A stretch of 35,844 nt of DNA from Candidatus Roizmanbacteria bacterium GW2011_GWC2_34_23 (lineage in GTDB: Bacteria > Patescibacteriota > Microgenomatia > UBA1406 > GWC2-37-13): positions 1-35,844 of the forward strand of contig LBPR01000001.1 of NCBI GenBank assembly GCA_000990305.1. The letters run 5' to 3'. This document shows, in pieces, positions 1 to 35,844 of this stretch. Both the position numbers and the translations under genes were made by a program. Under the pieces are notes generated by a model that did no database searches, was not told the origin of the DNA, and saw only the letters and a program-made list of their open reading frames with translations. How positions within the stretch are numbered: the stretch's first letter is position 1; every line of letters begins with the position of its first letter.

Positions 1-118
1 GGTAGATCAAAAAAAAGCAGTTCAAAATCGTATTTACCTTAACGAGAAGATAGAATACAAAGAAGGCGAGATAGAGTCATATCTTTGGCAGATTTGGGTA
101 GAAGATAAGAAGAATTAG
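1..118 (+). CDS. C-terminal end of an unidentified protein (partial)
   Basis: The window opens inside a plus-strand reading frame (codons from base 2) that runs 38 codons to a TAG ending at 118. The tail is hydrophilic and ends YLWQIWVEDKKN. It stops 3 bases before the stop codon of the convergent glycosyltransferase gene. Several GT-C proteins in this window also end in a short soluble tail with aromatic residues, so this may be another one. The fragment is too short to assign a family. Confidence 0.5.
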   Translation, partial: VDQKKAVQNRIYLNEKIEYKEGEIESYLWQIWVEDKKN

Positions 119-121
119 TTT

Positions 122-1600
122 TTACTTTACTCCTAACCATAGTTCAATTACATAGTCATCGTTAAAATTTTTTGAAGCTATTTTTTTACCTCTCTTTGGC
201 TCATTATTTTTTCTCCATTTTTTTACTCTAAACTGGAAATTATCTTTTTCAACAATAAACCAGCATTGATTATTAGTGAAATCAACCTGTGGTTGTTTTT
301 GGTTATTAATTCGAGTGTAATACGAAATTAAGTAATTGTAAGTATATGGGATAACAGGGGGAGTGTAAAATCTTAGACAGTAGTCATTATTTTTGACTTG
401 ATCAAGTACGTAAAGTACAGCTGTTTCAGACGACTTTAATCCTGTTAAAACTTTATCTTTTTTTGATAGAACCTCTTTATTAAAAGCGAATATGTTTAAT
501 GTCAAAAATAATATCAAAATAATATATCTTCCATAAACTAAGAATAAATTTCTACCTGAAGTGATTAAATAAAACGCATTAATAATAATAAATAAAAATA
601 TATATTGAATCCCTTCGTAATAATTGGACCAGAAATTGTCTTTGTAAAGCAATGAACCTAAAAATAAAAGCAAGACTAATCCAATAAAATACAATGTAGT
701 CTCATATTTATAAGTTTTATTTTTAAATTTGATCAAAATACCTATTAAAATAATCAGTATAAATACACTTAAAAGATTATTTCGATCATAAAATATTCCG
801 CTAAAATATGTCCAAAAAAGTATTAATCTATCTTTAAAAACATCAATAAAAGGTTTGGGATTATGAAGTTTTGGAACAATAAAAAAATTAATAAGAGTTT
901 TGGTTTGTATGAACCCGTTTTTGACTTCAAATAAAAGCCTGGGTAAAAAAGGGATTATGAAACCTGAAAAATAAAGTGCAATTGCTTTGATATTAGGCTT
1001 TCTTTTGTAGTTAAAAATAACCATCATTAAGGTAAAGAATGGAATTATGAATAAACCAAAAGATACTTCAAACTCAAAGACAAAACCTAAAGAAAGGGCG
1101 ATGAAAAACAACCATAAATTTTTTCTACTTTTAGAATAATAGTAAGTACATATAATTAGAGCAAGTATCATATAGGGCGTCACAATATTATTGCTGGCAA
1201 AGAAGGCTAATGGTATAAAATACGGTGATATAGTTATGATTAACAAAAAAAACAGAGCGGTAATTAAATTAAATTCTTTTTTCAAAAAAAAGAAAAAGGC
1301 CAAATTGACCAATACAGAAATCATAAACATTAGATAATAAAATGAGATTGGATTTCCATTAAAAAGAAAATAAGGAATTGAGACTACATAATACCACCAA
1401 GCGCCGTGATTGACACCAGCCATACCAGTTGTTGGACCGATAAATGTCAGGTTTTTGTCCCGAACAATTTCTTCAGCTTTTAAAAAGTCACGACCCTGGT
1501 CATAAGTATAGGGAACGGTTTTATTGATGATTGGAGTCAATCGAAGATAAATAAAAACGAAGAAAGCAAATAAAAATAAAAAAAACTTGAAATATTTCAT
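122..1600 (-). CDS. GT-C type membrane glycosyltransferase (DQGRD subgroup)
   Basis: A polytopic membrane protein of 492 residues with an N-terminal transmembrane helix, then the motif YDQGRDF about 35 residues in, then about ten more hydrophobic segments and a soluble C-terminal tail. This is the layout of the PMT/ArnT (GT39-like) GT-C superfamily, where acidic residues in the first extracellular loop help catalysis and the donor is a polyprenyl-phosphate sugar. Two other window proteins share the Gln-Xaa-Arg-Asp loop. I chose the ATG at 1600 over an in-frame TTG one codon upstream, because TATAAT (minus strand, 1607-1612) lies 6 bases before it, which suggests a leaderless mRNA. The acceptor substrate cannot be told from sequence. 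Confidence 0.8.
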   Translation of the reverse strand: MKYFKFFLFLFAFFVFIYLRLTPIINKTVPYTYDQGRDFLKAEEIVRDKNLTFIGPTTGMAGVNHGAWWYYVVSIPYFLFNGNPISFYYLMFMISVLVNLAFFFFLKKEFNLITALFFLLIITISPYFIPLAFFASNNIVTPYMILALIICTYYYSKSRKNLWLFFIALSLGFVFEFEVSFGLFIIPFFTLMMVIFNYKRKPNIKAIALYFSGFIIPFLPRLLFEVKNGFIQTKTLINFFIVPKLHNPKPFIDVFKDRLILFWTYFSGIFYDRNNLLSVFILIILIGILIKFKNKTYKYETTLYFIGLVLLLFLGSLLYKDNFWSNYYEGIQYIFLFIIINAFYLITSGRNLFLVYGRYIILILFLTLNIFAFNKEVLSKKDKVLTGLKSSETAVLYVLDQVKNNDYCLRFYTPPVIPYTYNYLISYYTRINNQKQPQVDFTNNQCWFIVEKDNFQFRVKKWRKNNEPKRGKKIASKNFNDDYVIELWLGVK

Positions 1601-1614
1601 CAATAAATTATAAC

Positions 1615-3687
1615 CTATTTTCTTGTTTTGTCAGAGATAAAAGATATTAAATACCAATAAGCTTCCACAGGACGAGTCAGACAATATCTAATCTGTTTTT
1701 TGCAGTTGGGAGCAAAGTAAATGAATTTATTTAATTTAAATTCTAAATCTTCATTTAATTTAATGGAGACAGAATATTTTTTTGGCTTATCACTATAAAT
1801 ATCAACATATTGGACAAATTGGTTGGCTGGGTTTTGCATAACAATTGTTTTTTTAACTGGTGCGGAAGTAAATACTCTAATACTTGAAGAAATAATGACG
1901 GGCAGATTATAAATATCTCTTCCGGATAAAATTATTCTAACAGGATTACGTCCGGCTACTGCGTATTGATTGTGAGGATAAAATAAACTTTTTTTTAAGT
2001 CTATTTTTTTGTTGATTGGTTCTGGAAAAAGGAAAGGATATTGTTCGTTTCTAATTTTTGATATCAATTCGGGTTTGATCTGAAAATATATTTCACAGGT
2101 ATTATTTGCACATCTGTTCGTTAAGCCAACCGCCGATACATTATCGATTACCCAATTTAAATTAAATCCGGTCGGTTTTTTTACAAATTTAATTGGAGAA
2201 AGATTTTTATCATATATTTTATAAATAATTTCATTTTTATTGGATGGAGTTAATTGTATGCGTTGATCATAAAAAGCAATCTTTAATTTTTCTTTAGAGC
2301 TTTTTGAGTACGAGATTTCAATTCGATCATTAAAACTATTTATTTTTAAAGATTTTTGGTCATAAATCTTCGGTAATATAATTGCGTTTGGATCAATTTC
2401 AAAATCTTTTTTTATATCAAACAATCCATAGCCGGCATCGGGAAGATTGGATATATTTTTTATTTGTGATTGTTTTTGAGCGCTATCATAATAACTGAAG
2501 GATCCGTTGATAAGATATGGGACGATCCAGTAGCCGCTTTTTTTTGCCTCATAATTGTTGTAAGGGTCAGAATAATTCTTATCATAAAGACGGAGATCAG
2601 TAATTAAAATATCATCATTTTTTTTAATTAAGCGAACTCGATAAAAAGGGGTGGTAATCCAAAAAGCCTGCCAATCTAAATTATTGACTAAATTTTTTCC
2701 GAAATAAACACTAATTTTATTTTGTTTCCAAAAAGCAAGTAACTCGTCTATTGAGACAAATTTAATTAAACCCTCACTATTTCTTTTACCAAGAAGTTCA
2801 AGTTGAGCGATATATTCTTGCTGGAAATTATCATCCATTGAGTTTTCAAGTCCCAACATCGCAAAACCCGTCTGATTATCCGGTTGGTTAATAGTTTGAT
2901 CGATTAACGACTTAAAATAATCAAAAGTTTTTTTATTTTTCATGTAATCGTTAGGTTGACTAGTAAATGTGCTGGTATTGTCACCATAATTAAATAATGG
3001 GTCAGTAACGGTTTGTCTGACAATTAATACAGGATCATCATTCTCATAGCCAGGTATAAAAAGCCAGTTACTTGATGCAGGATATGGATAGTGAGGAGGA
3101 CCACCGTAAAGAGTATAACTATCAGTTCCGTATTGTTCCCGGGTTATCTGTTGAATTTTTACACCATATTCTTTGTGAATATAATTAAGTGTATTTGTAT
3201 CAATCATCCAGGCAGAAGTAACGTTTGGATAGTAGCCAAATTTTTCAAAAAAAACTGAAAACAAATAGTCGACGATTTTTTTAGAATCATCTTTGCTATA
3301 ACCAATTGTAAAAGCGTTTTGGGCCTCAAACCAATTTTCAACAGTTATATTATGGCTTACTCCAACAGTTTTTATAAGTTGCGGAGTCATTTCAATTAAT
3401 AAGCCGAATTTGATTAACTCTGGATAATCATTAGAATATTTTTTCAAATAATTAACGTACTCTTCATTTGTTAAAACATCATAGCGTAGAGCAAAATATG
3501 CCGGAATTTTTTTAGATATGTGAGCTTCAACTTGTTTCTTGAGATAAATAAACGACCCTTTAGAACAACATTCTTCACCTCTAGCCTGATTAATAATTAG
3601 AACCTGAGCAGGTTCTTTTGCATAGATATTTGTTTTAAATAAGAATAAGAATAAAAATAAAATTAAAGAAAAAAAAACTTTTTTCAT
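1615..3687 (-). CDS. Secreted protein, possible deacetylase/glycosidase-like domain
   Basis: 690 residues. A clear signal peptide (MKK, then a run of Leu/Phe, ending near ANIYAKE-type residues about position 24) predicts export. The first half has features reminiscent of NodB/polysaccharide-deacetylase or TIM-barrel enzymes: FALRYDVL near residue 65, then EMTPQ, then SAWMIDTNTLNYI near 160, and an aromatic-rich stretch around residue 195. The second half looks like beta-rich, carbohydrate-binding-like sequence. No firm catalytic motif is visible, so the enzyme call is an inference. Its ATG overlaps the TGA of the upstream GT2 gene (3684-3687, ATGA), a sign of translational coupling, so it probably acts on, or together with, the glycan made by the neighbouring enzymes. 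Confidence 0.6.
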   Translation of the reverse strand: MKKVFFSLILFLFLFLFKTNIYAKEPAQVLIINQARGEECCSKGSFIYLKKQVEAHISKKIPAYFALRYDVLTNEEYVNYLKKYSNDYPELIKFGLLIEMTPQLIKTVGVSHNITVENWFEAQNAFTIGYSKDDSKKIVDYLFSVFFEKFGYYPNVTSAWMIDTNTLNYIHKEYGVKIQQITREQYGTDSYTLYGGPPHYPYPASSNWLFIPGYENDDPVLIVRQTVTDPLFNYGDNTSTFTSQPNDYMKNKKTFDYFKSLIDQTINQPDNQTGFAMLGLENSMDDNFQQEYIAQLELLGKRNSEGLIKFVSIDELLAFWKQNKISVYFGKNLVNNLDWQAFWITTPFYRVRLIKKNDDILITDLRLYDKNYSDPYNNYEAKKSGYWIVPYLINGSFSYYDSAQKQSQIKNISNLPDAGYGLFDIKKDFEIDPNAIILPKIYDQKSLKINSFNDRIEISYSKSSKEKLKIAFYDQRIQLTPSNKNEIIYKIYDKNLSPIKFVKKPTGFNLNWVIDNVSAVGLTNRCANNTCEIYFQIKPELISKIRNEQYPFLFPEPINKKIDLKKSLFYPHNQYAVAGRNPVRIILSGRDIYNLPVIISSSIRVFTSAPVKKTIVMQNPANQFVQYVDIYSDKPKKYSVSIKLNEDLEFKLNKFIYFAPNCKKQIRYCLTRPVEAYWYLISFISDKTRK

Positions 3688-4493
3688 TTTCCGAACAAGT
3701 AATTTTTTATTAAATGAAGCCTTGTTCTAATAGGGGCGTATTTCAAGCCAAATATTAAACGATTTTTTTTTTGATATTTTTGGTGGATAGGGGAGCCGGA
3801 GCCGCCGGTTGACTGGGCATTTTTGTGCCAGATAATAATCTTAGGATTATAGAACAATTTAAAACCGGCTATTTTCGCCCGTTCGCAGAAGTCGGAATCT
3901 TCAAAATATAAAAAATATTTTTCGTCCCAAAAGCCAATCTGATCAACAACTTTTTTATTAAAAAATAACATACATCCGGTAATAAAATCAGTTTCCTCAA
4001 ATTTTTCATATTGGTGATTATCAACTTCGTCAACTCCCCGATGAGAAGTATAGACATTTTTCCAATCATTAATGCCTCCGGCATACCAAAGAATTTTACC
4101 AATATCTTTTTTTTGATATTTTTTGTGGTATTCATATCCGGGTGCATAATAAATCTTACCGCCAAAAATATCTGCCTTTTCAAATCCTTTTTCGGCAGAT
4201 AAGGAAAAATTTTTATCAAAAAAAATATCATTATTGATTGCACAAAATTTATCAATTCTCTGACTGATAAAATATTTAGTACCTTCATTAATGCCATACG
4301 CATACCCATTGTTCGGTAGAGATTGGAGAACTACTTTCATAGGATATTTACCGATTTTAAAATCTTCCTTTTTTGTTGAAACGTCAGCAATGTAGACAGA
4401 AATATTTTTAGCATCATTAACGGTGGCAAGAGAGTCGAGAAATTCTCGAGTGAGTTGATATTGGTTGTAGTTAACAGTTATTAATCCAATCAT
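3684..4493 (-). CDS. GT2 family glycosyltransferase (rhamnosyltransferase-like)
   Basis: 269 residues, a typical soluble GT2 (GT-A fold) length. Seen: N-terminal TVNYNQYQLT (Rossmann-like nucleotide-binding start), AINNDIFF near residue 90 in the DXD position, then TGCMLFF, GFWDEKYFLYFEDSDFCERA and a His-rich WHKNAQS tail. This is the classic WbbL/rhamnosyltransferase pattern, in which EDxDxxxR supplies the catalytic base region. It should transfer a sugar from a nucleotide-sugar donor at the inner face of the membrane. A TATAAA box lies 8 bases upstream of the ATG, next to the hairpin element at 4508-4573. The gene overlaps the next one by 4 bases. Confidence 0.88.
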   Translation of the reverse strand: MIGLITVNYNQYQLTREFLDSLATVNDAKNISVYIADVSTKKEDFKIGKYPMKVVLQSLPNNGYAYGINEGTKYFISQRIDKFCAINNDIFFDKNFSLSAEKGFEKADIFGGKIYYAPGYEYHKKYQKKDIGKILWYAGGINDWKNVYTSHRGVDEVDNHQYEKFEETDFITGCMLFFNKKVVDQIGFWDEKYFLYFEDSDFCERAKIAGFKLFYNPKIIIWHKNAQSTGGSGSPIHQKYQKKNRLIFGLKYAPIRTRLHLIKNYLFGK

Positions 4494-4507
4494 AAATAAT
4501 TTTTATA

Positions 4508-4573
4508 AAAGCTCAATATCGAAATTTTTTAACGGAAAACAACAAACCATAAAAAATTTGATATCTTCGCTTT
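4508..4573. repeat. Hairpin element, type 2 core, copy 1
   Basis: An imperfect inverted repeat: the left arm starts AAAGCTCAATATCGAAA and the right arm is ATATCTTCGCTTT, with an A/T-rich core containing CGGAAAACAACAAACC. It is nearly identical to 23726-23795 in the core and shares its two ends with the three type 1 elements. It lies directly upstream of a GT2 gene. Confidence 0.75.
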
Positions 4574-4579
4574 TTGAAA

Positions 4580-5449
4580 TTAAAGAATCTTTTGTATTAT
4601 TCTCTCGGTTAAACTCTTCTCTTTCTTCCAGTAAAGCGTTTCTTTTAAACCTTTTCTAAAAAATTCTTCTTCATTTATCTTTCCTTCAACTTTAAATTTC
4701 TTCATTTCCAAATAATAAAAATAAACAATTAAGTAATAAAACATTTGTAAGAACGCCAACACCAATCCTTGACTGCCGTCTTTATATCCTTCCCCGGCAA
4801 AGTAGCGGCTGATGAATTCATTTAATGCTCTGGCAATGGCGTTTGAAAAAGTCAGATCCTTTTTTGATTCAAAAATTTCCTTTGCTTCATATTTAGCATA
4901 CCTTTGAAATTTTGATAAATACTCATCAATATTTTGATAGTTGTGATGAAGAAGGGCAAATTCTTCTTTTGGTTCGATTATATAGCCATTACCGGCTACT
5001 TTTGGTTGACGATGAATGATTTTTGGCCAAATAACTTTATCTTTTTTGAAAAGTCTTACTTGGTAATCTGGCCACCAACGGGAATGTCGTATCCAACGAC
5101 CAAAAGTAATATTTTTTCGGGGAATTTTAAAATAATCGAAAGCGTCAAGTTTTTCTCGAATAATAATTTTTAATCCTGATGGAACAATTTCATCAGGATC
5201 TAAAAAAAAGACATAATCACTTTTGGCAAAGTCTTTGGTTTTTTCCCGAATCAATTCGACGTAGGGAACTTCGTCTTTCATCTCAACAATCTTTATTAAC
5301 TTATTATTTATAAGTGAAGTTTTTAAAGCACTATCAATCCCAATATCAACAATTATTATTTCTTTAACCAAATCTTCAACTGAAGAGATGACTTTGAAAA
5401 GATGTATGGGACTATCTTTGACAACTATGACGGCGGATATGTTTTTCAT
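4580..5449 (-). CDS. GT2 family glycosyltransferase (WaaE/KdtX-like)
   Basis: 289 residues. N-terminal ISAVIVVKDSP leads into a GT-A fold; DIGIDS sits where DDGS is usual, FFLDPDEIVP is the DXD metal and nucleotide-sugar site, and the later RHSRWWPDYQVRLFKK block is typical of the WaaE-like branch (glucosyltransferases of core oligosaccharide and cell-surface glycans). A predicted membrane-associated segment (FLQMFYYLIVYFYYLE) lies near residue 235. Only 2 bases separate its ATG from the stop of the flippase gene upstream, so the two are almost certainly co-transcribed. The exact sugar is unknown. Confidence 0.87.
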   Translation of the reverse strand: MKNISAVIVVKDSPIHLFKVISSVEDLVKEIIIVDIGIDSALKTSLINNKLIKIVEMKDEVPYVELIREKTKDFAKSDYVFFLDPDEIVPSGLKIIIREKLDAFDYFKIPRKNITFGRWIRHSRWWPDYQVRLFKKDKVIWPKIIHRQPKVAGNGYIIEPKEEFALLHHNYQNIDEYLSKFQRYAKYEAKEIFESKKDLTFSNAIARALNEFISRYFAGEGYKDGSQGLVLAFLQMFYYLIVYFYYLEMKKFKVEGKINEEEFFRKGLKETLYWKKEKSLTERIIQKIL

Positions 5450-5451
5450 AT

Positions 5452-6882
5452 TTATTTAAACAACAGTTTAACTTCTTCAATTAAATTAATTTTAAATATT
5501 AGATATAACGTCAAGTAATAAGTCATTATACCGCCAATAATTGGAATAAGTAAAGACGGTAAAAATGTTACAAATTGATTTAACAAAAAAACAAATAAAC
5601 CCATTACTAATCCGGAAAACAAAAAAGGAATAATATTCTTTATAAAAGAAAAAGGAACGATTTTTTTTGCTTGTTGTTGGACTAACATAAATGATGAGGA
5701 TAAGATTACAAGAGTTAGAGGAAATCCATAAACACCATATGATTTTGTAAGGATTGGAGTCAGTATCCAAGTAAGAGCGGTCCAGCCAACCATAAAATAA
5801 AATGATATTTTAACTTTCCCAATTCCATTTAAAAGATTTATAAAAGGCGTTGAATAGGAAGAAAAAAGTGAAGAAAGACAGAATAAATAAAAAAGAGGTA
5901 AAGCACTTTCCCATTTAGAGTAACGAGGAATTAACTGAACCATTTTACCCATAATTAATGATAGTCCTAAAGTTGCCGGAATAATCAATGCCGACTGATA
6001 ATAGATGATTTTTTCAATTAATCTCGAAAGACGGTCTTTTTCATTTTGAAACCGTGAGAAGAGCGGAAAGAGAACTCTGGAGAGTGAGTCCATAATAATT
6101 CGAATGGGTGATTCGGCCCATTTTTTGGCCCAGCCAATGTATCCGAGGGCTTGAAAACCAAGGACTTTTCCAAGATATAGAGTTAGCAAATCGTCTTTGA
6201 CTAAAGCTAAAAAAGAACTCATTTGAAAGGGAACTCCGAATGACAGAAGTTTTTTTAAAGATACAATATTGATTCCGACTTTTGGTTTCCAAAACGAAAT
6301 TTTATAAATTAGAATTACTCCAATTAACGATCGAAGAATAACGGCCACTGTAAAACTGTTTAAGCCCCAACCCGCTAAGGCCAAGATAATAACAGATAAA
6401 TAAAAGATGGTGTTTTCAACCACTTGAACAATAACAATTTTTTGAAACTGAATTTTTTTTTCCAAAAATATTGATGGGATTGTTTTGAGAGATGAAAAGA
6501 AAAAAGAAGCGAGCAGAGCCTGATAAAGGAATTTACCTTCAGCAGGTAATTTATAAAAAGAAACTATAAAAGGACTGGCAAAAAAACCGATGATAACAAT
6601 AGTGATAATTAAGATTTGTTGGACAGTAAAAACTGTCATAACTTCGCGGTCTTCGATTTCCTTTTTTTGAATCAGTGAGGCGGCAAGACCAATATCTGAA
6701 AAATAATTAAGGATTGCTATAATTGACAAAACTGTAAAATAAATACCAAATATTTGCGGGGAAAGCAGGATTGTTAAAACCAGATTGGCAGCAAAGCCAA
6801 GGATGGCGGAATATCCGCTTTGAAAGAAAAGGCTTAGGGTTGAGAGAATGGTCTGTTTTTTGAGTTGATTTTTATCTTCCAT
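5452..6882 (-). CDS. Wzx-type polysaccharide flippase (PST/MOP superfamily)
   Basis: 476 residues with about 14 hydrophobic segments and no large soluble domain. The N-terminal block (LSLFFQSGYSAILGFAA, then SPQIFGIYFTVLSI and SDIGLAASLIQKK) is typical of PST-family oligosaccharide translocases. These flip undecaprenyl-diphosphate-linked glycans across the membrane. The gene begins an operon with the GT2 gene downstream (2-base gap), and uppP is in the same window, so assembly, flipping and carrier recycling are all represented. No clear -10 box sits close to its ATG. Confidence 0.85.
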   Translation of the reverse strand: MEDKNQLKKQTILSTLSLFFQSGYSAILGFAANLVLTILLSPQIFGIYFTVLSIIAILNYFSDIGLAASLIQKKEIEDREVMTVFTVQQILIITIVIIGFFASPFIVSFYKLPAEGKFLYQALLASFFFSSLKTIPSIFLEKKIQFQKIVIVQVVENTIFYLSVIILALAGWGLNSFTVAVILRSLIGVILIYKISFWKPKVGINIVSLKKLLSFGVPFQMSSFLALVKDDLLTLYLGKVLGFQALGYIGWAKKWAESPIRIIMDSLSRVLFPLFSRFQNEKDRLSRLIEKIIYYQSALIIPATLGLSLIMGKMVQLIPRYSKWESALPLFYLFCLSSLFSSYSTPFINLLNGIGKVKISFYFMVGWTALTWILTPILTKSYGVYGFPLTLVILSSSFMLVQQQAKKIVPFSFIKNIIPFLFSGLVMGLFVFLLNQFVTFLPSLLIPIIGGIMTYYLTLYLIFKINLIEEVKLLFK

Positions 6883-6950
6883 AATAAATAAATTTTTTCG
6901 AAAAAAACTCGCTTACCTCGAAGGCCCTTAATTAATTACAGTTTATCTGT

Positions 6951-8471
6951 TTAGCGACTATTTTGTTTGACGTTATTCGAGGGGCGCTCAAACAGGTTTT
7001 TCTTCAAAAATCTATTTATTATTTTTATATTTAAAAACATCAAAAAGATTAAAGTTGATAGCGATATAAAATTACCAACTTTTTCTATTAAAGTTTGTTT
7101 ATCTTTATCAAATGGTTCAATTGATGATTTAGCAATGAATTCTAAAGGAACTTCTTTTTTCTTTTCTAAACTTCTCCAGTAATTATAGTCAATAGTTTTT
7201 GGTAGATACTCGGCGATCGCATAGGCAGCTTTTTTTTCAATATAACTTTGGGTGAGATAGCGTTTTTCAAATTCAGTTTGTTTTATCGTTTGACCTTTAA
7301 AATATTTTTGGTTAATAAAAATTGTAGCTAATATCAAAAAAAATACAATGAAAGATTTTATTGGAATTTTTAAATTTTGGAAAAAGTAACTGGCAAGAAA
7401 ACTAATACCGAGCAGTGAGGGTCCAATAAAACGCCACGGGAATTGAACAACTGACATAATCGGTGAAAACAATTCCCAAATTAATTTAGATTGGTAAAGT
7501 GTCAGGAAAAGAAAAAATAAAGAATAGATTGTAAAGAATAATAAAATTTTGTTTATTTTGTTTTTTTTGACCAAAGTTTTATATAAAAACATTAATAAAC
7601 CAAGGGTAAAAAATATTATTTGCAGTTTGCCGATTTTAAAAGACAGGCCGTCACTTATACAATCTTGAGTCGATCCGCCGTATCCCCAAGGAGAGTCCCA
7701 AAGTTGATTAAGGCAGAGAAAATGATTCTGGAAACTTGTCAGAGTGGCCACTTCTTTGGCCCAAGTAGAACTCATTTCGGCAATAGCGGGGAGCCAAAAA
7801 TAACCGGAAAGAAAAAGAGCAAAAAGAAGGGAAGGCAAATTAGTTTTTTTATTTTTTAAAAGAAGAATAAAAATTAATACGAGAGGAATAAATATAAGAG
7901 AGTAAATATTATGACTAGTTAAAGTAAATGACAAAATAATAGTTGTTAAAAAAAATATTTTTCGATTATTTTTTAAACTGTTTTTATAAGCAAGATGAAA
8001 AGTCAAAGGCATTAGGGCCAAAAACCAAAGTTCAGCCAAGTTGCCACGGACAAAGATGTCTAAAGGAAAGTAAAGTGAGGTAATATAAAGAACTCCTCCG
8101 AGTAAAGATGGATAAAAATCGAAGAAATTTTTGAGAAACAAATAACTTCCGGTAAAACCGACCAAAAGAGCCAAAAGAAAAGAAAGTTTTAATGATGAGA
8201 CAATGTCAAAACCAGTCAGGTTAATTAATCCGGTCAGCCAATAAGAAAAAGGAGCATAAAAGTTAAAGACAGGAAATCCTAATTTAAAGTTAAAATCAGG
8301 GGCAATTCGTGGTGGAATATGTAGTTGTCTTAATTCTAAGACAAACTGTTGGATGCGGGCCGGTTGAGTGGAATCATGAAAGGTAAACATTGTGGAGGAA
8401 AAAGGATTCAGGTTACGGCCCAGAATAAAAACAATCAAGAATAGGACTACGACAAAAGTAATCTTTTTCAT
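6951..8471 (-). CDS. PTPS-related GT-C-like membrane protein
   Basis: 506 residues, about ten membrane segments. It resembles the large integral membrane proteins annotated as 6-pyruvoyl-tetrahydropterin-synthase related (PF10131), which are GT-C-like: the first loop has FTFHDSTQPARIQQF (D/H/R residues at the donor site) followed by GFPVFNFYAPFSYWLTGL. I placed the start at the ATG at 8471 (MKKITFV): the frame continues upstream, but that stretch translates the hairpin element, and TATAAT (minus strand, 8479-8484) is 7 bases from this ATG. The C-terminus (FERPSNNVKQNSR) is basic. Substrate unknown; probably a surface glycosylation enzyme. Confidence 0.72.
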   Translation of the reverse strand: MKKITFVVVLFLIVFILGRNLNPFSSTMFTFHDSTQPARIQQFVLELRQLHIPPRIAPDFNFKLGFPVFNFYAPFSYWLTGLINLTGFDIVSSLKLSFLLALLVGFTGSYLFLKNFFDFYPSLLGGVLYITSLYFPLDIFVRGNLAELWFLALMPLTFHLAYKNSLKNNRKIFFLTTIILSFTLTSHNIYSLIFIPLVLIFILLLKNKKTNLPSLLFALFLSGYFWLPAIAEMSSTWAKEVATLTSFQNHFLCLNQLWDSPWGYGGSTQDCISDGLSFKIGKLQIIFFTLGLLMFLYKTLVKKNKINKILLFFTIYSLFFLFLTLYQSKLIWELFSPIMSVVQFPWRFIGPSLLGISFLASYFFQNLKIPIKSFIVFFLILATIFINQKYFKGQTIKQTEFEKRYLTQSYIEKKAAYAIAEYLPKTIDYNYWRSLEKKKEVPLEFIAKSSIEPFDKDKQTLIEKVGNFISLSTLIFLMFLNIKIINRFLKKNLFERPSNNVKQNSR

Positions 8472-8490
8472 CAAGTTTATTATAGCAAAG

Positions 8491-8585
8491 AAAGCTTGAT
8501 ACCGTATTTTTTCGACCGCCACACTCCCTCACCAAATTGGTGAGGGACCCCTGGCGATTGTCTCAAAAATAGGTATCTGCACTTT
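8491..8585. repeat. Hairpin element, type 1 core, copy 1
   Basis: Nested hairpins. The outer arms are AAAGCTTGATACC and GGTATCTGCACTTT, the middle arms CGCCA-type, and the innermost is a perfect 10-bp stem (CCCTCACCAA, one-base loop, at 8524-8544). It lies 20 bases upstream of the start at 8471 and touches the stop codon of the next gene. Confidence 0.85.
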
Positions 8586-10006
8586 TATTTTAATAGAAGA
8601 ATATCAAAAGAATTTACAACAAAAGCATCTTTCGGGATTTTTTTATCCTCAAATCCATAAATTGCTTTAATTTTTGATCCTGGAAAATAATGATCTATAA
8701 AATTCTGACCCCCAAATGTTACTTTGAGTTTTTCCGATCCGCCCCAAGGAATAGGAACGATTGCTATCTTATCAATAAAATAGATATATTTATGCTTTAA
8801 TATTTCCTTCTTATTCTTAGCTAAATATTTTTTAGCACTGGTAGTGAAACGGGATTCGAGAAGGAAAGTACCGGATGATTCGTGAATAAAAACACCTAAA
8901 ATATTTAAAATCAGATAAAAAATAATCAAAATAAAACTAATTAATCGAAGAATTTTCCCAGCTTTAATAAAATTTGTGATCAAATAAGTTTGAATTAGAA
9001 CAATAAAGATTAAAGGTAAAGTCAACCGGACCATCCAGCGGTGTTCGAAGAATAGAATGGGACCTAAGAAAATGAAGAAATAAACAAATAATAAAATAAA
9101 TAAATAAAAAAATCGTCTTAATTGTTTTATTTGTTTAGTAAAAAAATAAATTAATAAAATTAAAAACAAAGAGTAATAACTGATAAGAAGTAGATAAAAA
9201 GTTTTTATTTCCGGAAAGTTAGAAAGCATTTTATAGAACTCTGGGACCGGTGGTTTTAGAATACTTGTAAAATAAAGAGAAGTAAAGTTTGGCAATCCTA
9301 ATGCCCATAAAAAATACCAAAGAAAGTTATTAATAACAAGTCTGAGATTGGAAGTGATTTTATAATTATCAAGTGAGGTGACATAGTTTAAACTGTATTG
9401 GTAAATAAAAGTAAATAACAATCCTAAAATAAGATAAGGGACAAGCTTTTTCCAGCTAATTTTTTTATTGACAAAGAGTTTAAAGATAATCAAAAAAGGA
9501 ACAAATAAAACAGCCGTTTCTTTTGATAAAAGAGCCAGAATAAAAAATATAATTGCCTGAGTGTTTTTTCCTGTTAATAATTTATAAAAACTAATCGCCA
9601 GAAAAGTAAATAAGAACACCTCCTGAAAAGTACCTAAATAATAAAGCTGAAAAACATGGGTGAAATTAATGGCATAAAAGCCAGTCGTCAAATAAGCCAA
9701 AATCTTATTTTTACTTAGGAAAAAAATGATTTTATAAAGATAATAAATTCCTATATAGAAAACAAAAAAACCCAATAAATGGGCAATAAAAATATTTTCA
9801 TTGAATAAGTGAATTAAAAAATAAAATACTTCGGTTGAAACAGGTTTATAAGAATATTGCCTAATCGGGGAGAAGAAATTGACAAATTGGCTAAAAGAAT
9901 TAATTCGGGTGATTTTTAGAAAAAAGAAATCATCGTTTAGAAAATAAGTAGAAAAAGCATTTTTAAAAAGAAAAGTAGTGAATGCGAAAAGTAGAACAAA
10001 AAACAT
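8585..10006 (-). CDS. GT-C type membrane glycosyltransferase
   Basis: 473 residues, many hydrophobic segments (about eleven) and a soluble C-terminal tail of about 90 residues. The first loop carries FLNDDFFFLKIT, the position of the paired acidic residues of GT39/ArnT-type enzymes, then RQYSYKPVSTEVFYFL. The rest fits a polyprenyl-phosphate-sugar-dependent transferase that works on the outer face of the membrane. TATAAT lies 10 bases upstream of the ATG. Both flanks carry type 1 hairpin elements. Sequence identity to the other GT-C proteins here looks low, so these are divergent paralogues, not recent duplicates. Confidence 0.75.
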   Translation of the reverse strand: MFFVLLFAFTTFLFKNAFSTYFLNDDFFFLKITRINSFSQFVNFFSPIRQYSYKPVSTEVFYFLIHLFNENIFIAHLLGFFVFYIGIYYLYKIIFFLSKNKILAYLTTGFYAINFTHVFQLYYLGTFQEVFLFTFLAISFYKLLTGKNTQAIIFFILALLSKETAVLFVPFLIIFKLFVNKKISWKKLVPYLILGLLFTFIYQYSLNYVTSLDNYKITSNLRLVINNFLWYFLWALGLPNFTSLYFTSILKPPVPEFYKMLSNFPEIKTFYLLLISYYSLFLILLIYFFTKQIKQLRRFFYLFILLFVYFFIFLGPILFFEHRWMVRLTLPLIFIVLIQTYLITNFIKAGKILRLISFILIIFYLILNILGVFIHESSGTFLLESRFTTSAKKYLAKNKKEILKHKYIYFIDKIAIVPIPWGGSEKLKVTFGGQNFIDHYFPGSKIKAIYGFEDKKIPKDAFVVNSFDILLLK

Positions 10007-10032
10007 AATGAAAATTATTATAACAGTTTTTT

Positions 10033-10126
10033 AAAGCTTGATACCTATTTTTTCGACCGCCACACTCCCTCACCAAATTGGTGAGGGACCCCTGGCGATT
10101 GTCTCAAAAACAGTTATCTTCGCTTT
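10033..10126. repeat. Hairpin element, type 1 core, copy 2
   Basis: Nearly identical to 8491-8585 through the core (TTTTTTCGACCGCC to GGCGATTGTCTCAAAAA), including the perfect 10-bp inner stem. Outer arms are AAAGCTTGATACC and TTATCTTCGCTTT. It lies 26 bases upstream of the start at 10006, and its right end sits next to the stop of the gene at 10128. Confidence 0.85.
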
Positions 10127-10127
10127 A

Positions 10128-11654
10128 TTAATCTGAAACAAGCTCGAAGATGCGGAAAGTTGATTTATTTCCCGGCTTAGTAATTATCTGAAAGGGTTTG
10201 AGTGAAATTGGCCAATTTTCGGGAAACTCTTCCTGGTGAGAAAAGAATGCATAAACATAATTGTCTTTTAAAAGTGGTAAATTTTCCCGCAGTTGTTCCT
10301 CACTTAAGGGCCAATAACCTTTAATTATAATCTTACCCTCATCACTTTGTTTCATAAAAACATCAAGGACATCGCCGGCCATACCAAAGTTTCCTTCAGC
10401 GAGAATCACGACCGGTTTAGTTTGTGATTTAACTCGAGCGTAGTCCATAAATTCTTTGATTCCCCAGCCGGCTGGCCACCCTTCAATGTATTGTCCGCGA
10501 TCAACTGCCGGAAAAGGGATATTTTTGTAATCAAATATAATTGTGTAATTAAAATATGAAACGGCAATGATAATTAAGGTGATAAAAAATATTCTTAATT
10601 TTTTGGAGATATTAATTAGAAAGTATGTTGCCAGTATCAGGAACAACGAACCAAAAAAAATCATATAGCGGGGAAATAAAACTTTGGTAAAAAAGACGAT
10701 AGCAACGAAAGGTAATAAAAACCAGATAAATAAATAACCGGCTAATTTCTTGTCCCTTTTAAAAAGTAGTATTAATCCAGGAATTGCTAAAAGCGGCATA
10801 ACAAATCCCGATTCCCACCAAATGTAAAGGGGCGTTAGTCCAACATTATCGAAAAATACTTTAAATGGTGTTTTTAAAAATTCATCAAAACCCATAACAA
10901 AGGAAAGGTTTTTTTTATCAACAAATTGGAAAAAAGGGGAAAGCCGTTGGACGTTGTATATTACCAAGGCAATTATTAGAGAAAGTCCAAACAGAAGATA
11001 ATAATTTAGGGCATTTTTAAGTAATTTTTTCCAGTCTTTTTCTAAGAAAAGGAGAGGAGTAAAAACCCCTAACATAAAAAAAATTCTTACGGAAGATTTG
11101 GCTAGAAGAAAAAAACCTCCTACGAATCCGAGTATTAAGGCTGTTTCCAATTTTCGGTATTTAGCCAGAACAATCGTTAAAAGCAAAATCCAAACAAAGC
11201 CGGCATTGACTCCGGAATCAACCAATGAAATCCGGTCAAAGAACAGGAAGAAAGGGGTGATGATATAAAGAAAAGATCCAATGAGAGCACTGGTTTTTCC
11301 GAAAAGAAAAAATAAAATAGAAAAAGTTCCGATCAGAGCCGCAAAGCCGGTAGTAACGGCAAAGAGCCGGCCGGCGAGCAGTGCGTTGTCAGGAAAAAGT
11401 TTTAAAAAGGGGATTGTTCCCCATGTCTGCAACGGTTGTTTTCCATCGGTCATGGAAATGAATCTCCAAGAGGCGTCGTGCCAGGCGACTTTTGCCCAAC
11501 GGATATAAATACCTTCATCAGAAAATATGGGAAATTTATCAAGGTTAATTAAGCGTGTTAAAAAATATAACCCTATTAAAAATAGAATGAGAAGAACATC
11601 TTTCCGAGAAAAGGTTTTTTTTAGAAAAGAAAATATTTTAAATATGTCGAACAT
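10128..11654 (-). CDS. GT39/PMT-like membrane glycosyltransferase
   Basis: 508 residues. The N-terminal helix is followed by FPIFSDEGIYIRWAKVAW: the Asp-Glu pair in the first extracytoplasmic loop is the signature of the ArnT/PMT_2 group. Then DGKQPLQTWGTIPFLKLF and about ten transmembrane segments, with a soluble C-terminal domain of about 110 residues. The start at 11654 (MFDIFKIF) is preferred; the frame extends to 11702, but that part translates a hairpin element. The family moves a sugar from a polyprenyl-phosphate carrier onto a lipid, glycan or protein acceptor. This is the most canonical GT39 member of the window. Confidence 0.82.
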   Translation of the reverse strand: MFDIFKIFSFLKKTFSRKDVLLILFLIGLYFLTRLINLDKFPIFSDEGIYIRWAKVAWHDASWRFISMTDGKQPLQTWGTIPFLKLFPDNALLAGRLFAVTTGFAALIGTFSILFFLFGKTSALIGSFLYIITPFFLFFDRISLVDSGVNAGFVWILLLTIVLAKYRKLETALILGFVGGFFLLAKSSVRIFFMLGVFTPLLFLEKDWKKLLKNALNYYLLFGLSLIIALVIYNVQRLSPFFQFVDKKNLSFVMGFDEFLKTPFKVFFDNVGLTPLYIWWESGFVMPLLAIPGLILLFKRDKKLAGYLFIWFLLPFVAIVFFTKVLFPRYMIFFGSLFLILATYFLINISKKLRIFFITLIIIAVSYFNYTIIFDYKNIPFPAVDRGQYIEGWPAGWGIKEFMDYARVKSQTKPVVILAEGNFGMAGDVLDVFMKQSDEGKIIIKGYWPLSEEQLRENLPLLKDNYVYAFFSHQEEFPENWPISLKPFQIITKPGNKSTFRIFELVSD

Positions 11655-11670
11655 AATTTTAATTTTCTTA

Positions 11671-11762
11671 AAAGCACGATATTCATTTTTCGACCGCCAC
11701 ACTCCCTCACCAAATTGGTGAGGGACCCCTGGCGATTATCTCAAAATAAATATCTTTGCTTT
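11671..11762. repeat. Hairpin element, type 1 core, copy 3
   Basis: Same core as 8491-8585 and 10033-10126 with one change in the right arm (GATTATC for GATTGTC). Outer arms AAAGCACGATATT and AATATCTTTGCTTT still pair, although they differ in sequence from the other copies. That looks like compensatory change and points to selection on the structure. It lies 16 bases upstream of the ATG at 11654. Confidence 0.83.
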
Positions 11763-11790
11763 CAACCCATTAACTAAATAACTACTGAAT

Positions 11791-13242
11791 CTAATAGCTA
11801 ATTAACTGATATATTCTAACACCTGTATCAAAGGGTTTTTGGCTGATTTCTTTAAATTGGGAAAAATTAACAAATTCATATATACAAAGAGGAGCTTCAC
11901 AAATATAAAAAGTATTTTTTACTTTCGGACTTGATTGCAAATAAGTTGTCAGGTCACAATTGATATTCACAGGTTTATTTTTGTTGATAGAAAAGAGATA
12001 TTGATACTTCGATTTAATATAATTTTGATCAAATATCCGGTAACTTGGGCAATAGTTTTTGTTTTGAGAAATCTTATCAACGGAGTTTTTAATGGCAATG
12101 TAAGCACTGTTATTTTTTATAAAAGTGGGTGAGAAGTAAAGATTTAGGAGTATGACAAGGAAAAATATGAAATTGGTAATTTTTTCCGGAAGAAAATTAT
12201 TAATAATTATTGTTAAATAAATAATTATCACCGGTATTAAAAATAGCAGATAAAAATTAATCAAGGAATTTTTGTAGAAAAAAAGCATGATAAAAGAAAA
12301 AATCAAAAAGAATTTTAATAATCTAACGGCAGGATTTTTTGACTTAACAAATACAAGAGAAAAACCAAGGACAATGAGTCCGACAAAACCGAGGATTTGA
12401 TTTTTAAAAAAAAGAGCTGACCCAATAAAAGAAGAAAAGTCTCGAAAAATAAATTTGATAAAAAAGGGAACCCCAAAAAATTTAAGAGTTAAACCGGATT
12501 GAGTTCTAAAAAGAAAATCCAAAATTCCTTTGGTATTCTCAAAGCGGTGGCCAAATTCGTGAATAAAAAAAGGTAGAAATAAAATCAAGTTAATAATTAT
12601 TAGCTTAATAAACTGTTTGATTGATAATTTTTTACTGATAATAAGTGCCAAAAAGAAAAATGCCAAGACAACCATTCCTTGATAATGAAGTTGTAAAGCA
12701 AGATTAGCAGTAATTGCTCCTAATATCAGTCCATAGTTTTTTTGTTTGTATATGTATATATATAGGAAATAAAAAGCGGCTATAGTAAAAAAGGGGATTG
12801 GATTAGGATTCCAGGCAAAGCGGGAGTAATCGATTGAAAGAGGGGAGACGGAATATAGAAGAGATGAAAAAACGGCTACTTTATTATCAAAAAACTTTTC
12901 ACAAAATAAATAAATAATTAATGTCGTTAAAGATCCAAAAATTACTACAATAAAAGCGGGAGCAACTGGAGAGGCAGAAAAAAAATAAGCAACACCCATT
13001 AAGTAGTACCAAAACGGAGGTAGGAAAAAATTACCGACTGATGCTTTTGGGCCAAGAAGAATCATCTGCCCTTGTTGAAAATGATTTTGAACATAAAATA
13101 GATCTCTGACTTGATCTTGATGATAGGAAATAAAGTCGGGAAGTCGAAAAACCCTCAAAAAAAACGCTAATAAAACTACCCAAACAATAAATACAATTCT
13201 TTGATTATTTTTTAAAAAATTAAGGAACTTTTTCATAGACAT
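11791..13242 (-). CDS. GT-C type membrane glycosyltransferase (DQVRD subgroup)
   Basis: 483 residues. The first loop reads SYHQDQVRDLFYVQ, matching DQGRD in the genes at 122-1600 and 16163-17611. GNFFLPPFWYYLMGVAYFF and SIDYSRFAWNPNPIPFFTI are shared closely with the latter protein, so these two are true paralogues. About eleven membrane segments precede a soluble tail of about 100 residues. Two ATGs are possible (13242 and 13236); both give MKKFLNFLK two residues apart. Its first 23 bases overlap the end of the upstream gene, so the two are probably expressed together. Confidence 0.8.
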   Translation of the reverse strand: MSMKKFLNFLKNNQRIVFIVWVVLLAFFLRVFRLPDFISYHQDQVRDLFYVQNHFQQGQMILLGPKASVGNFFLPPFWYYLMGVAYFFSASPVAPAFIVVIFGSLTTLIIYLFCEKFFDNKVAVFSSLLYSVSPLSIDYSRFAWNPNPIPFFTIAAFYFLYIYIYKQKNYGLILGAITANLALQLHYQGMVVLAFFFLALIISKKLSIKQFIKLIIINLILFLPFFIHEFGHRFENTKGILDFLFRTQSGLTLKFFGVPFFIKFIFRDFSSFIGSALFFKNQILGFVGLIVLGFSLVFVKSKNPAVRLLKFFLIFSFIMLFFYKNSLINFYLLFLIPVIIIYLTIIINNFLPEKITNFIFFLVILLNLYFSPTFIKNNSAYIAIKNSVDKISQNKNYCPSYRIFDQNYIKSKYQYLFSINKNKPVNINCDLTTYLQSSPKVKNTFYICEAPLCIYEFVNFSQFKEISQKPFDTGVRIYQLISY

Positions 13243-14509
13243 TTTTCATTTTAATCGCTTTTTGCAGCGGATATCGGATTTCAAAAGAATGTTCAAAAAC
13301 AGGGGCTTGATATTTAAAATATGTACGAAGTTCGTAGAGGCAAGAAAGAATTAGTATTAAGTATAAAGTATTTAGTATCAAGTATTTAGGTATTTTTTTA
13401 TTGAGTGACAATCTTGGGACGATCGTCCCAAGATGGTAAATAGCATTACCAATAAAATAAATTACGGAAGGAATGACGGTAAAAGTCCGGAGCATACTAG
13501 GGTTTTCCCAGGGATAGATAGCAAGAGACGGAAATATGGAAAGTGTAAAATATATCAAGAATAATTTATTGTTATCATTGTTCCATTGCTTCATTGTTAC
13601 CACAAGTCCTATCACAAAAAGTAATCCAAGAATTGGGTTTAAGGCGGGCTTTCCTGGGTAATTATGCTTGCCATTCATATCGCCACGGGTCAAAAACATT
13701 AAAGTAATTGTCTTGACATTATTAGCCGTTCCAACAATTTTTTCATTCAGCGTCATTTCATGATTTCGCCAGAAAAATAGTTTATCTATTCTTGAATCCT
13801 GGTTCGTTGATAGATGTAAGGTAAGAGGCGTGATGATGATTATGAAGGGGATTAGAAAACATAATAATTGTTTAATTATTATGTTTTTATGTAGAGACAA
13901 GGCATTGCCTTGTCTGTACCATTTGAATATTAAAAATCCTAAAGGGAGAAGAAAAAATATTCGGCCGGGGGTGTAGGAGAGGAACGCCAACCCTGCAAAC
14001 AAACTAGAAATTATTAGAAATAAGTTTTGACTGCGCTTCGCTTGCCAAAACGAAATTAAGAAATAAATTGATACCAATTCAAGAAAAAGCAAAAAAGTTG
14101 CTTCGAAGGAAAAGCGGGTGAAGTTGAGAAACCAATGGGAAGAGAGGAGAATGATTGATAGAGACAAGGCAATGCCTTGTCTGTACAAAATATTTTTTTG
14201 ATAAATATTTTGTATAATCAAATAAAACATCATCACACTTAAAATTCCAAAAATTGCTGCTGGGAAACGGAGGGCAAAAACATTTATCCCAAAAGTTTTT
14301 AATGAGGCGAGTAATATATAGAAATATAAGGTTGAATGTCCGGTGGCGAGTTGAGAATAGGGAGCATATGGTTTATTATCTAAAGATAACGCGAGTTTAG
14401 TGAATTCAACTTCGTCGTATGCTAAATATTTAGGGATTGCCGGAAAACGATAAAAAATTAAAAAAGCGGAAATTATTGTTAATAAAACAATAGGTAAAAA
14501 TTTTTTCAT
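13220..14509 (-). CDS. GT39-like membrane glycosyltransferase carrying embedded repeats
   Basis: 429 residues. YLAYDEVEFTKLALSL gives the Asp-Glu loop of GT39/PMT_2, followed by PYSQLATGHSTLYFYIL and about nine membrane segments. The coding sequence contains four clear repeat copies: two of the GTAGAGAC palindrome family (encoding YRQGNALSLH and YRQGIALSLS in cytoplasmic-type loops), a perfect 24-bp palindrome (encoding HLGTIVPRL) and an AT-rich repeat (encoding LILNTLYLILI). The frame stays open through all of them. TATAAT lies 11 bases upstream of the ATG. It is divergent from the nuclease gene at 14591. Confidence 0.78.
   Translation of the reverse strand: MKKFLPIVLLTIISAFLIFYRFPAIPKYLAYDEVEFTKLALSLDNKPYAPYSQLATGHSTLYFYILLASLKTFGINVFALRFPAAIFGILSVMMFYLIIQNIYQKNILYRQGIALSLSIILLSSHWFLNFTRFSFEATFLLFLELVSIYFLISFWQAKRSQNLFLIISSLFAGLAFLSYTPGRIFFLLPLGFLIFKWYRQGNALSLHKNIIIKQLLCFLIPFIIIITPLTLHLSTNQDSRIDKLFFWRNHEMTLNEKIVGTANNVKTITLMFLTRGDMNGKHNYPGKPALNPILGLLFVIGLVVTMKQWNNDNNKLFLIYFTLSIFPSLAIYPWENPSMLRTFTVIPSVIYFIGNAIYHLGTIVPRLSLNKKIPKYLILNTLYLILILSCLYELRTYFKYQAPVFEHSFEIRYPLQKAIKMKNVYEKVP
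13351..13389. repeat. AT-rich TAGTATTAAGTA repeat inside a coding sequence
   Basis: Tandem-like units of the form TAGTATTAAGTATAAAGTAT. They lie inside the gene at 13220-14509 and encode part of a hydrophobic segment. Such units are commonly intergenic; here they have been accommodated in frame. Confidence 0.5.
13411..13434. repeat. Perfect 24-bp palindrome inside a coding sequence
   Basis: ATCTTGGGACGA followed by its exact reverse complement. It lies inside the glycosyltransferase gene at 13220-14509 and encodes HLGTIVPRL. Confidence 0.85.
13891..13919. repeat. GTAGAGAC-family palindrome, copy 1 (in coding sequence)
   Basis: GTAGAGACAAGGCA, one base, then the matching arm with one mismatch (CTGTAC for CTCTAC). 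In frame in the gene at 13220-14509, encoding YRQGNALSLH. Confidence 0.85.
14159..14186. repeat. GTAGAGAC-family palindrome, copy 2 (in coding sequence)
   Basis: TAGAGACAAGGCA then TGCCTTGTCTGTA arm. Same reading frame and almost the same peptide (YRQGIALSLS) as copy 1, about 270 bases away in the same gene. Confidence 0.85.
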
Positions 14510-14590
14510 AATTTACATTAATTATAAAGTATATTTTGCAGAGACGTGATTAATCACGTCTCTACGTATCATCAATGTTATAATAATTAT
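14510..14590. promoter_or_regulatory. Divergent promoter region with two -10 boxes
   Basis: Between two divergent genes. TATAAT on the minus strand (14521-14526) is 11 bases from the glycosyltransferase ATG; TATAAT on the plus strand (14579-14584) is 6 bases from the nuclease ATG at 14591. A GTAGAGAC-family palindrome lies between the two boxes. Confidence 0.65.
14539..14565. repeat. GTAGAGAC-family palindrome, copy 3 (intergenic)
   Basis: Perfect 22-bp core, GAGACGTGATT plus its reverse complement (14541-14562), extended to CTCTAC on the right. It lies in the divergent promoter region. Confidence 0.85.
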
Positions 14591-15364
14591 ATGTCCCAAT
14601 ATTATAATCCGAAAAGGAAAACTTATCTTTACACACCAGGTTCACTGTTTCCATTTCGTTTAAGCCGTTCCAAAATAGATTTATTCTTAAACTGCCCCCG
14701 TTGTTTTTATTTTGATAGACGTTTAGGCGTCGCCCAACCACCAGGTTATCCGTTTTCTTTAAACTCGGCCGTTGATAAACTGTTAAAAAAAGAGTTTGAT
14801 ATTCATAGGAATGATGGAACTCCTCATCCTTTAATGAAAACATATGGAGTTAACGCTGTGCCTCTTAAAGATAAAAATATGGATAAATGGAGAGATGCGC
14901 TTCGAGGGGGAATAGAATATTTACATCGAGACACCAATCTAAATATTACCGGAGGAATTGATGATATTTGGGTAAATTCGGCAGGTGAGTTGATTATTGT
15001 TGATTATAAGGCAACCTCCAAGACAGGAGAAGTCTCACTGGACGCCGATTGGCAGATTGGTTATAAAAGACAGATGGAAATCTATCAATGGCTTTTCCGT
15101 AAAAACAATCATAAAGTTTCTTCAACGGGTTATTTTGTTTATTGTAACGGAGATTCGGACAAAGAGGCGTTTGATGGAAAATTAGAATTTGATATCAAGA
15201 TAATTCCGTATGTAGGAAATGACAGTTGGGTTGAAAAAACTGTTATTGATATTCACAAATGTTTAAATGGTAAACTTCCGGAATCAGGAAAGGATTGTGA
15301 TTATTGTAAGTATAGAGAAGCGATTAACGATATTTTCCCTGTAAATCAAGCAGTTTTATTTTAA
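14591..15364 (+). CDS. Cas4/RecB-like PD-(D/E)XK nuclease with Cys pairs
   Basis: 257 residues. The nuclease core is visible: GGIDDIWV (Asp124), ELIIVDYKAT (Asp138, Lys140 of the D-X-K motif) and the following QMEIYQWL helix (Gln161), all typical of the PDDEXK_1/Cas4-RecB branch. CPRC (35, 38) near the N-terminus and CDYC (236, 239) near the C-terminus fit an iron-sulfur cluster as in Cas4 and AddB. The start at 14591 (MSQYYNPKR) follows TATAAT by 6 bases; the open frame further upstream only crosses the promoter and palindrome. No cas genes or CRISPR array are nearby, so a stand-alone DNA repair or end-processing role is likelier. The 3' end overlaps the convergent GT2 gene by 41 bases. Confidence 0.85.
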   Translation: MSQYYNPKRKTYLYTPGSLFPFRLSRSKIDLFLNCPRCFYFDRRLGVAQPPGYPFSLNSAVDKLLKKEFDIHRNDGTPHPLMKTYGVNAVPLKDKNMDKWRDALRGGIEYLHRDTNLNITGGIDDIWVNSAGELIIVDYKATSKTGEVSLDADWQIGYKRQMEIYQWLFRKNNHKVSSTGYFVYCNGDSDKEAFDGKLEFDIKIIPYVGNDSWVEKTVIDIHKCLNGKLPESGKDCDYCKYREAINDIFPVNQAVLF

Positions 15365-16070
15365 AAATATCTCTTAATGTTTCAATTGTATCGCGAATGA
15401 AGTTTACATTCTTTGTTTCTACATGACGCCAGACGACCGGGACTTCAACGATTTTATAACCTAATTTTTGTCCTAAAAATAAAAATTCAATATCAAAGCC
15501 GGCCGAGACTGATGAATCTTTAGCTATCCGATTGTTATGGAACACTTGGAGTTTATCAATGATTTCCAAGGCAGCCCGCTTTTCAAATAGTTTAAAACCG
15601 CATTGGGTGTCTTTTATGCCTTTTAAACCGATAATTATATTTCGGATAAAAATAAAACCCTTAGCCATAATTTTGCGAAGTAAAGGTGCGCCTGCGCGAC
15701 TGTTATTTCGGGATCCGATTACTATCTGGCCACCTTCTTTTGTTTTAGCTATCAGTTTTTCCACTTCATCAATTGGAGTAGCCAGATCAATATCAGTAAA
15801 GATAATATAGTCAGCTTTAGCCTGTTTGATACCGGTGAGGACTGCAAAAGCCTTTCCCTGATGGGAATTTTGAATAAGGTGGAATTTTGGATACGATTTT
15901 AAATATTTATTCTCAATAACGGCTTTTGAAGAGTCACTGGAACCGTCGTCAACAATAATTACTTCAGAAAATCTTTGATCGTTTTGAGTATAGTTCCCGA
16001 TTTTATCCAAGACGCCTTTTTGAATATTGACCTCTTCGTTATAACAAGGGACTATTAAGGATATTTGCAT
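15324..16070 (-). CDS. GT2 polyprenyl-phosphate glycosyltransferase (ALG5/DPG-like)
   Basis: 248 residues. LIVPCYNEEVNI, VDDGSSDSS, then FTDIDLATP (DXD), GSRNNSRAG, DTQCGFKLF and FDIEFLFLGQKLGYKI are the ordered motifs of dolichyl-phosphate beta-glucosyltransferase-like enzymes. These make polyprenyl-phosphate sugars from a nucleotide sugar on the cytoplasmic side, which is the donor type needed by the GT-C enzymes all around it. No C-terminal membrane segments are present. Its last 41 bases overlap the end of the convergent nuclease gene. Which sugar is loaded (glucose or mannose) cannot be told. Confidence 0.88.
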   Translation of the reverse strand: MQISLIVPCYNEEVNIQKGVLDKIGNYTQNDQRFSEVIIVDDGSSDSSKAVIENKYLKSYPKFHLIQNSHQGKAFAVLTGIKQAKADYIIFTDIDLATPIDEVEKLIAKTKEGGQIVIGSRNNSRAGAPLLRKIMAKGFIFIRNIIIGLKGIKDTQCGFKLFEKRAALEIIDKLQVFHNNRIAKDSSVSAGFDIEFLFLGQKLGYKIVEVPVVWRHVETKNVNFIRDTIETLRDIFKIKLLDLQGKYR

Positions 16071-16087
16071 ATTAAATTATTTATTAT

Positions 16088-16137
16088 TACGAGTTTAACG
16101 AGTTAACGAGTTTTCAAACTCGCTAAATAAGCAACTC
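16088..16137. repeat. AACGAGTT repeat, intergenic copy
   Basis: ACGAGTTTAACGAGTTAACG followed by related inverted units (AAACTCGC, CAACTCGC). The same AACTCGTTAACTCGTTAA unit recurs inside the GT4 gene at 22672-22701. It fills most of the 92-base gap between the GT2 and GT-C genes. Confidence 0.6.
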
Positions 16138-16162
16138 GCAAAATAAAATAATAATTAATTCT

Positions 16163-17611
16163 CTAACGGACTAATTTATAAATCTTAACATTCTCAACAG
16201 TCCACTCACCTACAATCTTATTCGGTGCAAAATAGGCAATATCCCATTGAGGGTTGCCAATAATCGGTGAGCATTTTTTTTCGCAGACAACAAAAAGTTC
16301 ATCGGCTTTATCAAGTGAATCCTTTTCAATAGCTCTTTTTCCCCATGTTTCTAAAAAATAACGGTATGTTGCATCGGAATATTTTTCCGGCAGAGCTGTC
16401 ACAGTAAATTTTTCTTTCTTAACATTATCTGAAATTTTTTGAGCAATATTTTGAGCGAGCGCAATTTGATTGTTTGAAGGATGTTTAAAATAAGGATATT
16501 TTTGAAAGTTAAGAAAGATAAATCCAATGACAAAAAATATAGTTAGATATTTTTCCCATGACGTACCCTTAGGAAAAACTAAAAAATAACTGATGATAAT
16601 ATAATAAAGCGGGTAAAGAACTCCAAAATAGTGTGGATGTTTGGGGCCGTTATAAAAAGACATTCCAAGCATTGTTAAAAGAAAAAAAAGAAGAAAAATT
16701 TTAAAATTAGAACTTCGTTTTATCAAGGTTATAAACGCGAGTAAGAGAAAAAGCAAAAGAAGATAAACTAAAAATCTATTCAAATTAATATTGAGTGAAT
16801 AAAGATTCAAAAAATAAAAAGAATCAAAAAGGCTATTAAATTTAGTTAATAAGGTTGATCCGGAAGATTTAAAAAGAGCTAAGAAAAGCTTGCTATTTAA
16901 AAAATTGTGTCGAAGATCAAAGATGATGAGGGGAGAGGAGAATAGAATGAAAGAAAATAAACAAATAAACAAATAAACAAATTTATGAATTAATTGTTTT
17001 CTTTCTTTCAATAAATCGATTAAATAAATGATGGAAATAGGAAGAATAAGAAACAAACTCAAATAATGGAGTTGGATGGAGAAAGAGAGAAACGCACCGG
17101 ACAAAGCAAAAAAATACCACTTATTTGTTTTTAAACTTTTTATGACAAAATAAACCGTTAGTAAGGCAAACAAAGGAAGAAGATTAGGATTCCAGGAAAA
17201 GCGGGAGAAATCAATCATTACAGAGGAGAAAGTTAAAAAAATAGTAGAGATTAAAGCGACTTTTTTGTCAAACAACTCTTTGACAACCATGTAGTTAATT
17301 AAAAGACCGATCACAGAAAAAAAAGCAACACCAAAAGCTAATCCTACTGGTTGATAGTTAAATAATAAAAGCCAGGGAGCAATAAAATAGTAGTAAAATG
17401 GCCCAAGATAAACCTGGCCGATTGATGTTGGGGGGCCGATAGCCGGAAAATGTTCTAAAGTGATAATTCTTTTAACAATAATAGCATCGCGGCCCTGATC
17501 ACCCAAAAAAGTAACAAATCCTTCGAGTTTATAGAAACGCAAAAAAATTCCCACAAGAACAATTGTGATTAAAAGCCAGTTGTTTGTTACAATATTAAGT
17601 ATGCGGCGCAT
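16163..17611 (-). CDS. GT-C type membrane glycosyltransferase (DQGRD subgroup)
   Basis: 482 residues. The first loop reads FLGDQGRDAIIVKRI, then GQVYLGPFYYYFIAPWL and MIDFSRFSWNPNLLPLF, all shared with the protein at 11791-13242. About eleven membrane segments and a soluble tail of about 100 residues follow. The ATG at 17611 is the only reasonable start before the first helix. It lies inside the start of the divergent gene, giving an 11-base head-to-head overlap. A possible TAGAAT -10 (minus strand, 17625-17630) is 13 bases upstream and therefore within the other gene. Acceptor unknown. Confidence 0.82.
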   Translation of the reverse strand: MRRILNIVTNNWLLITIVLVGIFLRFYKLEGFVTFLGDQGRDAIIVKRIITLEHFPAIGPPTSIGQVYLGPFYYYFIAPWLLLFNYQPVGLAFGVAFFSVIGLLINYMVVKELFDKKVALISTIFLTFSSVMIDFSRFSWNPNLLPLFALLTVYFVIKSLKTNKWYFFALSGAFLSFSIQLHYLSLFLILPISIIYLIDLLKERKQLIHKFVYLFICLFSFILFSSPLIIFDLRHNFLNSKLFLALFKSSGSTLLTKFNSLFDSFYFLNLYSLNINLNRFLVYLLLLFLLLAFITLIKRSSNFKIFLLFFLLTMLGMSFYNGPKHPHYFGVLYPLYYIIISYFLVFPKGTSWEKYLTIFFVIGFIFLNFQKYPYFKHPSNNQIALAQNIAQKISDNVKKEKFTVTALPEKYSDATYRYFLETWGKRAIEKDSLDKADELFVVCEKKCSPIIGNPQWDIAYFAPNKIVGEWTVENVKIYKLVR

Positions 17612-18704
17612 ATATTCTTATTTAATTCTAACATCTATTGTCTTAATTTCTACTATTGTTCTCTGGTTGAGTGTTGGTTTTCTCACTATATATAAACATT
17701 ATGATGGGCCATTGTATATAATTCCGGCCAAAACTTTTTATAATCCAAAAGAAATTGATAATCTTCATGTGACAACAGGATCTCCAAATAATTATTTTGC
17801 GGCCCATTTACCGTTGTACCCATTATTGATAAGAGGATTTAAAGAATTATTAAATTACGGATTACAAATTAACGAATTAGCTTATCTCAAGTCAATGGTT
17901 TTAGTAAATTTGATATCAACTATTGGATTGGTGCTATTTTTTTATTATTTATTGAAAAAATTTAAATTAACAAATAACCCATTGGTATTAGCGTCGGTTT
18001 TATTATTTTTGCCTCGGTTTTTAGCGGTACGGACAGTCGGAGCTCCGGAAAGTTTGTTTTTGCTGATGATATTATTATCTCTTTTCTTTTTTGAAAAACA
18101 AAAGTTTTGGTGGGCGGGTTTATTTGGGGGATTAGCAACCATGACCAAAACACCTGGAATATTATTATTCGCAGGGTACGGGTTAGTGTTTGTTGAAAGA
18201 TTTATTAAAATAAAGAAAGTTAGTTGGCAATGGTTAGGAATTATTCTGATTCCATTAGGGTTATTGGGAGTATTTGGGTTATACGCAAAACAATATGGTG
18301 ATTTTTTTGCTTACTTTCATTCCGGTGATAATATTCATCTGGTTTTTCCTTATTCAGTTTTTAATTTTCAAAAATCTTGGGTAGGAACAGCCTGGCTTGA
18401 AGAAATTATTTTTTATTATTTTATGTACGGATTAGCCCTAATTAATTTAAAAAACAGCAAATACAGAAGCTTCTTTTATTTCGGCTTAGTATTTTTTACG
18501 GCGACTTTATTTGTCCAACATCGGGATATTAGCCGTTACTCTTTACCTCTCTGGCCATTGGCAGTAATTGCTTTTGAGAAGTTTTTTACTTCAAAAAAAT
18601 TTTTAATTATTCTAGTCATTTTATTACCGGCAATATTTTTATATGCATGGAATATGCTTCTTTATAACGTCATGCCGATCAGCGACTGGTCAGCGTTTTT
18701 GTGA
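17601..18704 (+). CDS. PIG-V-like GT-C mannosyltransferase-type membrane protein
   Basis: 367 residues, about nine membrane segments. After the first helix comes YKHYDGPLYIIPAKTFY: the HYDG-type motif of the first loop is like that of GT76/PIG-V mannosyltransferases (usually HWD or HYD). AHLPLYPLLIRGF and KTPGILLFAGYG also match that pattern. I use the ATG at 17601 (MRRIYSYL), since TACAAT (17588-17593) is 7 bases upstream. The first 11 bases overlap the start of the divergent GT-C gene. The stop TGA overlaps a possible GTG start of the next gene. Probably uses a polyprenyl-phosphate mannose-like donor. Confidence 0.75.
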   Translation: MRRIYSYLILTSIVLISTIVLWLSVGFLTIYKHYDGPLYIIPAKTFYNPKEIDNLHVTTGSPNNYFAAHLPLYPLLIRGFKELLNYGLQINELAYLKSMVLVNLISTIGLVLFFYYLLKKFKLTNNPLVLASVLLFLPRFLAVRTVGAPESLFLLMILLSLFFFEKQKFWWAGLFGGLATMTKTPGILLFAGYGLVFVERFIKIKKVSWQWLGIILIPLGLLGVFGLYAKQYGDFFAYFHSGDNIHLVFPYSVFNFQKSWVGTAWLEEIIFYYFMYGLALINLKNSKYRSFFYFGLVFFTATLFVQHRDISRYSLPLWPLAVIAFEKFFTSKKFLIILVILLPAIFLYAWNMLLYNVMPISDWSAFL

Positions 18705-18715
18705 TAAAATTAATT

Positions 18716-19741
18716 ATGCTTAAATTTTTTAAAAAAAGATGGTATTTGATTTTATTAGCAATATTTGTTGTTGGCTTTATTGTTTATAAAAATAATATTT
18801 CTTCAAAAGCTAAAAATAAAGTTGATAGTTATGTCATAAAAAGGGAAAATCTTAAAGAAGTTTTGACGCTGTCCGGAGAAATTGATGCAGGTGAAAAAGC
18901 TACCTTAAAATTTCAAACTTCGGGGAGATTGGCATGGGTGGGAGTAAAAGAGGGCGACTTTGTAAAAAAATATCAGACTTTGGCCAGTCTAGATCAACGG
19001 GATGTAAAAAATAGAATGCAAAAATATCTTAATACTTTTGTCAGTCAAAGATTGACTTTTGAACAAACAAAAGATGATTATTGGAATAAACAATATGATC
19101 TTTCAGAGTCAATAAGAAAAAGCGCCGAGCGAACTTTGCAGGATAGCCAGTATGATTTAAATAATTCGGTTTTGGATGTTGAGTTGCAAAACTTATCTTT
19201 GGAGTATGCTAATCTATGGACGCCAATTGAAGGAATTGTCACTCATGTATCAGTCCCTTTTGCCGGAGTTAACGTTACTCCAGCTGGAGCTGATTTTGAA
19301 GTGGTTAATCCAAAAACATTATTTTTTTCAGTCGCCGCCGAACAGGGAGATGTCATTAATCTTCAAGAAGGGGCAACTGGTGAAATTAGTTTTGATGCAT
19401 ATCCAGAAAAAAAATTTAATGCCAGTTTATATTATATTTCCTTTTCTCCTAAAGATGGAGAAACAGGAACGGTGTATGAACTCAGACTTAAATTAGATGA
19501 ACAAGCGCAAAAACTTGGACTAAAATTAGCCATGACAGGAGACGTTGATTTTCTGATTAAACAGGAAAAAAATGTCTTATCAGTACCTTCATCATTTATA
19601 AAAAAAGATGGGAAGGGTAACTATGTTTTTGTTGGAAAACCTGATAAAAAAGTAAAAAAATATATAGATATTTCGACTGAGATTGACGGAAAATACGTAA
19701 TTACAAACGGACTTCAAGATAAAGAAATAATCTATGATTAA
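18716..19741 (+). CDS. MacA/HlyD-like membrane fusion (adaptor) protein
   Basis: 341 residues from the ATG at 18716. One N-terminal membrane anchor, then the first lipoyl half (KFQTSGRLAWVGVKEGDFV), a short helical hairpin (about residues 95-150), the second lipoyl half (TPIEGIVTHVSVPFAGVNV) and a beta-barrel domain. This is the RND/ABC adaptor fold. A GTG at 18701 overlapping the previous stop is an alternative start, but TAAAAT (18705-18710) is 5 bases from the ATG. Its stop overlaps the ATG of the ABC ATPase gene (8 bases), so the three genes form an operon. As no outer-membrane partner is seen, it may act in a single-membrane envelope. Confidence 0.87.
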   Translation: MLKFFKKRWYLILLAIFVVGFIVYKNNISSKAKNKVDSYVIKRENLKEVLTLSGEIDAGEKATLKFQTSGRLAWVGVKEGDFVKKYQTLASLDQRDVKNRMQKYLNTFVSQRLTFEQTKDDYWNKQYDLSESIRKSAERTLQDSQYDLNNSVLDVELQNLSLEYANLWTPIEGIVTHVSVPFAGVNVTPAGADFEVVNPKTLFFSVAAEQGDVINLQEGATGEISFDAYPEKKFNASLYYISFSPKDGETGTVYELRLKLDEQAQKLGLKLAMTGDVDFLIKQEKNVLSVPSSFIKKDGKGNYVFVGKPDKKVKKYIDISTEIDGKYVITNGLQDKEIIYD

Positions 19742-20402
19742 ATTAGATAGAGTCGTTAAAAGCTACAAGATAGACGAAGAAACGACTTTTTATGCCTTGA
19801 GGGAATCATCGGTTGAAATAAAAGAGAAAGAGTTTGTATCAATCATTGGGCCTTCCGGATCGGGCAAGTCGACCTTAATGCATCTAATCGGTTTACTTGA
19901 TAAACCCTCCCGGGGAGAAATTATCATTCAAGGTAGGAAAATTTCGCGCCTCAACGATGACCAAATTTCATCACTTAGAAACGAGTTCATCGGATTTGTT
20001 TTTCAGCAATTTAATCTTATTCCAAAACTGACGGTTCTTGAAAATATTTTGCTTCCATCTTTTTATACTAGAAAAAAACTAGAATATAATCCTAAAGAAA
20101 AAGCCACGGGGTTGATTAAAAGATTCGGTCTATTGGGAAAAGAAAATTCCTATCCAAATAAAATTTCCGGTGGACAACAACAGCGAGTTTCAATACTCAG
20201 GGCATTAATAATGGAGCCAAAGATGATCTTGGCTGATGAGCCAACAGGAAATTTAGATAGTAAAACAGGTACCGAAATAATGGAACTTCTCAAAACTTTA
20301 AACGAAGAAGAAAAAATAACCATTGCCATCGTTACTCATGAAGCTGATGTTGCCAAATATGGAAAAAGAATTATAAAGGTAAGAGATGGAAAAGTTATCT
20401 GA
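19734..20402 (+). CDS. ABC transporter ATPase, MacB/LolD type
   Basis: 222 residues, the usual length of a stand-alone ATPase of this group. Walker A GPSGSGKST (39-47), Q-loop FQQFN (about 90-94), signature SGGQQQR (145-151), Walker B MILADEPTG (164-172) and the switch His in VTHEAD (202) are all intact. It powers the permease encoded next. These MacB/LolCDE-like systems use mechanotransmission to move peptides, lipoproteins or antibiotics rather than pumping through the membrane. Translation is probably coupled with the adaptor gene. Confidence 0.93.
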   Translation: MIKLDRVVKSYKIDEETTFYALRESSVEIKEKEFVSIIGPSGSGKSTLMHLIGLLDKPSRGEIIIQGRKISRLNDDQISSLRNEFIGFVFQQFNLIPKLTVLENILLPSFYTRKKLEYNPKEKATGLIKRFGLLGKENSYPNKISGGQQQRVSILRALIMEPKMILADEPTGNLDSKTGTEIMELLKTLNEEEKITIAIVTHEADVAKYGKRIIKVRDGKVI

Positions 20403-20403
20403 C

Positions 20404-20431
20404 GTAGAGACGAGGCATGCCTCGTCTGTAC
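20404..20431. repeat. GTAGAGAC-family palindrome, copy 4 (intergenic)
   Basis: GTAGAGACGAGGCA followed by the matching arm with one mismatch. It fills the 40-base gap between the ABC ATPase stop and the permease start, inside the operon, so it would form a hairpin in the mRNA. Confidence 0.85.
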
Positions 20432-20442
20432 ATTAAAATCAT

Positions 20443-21645
20443 ATGTCATACTTTTTATTTATCATGCAATCGGCGTTTGAAGATTTCAGAAGAAGCAAAA
20501 TGCAAACATTTTTAACTTCTTTAGGGATTTTGATTGGAGTTTTTGCCGTGGTTACTCTGACCGCAATGGGACTGGGATTAAAAAAATATATATCCGATCA
20601 ATTTGACGCTTTGGGAACAAATACTTTATTCGTAGCCCCGGGTAAATTATTGGAAAGTGGAGGATTTGGCGCATCATCATTATTGGGTAACCGTTTTGAT
20701 TTAAAAGATTTAAACAGATTAAAAAGAGTCCGTAGCATTAAATCAATAACCCCGCTTTCGTCGAAATCCGGGACAGCCAAAGGAACAAAAAAATCGGAAT
20801 TTGTGACAATATTTTTTTCATCAGATGCTTTTTTTGACATCTCAGGTTTTGAGATAGATAAGGGGAGATTTTTGGATAAACGGGATATTGATAAAAGAGC
20901 TAAAGTACTTGTGGCTGGACCAAAAATAGCCGAAAAACTTTTTGGTTCGATTAACAAAGCTCTTGATAAAAAAGTAACTATCGATAATGTAAGTTTTACC
21001 ATTATTGGAGTAATGAAAAGTAAGGGAGGCGGGGGATTTGGGGGACCGGACTATGATTCTTATTTTTTTGGACCTTACACAACCGGTTTTATATTTGATC
21101 CTGACAAAAAATTTATCCGTTTTGCCATGAAGACAGATGAAAATATTAGTATTTCGACCGTGAAAGAAGAAGTAAAAGATGCGATGTTAAAAAGATACAA
21201 AGATGATGAGTTTAGCATCGTTGAACCGACCGAAATTTTATCGGTCGTCAATGGAATATTTGGAATTATGAATATTGTTCTCGTTGCAATCGCCAGCATT
21301 TCGCTGTTGGTCGGAGGAATTGGAATTATGAATATTATGTACGTGACAGTGTCTGATAAAACCAAAGAAGTTGGAATAAGGCGGGCGATCGGTGCCCGGA
21401 AAAACGACATTTTATTTCAATTTATAGTCGAGGCAGTGGCCTTGTCTATCCTTGGTGGAGCTTTAGGACTTGGGCTGGCCTACATTGGAATTTTAATTGT
21501 CCAACCATTTTTCCCGGCATATATGGATTTTACGTCAGTTGCTTTAGCTCTCGGAGTATCGAGTGCGATTGGAATTATTTTTGGAGTTTTGCCAGCTCGC
21601 AAAGCGGCTAATTTAGAACCAGTTGAAGCAATCAGATACGAATAA
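20443..21645 (+). CDS. ABC transporter permease, MacB/FtsX type
   Basis: 400 residues. One N-terminal membrane helix preceded by FEDFRRSKMQTFLTSLGI, then a large extracytoplasmic domain of about 230 residues (MacB periplasmic core-like, with a Gly-rich loop KGGGGFGGPDYD), then three C-terminal helices. TKEVGIRRAIGARKNDILF is the coupling motif, and the ending ARKAANLEPVEAIRYE is typical of the family. Third gene of the adaptor, ATPase and permease operon. Its TAA directly abuts the stop of the convergent mutM gene with no intervening base. Confidence 0.92.
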   Translation: MSYFLFIMQSAFEDFRRSKMQTFLTSLGILIGVFAVVTLTAMGLGLKKYISDQFDALGTNTLFVAPGKLLESGGFGASSLLGNRFDLKDLNRLKRVRSIKSITPLSSKSGTAKGTKKSEFVTIFFSSDAFFDISGFEIDKGRFLDKRDIDKRAKVLVAGPKIAEKLFGSINKALDKKVTIDNVSFTIIGVMKSKGGGGFGGPDYDSYFFGPYTTGFIFDPDKKFIRFAMKTDENISISTVKEEVKDAMLKRYKDDEFSIVEPTEILSVVNGIFGIMNIVLVAIASISLLVGGIGIMNIMYVTVSDKTKEVGIRRAIGARKNDILFQFIVEAVALSILGGALGLGLAYIGILIVQPFFPAYMDFTSVALALGVSSAIGIIFGVLPARKAANLEPVEAIRYE

Positions 21646-22485
21646 TTATTTTTGACATAAAGGACAAAAGAAGGAACTGCGGCCGTTATGCTTAATTCGT
21701 TTGATAATTGTTTTACAGTTCAGACAAGGTTCGTCTTCGCGTTGGTAAACCAAAAAATTTCTTTGATGACCTCCCCTTGATCCGTCAGGAAGAATAAAAG
21801 CCTCATCAGCTCCAGAAGATCCTAAATCTTTAATTCCTTCATTGATTGTTTGCTTAATAGTCTTATAAAGTAATTTTATTTCTTTTTCTGTCAGTGAATT
21901 AGATAATCTTTGCGGATGAATTTTAGCAAGAAATAGAGAGTCGTTGGCATAGATATTTCCGATTCCGGTTATAAGATCTTGGTCCATAAGTAAAACCTTA
22001 ATTGGCCTTCGAGTTTTTTGGGTGATTGAAAAAATTAGTTTTGGAGTAAATTCCTTTGATAAAACATCAATGCCTTTCGGTTTCAATGGTTGATCACTGA
22101 TTTTCATCCAGCCGAATTTGCGTAAATCGTTGAAGAATATTCCCGATCCGTCTGTGAACTCGATAATGACCCTTGTTGTGTTTGCCGGCATTTTATTTCC
22201 ACCGGTAAAAGGAATAATGTTTTTGAAAACGGCTTTATCAACATTTTTAGAAAATAGGATTTGTCCAGAAAGTTTGAAGTGAATATTCAAATATTTATTA
22301 TTAAATAATTTTATTACCAATACCTTTCCATATCTGTCAACAGAATTTATTTTTTTTCCTATAACCTCTTGTTTGTTTCCAACAAAATTTTTGGGAGATA
22401 AAATTTTTACGTCAGAAATTATTTTTCCAACAAGGTTTGGTTTAAGCAGGCGTTTAATAGTTTCAACTTCAGGCAGTTCGGGCAT
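21646..22485 (-). CDS. mutM: Formamidopyrimidine-DNA glycosylase
   Basis: 279 residues, full family length. MPELPEVET gives the N-terminal catalytic Pro2 and Glu3 after Met removal; Lys54 in DRYGKVL is the beta-hairpin lysine; GIGNIYANDSLF is the conserved helix-two-turn-helix; and the C-terminal zinc finger has Cys254, Cys257, Cys274 and Cys277. The enzyme removes oxidised purines such as 8-oxoguanine and cuts the backbone. It shares no obvious function with its neighbours and has no clear -10 box next to the ATG. The AT-rich repeat at 22496-22590 lies just upstream. Confidence 0.96.
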   Translation of the reverse strand: MPELPEVETIKRLLKPNLVGKIISDVKILSPKNFVGNKQEVIGKKINSVDRYGKVLVIKLFNNKYLNIHFKLSGQILFSKNVDKAVFKNIIPFTGGNKMPANTTRVIIEFTDGSGIFFNDLRKFGWMKISDQPLKPKGIDVLSKEFTPKLIFSITQKTRRPIKVLLMDQDLITGIGNIYANDSLFLAKIHPQRLSNSLTEKEIKLLYKTIKQTINEGIKDLGSSGADEAFILPDGSRGGHQRNFLVYQREDEPCLNCKTIIKRIKHNGRSSFFCPLCQK

Positions 22486-22495
22486 GAAAGAAAAT

Positions 22496-22590
22496 AATAA
22501 ATATTAAATAACAAATCACAAATAAATTCTAAACGTTTTAAATTTAAAATTTATTTGGAACTTGATATTTATAATTTAGAATTTACAAAC
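22496..22590. repeat. AT-rich repeat of the AACGTTTTAAA type, copy 1
   Basis: Short units like AAATAACAAATCACAAATAA, a central AAACGTTTTAAATTTAAA and related inverted units. The same layout is seen at 28906-29029. Its end supplies the last codons and stop of the GT4 gene (VNSKL). Confidence 0.6.
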
Positions 22591-23702
22591 GTTAGTATTT
22601 TTTTTCTAAATTGTTCCTCACTAAATCTCTCTGCTGTCTTTCTAGCTTCTTTTCTCATTTCCAAGTATTTTGAACTCGCTAAACTCGTTAACTCGTTAAC
22701 TTTATCAATTAAAGAACTTTCTTCTAATTTGTCAAATAGGAAACCGTTTTTTCCATTAATAGCATATTCCGGCAAACCTCCTGATCGGAAAGCAATAACC
22801 GGAAGCCCATATCCCATCGCCTCAACCGGCGAAATACCAAACTCTTCGTCTTTTGAAGCAAATAAAAAGGCTTTGGCATTAACATAAGTTTTTTTAAGTT
22901 CTTCGTCAGTCAAGTTTCCTAAAAATTCAACAGTCGGGCAGGCTATTTGTTTTAATCTTTCTTCATCTCGACCAGAGCCGACTATTTTTAAATTAAACTT
23001 GGCTGCGTTAGCAGCTTTTATAAGAATGTCGATATGTTTGGCACGGGCGAGACGGGAAACGGTTAAGAAGTAGTCACCCTTAGGGTGTCTGGGTATGTTT
23101 TGTGCCTGGACACCCTTAGGGTGTTTTAAAGGAATGTTGACTGGAGGATAGATTACCGTTGAGTCGCGGCGGTAAAATTTTTCAATCCGCTTTTTTGTTT
23201 CTTCGCTGTTGGCAATTAAATAATCAGCTCGCTGTGAAGAAGTAAAATCCCAAATCCGTAAAAAATGATTAATAATATATCCGTAAATTTTTATGAAAAA
23301 ATATTTTTGCCATTCAACAGCAGTTTCGTATCCGTAAAGATAGCGGGGCGGGTGATGAATATAGGAAATATGAATGGTTGGTTTATTAGTTTTAATTCCT
23401 TTGGACATCCAAGAACCCGATGAAGAAATTACCAAGTCATATTTTGAAAAATCAAAACTTTCCCAAATTAAAGGTGTTAAAAAACGAAAAGGGGAATAGA
23501 ATTTATTAAGAATCGGAATCTTTCCAAACCAACTCACATTAACTTTCCAATCTTTGATCAATTCTTTATGGATTCCAAGCGAATTTAAATCAAAAGTAGT
23601 TGTATAAACATCGGCCTGGGGAAAGATTTTTTTTAAAGAGACGAGGACGCGTTCAGCGCCTCCGAATTCCCGTAATTGGTCATGGACTAAGGCTACTTTC
23701 AT
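22569..23702 (-). CDS. GT4 family glycosyltransferase with an embedded repeat
   Basis: 377 residues, GT-B fold. N-terminal VALVHDQLREFGGAERV and C-terminal VSRLARAKHIDILIKA, GSGRDEERLK, AFLFASKDEEFGISPVEAM and GLPVIAFRSGG, with the donor-binding EFGISPVEA Glu, are standard GT4 motifs. Two stretches encoded by repeats interrupt it: residues 194-209 (HPKGVQAQNIPRHPKG) between the two domains, and NELTSLASSK near the C-terminus. TATAAT (minus strand, 23708-23713) is 5 bases from the ATG, and a type 2 hairpin element lies behind it. It is divergent from uppP. Confidence 0.88.
   Translation of the reverse strand: MKVALVHDQLREFGGAERVLVSLKKIFPQADVYTTTFDLNSLGIHKELIKDWKVNVSWFGKIPILNKFYSPFRFLTPLIWESFDFSKYDLVISSSGSWMSKGIKTNKPTIHISYIHHPPRYLYGYETAVEWQKYFFIKIYGYIINHFLRIWDFTSSQRADYLIANSEETKKRIEKFYRRDSTVIYPPVNIPLKHPKGVQAQNIPRHPKGDYFLTVSRLARAKHIDILIKAANAAKFNLKIVGSGRDEERLKQIACPTVEFLGNLTDEELKKTYVNAKAFLFASKDEEFGISPVEAMGYGLPVIAFRSGGLPEYAINGKNGFLFDKLEESSLIDKVNELTSLASSKYLEMRKEARKTAERFSEEQFRKKILTFVNSKL
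22672..22701. repeat. AACGAGTT repeat, coding copy
   Basis: AACTCGCTAAACTCGTTAAC and a further unit; the same unit occurs intergenically at 16088-16137. Here it encodes part of NELTSLASSK in the GT4 protein. Confidence 0.6.
23075..23123. repeat. Inverted CACCCTTAGGGTG repeat inside the GT4 gene
   Basis: Two copies of CACCCTTAGGGTGT-type sequence in inverted arrangement around a 19-base centre. It encodes HPKGVQAQNIPRHPKG in frame, between the acceptor and donor domains. Confidence 0.8.
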
Positions 23703-23725
23703 AGGTTATTATATCGTACTTTTTA

Positions 23726-23795
23726 AAAGTTCTCGATACCGAAATTTTTTATCGGAAAACAACAAACCGAAAAAAATTTGATATCTTCGAACTTC
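23726..23795. repeat. Hairpin element, type 2 core, copy 2
   Basis: Left arm AAAGTTCTCGATACCGAAAT, core CGGAAAACAACAAACCG, right arm ATTTGATATCTTCGAACTT. The core is nearly identical to 4508-4573. It lies between the divergent GT4 and uppP genes, about 23 bases from each start codon. Confidence 0.78.
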
Positions 23796-23817
23796 AAAGA
23801 TTGTGTAAAATGTTCTG

Positions 23818-24591
23818 ATGAATGTGTTAAACGCTATCATTTTGGGACTCGTTGAAGGAATTACAGAGTTTCTTCCAATTTCTTCAACTGCCCACTTGAT
23901 CATTTCTTCAAAATTATTAAATATTCCGGCGACGGAGTTTCAAAAATTCTTTGAAGTTTTTATTCAGTCAGGAGCGATTTTAGCAGTCGTGTTTATTTAT
24001 TGGAAAATAATTCTTAAAAATCGAAACTTAATGATAAATATAATTCTGTCTTTTTTTCCAACCGCAGTTATTGGTTTGTTACTTCATAAAGTAATTAAAG
24101 GAGTTTTTTTTGAAAGCTTTACTTTGATTGCAATCAGTCTATTTGTCATTGGTTTATTTTTCATCGTTTTTGAATTTTTGTTAAAAAAGAAAATTATTAA
24201 AACAGACAAAAAAATTATTCAGATGACGATTTTACAGGCTTTGTTAATCGGAGTTGGCCAGTCACTTGCAGTTGTTCCGGGAGTGTCGAGGGCAGGAGCA
24301 GTCATATTGATAATGATGATAATGAGTTTTAATAGGGAAGAGTCGGCCTTGTATTCTTTTGTTTTGGCGGTACCAACTTTACTGGCTGCTTCAGCTTTCG
24401 ATTTTATGAAAACAGATCCGCAATTAATTTTTGCAGGAAATAATCCACTGTTTTTGTTTATCGGTCTGACAACTTCCTTTTTAAGCGCCTTACTGGCGAT
24501 AAAATGGTTTATAAAATTTCTACAGAAAAATTCCTTATCAATCTTTGGAGTTTACAGAATAGCTCTTTCTATTTTTACTTTCCTATTATGA
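23818..24591 (+). CDS. uppP: Undecaprenyl-diphosphate phosphatase
   Basis: 257 residues, about eight membrane segments, the normal BacA/UppP length. Both catalytic regions are present: EGITEFLPISSTAH (13-26) and PGVSRAGA near residue 155. The enzyme converts undecaprenyl diphosphate to the monophosphate, restoring the lipid carrier for peptidoglycan and for surface glycans such as those made by the genes at 122-18704. TAAAAT (23806-23811) is 6 bases upstream of the ATG, which suggests a leaderless mRNA. Confidence 0.96.
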   Translation: MNVLNAIILGLVEGITEFLPISSTAHLIISSKLLNIPATEFQKFFEVFIQSGAILAVVFIYWKIILKNRNLMINIILSFFPTAVIGLLLHKVIKGVFFESFTLIAISLFVIGLFFIVFEFLLKKKIIKTDKKIIQMTILQALLIGVGQSLAVVPGVSRAGAVILIMMIMSFNREESALYSFVLAVPTLLAASAFDFMKTDPQLIFAGNNPLFLFIGLTTSFLSALLAIKWFIKFLQKNSLSIFGVYRIALSIFTFLL

Positions 24592-24621
24592 AACTAGCGT
24601 ATATTGACAATCTATATCAAG

Positions 24622-24694
24622 TGCCGAGAGTCAGAGTCGAACTGACATCTGGGGTTTTTCAGACCTCCGCCGTGACCACCTTGGCTATCTCGGC
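24622..24694 (-). tRNA. tRNA-Phe(GAA)
   Basis: Cloverleaf visible: acceptor GCCGAGA/TCTCGGC, T arm GTCAG-TTCGACT-CTGAC, anticodon loop CTGAAAA, anticodon GAA. One A-C mismatch in the anticodon stem. CCA is not encoded. Confidence 0.93.
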
Positions 24695-24706
24695 AAAAAA
24701 AATTTG

Positions 24707-24779
24707 TGCACCAGGATGGGATCGAACCATCGACCTCGTGTTTATAAGACACGCGCTCTAACCACTGAGCTACAAGTGC
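24707..24779 (-). tRNA. tRNA-Ile(UAU)
   Basis: Acceptor GCACTTG/CTGGTGC with one T-T mismatch, D arm with GCTCAGTGGTTAGAGC, anticodon stem CGTGT/ACACG with loop CTTATAA, so anticodon TAT. It reads AUA directly, unlike the usual lysidine-modified CAU tRNA. CCA not encoded. Confidence 0.88.
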
Positions 24780-24826
24780 TATTTTAACACTTAATTATAT
24801 CAAAAATTACCTATTTTCTTAAGAGG

Positions 24827-24897
24827 TGGACCTACCGAGAATTGAACTCGGATCTTGGCAATGCGAATGCCACATTCTACCGTTGAACCATAGGCCC
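24827..24897 (-). tRNA. tRNA-Ala(CGC)
   Basis: Acceptor GGGCCTA/TAGGTCC includes the G3-U70 wobble pair, the alanine identity element. Anticodon stem TGGCA/TGCCA, loop TTCGCAT, anticodon CGC. T arm CCGAG-TTCAATT-CTCGG. CCA not encoded. Confidence 0.9.
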
Positions 24898-24907
24898 CAT
24901 ATCCGTG

Positions 24908-24979
24908 TGTTCCCGGGCAGAATTGAACTGCCATCAAAGCCTTCGGAGGGCCTTATTCTATCCGTTGAAATACAGGAAC
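24908..24979 (-). tRNA. tRNA-Arg(CCG)
   Basis: Acceptor GTTCCTG/CGGGAAC, T arm GGCAG-TTCAATT-CTGCC, anticodon stem AGGCC/GGCTT with loop CTCCGAA, anticodon CCG. First gene of a four-tRNA minus-strand cluster. CCA not encoded. Confidence 0.9.
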
Positions 24980-24989
24980 ATCTTTTAAT

Positions 24990-24995
24990 ATTATA
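24990..24995 (-). promoter_or_regulatory. -10 box of the tRNA-Arg/Ala/Ile/Phe cluster
   Basis: TATAAT on the minus strand, 10 bases before tRNA-Arg. No other promoter-like box is evident between the four tRNAs, so they are probably one transcript. The -35 region is weak. Confidence 0.55.
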
Positions 24996-25046
24996 TCTAA
25001 AAATTCTATATTGTTTTGTCTATCCGCCTTTGATAAAATAACTCCA

Positions 25047-26552
25047 ATGCGAAAAATTCCAGGCACCATGATTTCTCAACATCCAGATCATGGTAGTAAG
25101 CCTTATTGGCAAAAAAGCGCCTTCATAAAAACGGGTGATGAAATAAAAGAAAGTTTTTTATCTTTTTCTGAACTGGGTACTTCTGAATATAAATGGGATT
25201 GGGAAGGGAAATACGTTGATGAATCGGTTATAGAAAAACTTCTAAGTGAACACCATGATTATTTCAAGAAAAATTCTTTAGGAAAAGAAAAGTTTTTGAC
25301 TTTTCGATTACCAAATCCTAAAGTGGAAACGGAGTTTCGCTTAGGTCGGGCTTTTATGGGAATTCTTGGAGCGGCCGGATTGGCTAAACAAATCGGATTT
25401 CACAGTCCACCTTTGTTTGAAGTTATTTTGCCGATGACTGAGTCGGCCGAAGAGATGATTGCAATTCAAGAAGCCTTTAAAGAAATCGCCTCATTAAAAC
25501 ATGCCCTTTATGATTTTGGAGAAAACAGTTTAAAACATATTGAAATAATCCCTTTATTTGAACAGGTAACAACAATTATTAAATCGAATCATCTTTTAGA
25601 AAAGTATTTAAAATTACACCAAAAAAAATTTCATTTTAAGCCTTCATATCTTCGTCCTTATCTGGCCAGATCCGATCCGGCTTTAAATTCAGGACTGGTG
25701 CCAACGGTTTTAGCTATTAAAATCGGTCTTTCCCACTACATTGAATTTGAAAAAAAACATAATATCAAACTTTATCCAATCATTGGCTCGGCCTCTCTTC
25801 CTTTCCGAGGAGGTTTGACACCTAATACAGTTGAACAATTTTGTCATGAATATCATGGCATAAGGACAACTTTGATACAAAGCGCTTTTCGTTATGATTA
25901 TCCAAAAAAATCAGTCATCAGGGCGATTAAAAAACTGGAGAAAATTCTCCCTCAAGGAAAGGCGGCCTCCATTTCAATATCTGAAGAGAAAACCTTAAAA
26001 AAATTGATTTCAGTTTTTGAAAAATATTATCGAAATATAGTCGAACAAATCGCCCCCTTAGTTAATGAGGTATCTTTTTATTTACCTAAAAGACGAGAAA
26101 GAGTCTTGCATATTGGCCTTTTTGGCTATTCCCGTGGGGTAGGGAAAGTTAAACTTCCAAGAGCGATTGGTTTTACCGGGGCATTATATTCTTTAGGAAT
26201 TCCACCGGAATTTTTAGGAACGGGCAGAGGAATAAAATATGCCATAGAGCATAATCAAATGAAATTATTGGAAAAATATTATTTAAATATAAAAGAAGAT
26301 TTAAATAGGGCAGGTCGTTTTGTTCAAAAAAAGATATTAATAGAATTATCAAAAGAATCTAAAATGTGGAAGGATATTTTAGATGATATTTTAGAAGTTG
26401 AAAAGTATTTAGGACACGAATTAAAACCAATTACTAAGGAAGAAAAAGAACATTTTGAAATCGTGGAAAAACTTCATGAAAAAATGGATTTAGGAAAAAA
26501 TTATCAAACATATCTTAATCATCTTGCTATTTTACGAAAAAGTCTGGGATAA
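25047..26552 (+). CDS. ppcA: Archaeal-type phosphoenolpyruvate carboxylase
   Basis: 501 residues, matching the short archaeal-type enzyme (about 500) and not the bacterial type (about 900). TMISQHPDHG (residues 7-16), SELGTSEYKWDWEGK, FRLGRAFMGILG, ESAEEMI and RGGLTPNTVEQF are hallmark blocks of PF14010. It carboxylates PEP with bicarbonate to oxaloacetate in the cytoplasm. I chose the ATG at 25047 (MRKIPGTM); the frame upstream runs from a TTG through the promoter. TAAAAT (25034-25039) is 7 bases before the ATG. The aminotransferase follows 10 bases after the stop, so product and next substrate are linked. Confidence 0.93.
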   Translation: MRKIPGTMISQHPDHGSKPYWQKSAFIKTGDEIKESFLSFSELGTSEYKWDWEGKYVDESVIEKLLSEHHDYFKKNSLGKEKFLTFRLPNPKVETEFRLGRAFMGILGAAGLAKQIGFHSPPLFEVILPMTESAEEMIAIQEAFKEIASLKHALYDFGENSLKHIEIIPLFEQVTTIIKSNHLLEKYLKLHQKKFHFKPSYLRPYLARSDPALNSGLVPTVLAIKIGLSHYIEFEKKHNIKLYPIIGSASLPFRGGLTPNTVEQFCHEYHGIRTTLIQSAFRYDYPKKSVIRAIKKLEKILPQGKAASISISEEKTLKKLISVFEKYYRNIVEQIAPLVNEVSFYLPKRRERVLHIGLFGYSRGVGKVKLPRAIGFTGALYSLGIPPEFLGTGRGIKYAIEHNQMKLLEKYYLNIKEDLNRAGRFVQKKILIELSKESKMWKDILDDILEVEKYLGHELKPITKEEKEHFEIVEKLHEKMDLGKNYQTYLNHLAILRKSLG

Positions 26553-26562
26553 TTAAAACATT

Positions 26563-27765
26563 ATGAAAAACACTAAAGTTTCCGATAGGCTACTGACGGT
26601 TCCTGCTTCTCCTATTCGTAAGTTAGTTCCATTCGCCGTTGAAGCAAAGAAGAAAGGAATTAAAGTTTATCATCTTAATATAGGTGATCCTGATATAAAG
26701 ACTCCAGAGGTAATGATTAATGTTTTAAAAAAATGGACAACTAATCCGATTGCTTACGGTCAGTCTCAAGGTCAACCAAAATTTCTTGAATCATTGGCAA
26801 GTTACTATAATAAATTAAGATATTCTTTTGTAAAAACTAACCATATTCAGGTGACGACCGGTGGATCTGAAGCTATTTCGATGGCACTTTTTTCAGTTTG
26901 TGCGAAAGGAGAAGAAGTGATTGCCTTTGAGCCGTATTATGCCAATTATAATTCTTATGCGGCCATAAACGGAGTTAAAATAGTTCCGGTTTTAACGAAG
27001 GGTGAGACAGGTTTTCATCTTCCATCGAGAGTTGAGATAGAAAAAAAAATTAGTAAAAAAACTAAGGCGATTTTAATATGTAATCCAAGCAATCCAACCG
27101 GCACGGTTTATACGAAAGACGAAATGGAAATGCTCGTTTCAATAAGTGTAGAAAATAATTTATTTTTGATTTCCGATGAAGTTTACCGGGAATTTGTCTA
27201 CGATGGGAAAAAATATTTTTCCATTCTTGAGTTTATGAAAAAATATCCGGATAAAATGATTTTACTTGACAGTCTTTCTAAACGTTATAGCCTTTGTGGG
27301 GCAAGATTGGGGATGATCGTCTCTCTAAATCGCGATTTGACCGATGGGGTTTTGCGGATGGCCCAAGGAAGACTATCTTCAGGATTCGTTGATCAGGCCA
27401 TGGCGGAAAAGTTAACGGAAGTCAAAGATTCTTATTTTGCATCGGTTCATAAAGAGTATCAGACCCGACGTGACGTTCTTTATAAAGGATTAAAATCAAT
27501 TAAGGGAGTTTATCTGGAAAAACCGGAGGGGGCTTTTTATACAATAGTAAAATTACCGGTCAAAGATAGTGAAGATTTTTGTCAGTGGTTACTTACGGAT
27601 TTTAGATATAAAAATGAGACGGTAATGGTGGCGCCGGCGGCCGGTTTTTATGGCACTAAAGGTAGGGGAAAAGATGAAGTGAGAATTGCTTATGTGTTGA
27701 ATATCAATGATTTAAAAAAAGCGATTGAGATATTGCGACGAGCTCTGGTAGAATATAATGGGTAA
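26563..27765 (+). CDS. Class I aminotransferase, probable aspartate aminotransferase
   Basis: 400 residues, fold-type I PLP enzyme. NIGDPDIKTP, TTGGSEAIS, CNPSNPTGT (174 is the conserved Asn), SDEVYRE (Asp205, Tyr208), and SLSKRYSLCGARLG with Lys240 as the PLP Schiff-base lysine and Arg248 as the phosphate ligand. Its position 10 bases after PEP carboxylase supports oxaloacetate as the amino acceptor, giving aspartate for protein and pyrimidine synthesis. Other 2-oxo acids are possible, since substrate range is hard to read in this family. Confidence 0.9.
   Translation: MKNTKVSDRLLTVPASPIRKLVPFAVEAKKKGIKVYHLNIGDPDIKTPEVMINVLKKWTTNPIAYGQSQGQPKFLESLASYYNKLRYSFVKTNHIQVTTGGSEAISMALFSVCAKGEEVIAFEPYYANYNSYAAINGVKIVPVLTKGETGFHLPSRVEIEKKISKKTKAILICNPSNPTGTVYTKDEMEMLVSISVENNLFLISDEVYREFVYDGKKYFSILEFMKKYPDKMILLDSLSKRYSLCGARLGMIVSLNRDLTDGVLRMAQGRLSSGFVDQAMAEKLTEVKDSYFASVHKEYQTRRDVLYKGLKSIKGVYLEKPEGAFYTIVKLPVKDSEDFCQWLLTDFRYKNETVMVAPAAGFYGTKGRGKDEVRIAYVLNINDLKKAIEILRRALVEYNG
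27754..27759 (+). promoter_or_regulatory. -10 box of tRNA-Gly
   Basis: TATAAT 11 bases before the tRNA. It lies inside the last codons of the aminotransferase gene. Confidence 0.5.
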
Positions 27766-27770
27766 TAACT

Positions 27771-27842
27771 GCGGGCGTGGTATACCGGTAATACGACTCC
27801 TTGCCAAGGAGTAAATAGAGGGTCCGATTCCCTTCGCCCGCT
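27771..27842 (+). tRNA. tRNA-Gly(GCC)
   Basis: Acceptor GCGGGCG/CGCCCGC, anticodon stem ACTCC/GGAGT with loop TTGCCAA, anticodon GCC, T arm with TCCGATT loop. Discriminator T; CCA not encoded. Confidence 0.95.
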
Positions 27843-27874
27843 CTAGAGCTTCTTGACAAGGTAAAGCTAATTAT

Positions 27875-28447
27875 TTACTTTAAATATCTCCCTATAAAAA
27901 TAGTCAGCCAAACGAAGATCAGAAGACAAAATACAGTTTCTGAAATGGCATTAAAATAATTAAAAAATAGAAATATATTTGCCGTAATAAATTCTACAAG
28001 AATTAGAATTTTTGAGAAATGGACAAAATTTTCGTCGTTGGTTAGCTTAGATAAAGTATATTGAGAAAATATCCAGGAAAAAAATGTAACAACAAAGATT
28101 GTTAAATGAATTAAGAAGAATTGATTAGTGGGAAAAAATCCCAATAAACCAAAAGATAAAATAGCTATAAGTAAAGTTAAGGCAGGCAGTGTTTTTAGGC
28201 GCAAATTATAAAATTTAAAAACGTAATAAGCAAAACTTAAATCTAAAAAACTTTTAATAAAAAATAAAAAGTTAAAAACCGATAATTGGTCGCGATTTAA
28301 AAAATAGCTAAGTTGAGAAATAGTATAGTCAGAAAAATTATAATTTTTTATTTGCACGCCCATATAAAAAGTTGAAGATAAAAAAAAGAGGATAGAAAGA
28401 ATGGCGTTATATTTAAAGATTGTTAAACGATTTTTTGATTCTTCCAT
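27875..28447 (-). CDS. DUF998-like membrane protein
   Basis: 190 residues with about six membrane segments. NYNFSDYTISQLSYF after the first helix resembles the N-Y-x-x-x-x-x-T-I-S-x-L motif of DUF998 proteins, and GLLGFFPTNQFFLIHL fits the central block. The function of the family is unknown. TATAAT (minus strand, 28454-28459) is 6 bases from the ATG and overlaps the stop codon of the NUDIX gene, so it has its own promoter although the two are only 7 bases apart. Confidence 0.65.
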   Translation of the reverse strand: MEESKNRLTIFKYNAILSILFFLSSTFYMGVQIKNYNFSDYTISQLSYFLNRDQLSVFNFLFFIKSFLDLSFAYYVFKFYNLRLKTLPALTLLIAILSFGLLGFFPTNQFFLIHLTIFVVTFFSWIFSQYTLSKLTNDENFVHFSKILILVEFITANIFLFFNYFNAISETVFCLLIFVWLTIFIGRYLK

Positions 28448-28454
28448 AGAATCA

Positions 28455-28901
28455 TTATAATCCCTGAAGAATCTTTGCGAAAGCTTCTTTATCTGAAGGA
28501 TAGGTCAAGATTTTTTTTACTTCTTCTTCGGTCACAAATTTTGCCTCGCTCATTTCCCAGTCATGATTTTTCGGATCACCGCTCAGATATTCCATTAAAA
28601 ATAAGAAGACAGTCTTTTTAAAGAGTGTCCCTTTGAGTTCAAATTCATAATGAGTTTCAATCGGTTTTCTACTTACTATTTTTGCTTTAACCCCTCCTTC
28701 TTCCTCCACTTCCCGAAGGGCGGCTGTTTCATTCGATTCGTTTTTATTAACATCGCCGACGAAGCCTTTAGGGAAAACCCAGCCTTTATGTTGGGAGTGC
28801 CGGCAGATAAGCCAAGTATAGGGATTAGGGACTAGGGAATAGGGGTTAGATATTTTTTTGTATACAATTCCTCCGGCGGAAACCTGTTGAACAACTTTCA
28901 T
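28455..28901 (-). CDS. NUDIX hydrolase
   Basis: 148 residues. The NUDIX box is complete: G-x5-E starting at GDVNKNE, then seven residues and REVEEEGGV. WVFPKGF before it is typical of the Ap4A/diphosphoinositol or MTH-like branch. The enzyme hydrolyses a nucleoside diphosphate linked to another group, with the Glu-rich helix binding the metals. Residues encoded at 28819-28849 (NPYSLVPNPYT) form an extra loop after the first beta strand and come from a TAGGGA-type repeat. Substrate not predictable. Confidence 0.92.
   Translation of the reverse strand: MKVVQQVSAGGIVYKKISNPYSLVPNPYTWLICRHSQHKGWVFPKGFVGDVNKNESNETAALREVEEEGGVKAKIVSRKPIETHYEFELKGTLFKKTVFLFLMEYLSGDPKNHDWEMSEAKFVTEEEVKKILTYPSDKEAFAKILQGL
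28819..28849. repeat. TAGGGATTAGGGA repeat in the NUDIX gene
   Basis: Four slightly varied units of the type TAGGGAnTA. In frame, encoding the loop NPYSLVPNPYT. Confidence 0.6.
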
Positions 28902-28905
28902 AATT

Positions 28906-29029
28906 TAAATAACAAATGACAAATAACAAACATCAATTGAATTTTAAATAATAAATAACAAATGTTTTAAACGTTTTAAAATTTAATATTTGTTATTCAA
29001 TTGTTATTTGAAATTTATTATTTGTTATT
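28906..29029. repeat. AT-rich repeat of the AACGTTTTAAA type, copy 2
   Basis: Many AAATAACAAAT-type units, a central palindrome TTTTAAACGTTTTAAAA and inverted units on the other side (TTATTTGTTATT). It fills the gap between the NUDIX gene and the fusion gene and supplies the last residues and stop (NNK) of the latter. Confidence 0.65.
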
Positions 29030-30568
29030 AACTCCAATTGCTTCCTTGATATTATTGTATCCATCTTTTTCCAACAACTCCTCCAACTCTAGATTGATCT
29101 GTGATATCAACTGCGGCCCCTGGAAAATCATTCCCGTTATTAATTGGATTAATGATGCGCCGAGTTTTATTTTTTCATAAGCATCCTGACCATTAAAGAC
29201 TCCGCCACAGCCGATGACGATCAAACGTGACCCATATTTTTTATAGGCAAGTTTTATCAGTTCATTTGATCTTGGCGCGCAAGGTTTGCCGGAAAAATAA
29301 CCAACCTTAAATTTTTTCACTTCCCGCCTGTCAAGTAATAGACTATTTCTGTCCTTGAAAAGATTGCCAATGATCACTCCCTTAATTATTTTATATTTAC
29401 TAATGACGTTTAACAAAGAAACAAATTCTTTGTTGGAAATAGAAATTGGCATTTTGATAAATATCGTTTTTTTTATTTTCAATCTATCAATAGATTGAAA
29501 CAATTGATTAATATTTTCAGGTTTATTAAAATCAACGGCGGTATTAATTAAATTGGGACAACTGATATTAAGTTCATAATAGCTGTTTTTCACTTTGGCT
29601 TTTTCAAATATTTTAAAAGCATTTATAGTATCTTTTATTGCTTCATTGGTATTTTTTATTAATTCGTTGTTGGACATACCAATACTTATTCCCAGCGGAA
29701 TCTTATAGTTTAGTTGGGATAGTTTTTGGGAAATTTTCTCTACTCCTAAATTCTTAAATCCTTTATTAACCATCAGAGATCGGGATTTGGGCAGTCGTCC
29801 TAATCGGGGTTTTGGATTTCCACCATATGACATATTAGTGATCGTTCCAACAGTTTGAAATCCAAAACCGAGAGAGTAGAGAACCTGAGTCAACTTTGCG
29901 TTATAATCGAAACCAGCCGCTAAGCCAATCGGGGCAATAAAATTAATTCCCGAGATTTTTTGTTTTATTTTTAATGATTGATAGTTCAATTTCCAATTAA
30001 AATAATTTTTGATAAAAGTTTTTCCTATTAATTCTCCCCGGGAAACCATCAAGTTATGAATAAATTCCGGATCAAGTAAAAATAAAAGAGGCTTCATTAT
30101 TTTTTGATAAACAAAAGCAATAATATTTAGACGAAGAGAAAACCTTTCTTTATAAAAAATCCTGGAGACAAGAAAAAAAATTGCAAAACTAATAATTGCA
30201 GATAAAGTACAGTAAAGACAGATACTTTTCAAAATTACTAATTGAACGTACATAAAATATAAAGAAAAAATCGCCCCGATCATAGATTGGAGAATGAGCC
30301 AATAGGCGGATATCTTTTTTCTGTAAACGGCCAGTAAAATTATTGCGGTCAAAAGCAATAGATATTGAACGACACCAAATACGGCCAACGGAACACCAAA
30401 CATGACCGAATATGAACTTCTTAAAACCTTGCCACAGTCTGAGGCGATCGGAAGTAGTCGGTTAATCGTGCAGGGGGGGATTACTTGCTGATAATGTTCA
30501 AATGTCAAATAGGCGGCATCGGCAATTCCAGACAGCGCTAATAAAGCCAGCAGAAAAAACTTTTTCAT
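29018..30568 (-). CDS. VKOR-dihydroorotate dehydrogenase fusion
   Basis: 516 residues with two domains. Residues 1-135 are a VKOR-type membrane bundle: an N-terminal helix, Cys33 and Cys45, SSYSVMFGVPLAVFG, and the active-site pair Cys117-x-x-Cys120 (ICLYC). Residues 160-505 are a dihydroorotate dehydrogenase, which oxidises dihydroorotate to orotate with FMN: LDPEFIHNL, GLAAGFDYNAKL, GFGFQTVGTIT, NPKPRLGRLP (all class 2-like), SCPN with Cys337 as the base, and IGCGGV for FMN phosphate. Class 2 enzymes use Ser here; Cys is the class 1 base. TATAAT is 7 bases upstream of the ATG, so it has its own promoter although it follows the B12-type genes closely. The fusion would tie pyrimidine synthesis to the quinone and disulfide systems at the membrane. 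Confidence 0.88.
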   Translation of the reverse strand: MKKFFLLALLALSGIADAAYLTFEHYQQVIPPCTINRLLPIASDCGKVLRSSYSVMFGVPLAVFGVVQYLLLLTAIILLAVYRKKISAYWLILQSMIGAIFSLYFMYVQLVILKSICLYCTLSAIISFAIFFLVSRIFYKERFSLRLNIIAFVYQKIMKPLLFLLDPEFIHNLMVSRGELIGKTFIKNYFNWKLNYQSLKIKQKISGINFIAPIGLAAGFDYNAKLTQVLYSLGFGFQTVGTITNMSYGGNPKPRLGRLPKSRSLMVNKGFKNLGVEKISQKLSQLNYKIPLGISIGMSNNELIKNTNEAIKDTINAFKIFEKAKVKNSYYELNISCPNLINTAVDFNKPENINQLFQSIDRLKIKKTIFIKMPISISNKEFVSLLNVISKYKIIKGVIIGNLFKDRNSLLLDRREVKKFKVGYFSGKPCAPRSNELIKLAYKKYGSRLIVIGCGGVFNGQDAYEKIKLGASLIQLITGMIFQGPQLISQINLELEELLEKDGYNNIKEAIGVNNK

Positions 30569-30571
30569 TGA

Positions 30572-31858
30572 CTACATTATACCTTTATGGATTATCAGAG
30601 ACAAGAGACCTAACCCAAAAAATATAATTGTTTGAATAGGGAATTTTTTATTTGTTTTGGTCGTTTTTATTCCCAAGATTTGGCCGGGTGTGGGGGTTGG
30701 ATACGGTAGAGACGCAAAATTTTGCGTCTCTACATCGGTCGGAGCAGGTGTTAATGTAGGGATTGGAGTTGAAGTTGGTGTTGGAGTTGAAGTTGGTGTT
30801 GAGGCTTGCCCCGCGGAGTCTTGACGAAGTGGGGTTGGTGTTGGAGTATTGGTCGGTGTCATTGTTGGTGTGACAGATAAGGTCGAGGTTGGAGTAAGAG
30901 TTGCTGGATCGAAAATTTTCAGGATCCAGCTTTTTCCGGAGAGACTGATGATAGCTTGAGCAGTCGTCGTCGAATTTGAAATTAACATATTTAATCCATA
31001 ATCAAAAGCTAAGAACCCTCCGTCGCTTGGCGACTGTTGTGAAATAAGCCAATTTTTAGTCTGTGCCGATACCGTTGAATCATTCATATCAAGAACATTA
31101 AAAGCCATCAAAACCCAACCAGTCGTATCAGAATCACTTGATCCATAGTAACCGTAACCGCCATCACCGTTTTGATTTACCAAGAGATAATTTTTAGCAC
31201 GGGCGATTGCATCATCAAGAATAGGATTCGTCAATCCGTTGTTTTTGGCGGCAACGAGAGACTGGATGGCTGCTCCGGTCATATCAGAGGAGGTAGAATA
31301 CCAGGCGCATTCGGGAGCCGAATAACCAAACCCTCCGTCAACTGGATCCTGTTTGGCAATAAGAAAATTCAAAACATCCTGTTTTATTTGTGTAGATGAA
31401 GTGGAACCGGCAGCAATTTCGGCCAGCAATCCGAAAATATCGTCGTTTAAAGAGCAACTATCTCCGATCTGACCGTTTTCAAAAAAACTTTCAAGACGGG
31501 TGACATAATTTATTCCTTCATAATTTGTTGGATCGCCACCCGTCGCAACAATTGCCAATATTCTTGTCTCCCAGTCGGTCGCCGCTGACGGTTCAGTTGG
31601 GACATTAGTGATCATAAAATCTTGTAAAGAAATAGATGGGTTTTTGACGGTTGAAATATCAACACCGTTGGCGGCAAAGGCAATGGCTGACCATTGTGAC
31701 GGAGCCGAAAATCCATTGGTTATCCTACCTGTAGAATCTTGTTGTGATTTTAAATAATTTAAAGCATTATCAACAACGACGTCTGCCGAAACAATTCTAA
31801 CAACAGTTACAAAAAATAAAATAAACAATAATAAAATTAAAAATTTAAAGTTTTTCAT
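30572..31858 (-). CDS. Surface-anchored alpha/alpha-barrel protein, transcobalamin-like
   Basis: 428 residues. Signal peptide (1-25, ending VSADVV), then repeats of the prenyltransferase/squalene-oxidase or transcobalamin type: ALNYLKSQQDSTGRI (about 32), FLIAKQDPVDGGFGY (about 165), YLLVNQNGDGGYGY (about 226) and WLISQQSPSDGGFLAF (about 268). A Pro/Thr-rich stalk of about 80 residues and a C-terminal membrane helix (IIFFGLGLLSLII) follow. Part of the stalk comes from palindromic repeats. It starts 1 base after the stop of the DUF4430 gene, downstream of a cobalamin riboswitch. I infer the barrel half of a B12-binding pair; a cyclase role is unlikely because the protein is exported and lacks a DXDD motif. 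Confidence 0.82.
   Translation of the reverse strand: MKNFKFLILLLFILFFVTVVRIVSADVVVDNALNYLKSQQDSTGRITNGFSAPSQWSAIAFAANGVDISTVKNPSISLQDFMITNVPTEPSAATDWETRILAIVATGGDPTNYEGINYVTRLESFFENGQIGDSCSLNDDIFGLLAEIAAGSTSSTQIKQDVLNFLIAKQDPVDGGFGYSAPECAWYSTSSDMTGAAIQSLVAAKNNGLTNPILDDAIARAKNYLLVNQNGDGGYGYYGSSDSDTTGWVLMAFNVLDMNDSTVSAQTKNWLISQQSPSDGGFLAFDYGLNMLISNSTTTAQAIISLSGKSWILKIFDPATLTPTSTLSVTPTMTPTNTPTPTPLRQDSAGQASTPTSTPTPTSTPIPTLTPAPTDVETQNFASLPYPTPTPGQILGIKTTKTNKKFPIQTIIFFGLGLLSLIIHKGIM
30706..30733. repeat. GTAGAGAC-family palindrome, copy 5 (in coding sequence)
   Basis: Perfect 28-bp palindrome, GTAGAGACGCAAAA plus its reverse complement. In frame in the stalk of the transcobalamin-like protein, encoding VETQNFASL. 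Confidence 0.9.
30804..30834. repeat. GC-rich repeat in the stalk of the transcobalamin-like gene
   Basis: GCTTGCCCCGCGGAGTCTTG followed by ACGAAGTGGGG, with CCCC/GGGG ends. Much richer in G+C than its surroundings. In frame, encoding LRQDSAGQAS between Pro/Thr runs. Confidence 0.6.
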
Positions 31859-31859
31859 A

Positions 31860-32429
31860 TTAGTTTCCTAGATAGTCCCATTCAACGTTATCTGCGTTGT
31901 TAACTTTTATATAGCTACAACCTTGACTAGGGGACTGACCGTTGACCTTGAAAGTCCACCAGACAGAATTTTCCTTGCCAACGCTATTGATCTGATAGAC
32001 GGCATTTGTACCAAGATCATTGTTGTATCGCATATTAAGACTTTGTATTTTTCCTTGTGAAAGAGCTTGACTCAAAACATCACATTGATTAACGCCATTT
32101 GATAAATCAATAGTTCCAACTGACGAACCGCCGATTGACAGCGAAACCTTAAGACCTTGTCCCTCCTTCGCTGAAGCTTCGGCGGGCGATGGGGTGTTAG
32201 TTGGTTGTGGAACTGGTGTATTTGTTGGATTAACAATTGCTTGAGTTGGTTCGGTTGTAGGTGTCACTGCCTTTGAAATTATTGGAGATAAAATAACTGC
32301 TGGAACTTTTGTAGGAATTAATATTTTTTTTACTACAACGGGCTTTGTTTTGTTTGAATTATAAAAAGTAGCTCCTGATAGAAGAAAAAAAATAATCGCT
32401 AAAATTTTAAAAAAATTTCTTTTAAACAT
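31860..32429 (-). CDS. Membrane-anchored DUF4430 protein (transcobalamin-like beta domain)
   Basis: 189 residues from the ATG at 32429 (MFKRNFFKIL). One N-terminal membrane anchor, then a stalk rich in Pro and Thr (PTTEPTQAIVNPTNTPVPQP), an insert PAEASAKEG from a palindromic repeat, then a C-terminal domain of about 90 residues: KVSLSIGGSSVGTIDL, DVLSQALSQGK, VWWTFKVNGQSPSQGCSYI and a final WDYLGN. This matches DUF4430 (PF14478), which corresponds to the C-terminal beta domain of transcobalamin and intrinsic factor. The cobalamin riboswitch upstream strongly supports B12 as the ligand. A weak AAGG lies just before the ATG, after a short hairpin. Confidence 0.86.
   Translation of the reverse strand: MFKRNFFKILAIIFFLLSGATFYNSNKTKPVVVKKILIPTKVPAVILSPIISKAVTPTTEPTQAIVNPTNTPVPQPTNTPSPAEASAKEGQGLKVSLSIGGSSVGTIDLSNGVNQCDVLSQALSQGKIQSLNMRYNNDLGTNAVYQINSVGKENSVWWTFKVNGQSPSQGCSYIKVNNADNVEWDYLGN
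32161..32194. repeat. GC-rich palindromic repeat in the DUF4430 gene
   Basis: Core CGCTGAAGCTTCGGCG (32169-32184) is a 16-bp near-palindrome with one mismatched pair. In frame, encoding PAEASAKEG between stalk and ligand domain. Confidence 0.7.
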
Positions 32430-32436
32430 AGACCTT

Positions 32437-32457
32437 AGACTTTTCGCTCGAAAGTCA
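32437..32457 (-). promoter_or_regulatory. Hairpin just upstream of the DUF4430 start (possible expression platform)
   Basis: GACTTT-loop-AAAGTC with 6-bp perfect arms, 8 bases before the ATG and next to the AAGG. It may be the regulatory end of the riboswitch, controlling translation start. Confidence 0.4.
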
Positions 32458-32473
32458 ATAAAAAAAGGTAAAA

Positions 32474-32561
32474 ACAAAGGTAAGTTTTCTGGCTTTAACA
32501 GTTACGGCATAGCCACGGATTTATCACCGTGATTTCCTTTTAAGACTTGCGTCCCCTTTGT
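32474..32561 (-). ncRNA. Cobalamin riboswitch (short type)
   Basis: On the minus strand. The ends pair perfectly (ACAAAGG with CCTTTGT, 7 bp). Inside are GGAAATCACGGTGATAAATC, CCGTGGC, GCCGTAACTGT and AAAGCCAGAAAACTTACC. These follow the order and spelling of the conserved core GGGAA-TCCGGTG-AAATCCGG-GCTG-CCCGCAACTGT and the B12 box (rAGyCmGgAgACCkGCC). At about 88 bases it is shorter than classical AdoCbl forms, more like the compact class. It lies between a good promoter and the DUF4430 gene. Confidence 0.85.
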
Positions 32562-32579
32562 CAAACATTCACATTTTCA

Positions 32580-32608
32580 ACTATAATCCATCAAATTTTA
32601 TTTGTCAA
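32580..32608 (-). promoter_or_regulatory. Sigma70 promoter of the riboswitch transcript
   Basis: TTGACA, 17 bases, TATAGT on the minus strand. The start would fall about 10 bases before the riboswitch, giving a 5' leader of about 140 bases, the one clear long leader in a window full of leaderless genes. Confidence 0.8.
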
Positions 32609-32617
32609 TTGAGAATT

Positions 32618-32935
32618 TTATCTAAACTTGGGAATTCTTATCATAAAAAAATAGATCAACCACATTGAAAAACCCAAAAGAACTGGATACCAAAGACCAT
32701 AGTTGACAAACCCGCCAAAAAATTTTTGCATTCCTAGTAATTGTATAACAAATCTGAAAAAGATAAATCCAATTACAAAAATAAAAAAACTGATCCAAAG
32801 AAGGTTAATTCTCAAAAAATAAAACGCGTACCAGTCAATTAAATAAGCAAAGAAAATTAAGATTAATTGAATAACAAAATCATGAACATGCTTTTCGTGT
32901 TTTGCGTAAAGATCAATAATGGGGGAATACGTCAT
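32618..32935 (-). CDS. Small membrane protein, unrecognised
   Basis: 105 residues with four hydrophobic segments (about residues 18-40, 44-62, 78-96 with a split) after a short His-rich N-terminus (YAKHEKHVHDF). I recognise no family. Its ATG lies 5 bases from a 28-bp palindrome that also occurs upstream of the CYTH-like gene, and the TrpR-like gene lies upstream on the same strand. A TATATT -10-like box lies within the palindrome, 11 bases before the ATG, so a repressor bound there would block transcription directly. The gene's product is probably part of that small regulon. Confidence 0.65.
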   Translation of the reverse strand: MTYSPIIDLYAKHEKHVHDFVIQLILIFFAYLIDWYAFYFLRINLLWISFFIFVIGFIFFRFVIQLLGMQKFFGGFVNYGLWYPVLLGFSMWLIYFFMIRIPKFR

Positions 32936-32940
32936 ATGAA

Positions 32941-32968
32941 TGTTTTAATATATCAATATATTGAAACA
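32941..32968. promoter_or_regulatory. 28-bp palindrome, putative operator 1
   Basis: TGTTTTAATATA-TCAA-TATATTGAAACA: 12 of 14 arm positions pair. Its reverse complement differs from the site at 33593-33620 at one base only. It covers the predicted -10 region of the 105-residue membrane protein gene. Confidence 0.75.
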
Positions 32969-32976
32969 TATATAAA

Positions 32977-33417
32977 TTAGACTAATATTTTTCTACTTTC
33001 TTGTTTTCGTTTATGATCCCAGTACATTTGCCAATGTCCTTTATAGATTCCTGGATGGATTATGATATCAGCAAAAAAATCGTCGAGAAAATTTAAAACT
33101 TTTTCTTTTTTTAACATGTTTTCAATGATGCTTCTAACCTTTGAACTTCGTTTCAGGAATATTGAGGCATAAAAAACAACGGTGGCAGAGGATACTTTTA
33201 ACGTATCCATAATATCTCGGTAATCAACCCCTTTTATCAGTAGATAAATTATCGCCAATCGTTTTGAAAGCATTATTTTTTCTGATGATGAAAGAATGTC
33301 ATCAATTATTAATAGAAAATCATCCTGATTTTTATTTCGTGAAAAGACTTCATAAAATAATCGATATATTTTAGAAAGGAGTCTTTCATCTAAGGGTCTT
33401 TTAGATACGCGTGACAT
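32977..33417 (-). CDS. TrpR/YerC-family DNA-binding regulator
   Basis: 146 residues from the ATG at 33417 (MSRVSKRPL); a TTG extension of 18 codons is less likely. Residues 35-90 match the TrpR superfamily: FLLIIDDILSSSEKIMLSKR (helices B-C), IYLLIKGVDYRDI (recognition-helix lead-in) and LKVSSATVVFYA (the helix-turn-helix). YerC/YecD-like proteins have this fold without the Trp-binding site and act as DNA-binding regulators of unknown ligand. Two nearly identical palindromes flank the gene, one just past its 3' end and one in the divergent region upstream, which makes it the obvious candidate to bind them. The 50-residue C-terminal extension (HPGIYKGHWQMYWDHKRK) is unusual. Confidence 0.82.
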   Translation of the reverse strand: MSRVSKRPLDERLLSKIYRLFYEVFSRNKNQDDFLLIIDDILSSSEKIMLSKRLAIIYLLIKGVDYRDIMDTLKVSSATVVFYASIFLKRSSKVRSIIENMLKKEKVLNFLDDFFADIIIHPGIYKGHWQMYWDHKRKQESRKILV

Positions 33418-33686
33418 AGTGTTTTGTAATTTATAATCAAAAAGTTTATTTTTTAATAAAAAATTTGTCAATCGCTTATAACCTACAAAAGTGAGTTTTT
33501 AGATTATTACAACAACAATAAAATCTCGATATACATCATGTTATTTTTATATTGAGAGTAGCGTGAATTTTTTATAGAAATCAGGTTATACTTGTTTTAA
33601 TATATTGATATATTAAAACATTAGAAAAAATACTTAATAATCTACAAATGAGAGATTGAGTGAATAATATTTAATATCATATTTAT
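33418..33686. promoter_or_regulatory. Divergent control region of the TrpR-like and CYTH-like genes
   Basis: 269 bases without a gene. It contains the second 28-bp palindrome and an inverted pair TTATAACCT (33476-33484) and AGGTTATA (33583-33590). A TAATAT box (33672-33677) is 9 bases before the CYTH-like ATG. I see no further open frame or RNA here. Confidence 0.5.
33593..33620. promoter_or_regulatory. 28-bp palindrome, putative operator 2
   Basis: TGTTTTAATATA-TTGA-TATATTAAAACA: 13 of 14 arm positions pair. 27 of 28 bases match the inverted copy at 32941-32968, and the following CATT is shared too. Confidence 0.78.
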
Positions 33687-34187
33687 ATGAAACAACAGGA
33701 AAAAAAGTATCGGGTTGATTCGTTTACCAAAGTTCTAGAAATTTTAAGCAAAAATAATGCTAAAAAAAAGCAAGAAATTATCAATATTCATTTCTACACG
33801 CAAAAAGAAGGGAATGACGTGGTAAAGTTGGTTAAATATAGAGACCAAAATGAAATTCATATTCTTGATGAGATTGATGGAAAATATATACTCAAACAAA
33901 AAATTCCGATGAAAAGTACCGAGGAAGGTTTGCGATGGTTAAAAGATAAAGGTTACAAAATGGTTGACATAATTAAAATGACTTATACAGATTACGAATA
34001 TAAAGGTGGGATCATTGGTCTTTATACAATCAATGATTTTCTTTTCTCAATAATTTTAGATTATCCGGAAGGACAACATGAAATATTTGAGAAAGAATTT
34101 GGATTAACTAAAGAAAATGTAATTAGTTTACCATACAATAAATTCCTTGAAAAAATTGGAAAACTGCAGTCAATGAAGTTAGATTAA
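33687..34187 (+). CDS. CYTH-like domain protein (tentative)
   Basis: 166 residues. Alternating charged beta-strand-like sequence: IINIHFYTQ, VVKLVKYRDQNEIHILDEI, KYILKQKIPMKSTEEGLRWL, MTYTDYEYKGGIIGLYT and SIILDYPEGQHEIFEKEF. The order (charged strands, then K-M-T-Y-T and a final L-D-x-x-x-G-x-x-E-I-F-E strand) resembles CYTH/class IV adenylate cyclase-thiamine triphosphatase folds, but the N-terminal E-x-E-x-K signature is degenerate (ININIHF-like), so catalytic activity is doubtful. It is preceded by operator-like palindrome 2. It overlaps the end of the convergent hydrolase remnant by 4 bases. Confidence 0.55.
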   Translation: MKQQEKKYRVDSFTKVLEILSKNNAKKKQEIINIHFYTQKEGNDVVKLVKYRDQNEIHILDEIDGKYILKQKIPMKSTEEGLRWLKDKGYKMVDIIKMTYTDYEYKGGIIGLYTINDFLFSIILDYPEGQHEIFEKEFGLTKENVISLPYNKFLEKIGKLQSMKLD

Positions 34188-34453
34188 TAATCTCTTCTTC
34201 GCCATTGCAATTCTTTGTGATGGGGATATATTCCAATGATTGAAATTTTTGCGCTTTTATTTGTTAGCGAGTCAATCAACCTTAAAGCTTGATCAAGTTT
34301 TGGTTGAAAACCGTTCTTCTCAGTTTTCCATTTCGGATCAAATACGTGGGGAATTATCCCATATTTTTTCCAGCCTTCCATAACCCACTCATGTTTTTTA
34401 ACATTATTCCCAAGTCCCGGGATTACAATGACGTGATTTATTATTGGAGTCAT
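34184..34453 (-). pseudogene. Truncated alpha/beta hydrolase remnant
   Basis: 89 residues. HVIVIPGLGNNVKKHEWVM and AKISIIGI are the oxyanion-loop and pre-nucleophile strand of small alpha/beta hydrolases. The frame then breaks exactly where the nucleophile motif G-x-S-x-G should come: it reads GIYPHH, while a 2-base shift gives GISPS before stopping. So it retains no catalytic Ser in frame and no His/Asp. TATAAT (minus strand, 34461-34466) is still present 7 bases before the ATG. A decayed gene, or possibly a short regulatory relic. Confidence 0.6.
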
Positions 34454-34500
34454 GAAAATAATTATATATGAAATTGATTATTGATTATTGAATTAGCATC

Positions 34501-34556
34501 TATTTCACGATTATGACGGCTTATACCGTCAATTTGATGAAAAATATGGTCAAATT
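34501..34556. other. Two adjacent small inverted repeats
   Basis: GACGG-CTTATA-CCGTC (34515-34530) is followed at once by AATTTGA-12 bases-TCAAATT (34531-34556). They lie downstream of the tRNA-Ser(CGA) 3' end on the minus strand, in a 208-base stretch without a gene. No long T-run follows, so an intrinsic terminator is not clear. Confidence 0.4.
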
Positions 34557-34661
34557 AACTAGATATTGACAAAATAGCGCTAATTTACAGAAATTCTTTT
34601 TGGATCTTATGTTCATAGTTTTAGATAAAAGGGGTTTGGAAGATTGGGAGAGTCTAAATTG

Positions 34662-34744
34662 CGGAGGGTACAGGACTCGAACCTGTAAGAGCTTTCGCTC
34701 ACTGGTTTTCGAAACCAGCGCCATACCATTCATGCCAACCCTCC
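34662..34744 (-). tRNA. tRNA-Ser(CGA)
   Basis: Acceptor GGAGGGT/ACCCTCC, discriminator G, anticodon stem CTGGT/ACCAG with loop TTCGAAA, anticodon CGA, and a long variable arm (TGAGCGAAAGCTC) as expected for serine. CCA not encoded. Confidence 0.94.
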
Positions 34745-34751
34745 ATTAGCT

Positions 34752-34757
34752 ATTATA
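34752..34757 (-). promoter_or_regulatory. -10 box of tRNA-Ser(CGA)
   Basis: TATAAT on the minus strand 7 bases before the tRNA. It includes the stop codon of the PAP2 gene. Confidence 0.55.
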
Positions 34758-35319
34758 TTTTACCAAAGAGACCGCTTATCATGAGACTTAACCAGAAAGT
34801 AATAATTCCCCCGAAAATATCGAGAATATAGTGTTGTTTTACAAAAACCGTTGAAGCGCTTATTAACAAGGCTGTTGCTAAAATAGAAAATAATTGTTCA
34901 GGGAAAGCCAGGAAAAGAAAATAAGAACAAATTAAAGTTGCAAATATATGAACGCTTGGAAATCCGTTTGTATCATCATCGTGTTTATAAATATAAGCAG
35001 TTAGCTTGCTAAAAATATCCCTTTTATAAATTACAGGGCGTTTGACGCCGTTTGGAATAAAATACCAAAATAATCCGGCGAGAATATAAGCAATAATATA
35101 AGTAATAAAGAAATTATTAATATATTTTGTATTCCATAAAAAAATAATGGTTGTTATTATGTAAATATAAAATCCAATATAAGGAATAATAAATATAGGA
35201 ATTAAAGGAATAAAGTCATCAAATTTAATTTTCCAATAATACTTAGACTTCCTTTTGTTTAGAACTACATAAATACTTTTTGCAAATAAAAAAAGAATCA
35301 ATAAAAATATCTTGTTCAT
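34753..35319 (-). CDS. PAP2-superfamily membrane phosphatase
   Basis: 188 residues from the ATG at 35319 (MNKIFLL), about five membrane segments. The frame continues upstream, but only by reading the two tRNA genes backwards. The PAP2 motifs are present: GVKRPVI (K-x-x-R-P-like), GFPSVH (P-S-x-H) and KQHYILDIFGG (H-x-x-x-D); the Arg usually seen as S-R before the last motif is replaced by a V-K, as in the AUR1/inositolphosphoceramide-synthase branch. It would remove or transfer a phosphate on a lipid. TATAAT (minus strand, 35326-35331) is 6 bases from the ATG. Confidence 0.82.
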   Translation of the reverse strand: MNKIFLLILFLFAKSIYVVLNKRKSKYYWKIKFDDFIPLIPIFIIPYIGFYIYIITTIIFLWNTKYINNFFITYIIAYILAGLFWYFIPNGVKRPVIYKRDIFSKLTAYIYKHDDDTNGFPSVHIFATLICSYFLFLAFPEQLFSILATALLISASTVFVKQHYILDIFGGIITFWLSLMISGLFGKI

Positions 35320-35338
35320 CCAATCATTATAACTCCAA

Positions 35339-35367
35339 TTGTGAATAATGGCTGTTTGAAGTAAAAT
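35339..35367 (+). promoter_or_regulatory. Promoter of the tRNA-Cys/tRNA-Ser unit
   Basis: TTGTGA, 17 bases, TAAAAT, ending 11 bases before tRNA-Cys. Back to back with the PAP2 promoter. Confidence 0.55.
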
Positions 35368-35378
35368 TAGAAGGATCC

Positions 35379-35450
35379 GGTGCGTTGGCGAAGTGGTAAC
35401 GCGACTGTCTGCAAAACAGTTATGCGCCAGTCCGATTCTGGCACGCACCT
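35379..35450 (+). tRNA. tRNA-Cys(GCA)
   Basis: Acceptor GGTGCGT/ACGCACC, anticodon stem ACTGT/ACAGT with loop CTGCAAA, anticodon GCA, T arm GCCAG-TCCGATT-CTGGC. CCA not encoded. Confidence 0.95.
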
Positions 35451-35462
35451 CAAAAAAATAAA

Positions 35463-35549
35463 GGAGAGGTGTCAGAGCGGTTGAATGAACAGGTCTTGAA
35501 AACCTGCGTGGCAGCAATGTCACCGCGAGTTCGAATCTCGCCCTCTCCG
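35463..35549 (+). tRNA. tRNA-Ser(UGA)
   Basis: Acceptor GGAGAGG/CCTCTCC, discriminator G, anticodon stem CAGGT/ACCTG with loop CTTGAAA, anticodon TGA, long variable arm typical of serine. 12 bases after tRNA-Cys; CCA not encoded. Confidence 0.95.
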
Positions 35550-35553
35550 CTTT

Positions 35554-35844
35554 ATGTTTCAAAGCCCAACACATGGAGAGGTTGACCTGGAAAAATTACG
35601 GCATATTGTGTCTGCTTATATGGCCGTCGAAAAAAAAGCCAAGTATGAAATCATCGTCGGTACCGATTCGCAAAAGACAGAAAAAGGCGGATATGATTTT
35701 GTTTCGGCGTTAGTAATCCATCGAATAGGCGCGGGCGGGATTTATTTTTGGAAAAGAGAGATCAATAACAAAAAGATGGGTTTAAAAGAAAGAATCTATC
35801 AGGAAGCCATTATGTCACTTCAAACTTCAGAAAATTTTGTTGAA
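35554..35844 (+). CDS. YkuK-like RNase H-fold protein (DUF458), 3' end cut
   Basis: 97 codons to the window edge. FQSPTHGEV at the start, then KYEIIVGTDSQKT and YDFVSALVIHRIGAGGIYFWKRE fit the DUF458/YkuK family (PF04308), a predicted RNase H-like fold whose IxGTDSQ strand carries the acidic metal-site residue. Function not established. The ATG lies only 4 bases after the 3' end of tRNA-Ser(UGA), with no ribosome binding site and no separate promoter visible, so it is probably released from a tRNA transcript by tRNA processing. Confidence 0.8.
   Translation, partial: MFQSPTHGEVDLEKLRHIVSAYMAVEKKAKYEIIVGTDSQKTEKGGYDFVSALVIHRIGAGGIYFWKREINNKKMGLKERIYQEAIMSLQTSENFVE

Follow-up and report, generated by a model that had tools for sequence, protein, structure and literature searches.

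The locus and its gene neighborhood

The window (the whole stretch of DNA analyzed here, 35,844 nucleotides of contig LBPR01000001.1 from Candidatus Roizmanbacteria bacterium GW2011_GWC2_34_23) carries a gene that joins a VKOR domain to a dihydroorotate dehydrogenase (DHODH) in a single chain (Table 1). As originally predicted, both domains lie in one frame (29018-30568), which runs on the minus strand from an ATG at 30568 through 516 codons without a stop, and which Pfam recognizes as VKOR (PF07884) over residues 6-134 (86.4 bits against a cut-off of 27.5, E 2.5e-24) and as DHO_dh over residues 201-499 (169.6 bits, E 1.1e-49). Both domains belong to known families; a search of the open-access literature found no paper on a VKOR-DHODH fusion.

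In the window and in its closest relatives, the fusion is preceded by genes for an alpha/alpha-toroid and a DUF4430 protein. Both proteins bear signals and have two conserved cysteines apiece in their exported portions, and they are possibly secreted clients of the VKOR half. We take the pairing of the two (30572-32477) to be reminiscent of transcobalamin-like proteins. Across 46 loci, the neighborhood of the fusion is conserved at the genus level only, in the form of the NUDIX and DUF998 genes, and no pyr genes were found beside the fusion or its relatives; the neighborhood was therefore rejected as a clue to the substrate. Within the genus, NUDIX genes also occur on both sides of the fusion, and the one upstream nearly or completely adjoins the fusion's start codon (L029, 5583-6002 and 7529-7960). 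Elsewhere in the window, an archaeal-type PEP carboxylase (PF14010, 448 bits) is encoded at 25011-26552 of this CPR genome.

Table 1. Features of the fusion gene and its neighbors, in window coordinates.
Feature	Position	Strand	Evidence or remark
VKOR-DHODH fusion gene, 516 aa	29018..30568	-	One open frame; two Pfam domains; fused relatives
Four-helix VKOR domain, residues 1-140	30149..30568	-	Pfam VKOR 6-134; AF2 model; VKOR structure matches
C117-L-Y-C120, quinone-side redox pair of VKOR	30209..30220	-	Invariant in fused proteins and VKOR alignment
Linking helix and class 2 alpha1-alpha2 quinone microdomain, residues 141-200	29969..30148	-	Model helices; alignment to class 2 structures
FMN-binding DHODH barrel, residues 201-499	29072..29968	-	Pfam DHO_dh E 1.1e-49; NCBIfam pyrD_sub2 240 bits
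Tyr222, in place of substrate-binding Lys66 (E. coli PyrD)	29903..29905	-	Tyr in 46/46 Y-type
Cys337, catalytic-base position (Ser175 in E. coli)	29558..29560	-	Cys in 46/46 Y-type
Alpha/alpha-toroid protein, N-terminal signal-like helix, two conserved Cys	30572..31858	-	Directly upstream, 3 bp gap
DUF4430 protein, two conserved Cys	31860..32477	-	First of three tightly spaced genes
NUDIX hydrolase gene, downstream	28455..28901	-	In 14 loci of genus
DUF998 membrane protein gene, downstream	27875..28447	-	In 14 loci of genus

Reality and history of the fusion

The fusion is real and its architecture is confirmed. Among 72 genomes from its family, 33 have full-length fused frames, at 45-75% identity, and one more such frame lies outside the family (G367, in another family of the same class); the named relatives are Roizmanbacteria, Levybacteria, Woesebacteria, and Gottesmanbacteria. 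Six further genomes of the 72 hold split or cut pieces. The few split genes are broken at differing points (G015 at about residues 150-177, G003 at about 226-234, L067 at an ambiguous stretch) and look like sporadic errors. In the VKOR tree, the fused VKOR halves form one clade (support 96/81) against 42 stand-alone VKORs. A frameshift or assembly artefact at the joint, which could appeal to the few split relatives, was rejected on the fused frames in independent genomes and on the VKOR and DHODH trees, and its probability is negligible. For the pairs in which it could be estimated, dN/dS was about 0.09-0.2 in both halves, with synonymous sites near saturation, and both the VKOR and DHODH halves are under purifying selection.

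In the phylogeny of the dehydrogenase half, which had been put forward as a check on the original prediction, the Y-type clade has support 100/98, with the fused proteins placed towards its base and the unfused ones nested further in; two unfused rows of Dojkabacteria type diverge first. A single ancient fusion and several later losses of the VKOR half fit both trees. On a Dojkabacteria contig (L065), a VKOR gene (3434-3880) and a related DHODH gene (3864-4985) are unfused and overlap by 17 bp, so the pairing of VKOR and DHODH is not confined to the fusion. Unfused Y-type relatives numbered 13 among those searched, and 7 of the 13 genomes show no VKOR; among these 7 is a chromosome record (CP066693).

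Two observations concern individual copies. The G033 bin (5% contamination) holds two differing copies of the fusion on contigs C38 and C69 (L025, L027), by duplication or from two strains. Between the fusion genes of G020 and G021 (L009, 1501-3048, against L007/L026, 329-1876), identity is 98-100% for codons 1-240 and drops to about 62-79% beyond, a break that reflects either recombination or chimeric assembly.

The VKOR half

The VKOR half has the features of its family, a four-helix transmembrane fold with one cysteine pair in a loop and another in a CxxC motif. Modeled alone with AlphaFold2 (pLDDT 86.7), its best structure match was the Synechococcus VKOR 4nv2 (Z 15.4, rmsd 2.5 over 132 residues), and ranks 1-12 of the structure search were all VKOR entries. 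The prediction of a VKOR bundle with Cys33, Cys45, and C117-x-x-C120 is upheld: these four cysteines, as well as Cys337 of the flavin half, are invariant in 23 fused relatives, and the C117/C120 pair is invariant also in a 25-row VKOR alignment. Both the full-length model and that of the VKOR half alone are least certain in the loop that carries Cys33 and Cys45. Positively charged residues lie at positions 2-3, 81-85, and 137-145 of the fusion.

A DsbA-like protein is encoded in all 25 fusion genomes that are at least 90% complete, and in G008 the gene for such a protein directly precedes a stand-alone VKOR. One DsbA-like protein (L106, 1501-2298, minus strand) has its DSBA profile (124-190) upstream of its Thioredoxin_4 profile (5-90), with the halves swapped, and looks circularly permuted; about twenty relatives have the same split profile pattern.

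The joint between the halves

The original prediction had the VKOR bundle replacing the small quinone-docking domain of class 2 enzymes, and this part did not survive. The full-length AlphaFold2 model, built from 23 fused relatives (mean pLDDT 89.6, pTM 0.87), has helices at residues 139-162, 167-182, and 186-194 in the linker and microdomain. In a sequence search against solved structures, class 2 DHODHs ranked first, with alignments starting at residue 153-156, and the model matched the DHODH structures from human (residues 145-516) and from M. tuberculosis (residues 156-516; Z 47.4, rmsd 1.5 over 345 residues). Moreover, the "DPExxH" helix has an invariant Glu168 and His171 in the 23 fused relatives. 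Since both kinds of match reach back to residue 145-156 or so, the alpha1-alpha2 helices (residues about 150-195) are kept, with VKOR added before them and not in their stead; VKOR as their replacement was rejected. In class 2 enzymes this two-helix microdomain binds membrane and quinone (PMC8910288), and with VKOR added in front, each half of the fusion brings its own quinone region. Ferulenol is reported as an inhibitor of a bacterial VKOR as well as of a class 2 DHODH (PMC7762340).

Class, active site, and substrate of the flavin half

The catalytic base of class 2 DHODHs is a Ser in N-x-S-S-P-N, and that of class 1 enzymes is a Cys. The fusion combines features of both: its Cys337 lies within NISCPN, at a position that is Cys also in K-type CPR relatives and Ser in class 2 rows, and the predicted class 1-type base was found throughout the Y-type sequences. 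By overall similarity the flavin half is class 2-like, again as predicted, with class 2 structure matches, an NCBIfam pyrD_sub2 score of 240 bits against a cut-off of 200, and scores of 73-85 bits with class 1 models, where the best class 2 models reach 240-290. Thus, of the class 2 features, the barrel and alpha1-alpha2 are present, the Ser base is absent, and the set of orotate contacts is incomplete; of the class 1 features, the Cys base is present, together with a microdomain and with nearest relatives outside class 1.

Some of the contacts expected to hold the substrate are changed. Among Lys66, Asn111, Asn172, Asn177, Asn246, and Thr247, which we take to be the orotate-binding residues of E. 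coli PyrD, the first, second, and last are replaced by Tyr222, Val267, and Leu403 in essentially all 46 Y-type sequences, and Tyr318 is replaced by Ile477 in the alignment with class 2 rows; Asn172, Asn177, and Asn246, as well as Lys217, are kept. The position of Tyr222 is Lys in class 2 enzymes and in the K-type relatives (Andersenbacteria, Dojkabacteria, Saccharibacteria), which have the Cys, Val, and Leu in common with the Y-type. The earlier domain reading was right about both domains and the Cys base, and it missed the changed contacts (K66Y, N111V, T247L) and the DHODHs that coexist with the fusion.

Class 1A enzymes require their active-site Lys, and some DHODH-like proteins with the SCPN motif and its Cys base are dihydrouracil oxidases with no dihydroorotate activity (PMC10395836). 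From the pattern of residues, the fusion is probably not an ordinary DHODH, and a changed substrate, perhaps one without a carboxylate, is the likeliest reading of its flavin half. Dihydroorotate or orotate is probably not the main substrate; as the carboxylate contacts are lost, a uracil/dihydrouracil-type pyrimidine or another small molecule seems more likely.

Relation to pyrimidine synthesis

The genome of the window encodes PyrK, PyrDB, and PyrC in one separate cluster, in addition to a true ATCase, and a separate DHODH-like gene of 360 residues is present in nine further fusion genomes, mostly among pyr genes and often beside an aspartase-like gene. The fusion as sole DHODH was accordingly rejected for its own genome and most genomes checked; it holds for G020 and G024, where the fusion is the only DHODH-family match and the pyr operon contains an FrdA/FrdB-like pair instead of a DHODH-family gene. 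The same fumarate-reductase-like pyr operon occurs in G028, a genome 84% complete that has no fusion. No carbamoyltransferase family gene was found in 8 of the 25 fusion genomes that are at least 90% complete. Such a gene nonetheless accompanies the fusion more often (17/25 genomes with it against 5/20 without, p 0.007, all at least 90% complete and with descent ignored), in a count that covers the whole family, ornithine carbamoyltransferases among others, and has several matches only 26-29% identical to the ATCase of the window's genome. This positive association weakens the case for a fusion unconnected with pyrimidine synthesis.

These data bear on the first alternative, that the fusion serves pyrimidine synthesis as a functional dihydroorotate dehydrogenase of class 2 type tolerating its altered contacts, with VKOR as a second quinone reducer and the shared quinol re-oxidized elsewhere, for example by fumarate reductase. 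The pyrD_sub2 score, the four kept residues, and the co-occurrence with carbamoyltransferase are all in keeping with it, as are G020 and G024, whose operons hold the FrdA/FrdB-like pair (and in G024 an aspartase). We nevertheless consider it somewhat unlikely, given the near-universal loss of Lys66, Asn111, and Thr247, the eight fusion genomes devoid of carbamoyltransferase, the other DHODHs in the window's own and nine more genomes, the lack of adjoining pyr genes at all 46 loci, and the presence of the FrdA/FrdB operon in the fusion-free G028.

The pyr operons with no DHODH-family gene (L186, 1041-3363, in G024; L168, 3518-5164 and 2802-3446, in G020; L191, 1138-3445, in G028) encode an FrdA/TfrA-like flavoprotein and an FrdB-like iron-sulfur protein between CarB and a 450-residue PyrC, followed in L186 by aspartase and PyrE genes, and the pair is possibly a non-orthologous dihydroorotate-oxidizing system. 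At other loci (L144, 4935-7329; L147, 1618-3970; L172, L173, and L170), the pyr genes are accompanied by the 360-residue class-1-like DHODH, adjacent to an aspartase/fumarase-like gene, which suggests fumarate-coupled pyrimidine synthesis. Three tandem PyrE-like (phosphoribosyltransferase) genes stand beside PyrF at L142 (5018-6968) and L186 (6024-7988).

Electron flow

Known VKORs oxidize their partner, and VKOR activity requires oxidized quinone. A search limited to heme-copper oxidase (COX1), its control positive in 8 of 14, found none in the 72 family genomes. Because the VKOR half needs oxidized quinone and no such oxidase was found, we propose the flavin half as the quinol sink. In our preferred reading, which is tentative and of less than even confidence, the fusion, a membrane oxidoreductase with a VKOR bundle before a complete class 2-type DHODH, acts as a disulfide machine that re-oxidizes its own quinone. 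VKOR would very probably take electrons from an extracytoplasmic DsbA-like partner and pass them to quinone, and the FMN half would probably use the same quinone by way of the kept alpha1-alpha2 helices. With a quinol sink needed, no terminal oxidase seen, and the fused flavin half the only enzyme found that could re-oxidize quinol, electrons may run from thiols through VKOR and quinone to FMN and a cytosolic acceptor; for this direction the chances are nearly balanced, and we infer the quinone and the acceptor as well as the direction. The sole UbiA homologue of the window's genome resembles, by eye, a decaprenyl-phosphate phosphoribosyl transferase, which counts against this reading. A bolder version, which we regard as doubtful, has VKOR and a re-purposed DHODH cycling one bound or captive quinone, with thiol oxidation paid for by a cytosolic reduction, no respiratory chain, possibly no free quinone pool, and a flavin substrate new to the DHODH family.

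The unfused Y-type proteins in VKOR-free genomes indicate that in some lineages the FMN half functions independently of VKOR, and this counts against the preferred reading. It agrees with a VKOR half that serves mainly as a membrane anchor with a separate activity, the two halves exchanging no electrons, and eukaryotic class 2 DHODHs do carry an unrelated single transmembrane anchor at the site held here by VKOR (PMC8910288). Such a role is unlikely all the same, as an anchor has no need of four invariant VKOR cysteines, and the unfused, overlapping gene pair in Dojkabacteria also speaks against it.

Quite improbable, in turn, is that both halves feed one quinone pool with another quinol oxidase as sink, akin to the earlier suggestion that two electron sources share a single quinone site. 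Characterized members of both families reduce quinone (PMC11208910; PMC8910288), but no heme-copper oxidase was found in the 72 genomes, and CPR bacteria as a rule have no electron transport chain (PMC10221324).

Electrons might also flow outward, from a cytosolic donor through FMN and the VKOR cysteines to a DsbD-like extracytoplasmic thiol pathway. The topology suggested by the positively charged residues, with a cytosolic flavin half and outward-facing cysteines, would allow this; it is very improbable, since known VKORs work in the oxidizing direction and, in the closest relatives, the fusion has as neighbors secreted proteins with two cysteines, which would have to be oxidized.

Implications

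CPR bacteria have VKOR and DsbA-like proteins and, as a rule, no chain to take the electrons, and an ancient, conserved VKOR-flavoenzyme offers a testable answer as to the fate of these electrons. As the fusion is old and conserved in bacteria showing no terminal oxidase, it may exemplify disulfide formation without respiration. Moreover, databases will label the fusion PyrD because pyrD_sub2 accepts it. CPR proteins that pass this curated model and are annotated as quinone-dependent DHODHs may not be DHODHs, and such misannotation would bear on claims of pyrimidine prototrophy for uncultured lineages.

Comparison with known systems

Like the bacterial VKORs of Synechococcus (4nv2) and M. tuberculosis, the fusion has a four-helix bundle and four cysteines, with a CxxC near the end. 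It differs in the spacing of its loop cysteines (C33-x11-C45) and in its partner, a cytosolic flavoenzyme and not an extracytoplasmic thioredoxin domain; the VKOR fusions named in a review have thioredoxin-like partners (PMC4555120). The thiol-disulfide oxidoreductase described from CPR bacteria is paired with a VKOR encoded by a separate, adjoining gene (PMC6744442); the organism group is the same and the pathway presumably so, but that VKOR, as described there, has no flavin half.

With class 2 PyrD (E. coli, human, M. tuberculosis) the fusion shares the fold including alpha1-alpha2, the FMN barrel, and the His and Glu of the DPExxH helix, whereas it differs in its Cys base, in having Tyr, Val, Leu, and Ile for Lys66, Asn111, Thr247, and Tyr318, in the four-helix VKOR in front, and in its place outside a pyr operon. 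With class 1A DHODH and dihydrouracil oxidase (PMC10395836) it shares the SCPN motif and Cys base; unlike the fusion, these enzymes are soluble and have no alpha1-alpha2 microdomain, and class 1A keeps the active-site Lys. In sequence, the fusion is nearer to class 2 than to class 1A.

Follow-up and report, generated by a model that had tools for sequence, protein, structure and literature searches.

A riboswitch-associated gene pair in a Roizmanbacteria genome as a likely two-chain surface receptor for cobalamin

The genome of Candidatus Roizmanbacteria bacterium GW2011_GWC2_34_23 (GWC2_34_23) contains, on the minus strand of the window analyzed here (the whole stretch of 35,844 nucleotides), an operon that likely encodes a two-chain, surface-anchored cobalamin receptor for B12 uptake, with its synthesis switched off by cobalamin. 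One protein carries a DUF4430 domain and the other is a predicted (alpha/alpha)6 toroid. Surface capture of vitamin B12 is very probably the role of the pair, because related genomes place it beside a B12-transporter-like protein and B12-using genes, and by analogy the locus most likely works like a transcobalamin. The interpretation offered by a first-pass annotation of this DNA, that the two proteins join on the cell surface to trap cobalamin, is supported. The genome is small (0.7 Mb) and only about 80% complete, so that absences from it carry little weight; the nearest named relatives of this patescibacterium are Roizmanbacteria, Levyibacteriota, and Gottesmanbacteria.

Read along the minus strand, the promoter is followed by an RNA element, a hairpin, a Shine-Dalgarno sequence, the DUF4430 gene, and the toroid gene:

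32608-32580, minus strand: sigma-70-like promoter, TTGACA-17-TATAGT, matching 11 of 12 consensus positions
32555-32474, minus strand: AdoCbl-II (class-II cobalamin) riboswitch aptamer, 82 nt, by Rfam RF01689 (full model)
32438-32458 (approximate limits), minus strand: putative regulatory hairpin with a CGAGC loop, ahead of an AAGG Shine-Dalgarno sequence, by conservation in congeners
31860-32429, minus strand: DUF4430 gene, 189 aa, ATG start, by ORF and Pfam PF14478
30572-31858, minus strand: toroid gene, 428 aa, by ORF and AlphaFold2 fold

The promoter had been picked out in the first-pass annotation, and its assignment holds: both hexamers are retained in three congeners, where the spacer is 18 nt long and variable in sequence. 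The two ORFs are, as had also been stated, separated by a single base. The gene after the toroid (29018-30568) encodes a VKOR domain fused to a quinone-type dihydroorotate dehydrogenase; VKOR-dihydroorotate dehydrogenase-like ORFs are found near the DUF4430-toroid pair in congeners too.

A cobalamin riboswitch had been proposed for the leader, with a covariance-model search as the check. A scan of 251 bases with the full set of 4227 Rfam families gives a full-length match of the element to AdoCbl-II (RF01689), at 35.8 bits (E 3.7e-7). This is 0.7 bits below the gathering score of 36.5, and a curated-threshold Rfam scan of the whole window therefore misses it, returning tRNAs only. The general Rfam Cobalamin model scores 31.0 bits (cut-off 31.5), its sole match in the genome. 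The element is common to GWC2_34_23 and three congeners, whose AdoCbl-II copies score 36.2, 34.5, and 32.9 bits, and congener G002 has a compensatory change in P2, from GAC-GCAA-GUC to GUC-GAAA-GAC. It resembles RF01689 in matching the whole model and in that a regulatory hairpin precedes the start codon, but differs in its slightly sub-threshold score and in its short P2 hairpin, with a GNRA loop, beside the closing stem. Folding energy of the leader is unexceptional (z -0.25), so the riboswitch assignment rests on the covariance match and not on stability.

The hairpin adds a second conserved feature. AdoCbl-II matches were found in 75 of 116 genomes (GWC2_34_23 and 115 relatives; E-values from genome searches apply per genome). 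Downstream of 48 of the 79 matches in relatives, CGAGC occurs within 60 nt, with 1.9 such cases expected, and it is mostly the loop of a CCC-CGAGC-AGGG hairpin covering the Shine-Dalgarno sequence. In the GWC2_34_23 leader the loop is retained and the Shine-Dalgarno sequence is just outside the stem; in three congeners the CGAGC-loop hairpin is identical letter for letter. This pattern suggests a translational cobalamin switch, which, judging from the riboswitch class, would be off with ligand. It is extremely improbable that the leader lacks riboswitch activity and that the two genes simply encode an ordinary surface set, for adhesion or host contact: the Rfam score just under threshold and the unremarkable folding energy would fit such a reading, but the hairpin is conserved, the P2 change is compensatory, and position and context are kept in 11 of 13 loci with the pair.

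The AdoCbl-II class also has other neighbors in this CPR class, including metE and a gene followed by cobQ. The metE gene encodes the cobalamin-independent methionine synthase and is a B12-repressed kind of gene; in one congener (L054:1298-3577, G001:C12) it lies behind an AdoCbl-II riboswitch in a genome with no DUF4430 or DUF6580 match. A switch at G033:C5 is upstream of an ATP-cone ORF and a small-subunit ribonucleotide reductase domain; it was left out as support because the gene behind it is not NrdJ. In the class as a whole, 65 of 79 AdoCbl-II matches precede one uncharacterised family, whose members mostly span about 360-540 aa and share six conserved cysteines on the C-terminal side (e.g., L076 G008, L077 G030, L051 G083). 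The count of 65 loci comes from an iterated profile; a motif-based count, which was too strict, gave 13. The members scanned have no Pfam match at cut-off, and one is followed by cobQ. In these bacteria, B12 regulation seems to act mainly on this Cys-rich family. At L189:7717-10095 and other loci, the Cys-rich riboswitch gene or a B12 operon is often followed by genes for a protein of ~140 aa and a TraG/TrwB-like ATPase of ~790 aa.

The DUF4430 protein begins with a hydrophobic anchor, followed by a Pro/Thr stalk and a transcobalamin-beta-like domain at about residues 88-189. The membrane anchors of both proteins and the signal-like start of the toroid protein were assigned by eye. Pro/Thr-rich stalks had been described for both proteins, and the Pro+Thr content is indeed 33% in the DUF4430 stalk and 51% in that of the toroid. 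The description of an N-anchored DUF4430 domain with a transcobalamin-like fold is likewise borne out, at 40.6 bits to Pfam PF14478 (cut-off 23.8). AlphaFold2 models the domain with moderate confidence (ten-residue means 64-84), and in structure comparison the best 14 matches all belong to transcobalamin, haptocorrin, or intrinsic factor (Z 10.2-11.0), with other beta-grasp proteins next (Z 8.3); Foldseek agrees on the match to the carrier beta domain. An alignment profile of the DUF4430 domain had no matches among PDB sequences, so the tie to transcobalamin itself is made by fold comparison alone. Sequence and fold both place the DUF4430 half in the transcobalamin beta-domain clade.

The toroid protein has a signal-like N terminus, the toroid at about residues 25-310, a Pro/Thr stalk, and a C-terminal hydrophobic anchor; LPxTG-like motifs near the C terminus of two distant homologs are in keeping with surface display. 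AlphaFold2 predicts an (alpha/alpha)6 barrel (pLDDT 86.5, pTM 0.87), and the model aligns along the full carrier alpha domain, with Z 21.8 to intrinsic factor (2pmv_A, 239 residues aligned), 21.6 to transcobalamin (4zrp_A, 250 residues aligned), and 21.4 to haptocorrin. These are not its closest structures, terpene cyclases (Z 25) and epimerases (Z 23) scoring higher. The alpha/alpha fold seen in the first-pass annotation thus stands as an alignment to the carrier alpha domain, but not as a preference for it: the predicted fold fits a B12 carrier without singling one out. Against Pfam, the toroid reaches none of the cut-offs (SQHop_cyclase_C 25.1, cut-off 26.1) and matches no cobalamin-binding family, and its sequence profile matched only cyclases and prenyltransferases. 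Sequence does not allow this half to be placed in the carrier family, nor are the carriers its nearest structural neighbors.

A terpene cyclase was considered and rejected because the catalytic DxDD motif is missing from the GWC2_34_23 toroid; it is missing from 12 of the 14 toroid sequences in all, and in the L182 protein the DxDD lies inside the stalk. More broadly, the toroid could be a surface enzyme or sugar binder, resembling either terpene cyclases or epimerases/glycoside hydrolases, that only happens to be regulated together with B12 genes. The top structural scores and the only sequence-profile matches point in that direction, but the near-universal absence of DxDD and the strict pairing of the toroid with DUF4430 and B12 genes across families make it very unlikely.

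That pairing emerges from searches with a toroid profile, which matched in 11 of 374 genomes of the class and at seven loci in named records (including Roizmanbacteria, Levyibacteriota, and Gottesmanbacteria) that partly overlap the class-genome loci. Together these give 14 distinct toroid loci, 13 of them with upstream sequence. In all 13, from several families, the gene immediately upstream of the toroid is DUF4430. The first-pass annotation had made its reading depend on related pairs lying near B12 riboswitches, and a cobalamin-type riboswitch is upstream of the pair at 11 of the 13 loci (GWC2_34_23, G013, G015, L182, L184, L185, L189, L191, L192, L193, and L194), with none at L183 and L190. 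DUF6580, discussed below, is in the cluster with the pair at eight loci (L181, L182, L184, L185, L189, L191, L193, and L194), followed by PduO at L184 and L189 and by a member of the PF01497 periplasmic-binding-protein family at L185; at L192, an NrdR-NrdJ-DUF6580-PduO operon faces the pair. At L193 the toroid is flanked by two DUF4430-like genes (3777-4574 and 5796-6404), the second with a lipobox-like start.

In GWC2_34_23 the corresponding B12 genes are elsewhere. The statement that no transporter is encoded with the pair is correct for the window, but not for the genome: contig 7 has an NrdR-NrdJ-PduO-DUF6580 operon, and its DUF6580 supplies the transporter candidate missing from the pair locus. 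A genome search for B12-dependent enzymes had been suggested, and it is this operon that provides one, NrdJ, at 489 bits to TIGR02504 of NCBIfam (cut-off 400), along with PduO, also above its cut-off. The NrdJ gene (L157:2656-6063) includes an intein carrying a LAGLIDADG domain; the gene of several congeners is shorter, at about 780-800 aa. Many sister genomes have DUF4430 without a toroid, in the order NrdJ-PduO-DUF4430-DUF6580, whereas the contig 7 operon has no DUF4430, which sits with the toroid instead. DUF6580 is present in 29 of 30 genomes with DUF4430 and in 5 of 86 without (Fisher 4e-21, uncorrected for relatedness, with significance inflated by shared ancestry).

A profile of 15 DUF6580 sequences matched a single PDB chain, 6FNP_A (E 2.8e-5); the GWC2_34_23 protein as a single sequence gave only spurious matches and did not find it. 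The chain carries the label "Membrane protein"; its length, and its resemblance to a small membrane protein, suggest that it is CbrT. The 6FNP entry is the cobalamin transporter ECF-CbrT, in which CbrT is the S-component; cobalamin binding by CbrT is at 9 nM, and the gene is inside an nrdJ-cbrS-cbrT-pduO cluster in Lactobacillus delbrueckii (PMC5997447). The patescibacterial operon is similar in that NrdJ and PduO adjoin a CbrT-like membrane protein, but the similarity of DUF6580 is distant, and EcfT was not found in GWC2_34_23 or in most DUF6580 genomes. The search for btuCDF or ECF genes that the first-pass annotation had proposed thus yielded neither a FecCD nor an EcfT (CbiQ-family) match in the ~80%-complete genome, only the CbrT-like DUF6580; among 34 DUF6580 genomes, six have a CbiQ-family match and 28 have none. 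DUF6580 may work solitarily, as proposed for BtuM, or with an unrecognised ECF module. BtuM is a possible precedent for S-component-like cobalamin uptake without an ECF module, but no surface toroid is described for it (PMC6072759), and the DUF6580 profile returned no BtuM match in the PDB.

The operons without a toroid bear on the division of labor within the pair. DUF4430 could conceivably bind a corrinoid by itself and deliver it to DUF6580, with the toroid as a helper and docking or wall-spanning surface. Most related operons do have DUF4430 and DUF6580 without the toroid, by its title PDB entry 5np4 is the human transcobalamin beta domain on its own, bound to cyanocobalamin, and in structure the toroid shows no preference for B12 carriers over other toroids. 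At every locus with upstream sequence, however, the toroid accompanies DUF4430, at most of them in one riboswitch operon, and its fold spans the whole carrier alpha domain, and a role for DUF4430 alone is judged quite unlikely.

The ligand might also be another corrinoid, for example cobinamide, or a cobamide whose lower ligand differs from that of cobalamin. The riboswitch and gene context indicate corrinoids generally, and CbrT takes cobinamide too (PMC5997447). In the ~80%-complete GWC2_34_23 genome, no matches were found to CobS, FecCD, or the B12-binding domain. The lack of CobS, for lower-ligand assembly, suggests B12 auxotrophy, and incomplete corrinoids would hardly help the cell if NrdJ did not accept them; a receptor for something other than cobalamin is accordingly unlikely.

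The likely working of the locus as a cobalamin receptor can be outlined as follows. When B12 is scarce, the leader would be open and the class-II riboswitch would let the mRNA be translated. The toroid protein would be exported and held by its C-terminal anchor, and the DUF4430 protein by its N-terminal one, both on flexible stalks. If transcobalamin is a guide, one cobalamin would be sandwiched between the cavity of the toroid and the beta-grasp domain and then handed to the CbrT-like DUF6580, which would take it across the membrane. PduO would then adenosylate the cobalamin, and NrdJ, a class II ribonucleotide reductase, would use it for making deoxynucleotides. When B12 is plentiful, the leader would bind cobalamin and translation would stop. 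Tentatively, and with rather less confidence than for a receptor as such, this could amount to a distinct B12 system of Patescibacteria, in which a split, two-anchor transcobalamin closes on cobalamin and delivers it to a CbrT-like DUF6580 that operates with no EcfT dedicated to it, the whole being controlled by class-II riboswitches.

Some elements of this scheme are already known. Burroughs et al. (2007) recognised the transcobalamin beta domain in bacteria, noted that it can be fused to a toroid, and suggested by structural analogy that the two parts of such a fusion bind B12 together; the word riboswitch is absent from that paper (PMC1796856). Those bacterial SLBB/transcobalamin-like toroid fusions have the same two domain types at the cell surface, but in one chain, while the patescibacterial version is split and riboswitch-controlled. 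Animal transcobalamin, intrinsic factor, and haptocorrin likewise combine an (alpha/alpha)6 toroid with a beta-grasp domain, and both halves align with them by fold; in GWC2_34_23, however, the halves are two separate membrane-anchored polypeptides, with the beta-type gene before the alpha-type. Surface lipoproteins of gut Bacteroides are also reported to capture B12 ahead of a transporter (PMC6143338), but these are outer-membrane bacteria. Toroid-DUF4430 fusions as proposed B12 binders (2007) and the nrdJ-cbrS-cbrT-pduO cluster of Lactobacillus thus have precedence. In the literature covered, which took in few subscription journals, no description of DUF6580 or of transcobalamin-like proteins with riboswitches in bacteria or CPR was found, and no earlier report of the split, membrane-anchored, riboswitch-controlled form in Patescibacteria or of its link to DUF6580.

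Patescibacteria are thought to depend on their neighbors for most nutrients, by uptake systems that are mostly uncharacterised. For one costly vitamin, this locus offers a concrete and testable route, and it points to a supply of cobalamin for the B12-dependent ribonucleotide reductase that these genomes encode. Three poorly described families (this group of DUF4430 proteins, the anchored toroid, and DUF6580) are tied to cobalamin by independent lines. Transcobalamin-like halves that can be expressed separately would also be useful for studying carrier assembly and the origin of the animal proteins.
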